Origin: Candidatus Peregrinibacteria bacterium
GTDB taxonomy: Bacteria; Patescibacteriota; Gracilibacteria; UM-FILTER-43-11
Assembly: GCA_030637565.1 (NCBI GenBank)
Contig: DAOWGG010000167.1
Coordinates: 1 to 13,637 of the forward strand
DNA: 13,637 bases
Direction of reading: 5' to 3'
The notes under the pieces are model-generated. The model was not told where the DNA came from. It worked only from the letters and a program-made list of their open reading frames with translations, and ran no database searches. Positions 1 to 13,637 of this stretch are shown here, in pieces; position 1 is the first letter of the stretch, and every line of letters starts with the position of its first letter. Made by a program: the position numbers and the translations under genes.

Positions 1-525
1 AGCATTCAAAAAAATCACACGTGGAGCGAAAGCGATTTCGCCTATTGGCAAAAGCTGATGGATCGATATGGAATGGGAAAGCTCAACGAGGCCACCCTTC
101 GCTTCATCCACGGAGGAGGAGATAATCTCGATTACATGCGAGTGTACGTGCCCAAAGGCAGTCTGCTAATCGGCTTAGAAGGCGTGGATATCGAAGATAT
201 GGATTCATACGAAGAGCTCGGTTACACCGTATTCGCCTTCACCTTCGGCCCCGTTTCCGCAGGGGAAATGAAAGAAGTAAAGCTGAGCTACAAACTTCCC
301 TTCGAACTCAAAACTGAAAATCCAATGGACGTTTACCGATTCATTGCTCAAAAACAGGCAGGCACCGAAAATATAAGGCTGACAAAAAGTCTGCAAACTT
401 CGGGCTATTTGCAAGTTTTAGATAACTACCCACCGGTTCAAAGCAGTGCTTTCACCCTGTATCCACAATACGAAACCGCATTGGATAGTAATAAAATCTT
501 TCTATCAGCAATATCCACTCAGTAA
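1..525 (+). CDS. C-terminal end of a DUF4012-type protein (5' truncated)
   Basis: The reading frame is open from the first base of the window and ends at a TAA at 523-525, so this is the last ~174 residues of a longer protein whose start lies outside. An internal ATG at 58 is probably not the start, because frame and composition continue unchanged upstream of it. The block YMRVYVPKGS, then ELGYTVFAF, then LSYKLPF, then AQKQAGT follows the order of conserved blocks that I recall from the C-terminal part of DUF4012 proteins, which are common in Patescibacteria and usually anchored at the membrane. The function of that family is not established; a cell-surface role is inferred. The rhodanese gene starts 2 nt after the stop, so the two are probably co-transcribed. 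The family call rests on pattern memory, not on a search. Confidence 0.68.
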   Translation, partial: SIQKNHTWSESDFAYWQKLMDRYGMGKLNEATLRFIHGGGDNLDYMRVYVPKGSLLIGLEGVDIEDMDSYEELGYTVFAFTFGPVSAGEMKEVKLSYKLPFELKTENPMDVYRFIAQKQAGTENIRLTKSLQTSGYLQVLDNYPPVQSSAFTLYPQYETALDSNKIFLSAISTQ

Positions 526-527
526 TT

Positions 528-842
528 ATGAAATCTTGTACGGTTGATGATTTAAAAAAAGCGATTAGTGACCACGATGAGAACGTGCATTTTATTGATG
601 TTCGAAGCGTCGGAGAATTTGAAAAATCTCACATTGAAGGCTTTATCAATATTCCGCTGGGGTCAGATACGAAAGCGTTTGAGAAATTTAAAGGCACCAC
701 CGTCTATCTCATCTGTTTCAGTGGCGGACGAAGCGACATGGCCTGCCAGGCGCTAGATGGAGTGGGCTTTAAAGAGGTGTTGAGCGTAAAAGGAGGGCTT
801 TTGGTTTGGAAGGTGAAAGGGTATCCGGTGGTGGGTGGGTAA
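528..842 (+). CDS. Single-domain rhodanese-like protein
   Basis: This 104-residue protein is one rhodanese domain with nothing added. It opens with a short helix and the strand FIDVRSVGEFEKSHIEGFINIP (residues 22-43), which holds the CH2A-like DVR and the HI-GxxNIP motif of the family. The active-site loop is C63-F-S-G-G-R68, with the catalytic Cys that would carry a persulfide and a terminal Arg. The C-terminal GGLLVWKVKGYPV matches the usual GG-x-x-W-x-x-x-G-x-P ending. Such stand-alone domains are cytoplasmic sulfurtransferases; acceptor and donor cannot be told from sequence. The ATG lies 2 nt after the previous stop and has no Shine-Dalgarno sequence, suggesting translational coupling. 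It converges with aroE across 79 nt in which I see no clear terminator. Confidence 0.9.
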   Translation: MKSCTVDDLKKAISDHDENVHFIDVRSVGEFEKSHIEGFINIPLGSDTKAFEKFKGTTVYLICFSGGRSDMACQALDGVGFKEVLSVKGGLLVWKVKGYPVVGG

Positions 843-921
843 CTCGTTTCTAGCTGAACTTTTCCCCATATGAATACCGACCTAGGTGTTCTATCAGCAA
901 TATTTCGTATAAAAACAGTGA

Positions 922-1746
922 TTACCTCCGCCTCTTCAACTCTTCATAAAGTGCCTCTTCCATCACTTTTACAGGAGCTTCCTGCCCGAAGAAAAGTCGG
1001 AATTGATCCACCGCTTGGTGCAAGAGCATTCGTTCACCGGAAATGGTTTGAGCGCCGGCTTTTTTAGCTTCTTTTAAAAGTTGAGTTTCCAGTGGATTCG
1101 TAATAATATCCATCACCACCGCATGAGAGGGGATTTTATCAGAATGAAGAAGGGATTCTTCGCTATTCGGGAACATCCCAACGGGCGTAGCGTTGATAAT
1201 AATATCGAAATCAGCGGTTTGAATCTTTGAATGATCAATGGCTTCAATTTCAAAGGCTTTCGCAATTTCTTCCGCCTTCTCAAGGGTACGATTATAAATA
1301 TGAACATCGGCTTGAAAGTCCTTCATACTATAGGCGATGGCTCGAGCCGCTCCACCCGCACCCATTATCAATATCTTTTTGCCAATCAAATTCGTTTTTT
1401 CGCGCAGTGCTTGTATCGCTCCTATTGCATCGGTGTTGTAACCAATCAGCTTGTTATCTTCGTTCACCACAGTGTTCACTGAACCCACAATCTTAGCGAG
1501 TGGGTCGTAATGATCCATGTAAGCCATAATATCCAGCTTATAAGGCATGGTGACACTAAATCCTCCAATGTTATTCAGATCGCTTTCATAACAAAAATTA
1601 GCCAGCTCTTCAGGGTCTTTCGGGTCGATATCAAGCAACCGATATTCGGCGTCTAACCCCAAGTGTTTAATAGCCGCATTATGCATAGCAGGGCTGAGTG
1701 ATTGGCGAACCGGATGCCCAACGATTCCGAATGTCTTCATTTTCAT
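922..1746 (-). CDS. aroE: Shikimate dehydrogenase (NADP)
   Basis: AroE reduces 3-dehydroshikimate to shikimate with NADPH in the cytoplasmic shikimate pathway. At 274 residues it has normal family length. The N-terminal substrate domain shows SLSPAMHN (16-23, shikimate-binding serines 16 and 18), SVTMPYK with the catalytic Lys70, N91 in GSVNTV and D106 in GYNTDA. The C-terminal Rossmann domain shows the glycine loop GAGGAAR (129-135) and NRT (152-154), the NADP-specifying motif, then NATPVGM and the closing LLHQAVDQF. The first residue of the common NVTxPxK motif is Ser here, a change I recall in other lineages. Two starts are possible, MKMKTF (1746) or MKTF (1740); neither has a Shine-Dalgarno. 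It follows hisS by 58 nt of heptad-periodic spacer and is probably read from the same transcript. The function call is secure. Confidence 0.96.
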   Translation of the reverse strand: MKMKTFGIVGHPVRQSLSPAMHNAAIKHLGLDAEYRLLDIDPKDPEELANFCYESDLNNIGGFSVTMPYKLDIMAYMDHYDPLAKIVGSVNTVVNEDNKLIGYNTDAIGAIQALREKTNLIGKKILIMGAGGAARAIAYSMKDFQADVHIYNRTLEKAEEIAKAFEIEAIDHSKIQTADFDIIINATPVGMFPNSEESLLHSDKIPSHAVVMDIITNPLETQLLKEAKKAGAQTISGERMLLHQAVDQFRLFFGQEAPVKVMEEALYEELKRRR

Positions 1747-1754
1747 TAAAAGTT

Positions 1755-1803
1755 AGAATCTCAGATTTAAATCTAGGATATGAGTTATGAGATCAGAAAT
1801 AAG
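1755..1803. repeat. Heptad-periodic AT-rich intergenic repeat, copy A
   Basis: Between hisS and aroE the plus strand can be read in steps of seven, most clearly GATATGA, GTTATGA, GATCAGA from 1777 to 1797. A perfect 12-bp palindrome (AGATTTAAATCT) sits at 1763-1774. The 12-mer AGATCAGAAATA recurs in copy B (5750-5761), and TAGGATATGAGTT (1774-1786) recurs inverted in copy C (3194-3206). No protein-coding or terminator role is visible. Confidence 0.5.
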
Positions 1804-1804
1804 T

Positions 1805-3115
1805 TTATTCTTCCCAAAGTGTTCGATTTTTCAACTTCTTCCCTCCCAATTTATCAACCACCATATCCACAATTCCATCAATTGGAACCGTTTCCTGACT
1901 TCCCTTGTCCATATCTCGAAGAATAATGGTACCTTCCTGAACTTCAATTTGACCGAGAATAAGTGAATAATGAGCCTGTAGGCGATCTGCCATTCTCATT
2001 TGGGATTTAATAGAGCCTTTTCCAGCGGATCCAACCGTATTAAGTCCATGTTCACGAAGCTCATTCAAAAGAGAAAGGGATCGTTTTTTAGCGATGTGCC
2101 CAAGTTGAGCAACAAATATCTGAATACGGTCTTTATTAGGTGGGCGAATGCCCGCTTCTTTCATGTATTCAATGGTACGTTCAACTCCAGCAGCATACCC
2201 CATCGCAGGAGTGGGCTGACCACCCATTAATTCAACCAATCCATCATAACGACCTCCGCCTCCAGTGGCGTTTTGGGCACCGTCTTGTTGGCTCCAGAAT
2301 TCAAATACGGTGTGAGTGTAATAGTCGAGTCCACGAACGAGTTGTGGGTTTTCTTCGTAAGGAACTTTGAGTTCATCTAAAAATTCTTTCACAAGCTGAT
2401 AATGCTCTTTGGTTTCCTCACTCATTACATGGTCGAACTTTGGCGCCATTGAAGCTAAAATCTGACAGTCTTCCTCTTTACAGTCCAGAAGTCTTAGGGG
2501 ATTTTTATGAAGTCGTTTTTGACAATCAGCACATAAGCTTCGCTCTTTGCCAGTGTAAAAATTCACCAAATCTTCATGGAATTTTTTACGATCTTCAGGA
2601 CCACCAATAGTGTTGATCTGAAGTTTTAGTCGATCTGCAATGCCAAGATCTTGATTGATCTTGTGGGCGAGGTAAATGATTTGTGCATCCACCGCTGGAT
2701 CTTGCTCTCCAATTACCTCAAATCCCAATTGGTGAAATTGACGATAGCGACCTTTCTGAGGACGACTGTATCGGAAAAAAGGTTCAAAATAGTAAAGTTC
2801 AACAGGCTGTGGCAGTTGGTGCATACCGTGCTGTAAATAAGCTCGTACGGCGCCAGCGGTTCCTTCAGGGCGCAGAGCCATCCGCTTACCGCTTTTGCTC
2901 TCAAAAACAAACATTTCCTTCTCCACAATATCCGTCGCTTCCCCCAAGCTATGAGTAAAAACATCCACATTCTCAAACATGGGCGTGCTGATACGGCGAA
3001 AGCCCGCTTCACGACAGCGATGTCGAACCACCTTTTTTATAAATGAAAAATAAAGGTGATCATCAGGAAGAATGTCGTGAGTGCCTTTCGAACTTTGATA
3101 CTTTGGAGAGCTCAT
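1805..3115 (-). CDS. hisS: Histidyl-tRNA synthetase
   Basis: HisS charges tRNA-His with histidine in the cytoplasm. The 436 residues match the bacterial class II enzyme in full. Visible signatures are KGTHDILP (10-17), the motif 1 region ending in FRRISTPMFE, ALRPEGTAGAVRAY (80-93), motif 2 FRYSRPQKGRYRQF (114-127), the histidine-specific LVRGLDYY (259-266) and a motif 3 region with GGGGRYDGL and GYAAGVERT. The insertion domain carries four Cys (195, 198, 212, 217) in the LCxDC...LDCKxxxC arrangement known from many bacterial HisRS. The C-terminal anticodon-binding domain runs from about residue 330. The ATG at 3115 has no Shine-Dalgarno. No T-box leader was recognised upstream on this strand. 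The upstream gap is AT-rich and also holds the proposed plus-strand RNA. aroE follows 58 nt downstream. Confidence 0.97.
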   Translation of the reverse strand: MSSPKYQSSKGTHDILPDDHLYFSFIKKVVRHRCREAGFRRISTPMFENVDVFTHSLGEATDIVEKEMFVFESKSGKRMALRPEGTAGAVRAYLQHGMHQLPQPVELYYFEPFFRYSRPQKGRYRQFHQLGFEVIGEQDPAVDAQIIYLAHKINQDLGIADRLKLQINTIGGPEDRKKFHEDLVNFYTGKERSLCADCQKRLHKNPLRLLDCKEEDCQILASMAPKFDHVMSEETKEHYQLVKEFLDELKVPYEENPQLVRGLDYYTHTVFEFWSQQDGAQNATGGGGRYDGLVELMGGQPTPAMGYAAGVERTIEYMKEAGIRPPNKDRIQIFVAQLGHIAKKRSLSLLNELREHGLNTVGSAGKGSIKSQMRMADRLQAHYSLILGQIEVQEGTIILRDMDKGSQETVPIDGIVDMVVDKLGGKKLKNRTLWEE

Positions 3116-3186
3116 AGATTGAAAAATTAAGGAAATTAATCACTAACTATTACCATATCATAAAATGTATATGTGTACAACATAAT

Positions 3187-3219
3187 GCATTAGAACTCAT
3201 ATCCTACATTTCAAAATAA
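3187..3219. repeat. Heptad-periodic intergenic repeat, copy C (inverted)
   Basis: The reverse complement of 3194-3206 reads TAGGATATGAGTT, identical to 1774-1786 in copy A, and flanking bases also agree (AAAT-x-TA before, x-T after). Copies A and C therefore flank hisS in opposite orientation. A 13-bp match is not significant in the whole window, but it is unlikely by chance within these few hundred intergenic bases. Confidence 0.4.
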
Positions 3220-3240
3220 GATAGGTGAGCTTGAAAAAGA

Positions 3241-3422
3241 ATGAGTGCACGTAGTACCGACGCTGCTTTGGGTCTTGTACAAAGTTGCGAACCTTGGGCT
3301 TTGCTCAAGGTCCAACTGGGCCCCAAAGTTAGGCGGGACGAAGTTAAGCGAATTTTTTGTAGAGCGAAAACACTTGTTTGGAAAGGCCGAAGACTTTTTG
3401 GAAAAGTTTTCGGTTTATTTTA
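3241..3422 (+). ncRNA. Putative structured non-coding RNA with intrinsic terminator
   Basis: The hisS/peptide-binding gap contains an island with about 50% GC, against about 22% in the 60 bases at 3121-3180. Four hairpins follow one another in plus-strand RNA: 3261-3289 (CGCxGCTTTG against CAAAGTTGCG, one mismatch, one G-U), 3291-3311 (nine pairs closing on TTT, one G-U), 3312-3333 (six pairs around a loop containing GGGCCC) and the terminator stem 3387-3413. CTTTGGG at 3266-3272 could instead pair with CCCAAAG at 3322-3328. In the minus strand the G-U pairs become A-C mismatches, which argues for plus-strand transcription. An open frame at 3241-3450 exists but looks like no protein I know and runs into the end of the neighbouring gene. 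The 5' end is uncertain and I found no convincing promoter. It does not match tmRNA, RNase P, SRP RNA or 6S RNA as I know them. Confidence 0.42.
3387..3422 (+). terminator. Intrinsic terminator of the proposed plus-strand RNA
   Basis: A 12-bp stem, CCGAAGACTTTT (3387-3398) with AAAAGTTTTCGG (3402-3413), closes on a TGG loop with a single G-U pair and is followed by TTTATTTTA. Read on the minus strand it begins 1 nt after the stop of the peptide-binding gene, but there it has an A-C mismatch and is followed by CCTTTCC, a poor U-tract. It may still help end the convergent minus-strand transcript. Confidence 0.6.
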
Positions 3423-4878
3423 CATCCCTCGCCAACACCAACCCATCTAATCGCGGCTCCCAAGCTATCCCTTTTTTAAGGGCGTAAAGCCTTGATGACT
3501 CGAAGAGGGGAATTCCAATAAGATCCTTATCCACTAGTTCCATAATCTGTTGCAGTGTCTGAAGGCGGATTTCGGGATTGAGTTCCTGACGGCTTTTTTC
3601 AATCAGCTTATTCACAAACACATTCTTATAGCGCCCATTATTAAATTCACCTTCGCTATGAATAAAATTATCTAAAAAGTCACCTGCATCTCCATTTTCC
3701 GCCTGCCAGCCAATCACAAAAAGCTGAGATTCATTATTTTTAATACGATCTAAAAGCTCCTCAGGGGGAATCACGTTGTCCTCTACCAAGAAGCCAGCAT
3801 CCAAAAGCTGTTTTTTTACATAATCGGTAAGTGTTCGATAGGTGGCTAAGGAATCAAGGGTAATTTTTTTACGTTGCTCACCAAATAGATTCTTCGCTCG
3901 TTTTTCTTCTGAGAATTCAGGAGCAGATATAGTGGGATTGTACCCAAAAACTCCAGGGGCAATGAATTGGGAAACCTGACGTACAAAGTCGTTGCCAATT
4001 TCTTCAATACGGTCAGGATTAAAAATGGTTTGAATGGCTTCGCGAATCGATCGATCAGCAAGAAGGGAATCATCCAGCTTGAACATCATAAAATTAACCT
4101 CCAAGCTATAACTGGTCTTCACCTGCTCTTGAGGTAGGTTGAGTGCTTGATCACGTGGAACGGCAACGAGAATATCAATTAAATCTTTTTCAAAATCAGT
4201 TTGTCGTTGGTTTTTATTCTTAACAACCGTGTAATTCACATTCTTATAAATAGGCATTCGCCCCCAATAATCCATGTAGGCTGAAAGAGAAAGCTTACTA
4301 CCCTTTTCCCAGATCTCTACACGATAAGGTCCAGTCCCCATTTGCTCCTTGGGAGAAATAAAGAATTTAGTTAATTTTGAAAGAATCAAAGGGTCTGATT
4401 CTTTGGTAATAATTTGAATTGAAAAAGGGTCGATAATTTTAATTTCATCAATAGTGCTCAGTAAGCTTTCCATCTGGCTGCCTCCATTCTTAAGAGCATT
4501 ATCAAAACTACTGACGACACTATCGGCATCAAAAGGGGTTCCATCATGAAAAGTAACGTTTTTGCGAAGTTTGAATTCCCAAATCGTTGGATCTAAATTT
4601 CCCCAAGAAACCGCCAAAGCAGGGGTTATTCTTAGATTTCGGTCAAAACCAACTAGCCCTTCGTAAATATTAGCCGTTCGAATCTGATTATTAAGATTCA
4701 GACTGTGCTGAGAAAGATTGGTCGCAGGGGTATTGAGAACAATCTCAAGAGTGCCACTTTCAAAACGTTGAGGTCCAAGGATTTTATTCGGAAGAGTGGT
4801 AAAGAAAAAACCCTTATTCAAAAAAACAATAAGGGCGGCAAGAATGAGGAACCCGATAAAATAATCTTTTTTTGTCAT
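3415..4878 (-). CDS. Membrane-anchored family 5 extracellular peptide-binding protein
   Basis: This 487-residue protein matches the SBP_bac_5 (OppA/DppA-type) solute-binding family, which captures oligopeptides or similar solutes outside the membrane for an ABC importer. Family landmarks are IYEGLVGFD (71-79), WEFKLRKNVTFHDGTPF (100-116), GTGPYRV (181-187) with a following YWGRMP, and a C-terminal IGIPLFES. Residues 6-20 form one hydrophobic helix after MTKKD. There is no lipobox Cys, so it is probably held by an uncleaved helix or released by signal peptidase rather than lipidated. No permease or ATPase genes accompany it, so its partner must be elsewhere, or it acts as a chaperone or sensor. 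Its promoter is read at 4928-4956, and its leader starts inside a terminator hairpin. The start lacks a Shine-Dalgarno; the hydrophobic N-terminus supports this ATG. Confidence 0.88.
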   Translation of the reverse strand: MTKKDYFIGFLILAALIVFLNKGFFFTTLPNKILGPQRFESGTLEIVLNTPATNLSQHSLNLNNQIRTANIYEGLVGFDRNLRITPALAVSWGNLDPTIWEFKLRKNVTFHDGTPFDADSVVSSFDNALKNGGSQMESLLSTIDEIKIIDPFSIQIITKESDPLILSKLTKFFISPKEQMGTGPYRVEIWEKGSKLSLSAYMDYWGRMPIYKNVNYTVVKNKNQRQTDFEKDLIDILVAVPRDQALNLPQEQVKTSYSLEVNFMMFKLDDSLLADRSIREAIQTIFNPDRIEEIGNDFVRQVSQFIAPGVFGYNPTISAPEFSEEKRAKNLFGEQRKKITLDSLATYRTLTDYVKKQLLDAGFLVEDNVIPPEELLDRIKNNESQLFVIGWQAENGDAGDFLDNFIHSEGEFNNGRYKNVFVNKLIEKSRQELNPEIRLQTLQQIMELVDKDLIGIPLFESSRLYALKKGIAWEPRLDGLVLARDVK

Positions 4879-4900
4879 TTTAATTACTAATATTTTATTT

Positions 4901-4924
4901 AAAAACCCCGATAGGTTATCGGGG
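4901..4924 (-). terminator. Intrinsic terminator of the rsbW-STAS transcript
   Basis: On the minus strand CCCCGATA (4917-4924) pairs perfectly with TATCGGGG (4906-4913) around an ACC loop and is followed at once by TTTTT (4901-4905). It lies 34 nt past the STAS stop. It also coincides with the inferred 5' end of the next transcript (promoter 4928-4956). Confidence 0.88.
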
Positions 4925-4927
4925 CTT

Positions 4928-4956
4928 ATTATATCTAAGTAAGGAGTGTCTGTCGA
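4928..4956 (-). promoter_or_regulatory. Sigma70-like promoter for the peptide-binding protein
   Basis: On the minus strand TCGACA (4951-4956) is followed after 17 bp by a perfect TATAAT (4928-4933). Transcription would begin near 4921, about 43 nt before the ATG at 4878 and within the left arm of the terminator hairpin. The -35 box begins 2 nt after the STAS stop codon. Confidence 0.68.
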
Positions 4957-4958
4957 CC

Positions 4959-5693
4959 TTAAGCAACAGGTGGAGCTTGAGGTGTCTCAGCTACGACAGG
5001 CTCACTGCTTTCAGCAGGTGCAGGTTCAGCAGGAGCTTCCGCCACAGGTGCTTCAGGAGCAGGTGCAGGTTCAGCAGGAGCTTCCGCCACAGGTGCTTCA
5101 GGAGCAGGTGCAGGTTCAGCAGGTGCTTCCGCTACAGGTGCTTCAGGAGCAGGTGCAGGTTCAGCAGGTGCTTCCGCTACAGGTGCTTCCGCTACAGGTG
5201 CAGGTTCAGCAGGAGCTTCCGCTACAGGTGCTTCAGGAGCAGGTGCAGGTTCAGCAGGAGCTTCCGCTACAGGTGCTTCAGGAGCAGGTGCCGCCGCTGG
5301 CGTTATTGGAGTCGCTGGTGCAGCAGAAACACTATTGCCAAGGGCTAATTTTGCCTCTTCAAGGCTATCATGAATATTAATAATTTGAGTAATTCCTACT
5401 ACTTTTAAAATATCAAGAATATTGGCACGGGGACGAGCGATTACCACTTGCCCTCCTTTTCCTGCAACACGAGAATACCAATCAGTTACATATCCAATTG
5501 ATTTTGAGTTCATATAGGCTAGTTCAGAAAAATCCAAAAGTAGATAAGGGGTTTCGCTCCCATCAATCACTTGATAGATTTTTTTAGCCTCTTCATCCAC
5601 ATTGGTTTCATCCAACTGACCTACAAAGCCGATTACCTTAATAGGTTTTCCGTTTGCGTCTTCGTCCTGAATAGTAATTTGAACTTCTGCCAT
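4959..5693 (-). CDS. STAS-domain anti-anti-sigma factor with Pro/Ala/Glu repeat tail
   Basis: Residues 1 to about 118 form a STAS domain of the SpoIIAA/RsbV type. In that family the unphosphorylated protein binds the cognate anti-sigma kinase and frees the sigma factor. LLLDFSELAYMNSKSIGY (51-68) is the core; Ser63 aligns with the phosphorylated Ser58 of Bacillus SpoIIAA, while the preceding Asp is Asn62. Residues 137-226 are six 15-residue units of the form APEAPVAEAPAEPAP (the third begins VAE), a probably extended, disordered tail that normal STAS antagonists of ~110 residues lack. The tail ends with a non-repeated 18 residues rich in Pro, Glu and Ser. No signal peptide or membrane segment is seen, so the protein should be cytoplasmic. 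The kinase gene lies directly upstream, 68 nt away, and the two probably share a transcript. The ATG has an A-rich leader and no Shine-Dalgarno. Confidence 0.9.
   Translation of the reverse strand: MAEVQITIQDEDANGKPIKVIGFVGQLDETNVDEEAKKIYQVIDGSETPYLLLDFSELAYMNSKSIGYVTDWYSRVAGKGGQVVIARPRANILDILKVVGITQIINIHDSLEEAKLALGNSVSAAPATPITPAAAPAPEAPVAEAPAEPAPAPEAPVAEAPAEPAPVAEAPVAEAPAEPAPAPEAPVAEAPAEPAPAPEAPVAEAPAEPAPAPEAPVAEAPAEPAPAESSEPVVAETPQAPPVA
5016..5285. repeat. Six tandem 45-bp in-frame repeats
   Basis: Six near-identical 45-bp units encode the 15-residue PAE-rich unit of the STAS protein. Units differ by a few synonymous changes (GCTTCCGCC against GCTTCCGCT, GGAGC against GGTGC) and one unit carries a GCTTCCGCTACAGGT variant. 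Near-identity at DNA level suggests recent expansion or homogenisation, and copy number is likely to vary between strains. Confidence 0.93.
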
Positions 5694-5715
5694 TTTTCTT
5701 TTGTTTTAAGTGTTA

Positions 5716-5764
5716 TAAATTGTAAATTGATTCAAAGATCTGAGATCTCAGATCAGAAATATTA
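5716..5764. repeat. Heptad-periodic intergenic repeat with perfect palindrome, copy B
   Basis: Plus-strand heptads are exact in phase: TAAATTG, TAAATTG, ATTCAAA, GATCTGA, GATCTCA, GATCAGA, AATATTA. The GATC part forms a perfect 18-bp palindrome (5737-5754). The copy lies between rsbW and the STAS gene and overlaps the rsbW stop codon. A U-tract is absent, so a terminator role is unlikely. Confidence 0.55.
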
Positions 5765-6337
5765 AAGTTGTTCTCCTTCTTCTAGATACTTAACAACATG
5801 AACGGTCAATCCCCCTTGTTCATTATCAATAAATTCCAGAACGTCCGTCCAGTTGGACACAATCTGAGCAAGACCACGACCACGAATGGAGGTCATTTGA
5901 GTGGGATCCATATTTTTTCTTTCCTCAATAAGAGCAGTCATTTCTTGGGCTGATTTTTTACTAGACCCTGTTCCGGTATCTTCAGCAAAAATTTCAATGC
6001 TTTTGCCTTTTTGGCTAACAAAGGTAATTTTTACATCCTTTCCAGCGGCAGAACCAAATTCAATCGCATTGTTGACCAGTTCATCAACCACAGACTGAAA
6101 ACGAAAAGCCCATTGCTCTGAAAATCCCGTCATATTTCGAACCACGTTCATTGTAAAATCACGAAGTCCAGATATGAAATAGGCATTTGTTGGAATAATG
6201 ATTGAAATTTTTATAGGCACTTCTCCTTCGGCGTTAGTCTTATTGATCACACTTTGGTCTTCCGGATGCGTTGCATCAGGAGCAGGTGCACTAACTGGAG
6301 TAGGAGGGGCTGCCTGTGGGGTGGTATCTCCATCCAT
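5762..6337 (-). CDS. RsbW/SpoIIAB-type anti-sigma factor serine kinase
   Basis: This 191-residue protein has a GHKL ATPase fold of the anti-sigma class (HATPase_c_2). Proteins of this type bind a sigma factor and phosphorylate a STAS partner. The N box is VDELVNNAIEFGS, with Glu86 and Asn90. The G1 box is EDTGTGSS, with Asp120, Gly122 and Gly124. The G2 box is RGRGLAQIV (152-160). All key ATP-site residues are present, so the kinase should be active. Residues 1-40 precede the fold and are rich in Pro and Ala (QAAPPTPVSAPAPDA), echoing the tail of the STAS neighbour. SpoIIAB and RsbW are about 146-160 residues long and lack this extension. The order kinase then antagonist is the reverse of the usual spoIIAA-AB and rsbV-W order, and no sigma gene follows. 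A good promoter lies at 6365-6393. The target sigma factor is unknown. Confidence 0.9.
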   Translation of the reverse strand: MDGDTTPQAAPPTPVSAPAPDATHPEDQSVINKTNAEGEVPIKISIIIPTNAYFISGLRDFTMNVVRNMTGFSEQWAFRFQSVVDELVNNAIEFGSAAGKDVKITFVSQKGKSIEIFAEDTGTGSSKKSAQEMTALIEERKNMDPTQMTSIRGRGLAQIVSNWTDVLEFIDNEQGGLTVHVVKYLEEGEQL

Positions 6338-6364
6338 AATTAAATGTTTTTAACTTTTCTATTT

Positions 6365-6393
6365 ATTTTATCATTTTTTCCCCAAAATATCAA
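6365..6393 (-). promoter_or_regulatory. Sigma70-like promoter for rsbW-STAS
   Basis: On the minus strand TTGATA (6388-6393), a 17-bp spacer and TAAAAT (6365-6370) are found, with TGA directly before the -10 box (extended -10). Transcription would start near 6358, about 20 nt before the rsbW ATG. It lies in the 92-nt gap after lepB, so the module can be read independently of lepB, for which no terminator is seen. Confidence 0.72.
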
Positions 6394-6429
6394 GGGGTTT
6401 CACTGGTTTTTGGTGCTTTTAGGCTGGCT

Positions 6430-7413
6430 TTATTCGGATTCCAAAACACCTCCGGATATCAATCTTAAGTTTTCAGGGGGCCAAAGAACAATTAAAACAC
6501 GTCCACTAATATTTTCTTCGCTGATATAGGGAGTATAAGTCTCATCAATGGGAGAAAACCAATGTCGGGAGTCATTACTGTGATTACGATTGTCTCCTAG
6601 TGCGAAATAGTGACCCTCAGGAACCTTAAATTCATTTTCACCAGGGGTTTTTTTGAAATAAGTATGAAATCTATTCTCCTCATTTAAATAAACTTCATCC
6701 AGCTCTACAAATTCATCACCTTCAAGTGCTTTTAAATAAGTTCGCCCATTTTCAATACGGATAATATCTCCAGGAATTCCGACAATCCTTTTAACAAAAA
6801 ATTCTGGCCCTGTGGAATTATAAATTCTTAAAGAATATTTCTCGTTAGGGCGACCCTGAATAGCAATAGCTTTTTGGTCAATTTCATTGTCACTAACTAA
6901 TTTCTTAGTCGATTGGTTCCAGCTTAGGTCAGCAGACACTCCATCGTCCTTTTGTCCGCTAGACTGAAAATAGATCAAGTCATTTTCACGAACTCTATCT
7001 TGGCAGAACCACAAGCGTCGCACGAGTTCGTTCTGACAATAAAATACCTTTTTATCTGCTTGTAAATTGCTGATATCAAGCATTCCTAACCCTTGGTCAT
7101 CTGTATTAACCGTTTCATTGAATTTATAGGAATATTTATTGGTAATTGGTGGGAGAAAAACAATAGGATCACCGCGACTGGGTTCCCCAAGATGGTAACT
7201 GAGCTTGTCGATTAAAATAAATTCATCATTATGAAGCGTATCAGCCATAGAAGACCCGATCACGCGAAAGGGAGAAATAAGAAAGGTTCGAATAAGGACA
7301 ACTAAAACAATAATAACAACTGCATTGTAAAGAATATCAGCCATAAAGAGGCCAAATTCCTTCAACGGGCGCTTAAAATAATTTTTGTGATTTGGCTTTT
7401 TATGCATTTTCAT
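6430..7413 (-). CDS. lepB: Signal peptidase I with large insertion
   Basis: Type I signal peptidase cuts signal peptides from exported proteins at the outer face of the membrane. Residues about 24-46 form the single N-terminal membrane anchor. Conserved boxes follow: VIGSSMADTL, with nucleophile Ser55 (Asp replaces the usual Pro of SMxPTL); RGDPIVFLPP (80-89); FVKRIVGIPGD, with the general base Lys208; and GDNRNHSNDSRHWF (273-286). Between the second and third boxes lie about 115 residues (90-204) that compact Gram-positive SipS-type enzymes of ~185 residues lack. They include YCQNELVRRLWFCQD, with two Cys (126, 137) that could form an extracellular disulfide. The start could be MKMHKK (7413) or MHKK (7407); no Shine-Dalgarno. 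It diverges from the PH-like gene across 71 nt. The catalytic call is secure; the role of the insertion is unknown. Confidence 0.94.
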   Translation of the reverse strand: MKMHKKPNHKNYFKRPLKEFGLFMADILYNAVVIIVLVVLIRTFLISPFRVIGSSMADTLHNDEFILIDKLSYHLGEPSRGDPIVFLPPITNKYSYKFNETVNTDDQGLGMLDISNLQADKKVFYCQNELVRRLWFCQDRVRENDLIYFQSSGQKDDGVSADLSWNQSTKKLVSDNEIDQKAIAIQGRPNEKYSLRIYNSTGPEFFVKRIVGIPGDIIRIENGRTYLKALEGDEFVELDEVYLNEENRFHTYFKKTPGENEFKVPEGHYFALGDNRNHSNDSRHWFSPIDETYTPYISEENISGRVLIVLWPPENLRLISGGVLESE

Positions 7414-7457
7414 ACGGGGAAATTAACGCCCATAAAGATTAAAGGGATTTTAAGTTA

Positions 7458-7486
7458 TTTACAAGGTTTTTCATTTTTGCAATAAT
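7458..7486 (+). promoter_or_regulatory. Sigma70-like promoter overlapping the first ATG of the PH-like gene
   Basis: TTTACA (7458-7463), a 17-bp spacer and AATAAT (7481-7486) are preceded by TGC directly before the -10 (extended -10). Transcription would start near 7493. The ATG at 7485 lies inside the -10 box and upstream of that start, so it cannot be used from this promoter. Confidence 0.65.
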
Positions 7487-7508
7487 GGGAGCGAAAATAA
7501 AAATAAAA

Positions 7509-8084
7509 ATGATCATCGATAAAATTATATTTGCAAAGCATCTCGAGGAAGGGGAGAAAATCCTCTATTCAGTGCACAAGCATTGGGTTGAAATGGTGAA
7601 ATCAGGAATAGAGGTGGGCTTTTTCGGGCTTCTCCTCCCATGGACACTGTACCTAATTGGGTTCAATACTGAATTGTTCTTTTGGGTGGCGGTGCTTTGG
7701 TCAGTTTTTGCCTATATCCGTTTTATGTACGTTTTGATTGATTGGTATTCAGACACGTGGCTGATAACCACGATGAGTATCATCACCATCGAGTGGAAAG
7801 GGGTTTTTAGTAACAATGCGGCTCGTCTTGGATATGAAGATGTAGAAGGGGCGGCTTATGAGATTAAGGGGTTTTGGGGCACGATCCTTCGCTATGGATG
7901 CATGACACTTCGTGTAATGTCAGGGTCTCATGCTCAGCTTAAAAATGTTGCCAATCCTAAAAAAGCCGAATTGGCGATAGCTCGCTTTCAAGATCAGTTT
8001 TTGAACGATCGGAATATGCAAGACACCGATAGTCTAAAAGCCCTTCTTTCTAGCTTAGTCGCTCATCATAACCGAAATAAATAA
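7509..8084 (+). CDS. Two-helix membrane protein with bacterial PH-like domain
   Basis: I place the start at the ATG at 7509 (MIIDKIIF, 191 residues) rather than at the in-frame ATG at 7485, because the latter is inside a good promoter -10 box. The leader would then be about 16 nt and A-rich. The protein opens with HLEEGEKILYSVHKHW (11-26), typical of YdbS-like proteins with a bacterial PH domain, then has two membrane helices (about 34-52 and 56-77). A soluble domain follows from about 82 to 155: DTWLITTMSIITIEWKGVFS, with a later FWGTILRYGCMTLRVMSG. This matches the usual order of helix pair then PH-like fold. A role is not known; such proteins are thought to act at the inner membrane. It heads a plus-strand group with the HEPN-like gene and coaE. 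Confidence 0.75.
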   Translation: MIIDKIIFAKHLEEGEKILYSVHKHWVEMVKSGIEVGFFGLLLPWTLYLIGFNTELFFWVAVLWSVFAYIRFMYVLIDWYSDTWLITTMSIITIEWKGVFSNNAARLGYEDVEGAAYEIKGFWGTILRYGCMTLRVMSGSHAQLKNVANPKKAELAIARFQDQFLNDRNMQDTDSLKALLSSLVAHHNRNK

Positions 8085-8104
8085 ATCGCCCAGTGGCAGC
8101 GATT
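8084..8104 (+). other. Small hairpin after the PH-like gene
   Basis: AATCGC (8084-8089) and GCGATT (8099-8104) pair, and CC/GG extends the stem across a 2-nt bulge. It begins at the last base of the stop codon. No U-tract follows, so it is not a convincing terminator; it could be an RNA processing or stability element within the operon. Confidence 0.3.
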
Positions 8105-8139
8105 CCCAATGCCTCCAAAAACAAAAATAAAAAACAAAA

Positions 8140-8544
8140 ATGAAAATTTTCCTAATTATTGTGACAGCATTTGTCACAATTGATGTCCTGATTGTCTCTT
8201 ATGTCATCTGGCGTCGATCACGAAAAAAAATACCAGAAAAAGAACTTCAAAAAGTTCAAAAGACATGGAAGGCGATTATTCGTCAAAAAGATAAGAAGCA
8301 TGCCATTTTAGATGCGGATAAATTGCTGGATCACGCATTGTATTTACATGGATATAGAGGGAGTTTAGGAGGGAAGCTAAAAAAAGCAACTCCGCTTTTT
8401 AAAAATATAAATAAAGTGTGGGCCGCTCATAAAATAAGAAACAATATTGCCCATCAAATCAATTACGATGTGGATGAAAAAACATACCGAAATACCATGA
8501 TGACCTTTAAACAGGCTTTTCGTGATTTAAAAATGTTCAAATAG
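8140..8544 (+). CDS. Membrane-anchored protein with HEPN-like Rx4H motif
   Basis: The 134-residue protein has one N-terminal membrane helix (about 3-24), followed by a basic stretch RRSRKK (25-30) that places the rest in the cytoplasm. The soluble part is all-helical: a charged helix (33-52), HAILDADKLLDHALYLHGY (54-72), and then VWAAHKIRNNIAHQ (93-106). R100-N-N-I-A-H105 fits the Rx4-6H signature of HEPN-fold proteins, many of which are RNases in toxin or immunity systems; others only bind. I recall similar helical proteins with a HKxRNxxAH motif as conserved hypotheticals in Patescibacteria. No antitoxin-like partner is adjacent. The ATG has an A-rich leader without Shine-Dalgarno. coaE starts 7 nt after its stop (TAG, the only one here). 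RNase activity is not shown. Confidence 0.62.
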   Translation: MKIFLIIVTAFVTIDVLIVSYVIWRRSRKKIPEKELQKVQKTWKAIIRQKDKKHAILDADKLLDHALYLHGYRGSLGGKLKKATPLFKNINKVWAAHKIRNNIAHQINYDVDEKTYRNTMMTFKQAFRDLKMFK

Positions 8545-8551
8545 TAATTCT

Positions 8552-9151
8552 ATGATTCTTGGTATTACAGGCATCAGTGGCTCAGGAAAACACACGGCGG
8601 CTCAAGCCCTCAAAAAAAGAGGGTGGGTGGTTTTGGATGCAGATAAAATTGCTCATAATTCTTATCGACCCTATACGAGTGTTTGGAAGGGGGTTGTAAA
8701 AGAGTTTGGAGAAGGGGTTTTAAATGAAAATGATACAATTAACCGTGTTAAATTGGGTAAAATTGTGTTTAATGCGGCAGATCCAGAGGGGGCTAAGTCC
8801 GCCCTAGAAAAACTCAATAAAATAACGCACCCTTACGTAAAACGAAAGATAAAAGACACCATTCATCGTTATTTTCGCAGAGGGTCTAATATCGCAGTGG
8901 TAGTGGCTCTTTGGGAGGGGCTAAAGCTCAGGACTTACTGCGAGAAAATGTTGCTAATTAAGGCTAAACCCGAGCTTAGAATGTACCGAACGCAAAAACG
9001 TGATGGAATTTCAGAAGAAACTTATCAAATGCGTATCAGAAGCCAAACAGAGCCAAAAGATCCTCATTTTGCCATTGAAAACAGTGGAGGAATGAAGGAA
9101 TTTACAGAAGCTGTTAGTACCTTGGCAGAAAAGTTAGAATCAGTAAAATAA
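8552..9151 (+). CDS. coaE: Dephospho-CoA kinase (divergent)
   Basis: CoaE adds the 3' phosphate to dephospho-CoA with ATP, the last step of coenzyme A synthesis, in the cytoplasm. The 199 residues match family length. The P-loop is GISGSGKHT (7-15), followed by VVLDADKIAH (26-35), the substrate Asp motif. Next come NRVKLGKIVFN, ITHPYVKRKI (the usual HPxV) and ALWEGL in the place of the normal LLxExGL. Near the end, RMYRTQKRDGISEETYQMRIRSQ matches the lid helix, and IENSG stands where the family normally has N-x-G/S. Several substitutions make it divergent, so another small P-loop kinase of this family cannot be excluded. The start lies 7 nt after the preceding stop without a Shine-Dalgarno, implying co-transcription with it. 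Confidence 0.83.
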   Translation: MILGITGISGSGKHTAAQALKKRGWVVLDADKIAHNSYRPYTSVWKGVVKEFGEGVLNENDTINRVKLGKIVFNAADPEGAKSALEKLNKITHPYVKRKIKDTIHRYFRRGSNIAVVVALWEGLKLRTYCEKMLLIKAKPELRMYRTQKRDGISEETYQMRIRSQTEPKDPHFAIENSGGMKEFTEAVSTLAEKLESVK

Positions 9152-9181
9152 CTCATTTTTTCAATAAAGAATAAAAAATAG

Positions 9182-9210
9182 TTGACAAAAAGCGCAAAAA
9201 TCATTATGAT
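9182..9210 (+). promoter_or_regulatory. Strong sigma70-like promoter for the WG-repeat locus
   Basis: A perfect TTGACA (9182-9187), a 17-bp spacer and TATGAT (9205-9210) precede the large gene. Transcription would start near 9217, giving a leader of about 21 nt to the ATG at 9238. The sequence before the ATG is pyrimidine-rich (TAACCCCCTCTGC), the opposite of a Shine-Dalgarno. Confidence 0.85.
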
Positions 9211-9237
9211 AATCACCTTTTTGTTAACCCCCTCTGC

Positions 9238-12200
9238 ATGTCGAGCAAGAAAAGTCCAAATTCATCCCCTTCTTTTGGGAGATCGGACGTACCAGAGCCG
9301 AAATTGGTAGGAAGTTCAAAATCAAAGCCCTTAAGTGATATGAATCGGGTCGAGGTGGAGAATTATATTGTTGGTCTGGAAAGAGTGGTCGATATTTATA
9401 AAGGAACAGATCGCACTGTCGCTAAGGGTAATTTAGATAAAGTCAGACAATATTATCTGGATCGTTTTGAGGAAGAGGATGAGGAGTTGACATCAGCCCC
9501 ATCTGGAGAATCTTCTGATGATGTTTTTGTAGACTTAGAGGATATAGATTTTGAGCTCGATGCTGGTGGGGATATTTTTGGAAACTCGACACTATCCACA
9601 TCACCTTCTGCCCCTGAGAATACTTTGGATTACGATGAAATTGTGGATTATAAGGGGGAAAGTAAGAGAATAAGAGATTTAGATGAAGACGTTATTTATA
9701 CCCTTGAGGACTTGGAAAAAAATCGAGCTGAAATGGAGGAGGATCAATATGACTTTTTAAGACAGTTGATAATGAGCGGGCAAATGCTAACCCAGAAGCC
9801 CGATGAGCAAGACCCTCTTAAAATGCAGGCGAAAATGGACGCTGCACGGCAGCAGGATGAAAAAAACAAGAAAGAACATTGTTTAAGTTTTTTTATGCGG
9901 CCCGATGAGGATCCAAGAAGCTTAAAAAGAAAAATTACCGCTTTTCAGGAGATACTGACCGAAGGTGAAGTAGGTGACATTGGTCCATTTGATCTGTTAA
10001 AAAAAGAGGGAAAAATATGGATTGTTTTCAAAAATGAAGGAATGGGAATTGAATTGGAGGAGAGTCATGTTGTTCTTTGGATCAAGTTAATGAATAGCGT
10101 GGGGAGCATGGGGGCATTAAGGACAGTAGAGGAGGTTAGAAGTGCAGGTGGGGAAAGTATATTGTCAAAAATTAAGAATTTACCTAAAACTAAATCAGAT
10201 GAAATTTTAGTAAAAGGCAGTGCTTCAGAGGTCTCTAGGCATATTACTCAGGAGATTGAAACCAGTGGGGATTTAGTTTTGCAGAAAGAGATCAAAGCGA
10301 TGGACGACTATCAGGATCGATTGGATGAGACAAAAGAAGCGGTTGAAAAAGGGGGATTTCAAATTCCTCATTTGGATGCTTTTGTTGATTTAGGAGGAAA
10401 AATAGGAGAAGAGGATCGATTTGGAATGAGGCCTGTGGAGTATGAGGGGAAGTTTAACTTTATCGATCGAAACAACATGTCAGTTTATGCTTCGAATTTT
10501 GATGACTGGTTTGATGAAATCGGAGCATTCAAACTTCAGACACTGAATACGGGCTTGAATTTAAAAAGCGTTACTGCCCTCGTTAAACATCAGGGGGAAT
10601 TTAAATTTTTAGAAAGTGATGGAACCTTATATAAATTAGATGAACAAAAAATACTCATTGAGGACGCCAGTGTGTTTGATGAGGTTGGCTTGGAGGATCA
10701 GTACGGATTAAGATGTGTGAAGTGGAATGGCCTTTATAATTTTGTCGATTCAAAAAATAGAATTTTAAGCTCGGAGAAATGGTTCAGTGAAGTGAGTCCT
10801 TTTAGATCGGTTGCCATCCCAAGATTAGCGGAGTCGGAATCAAAAATGCCAATTTCTCTAGTTAAGGTGGATGGTGAAATGCACTTTTTTATTCCGTCAG
10901 GAAGACTCCATACTCCTTCATTTGATGAGCTTAAAGAATACTTCAAATCAGAAGGAGCTGAAGAAGGCGCTTGGAGCAAGATCGAATTTATTAATCCTGA
11001 AACCGAGCCTCCTCAAATGATTTATTTAGACAGCTTTAGCCGACGCTTAAGAGCGCGTTCAGAACGACATCAAGATGATTTAGAGCGGGCTAATGCATTT
11101 GCTAAATTGGCTGATGACATCGATAGTTTAGAAGGACATCAGGATGCACGGCTGGACTGGGGAATTGCCCTTTTAATTATTAAGGAGAAGCTTCAAGATT
11201 CAACTCTTCCCGCTTACGACAAAAGACATTTTTTATTTGAACTCAACTCAGTGGCGATGGCTGCCAATGTTCAGTCGGAAGAATTCAGCCCATCAGAAAT
11301 CGATCGTTACAAATGGCAAGAATGCGGAACATTCGATGGGGGGATGGTTGTTAATGTTGAAACCGAAGAGGGTACTCAATCCACACTCACCGACTTTGAT
11401 GGTAACCTGCTTTATCCGGAGGGTCAGTTCTTTGAATATATTGGTCCTTTTACAGGAAATTTGGCGGTCGTGAGAAAGAAAGGAAAATACAATTTTATTA
11501 ATCGAGCTGATGGAAAATTATTAGTCGATGGCAGGTGGTTCGATGAAGCTCACGAATTTCATGCGGGACTATCACGTGTTCGCACAGGAAATCGTTGGAA
11601 TTTTATCCATTGTAACAATGGCCTGATCAGTGAAAGAGGTTATGAAAATGCAAAAGACTTCAATAATAAAACAGGGCAGGCAGAAGTATATATAAATGGA
11701 ATGTGGATCAGTATTGACCAGAACGGAGCGAGCATGATGTCCGTAATGACGCGTATGTTTGCAAGCTTCAGAAGAAGAAAGAAAACAGGCGATATTCCAT
11801 CCGTTTTAAATTTAAGAGAAGAAGGAGGAGAAGATATTTTAAGGGCTCCGTTGCCATTGAACCGTCGAATCCATGTGGTTTTTAGCGAATTGCTAAAAGA
11901 ATTTCCAAAAAATGCCTTTAAAATCACTCAGCTATTTGGTTATTTTAAAGCAGATATAGATGGAGCAATAAAGACAGGGGAGAAGGTGAATATAATTACT
12001 TTAAATGGAATTTTGATGAGTCGAATAAGTCAATTCAAACTCCCTGAAGCTCTTAAGAAAAGATTGAGAAGTTTCGTTGCAAGGATGGATAATGAGGATT
12101 TTAACGGAAAGGAAATGCCAAAATTACCAGTTGATTTTTTATCTATTTTTAAAGAAGTTTTAAATAGCTGTAGTCATCAGGAAGAAGGAAGGCTTTTGAG

Positions 12201-13116
12201 GTTACTTCGTCGAATGGAGTTAAGAATAAGCAGGGTGAGTTGTTTGGATAAAAAAGAGGTATTTAAGGTATCGATGGAAATGGAGCAGTTGATTAAGAAT
12301 TCTAAATTGGAGGACAAAACGAAAAGGAAAGTGAAGCATTTAATGTGGTCAGTTATGAATAATGAAGGGGTTTATTTTAAAGGAGGAGGGTCTATTGTTA
12401 AACATAGACCAAAAACGTTGGCAGCAAAAGGGTCTCAAAGAGTCATTAGAAAAGCGATCAAGAGAGATCTAAGCCGGTTAGTAGGGAATCCAGTGACTTA
12501 TTTCCGTAACGTTTGTGAGCTTGCAGAAGCAGGTAGATGGAGTGAAGCTCAATGGAGATATGAAAAGCTAATGGAGGCACGGCCTGATTATAAATTTAAG
12601 CAAATTAAACTCGCGACATTATTAAATGAATGTTTCAATAAAAAAAGAATGGAAATGGAGGCTTTGTCACAATGGGAAAGCGAGCTATTGAAAGGTGAAT
12701 TAGTTGAAATACGAAAATTCATGCTTCAAGTTTACTCAGCAGCACAAAAAAGACAGCCAAAAAATGCCGATATTTGCTTTAATTTAGGGTTAATAAAAGA
12801 AGATATGGCGAGCGCAAAAGACAATTGGCTCAGAAAGCTCTTTGTTGTACAGCCTGAACAAAAAGAAGCGAAAGAGCTTCTTGTACGAGCGTCACAGTTA
12901 AGGTCAGGAAGTGAAGAGATTCAAGAGAAAAGAAAAAGCATTTCTCGTATGATTTTCGGAAGGCGCTTCCGACTTGCTGTTTTGGTAACGCTAGGCCTTT
13001 CGGCTGCAGCAGTCACAAACTATAAGCCTGCGAATGATTTATATCAAAAATGGGAACAGTCCCAATACAATCCATTTAGAACAGGCGATTCAAATGGGAA
13101 AAAAAGCAATAAATAA
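9238..13116 (+). CDS. Large WG-repeat protein with acidic N-terminus and TPR-like C-terminus
   Basis: I do not know the function of this 1292-residue protein. Residues 1-34 are Ser/Pro/Lys-rich and disordered; 35-75 are helical; 76-112 are strongly acidic (EEEDEEL, DDVFVDLEDIDFELD). WG-like beta modules (PF14903-type) follow in two blocks: centred at 406, 455, 500 and 548 (45-49 residue spacing) and at 751, 787 and 823 (36 residue spacing). The core here is YNFI, FNFI or WNFI after a Gly-x pair rather than the common WGYI. About 600-690 is helical. The region 865-1060 is basic and helical; 1085-1220 looks TPR-like (AEAGRWSEAQWRYEKLMEARP, NADICFNLGLIKEDM). A hydrophobic segment at 1244-1261 could anchor the C-terminus. 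The gene has its own promoter and is followed 13 nt on by another unknown gene. The C-terminal third looks AT-richer than aroE or hisS. The start is fixed by the promoter. Confidence 0.75.
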   Translation: MSSKKSPNSSPSFGRSDVPEPKLVGSSKSKPLSDMNRVEVENYIVGLERVVDIYKGTDRTVAKGNLDKVRQYYLDRFEEEDEELTSAPSGESSDDVFVDLEDIDFELDAGGDIFGNSTLSTSPSAPENTLDYDEIVDYKGESKRIRDLDEDVIYTLEDLEKNRAEMEEDQYDFLRQLIMSGQMLTQKPDEQDPLKMQAKMDAARQQDEKNKKEHCLSFFMRPDEDPRSLKRKITAFQEILTEGEVGDIGPFDLLKKEGKIWIVFKNEGMGIELEESHVVLWIKLMNSVGSMGALRTVEEVRSAGGESILSKIKNLPKTKSDEILVKGSASEVSRHITQEIETSGDLVLQKEIKAMDDYQDRLDETKEAVEKGGFQIPHLDAFVDLGGKIGEEDRFGMRPVEYEGKFNFIDRNNMSVYASNFDDWFDEIGAFKLQTLNTGLNLKSVTALVKHQGEFKFLESDGTLYKLDEQKILIEDASVFDEVGLEDQYGLRCVKWNGLYNFVDSKNRILSSEKWFSEVSPFRSVAIPRLAESESKMPISLVKVDGEMHFFIPSGRLHTPSFDELKEYFKSEGAEEGAWSKIEFINPETEPPQMIYLDSFSRRLRARSERHQDDLERANAFAKLADDIDSLEGHQDARLDWGIALLIIKEKLQDSTLPAYDKRHFLFELNSVAMAANVQSEEFSPSEIDRYKWQECGTFDGGMVVNVETEEGTQSTLTDFDGNLLYPEGQFFEYIGPFTGNLAVVRKKGKYNFINRADGKLLVDGRWFDEAHEFHAGLSRVRTGNRWNFIHCNNGLISERGYENAKDFNNKTGQAEVYINGMWISIDQNGASMMSVMTRMFASFRRRKKTGDIPSVLNLREEGGEDILRAPLPLNRRIHVVFSELLKEFPKNAFKITQLFGYFKADIDGAIKTGEKVNIITLNGILMSRISQFKLPEALKKRLRSFVARMDNEDFNGKEMPKLPVDFLSIFKEVLNSCSHQEEGRLLRLLRRMELRISRVSCLDKKEVFKVSMEMEQLIKNSKLEDKTKRKVKHLMWSVMNNEGVYFKGGGSIVKHRPKTLAAKGSQRVIRKAIKRDLSRLVGNPVTYFRNVCELAEAGRWSEAQWRYEKLMEARPDYKFKQIKLATLLNECFNKKRMEMEALSQWESELLKGELVEIRKFMLQVYSAAQKRQPKNADICFNLGLIKEDMASAKDNWLRKLFVVQPEQKEAKELLVRASQLRSGSEEIQEKRKSISRMIFGRRFRLAVLVTLGLSAAAVTNYKPANDLYQKWEQSQYNPFRTGDSNGKKSNK

Positions 13117-13129
13117 GCTTAGTTGATTT

Positions 13130-13637
13130 ATGAAAATTCCTCCAAGAAAACCATCATTTTTCGACAAAGACTCAGCCGACAGTAGTAGGTTGAGAGATTT
13201 GGTTCACTACATCAACACGCTTATCCTTGAGGGCGGCTCATCAGATAAGTCTATTTCAGAAAGACTGGTCTTATTGGTAAAAAATGCTTATATTCCAGAT
13301 TCAGTAAAAGAAAAATTGGAACAATTTTACCAAGATCAGGAGGGTGAAAGTTCACTTTTGGTCAGTGATATGCGATCGGGTCAATTGCTAGGCTTATGTA
13401 CAAATGAAGAACAAAGAGGGGTTTTAAAAGATTTAATTCATTATTTGAACTCATTTGTTCAAAGAAGGTCATCGTTAAAAGGGGGGAAAGGAGGGGGTAC
13501 TCAGAAAAACGATATTCTCGCAATCACAGAGACGGACATACTGCATTGGAGAGTGGCCAATTTTTTCCGAATGAAGTTAAGACGATCTTTGCATCAGCCT
13601 TTCGATACGGAAGAGATCAGAAAAGAGCTCGATACCT
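13130..13637 (+). CDS. Unknown protein, N-terminal part (3' truncated)
   Basis: A frame opens with ATG at 13130, 13 nt after the WG-repeat gene, and stays open to the window edge (169 residues seen). The start is MKIPPRKPSFFDKDSADSS, a disordered Pro/Lys/Ser-rich leader much like that of the neighbour. A helical segment RLRDLVHYINTL (residues about 20-31) recurs as VLKDLIHYLNSF (about 103-114), so the protein seems to contain a repeated helical unit. A Gly/Lys-rich linker (KGGKGGGTQKND) follows the second copy. No membrane helix is seen in the visible part. No family is recognised. The short spacing and similar leader suggest it belongs to the same locus as the WG-repeat protein, perhaps as a relative. 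No Shine-Dalgarno precedes the ATG. Confidence 0.7.
   Translation, partial: MKIPPRKPSFFDKDSADSSRLRDLVHYINTLILEGGSSDKSISERLVLLVKNAYIPDSVKEKLEQFYQDQEGESSLLVSDMRSGQLLGLCTNEEQRGVLKDLIHYLNSFVQRRSSLKGGKGGGTQKNDILAITETDILHWRVANFFRMKLRRSLHQPFDTEEIRKELDT

Follow-up and report, generated by a model that had tools for sequence, protein, structure and literature searches.

Several folded elements described from bacteria share features with the one analyzed here. The attC sites of integrons are folded, follow closely on a stop codon and lie on the opposite strand from the gene, and the HEARO or omega RNAs of IS605-type elements are dispersed structured RNAs, copies of which occur without a protein gene. 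REP, ERIC, BOX and related repeats are short, non-coding, repeated and foldable. One survey lists 92 stem-loop repeat families in 40 bacterial genomes, two thirds of which have a common predicted structure, are intergenic and possibly function at the RNA level (PMC2267715). According to another report, group IIC introns insert at intrinsic terminators (PMC4424553).

We found an element that recalls each of these in a window of 13,637 nucleotides (the whole stretch of DNA that was analyzed; contig DAOWGG010000167.1) from a Candidatus Peregrinibacteria assembly of 0.96 Mb and 79% completeness. We consider it, with a probability of roughly 0.6, to be a dispersed, non-autonomous, mobile-like and probably transcribed RNA element of the class to which Peregrinibacteria belong, settling at transcript ends. 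It differs from REP, ERIC and BOX in its two-part fold of ~165 nt, whose pairs covary strongly between families of the class, in its frequent position at convergent 3′ ends, and in that Y1 transposases are unlinked to it here. Like group IIC introns, it is an RNA element at transcript ends, but it is only ~165 nt long, is oriented opposite to the gene and has no Rfam intron match, and no reverse transcriptase domain was found in nine of its 12 carriers among 39 relatives. An attC identity was rejected: the element is folded, behind stop codons and on the opposite strand, as attC sites are, but the paired boxes RYYYAAC...GTTRRRY occur in 0 of 102 copies, and it also lies behind tRNA and 5S genes. 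It shares dispersal, structure and copies without a protein gene with HEARO or omega RNA, yet no Rfam match falls at the element. Among the literature matches listed, no title concerns it; preprints and most subscription papers fell outside that search, and mention within a text is possible.

The features of the window are:

1805-3115, minus strand: hisS, the divergent 5′ neighbor
3215-3421, plus strand: whole element, from covariance models R1 and R2
3217-3222, plus strand: position of the −10-like hexamer (in this copy TAAGAT, which departs from TATAAT at two bases), 12 to 7 nt 5′ of the first P2 base
3229-3365, plus strand: long interrupted hairpin P2-P5, from covariation and arm swap
3229-3232 with 3362-3365, plus strand: P2
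3236-3242 with 3352-3358, plus strand: P3
3245-3246 with 3348-3349, plus strand: P3b
3248-3250 with 3343-3345, plus strand: P3c, without support from the swap test
3254-3259 with 3334-3339, plus strand: P4
3265-3272 with 3322-3329, plus strand: P5
3278-3316, plus strand: insert with its own hairpin in the apical loop, missing from two close copies in the same genome
3378-3386, plus strand: linker TTGGAAAGG, from the long hairpin to P6
3387-3413, plus strand: P6, a near-palindromic 12-bp hairpin with A/T arms, located where the convergent SBP gene has its 3′ end
3241-3450, plus strand: overlapping open frame, without Pfam match and not conserved as a frame among copies
3415-4878, minus strand: solute-binding protein family 5 gene (SBP_bac_5), convergent

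A first-pass annotation of this DNA had proposed an unannotated, plus-strand structured RNA, unlike known RNAs, at 3241-3422. That core claim holds, as do P6, the P5 pairing, the G-U pairs and the open frame; the proposed fold and the start of the range do not, the element beginning further upstream at ~3215-3229. The last hairpin does have the 12 bp (3387-3398 with 3402-3413) and U-rich tail assigned to it. In place of four consecutive hairpins, however, P2, P3, the short P3b and P3c, P4 and P5 stack as one long interrupted hairpin, followed by the linker and P6. The local hairpin at ~3278-3316 belongs to an insert of the window copy that the close same-genome copies L009 and L014 lack. CTTTGGG (3266-3272) and CCCAAAG (3322-3328) can indeed pair; since this supposed alternative is P5 of the conserved fold, two exclusive folds are not needed. 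The first-pass annotation did not recognize that the element occurs in multiple copies, is found where genes end and has the behavior of a mobile element. On its own, the window copy is only mildly unusual (folding z −1.77; 10 of 200 shuffles fold as well or better).

The fold is maintained by compensatory changes. Among 77 copies in an alignment fitted to the model, two-sided changes occur in 48 of 49 pairs, and 86.6% of cells pair, against 63.6% when shuffled and 35-47% when slid. A structure-free MAFFT alignment of nine copies gave two-sided changes in 23 of 49 pairs and 90.9% paired (31-53% when slid). In an arm swap, arms were exchanged between copies of different genomes and the own partner was compared with the median foreign arm; the own arm was better in 97 of 102 copies for P2+P3, 97 for P4, 95 for P5 and 101 for P6. 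The MAFFT alignment and the arm swap lean less on the model than the fitted alignment does, and covariation, proposed earlier as the check, is strong in all three. P2 to P6 are thus backed by the arm swap, except for P3c (57/102); P1 (58/102), although retained in the models, was discarded as a helix. As read from the alignment, GA/GA and GUA/GAA are frequent among the internal loops and would fit sheared G·A pairs on the plus strand.

The fold is also better on the plus strand, as had been argued from G-U pairs. Such pairs are present in P2, P3, P5 and P6. The strand preference is genuine but weaker than at first sight. The mean folding z is −4.3 on the plus and −3.8 on the minus strand, and the plus strand folds more stably in 98 of 102 copies; the gap of −10.3 kcal/mol already reaches −7.2 in shuffled copies. 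The gap exceeds that of a copy's own shuffles in 85/102. Strand energy by itself, being mostly composition, was therefore set aside as evidence.

Known families and coding potential do not account for the element. In Rfam 15, no family reached the gathering cut-off at the element, whether in the window or in sets of 11 and 20 loci (31 loci), the sole overlap being a tRNA that covers six end bases of the L196 match. A permissive Rfam search with the window copy reached a best E of 0.56, and Rfam with ARAGORN found nothing in the window. The open frame at 3241-3450, listed earlier as a weak point, is present, but a protein-coding gene there was rejected: it has no Pfam match, 44 of 102 copies have no open plus-strand frame over the core, so codon-like conservation is absent, and match lengths differ among copies by non-multiples of three.

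A plain DNA search of 39 relatives matched eight, several copies being present in some. The first covariance model, from nine copies with the structure set by hand, yielded 76 matches in 12 of the 39 genomes, lower bounds because at most 71 candidates were scored per genome. All 12 carriers belong to the 18 genomes of the window's own family, with none among the 21 others, and each has 1 to 24 matches. Two matches were left out of the 76: G000:C40:3105-3180, where the palindromic P6 was matched on its opposite strand, and one on G017:C88. Alignment A2 holds 77 matches, and A3 holds 67, fragments and weak rows having been removed through omitted loci and a lower E limit. The second model, built from 67 copies, found matches in 37 of the 353 class genomes (31 of 208 sampled genera; families f1, f16, f22, f28-f32 and f34) and in 5 of 379 genomes across the phylum, all five within the class; these too are lower bounds because at most eight candidates were scored per genome. 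After removal of two short sequences from 104 matches, 102 full-length copies remained for comparison. A pattern scan recovered 48 stretches, 16 of them from Candidatus Peregrinibacteria or "Patescibacteria group" MAGs, and all 16 match the model. The 32 from outside Patescibacteria fail it at E 0.01 and were rejected, including two Streptomyces loci at E 0.019 and 0.075. The one viral stretch with the pattern fails the model as well. A phage or plasmid origin was likewise dismissed, the window copy having no match in either collection.

P6 faces a convergent gene, frequently at its very 3′ end. In the window, a single nucleotide separates P6 from the SBP stop codon (3415-3417). Counting opposite-strand ORFs of at least 80 codons with a stop within −16 to +12 nt of the P6 edge, we found such a stop in 47 of 102 copies, compared with 154 of 5100 random positions (3.0%) at the same loci. 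A tRNA or tmRNA 3′ end lies at P6 in 18 further copies, a stop is 13-100 nt away in nine, and 27 have neither an ORF stop nor a tRNA near P6. Some of these 27 lie where a 5S rRNA or another RNA ends (5S ends were identified by Rfam at L191 and L194 and by eye at L209 and L211). Among the 47, L085 also has a tRNA at a distance of 6 nt, and this tRNA is the likelier true neighbor. A same-strand tRNA directly follows the element in only 1/102. Ten copies have a stop codon inside P6 at one fixed place; in one of these (L087:1546), the protein ends where its orthologues do. In several copies (L010, L015, L019, L016) a short repeat, approximately TCCCATTCGGCYTTGCTCAGGGYAGGCA, is nested in the P6 loop, and two G012 copies have a GCCTGCCTGCCGGYAGGCAGG-like palindrome at P6.

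Other conserved non-coding stretches were seen beside copies. One, GYGTGTCGTTAGGGCGTC ... CACCTCTGA ... GGCGCCCTTT, lies at ~800-1105 (plus strand) of L056, convergent with the element; it is also adjacent in L090, L042, L185 and L204, is best kept in L056, L090 and L042, and has no Rfam match at gathering score in L056, L090, L042 or L185. Another lies on the P6 side of L034 and L066, in G000 and G002, and finishes in a strong terminator immediately before P6.

Copies are present or absent at orthologous sites. These sites were compared within the common gene order SBP-hisS-aroE. Behind SBP, G000 and G013 carry a copy and seven other genomes read have none; behind hisS, copies are present in G002, G008, G010 and G017 and absent from eight others read. 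No match was found in G015, a member of the genus that includes G008 and G017; half of a P6 stands in its hisS gap, either a scar or a bare target, and at two other sites filled in G017 it has unrelated short repeats. In a tree of 64 own-family copies (model-fitted alignment), copies group by genome, with 24 changes of genome label against ~38 when shuffled and a G002 clade of 14. The hisS-site copies of the four genomes fall in different places and are not sisters, which gene conversion could also produce.

A minority of copies have direct repeats joining both edges. Repeats between left flank and right edge with a score of at least 26 occur in 14 of 102 copies, five of them otherwise explained, and in 2 of 1013 swapped controls; 88 copies do not reach that score. 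The clearest are those of L201 (20 nt, shared with the end of a tRNA-Thr), L097 (21 nt, tRNA-Phe), L192 (13), L049 (24) and L071 (45, imperfect). In L187 and L087 the repeats are located away from the edges; those of L068, L189 and L202 stem from an older P6 beside the copy. By eye, the left flanks of L078, L083, L036 and L063 contain apparent truncated older copies just upstream of full G002 copies. The element-free gaps L239, L240, L241, L164 and L170 contain short AT-rich repeats that differ between genomes.

The copies could instead form a family of trans-acting small RNA genes, spread by duplication and gene conversion and placed at gene ends by a shared terminator, a reading that we regard as unlikely. 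In the own family without G002, 24 of 41 copies have a hexamer within one mismatch of TATAAT at a constant position, 12 nt upstream of P2, with no −35 box; it fits a start (+1) at the first P2 base and may act as a promoter, but it is missing in G002 and in other families. A promoter of the element's own was consequently rejected as a general feature, being confined to the window's family without G002. The apical loop GGTCTYGYGG, kept in 57 of 102 copies, also suits a small RNA. Same-site pairs from one genus are divided: counting two-sided, one-sided and broken pairs in the fitted alignment, L057-L058 gives 8/1/3, in favor of this reading, though L033-L045 gives only 1/1/3. The other same-site comparisons gave 3/0/8 (L040-L044), 11/3/12 (L036-L070) and 11/1/8 (L056-L042). 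The range of 1 to 24 matches per carrier, the six of 18 family genomes that have none (including G015, which shares its genus with two carriers) and the copies with direct repeats argue against a small RNA family.

It is rather improbable that the element is a cis-acting 3′-end structure that is not itself mobile, spread by gene conversion and under selection at every gene end as an insulator or two-way terminator. Such a structure would have the palindromic, A/T-armed P6 and would adjoin stop codons and tRNA ends as closely as the element does, but the conserved long hairpin beside P6 is left unexplained, and G015 manages without any matched copy. In addition, a terminator directly precedes P6 in 16 of the 36 copies whose stop is 13-100 nt away or absent, against 5 of the 66 others and 27 of 400 random draws, by a rough detector and with draws on loci shorter than 400 bases skipped yet kept in the 400. 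The U-tail behind P6 is absent from most copies (by eye), which counts against the preferred reading. A single P6 pattern was seen at 11 sites, spread over four of six genomes; ten of these sites are element copies, which led us to reject P6 as a general terminator.

No mobilizing enzyme was found among the Y1 transposases and reverse transcriptases searched for. Y1_Tnp (a RAYT test) is missing from the carriers G000, G004, G008, G013 and G017, several assemblies being incomplete, and is found in the non-carriers G007, G009, G014 and G016. RVT_1 is present in 9 of 39 genomes and missing in 9 of 12 carriers, where it may lie in an unassembled part or another enzyme family may serve. Neither distribution follows the element, and both links were rejected. 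A single-stranded DNA element whose hairpins serve a transposase or integrase, rather than an RNA, is very improbable: the mobile-like spread, the two hairpins near the edges and a one-strand preference that could equally arise from single-stranded DNA agree with it, but Y1 transposases are unlinked, attC-like boxes are absent, the GA/GA and GUA/GAA internal loops would fit RNA, and IS200/IS605 movement is not known to leave a target duplication.

For the preferred reading, a dispersed and mobile-like RNA element, we infer transcription, termination and a mobilizing enzyme. The element would be transcribed, in its own family perhaps from its −10 box, starting at P2 and ending at P6, and P6 would also end the neighbor's transcript as a two-way terminator. 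New copies would enter transcript ends in trans and duplicate a target stretch; the fold would be maintained as a requirement of copying or of a bound partner, and copies already in place may remain useful as gene ends. A more specific version, which we hold to be quite doubtful, is a bacterial SINE-like retroelement, whose transcribed, non-coding structured RNA would be copied back by a trans-acting enzyme into DNA at the 3′ ends of transcripts. Target duplications would then be of variable length, 13 to ~45 nt, a variability that, at a guess, suits target-primed reverse transcription.

In genomes as small as most of the relatives set (0.7-1.7 Mb), non-coding repeats are expected to be shed. 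Nonetheless, this large folded element is kept or re-placed in 31 of 208 genera, mostly at gene ends. Its covariance model gives an annotation to some gaps between genes of uncultured bacteria that had lacked an explanation, the pairs of filled and empty sites are material for studying its movement, and it offers a testable idea of how some genes end in these bacteria.

Two further observations concern the neighboring genes of the window. A promoter-like pair, TTGTAC ... TATGGT, stands before hisS at ~3140-3205 and recurs in several genera (by eye). At 4959-5693 the window encodes a STAS-domain protein with a long Pro-Ala-Glu repeat tail, and its gene adjoins one with an ATPase domain of the anti-sigma type.
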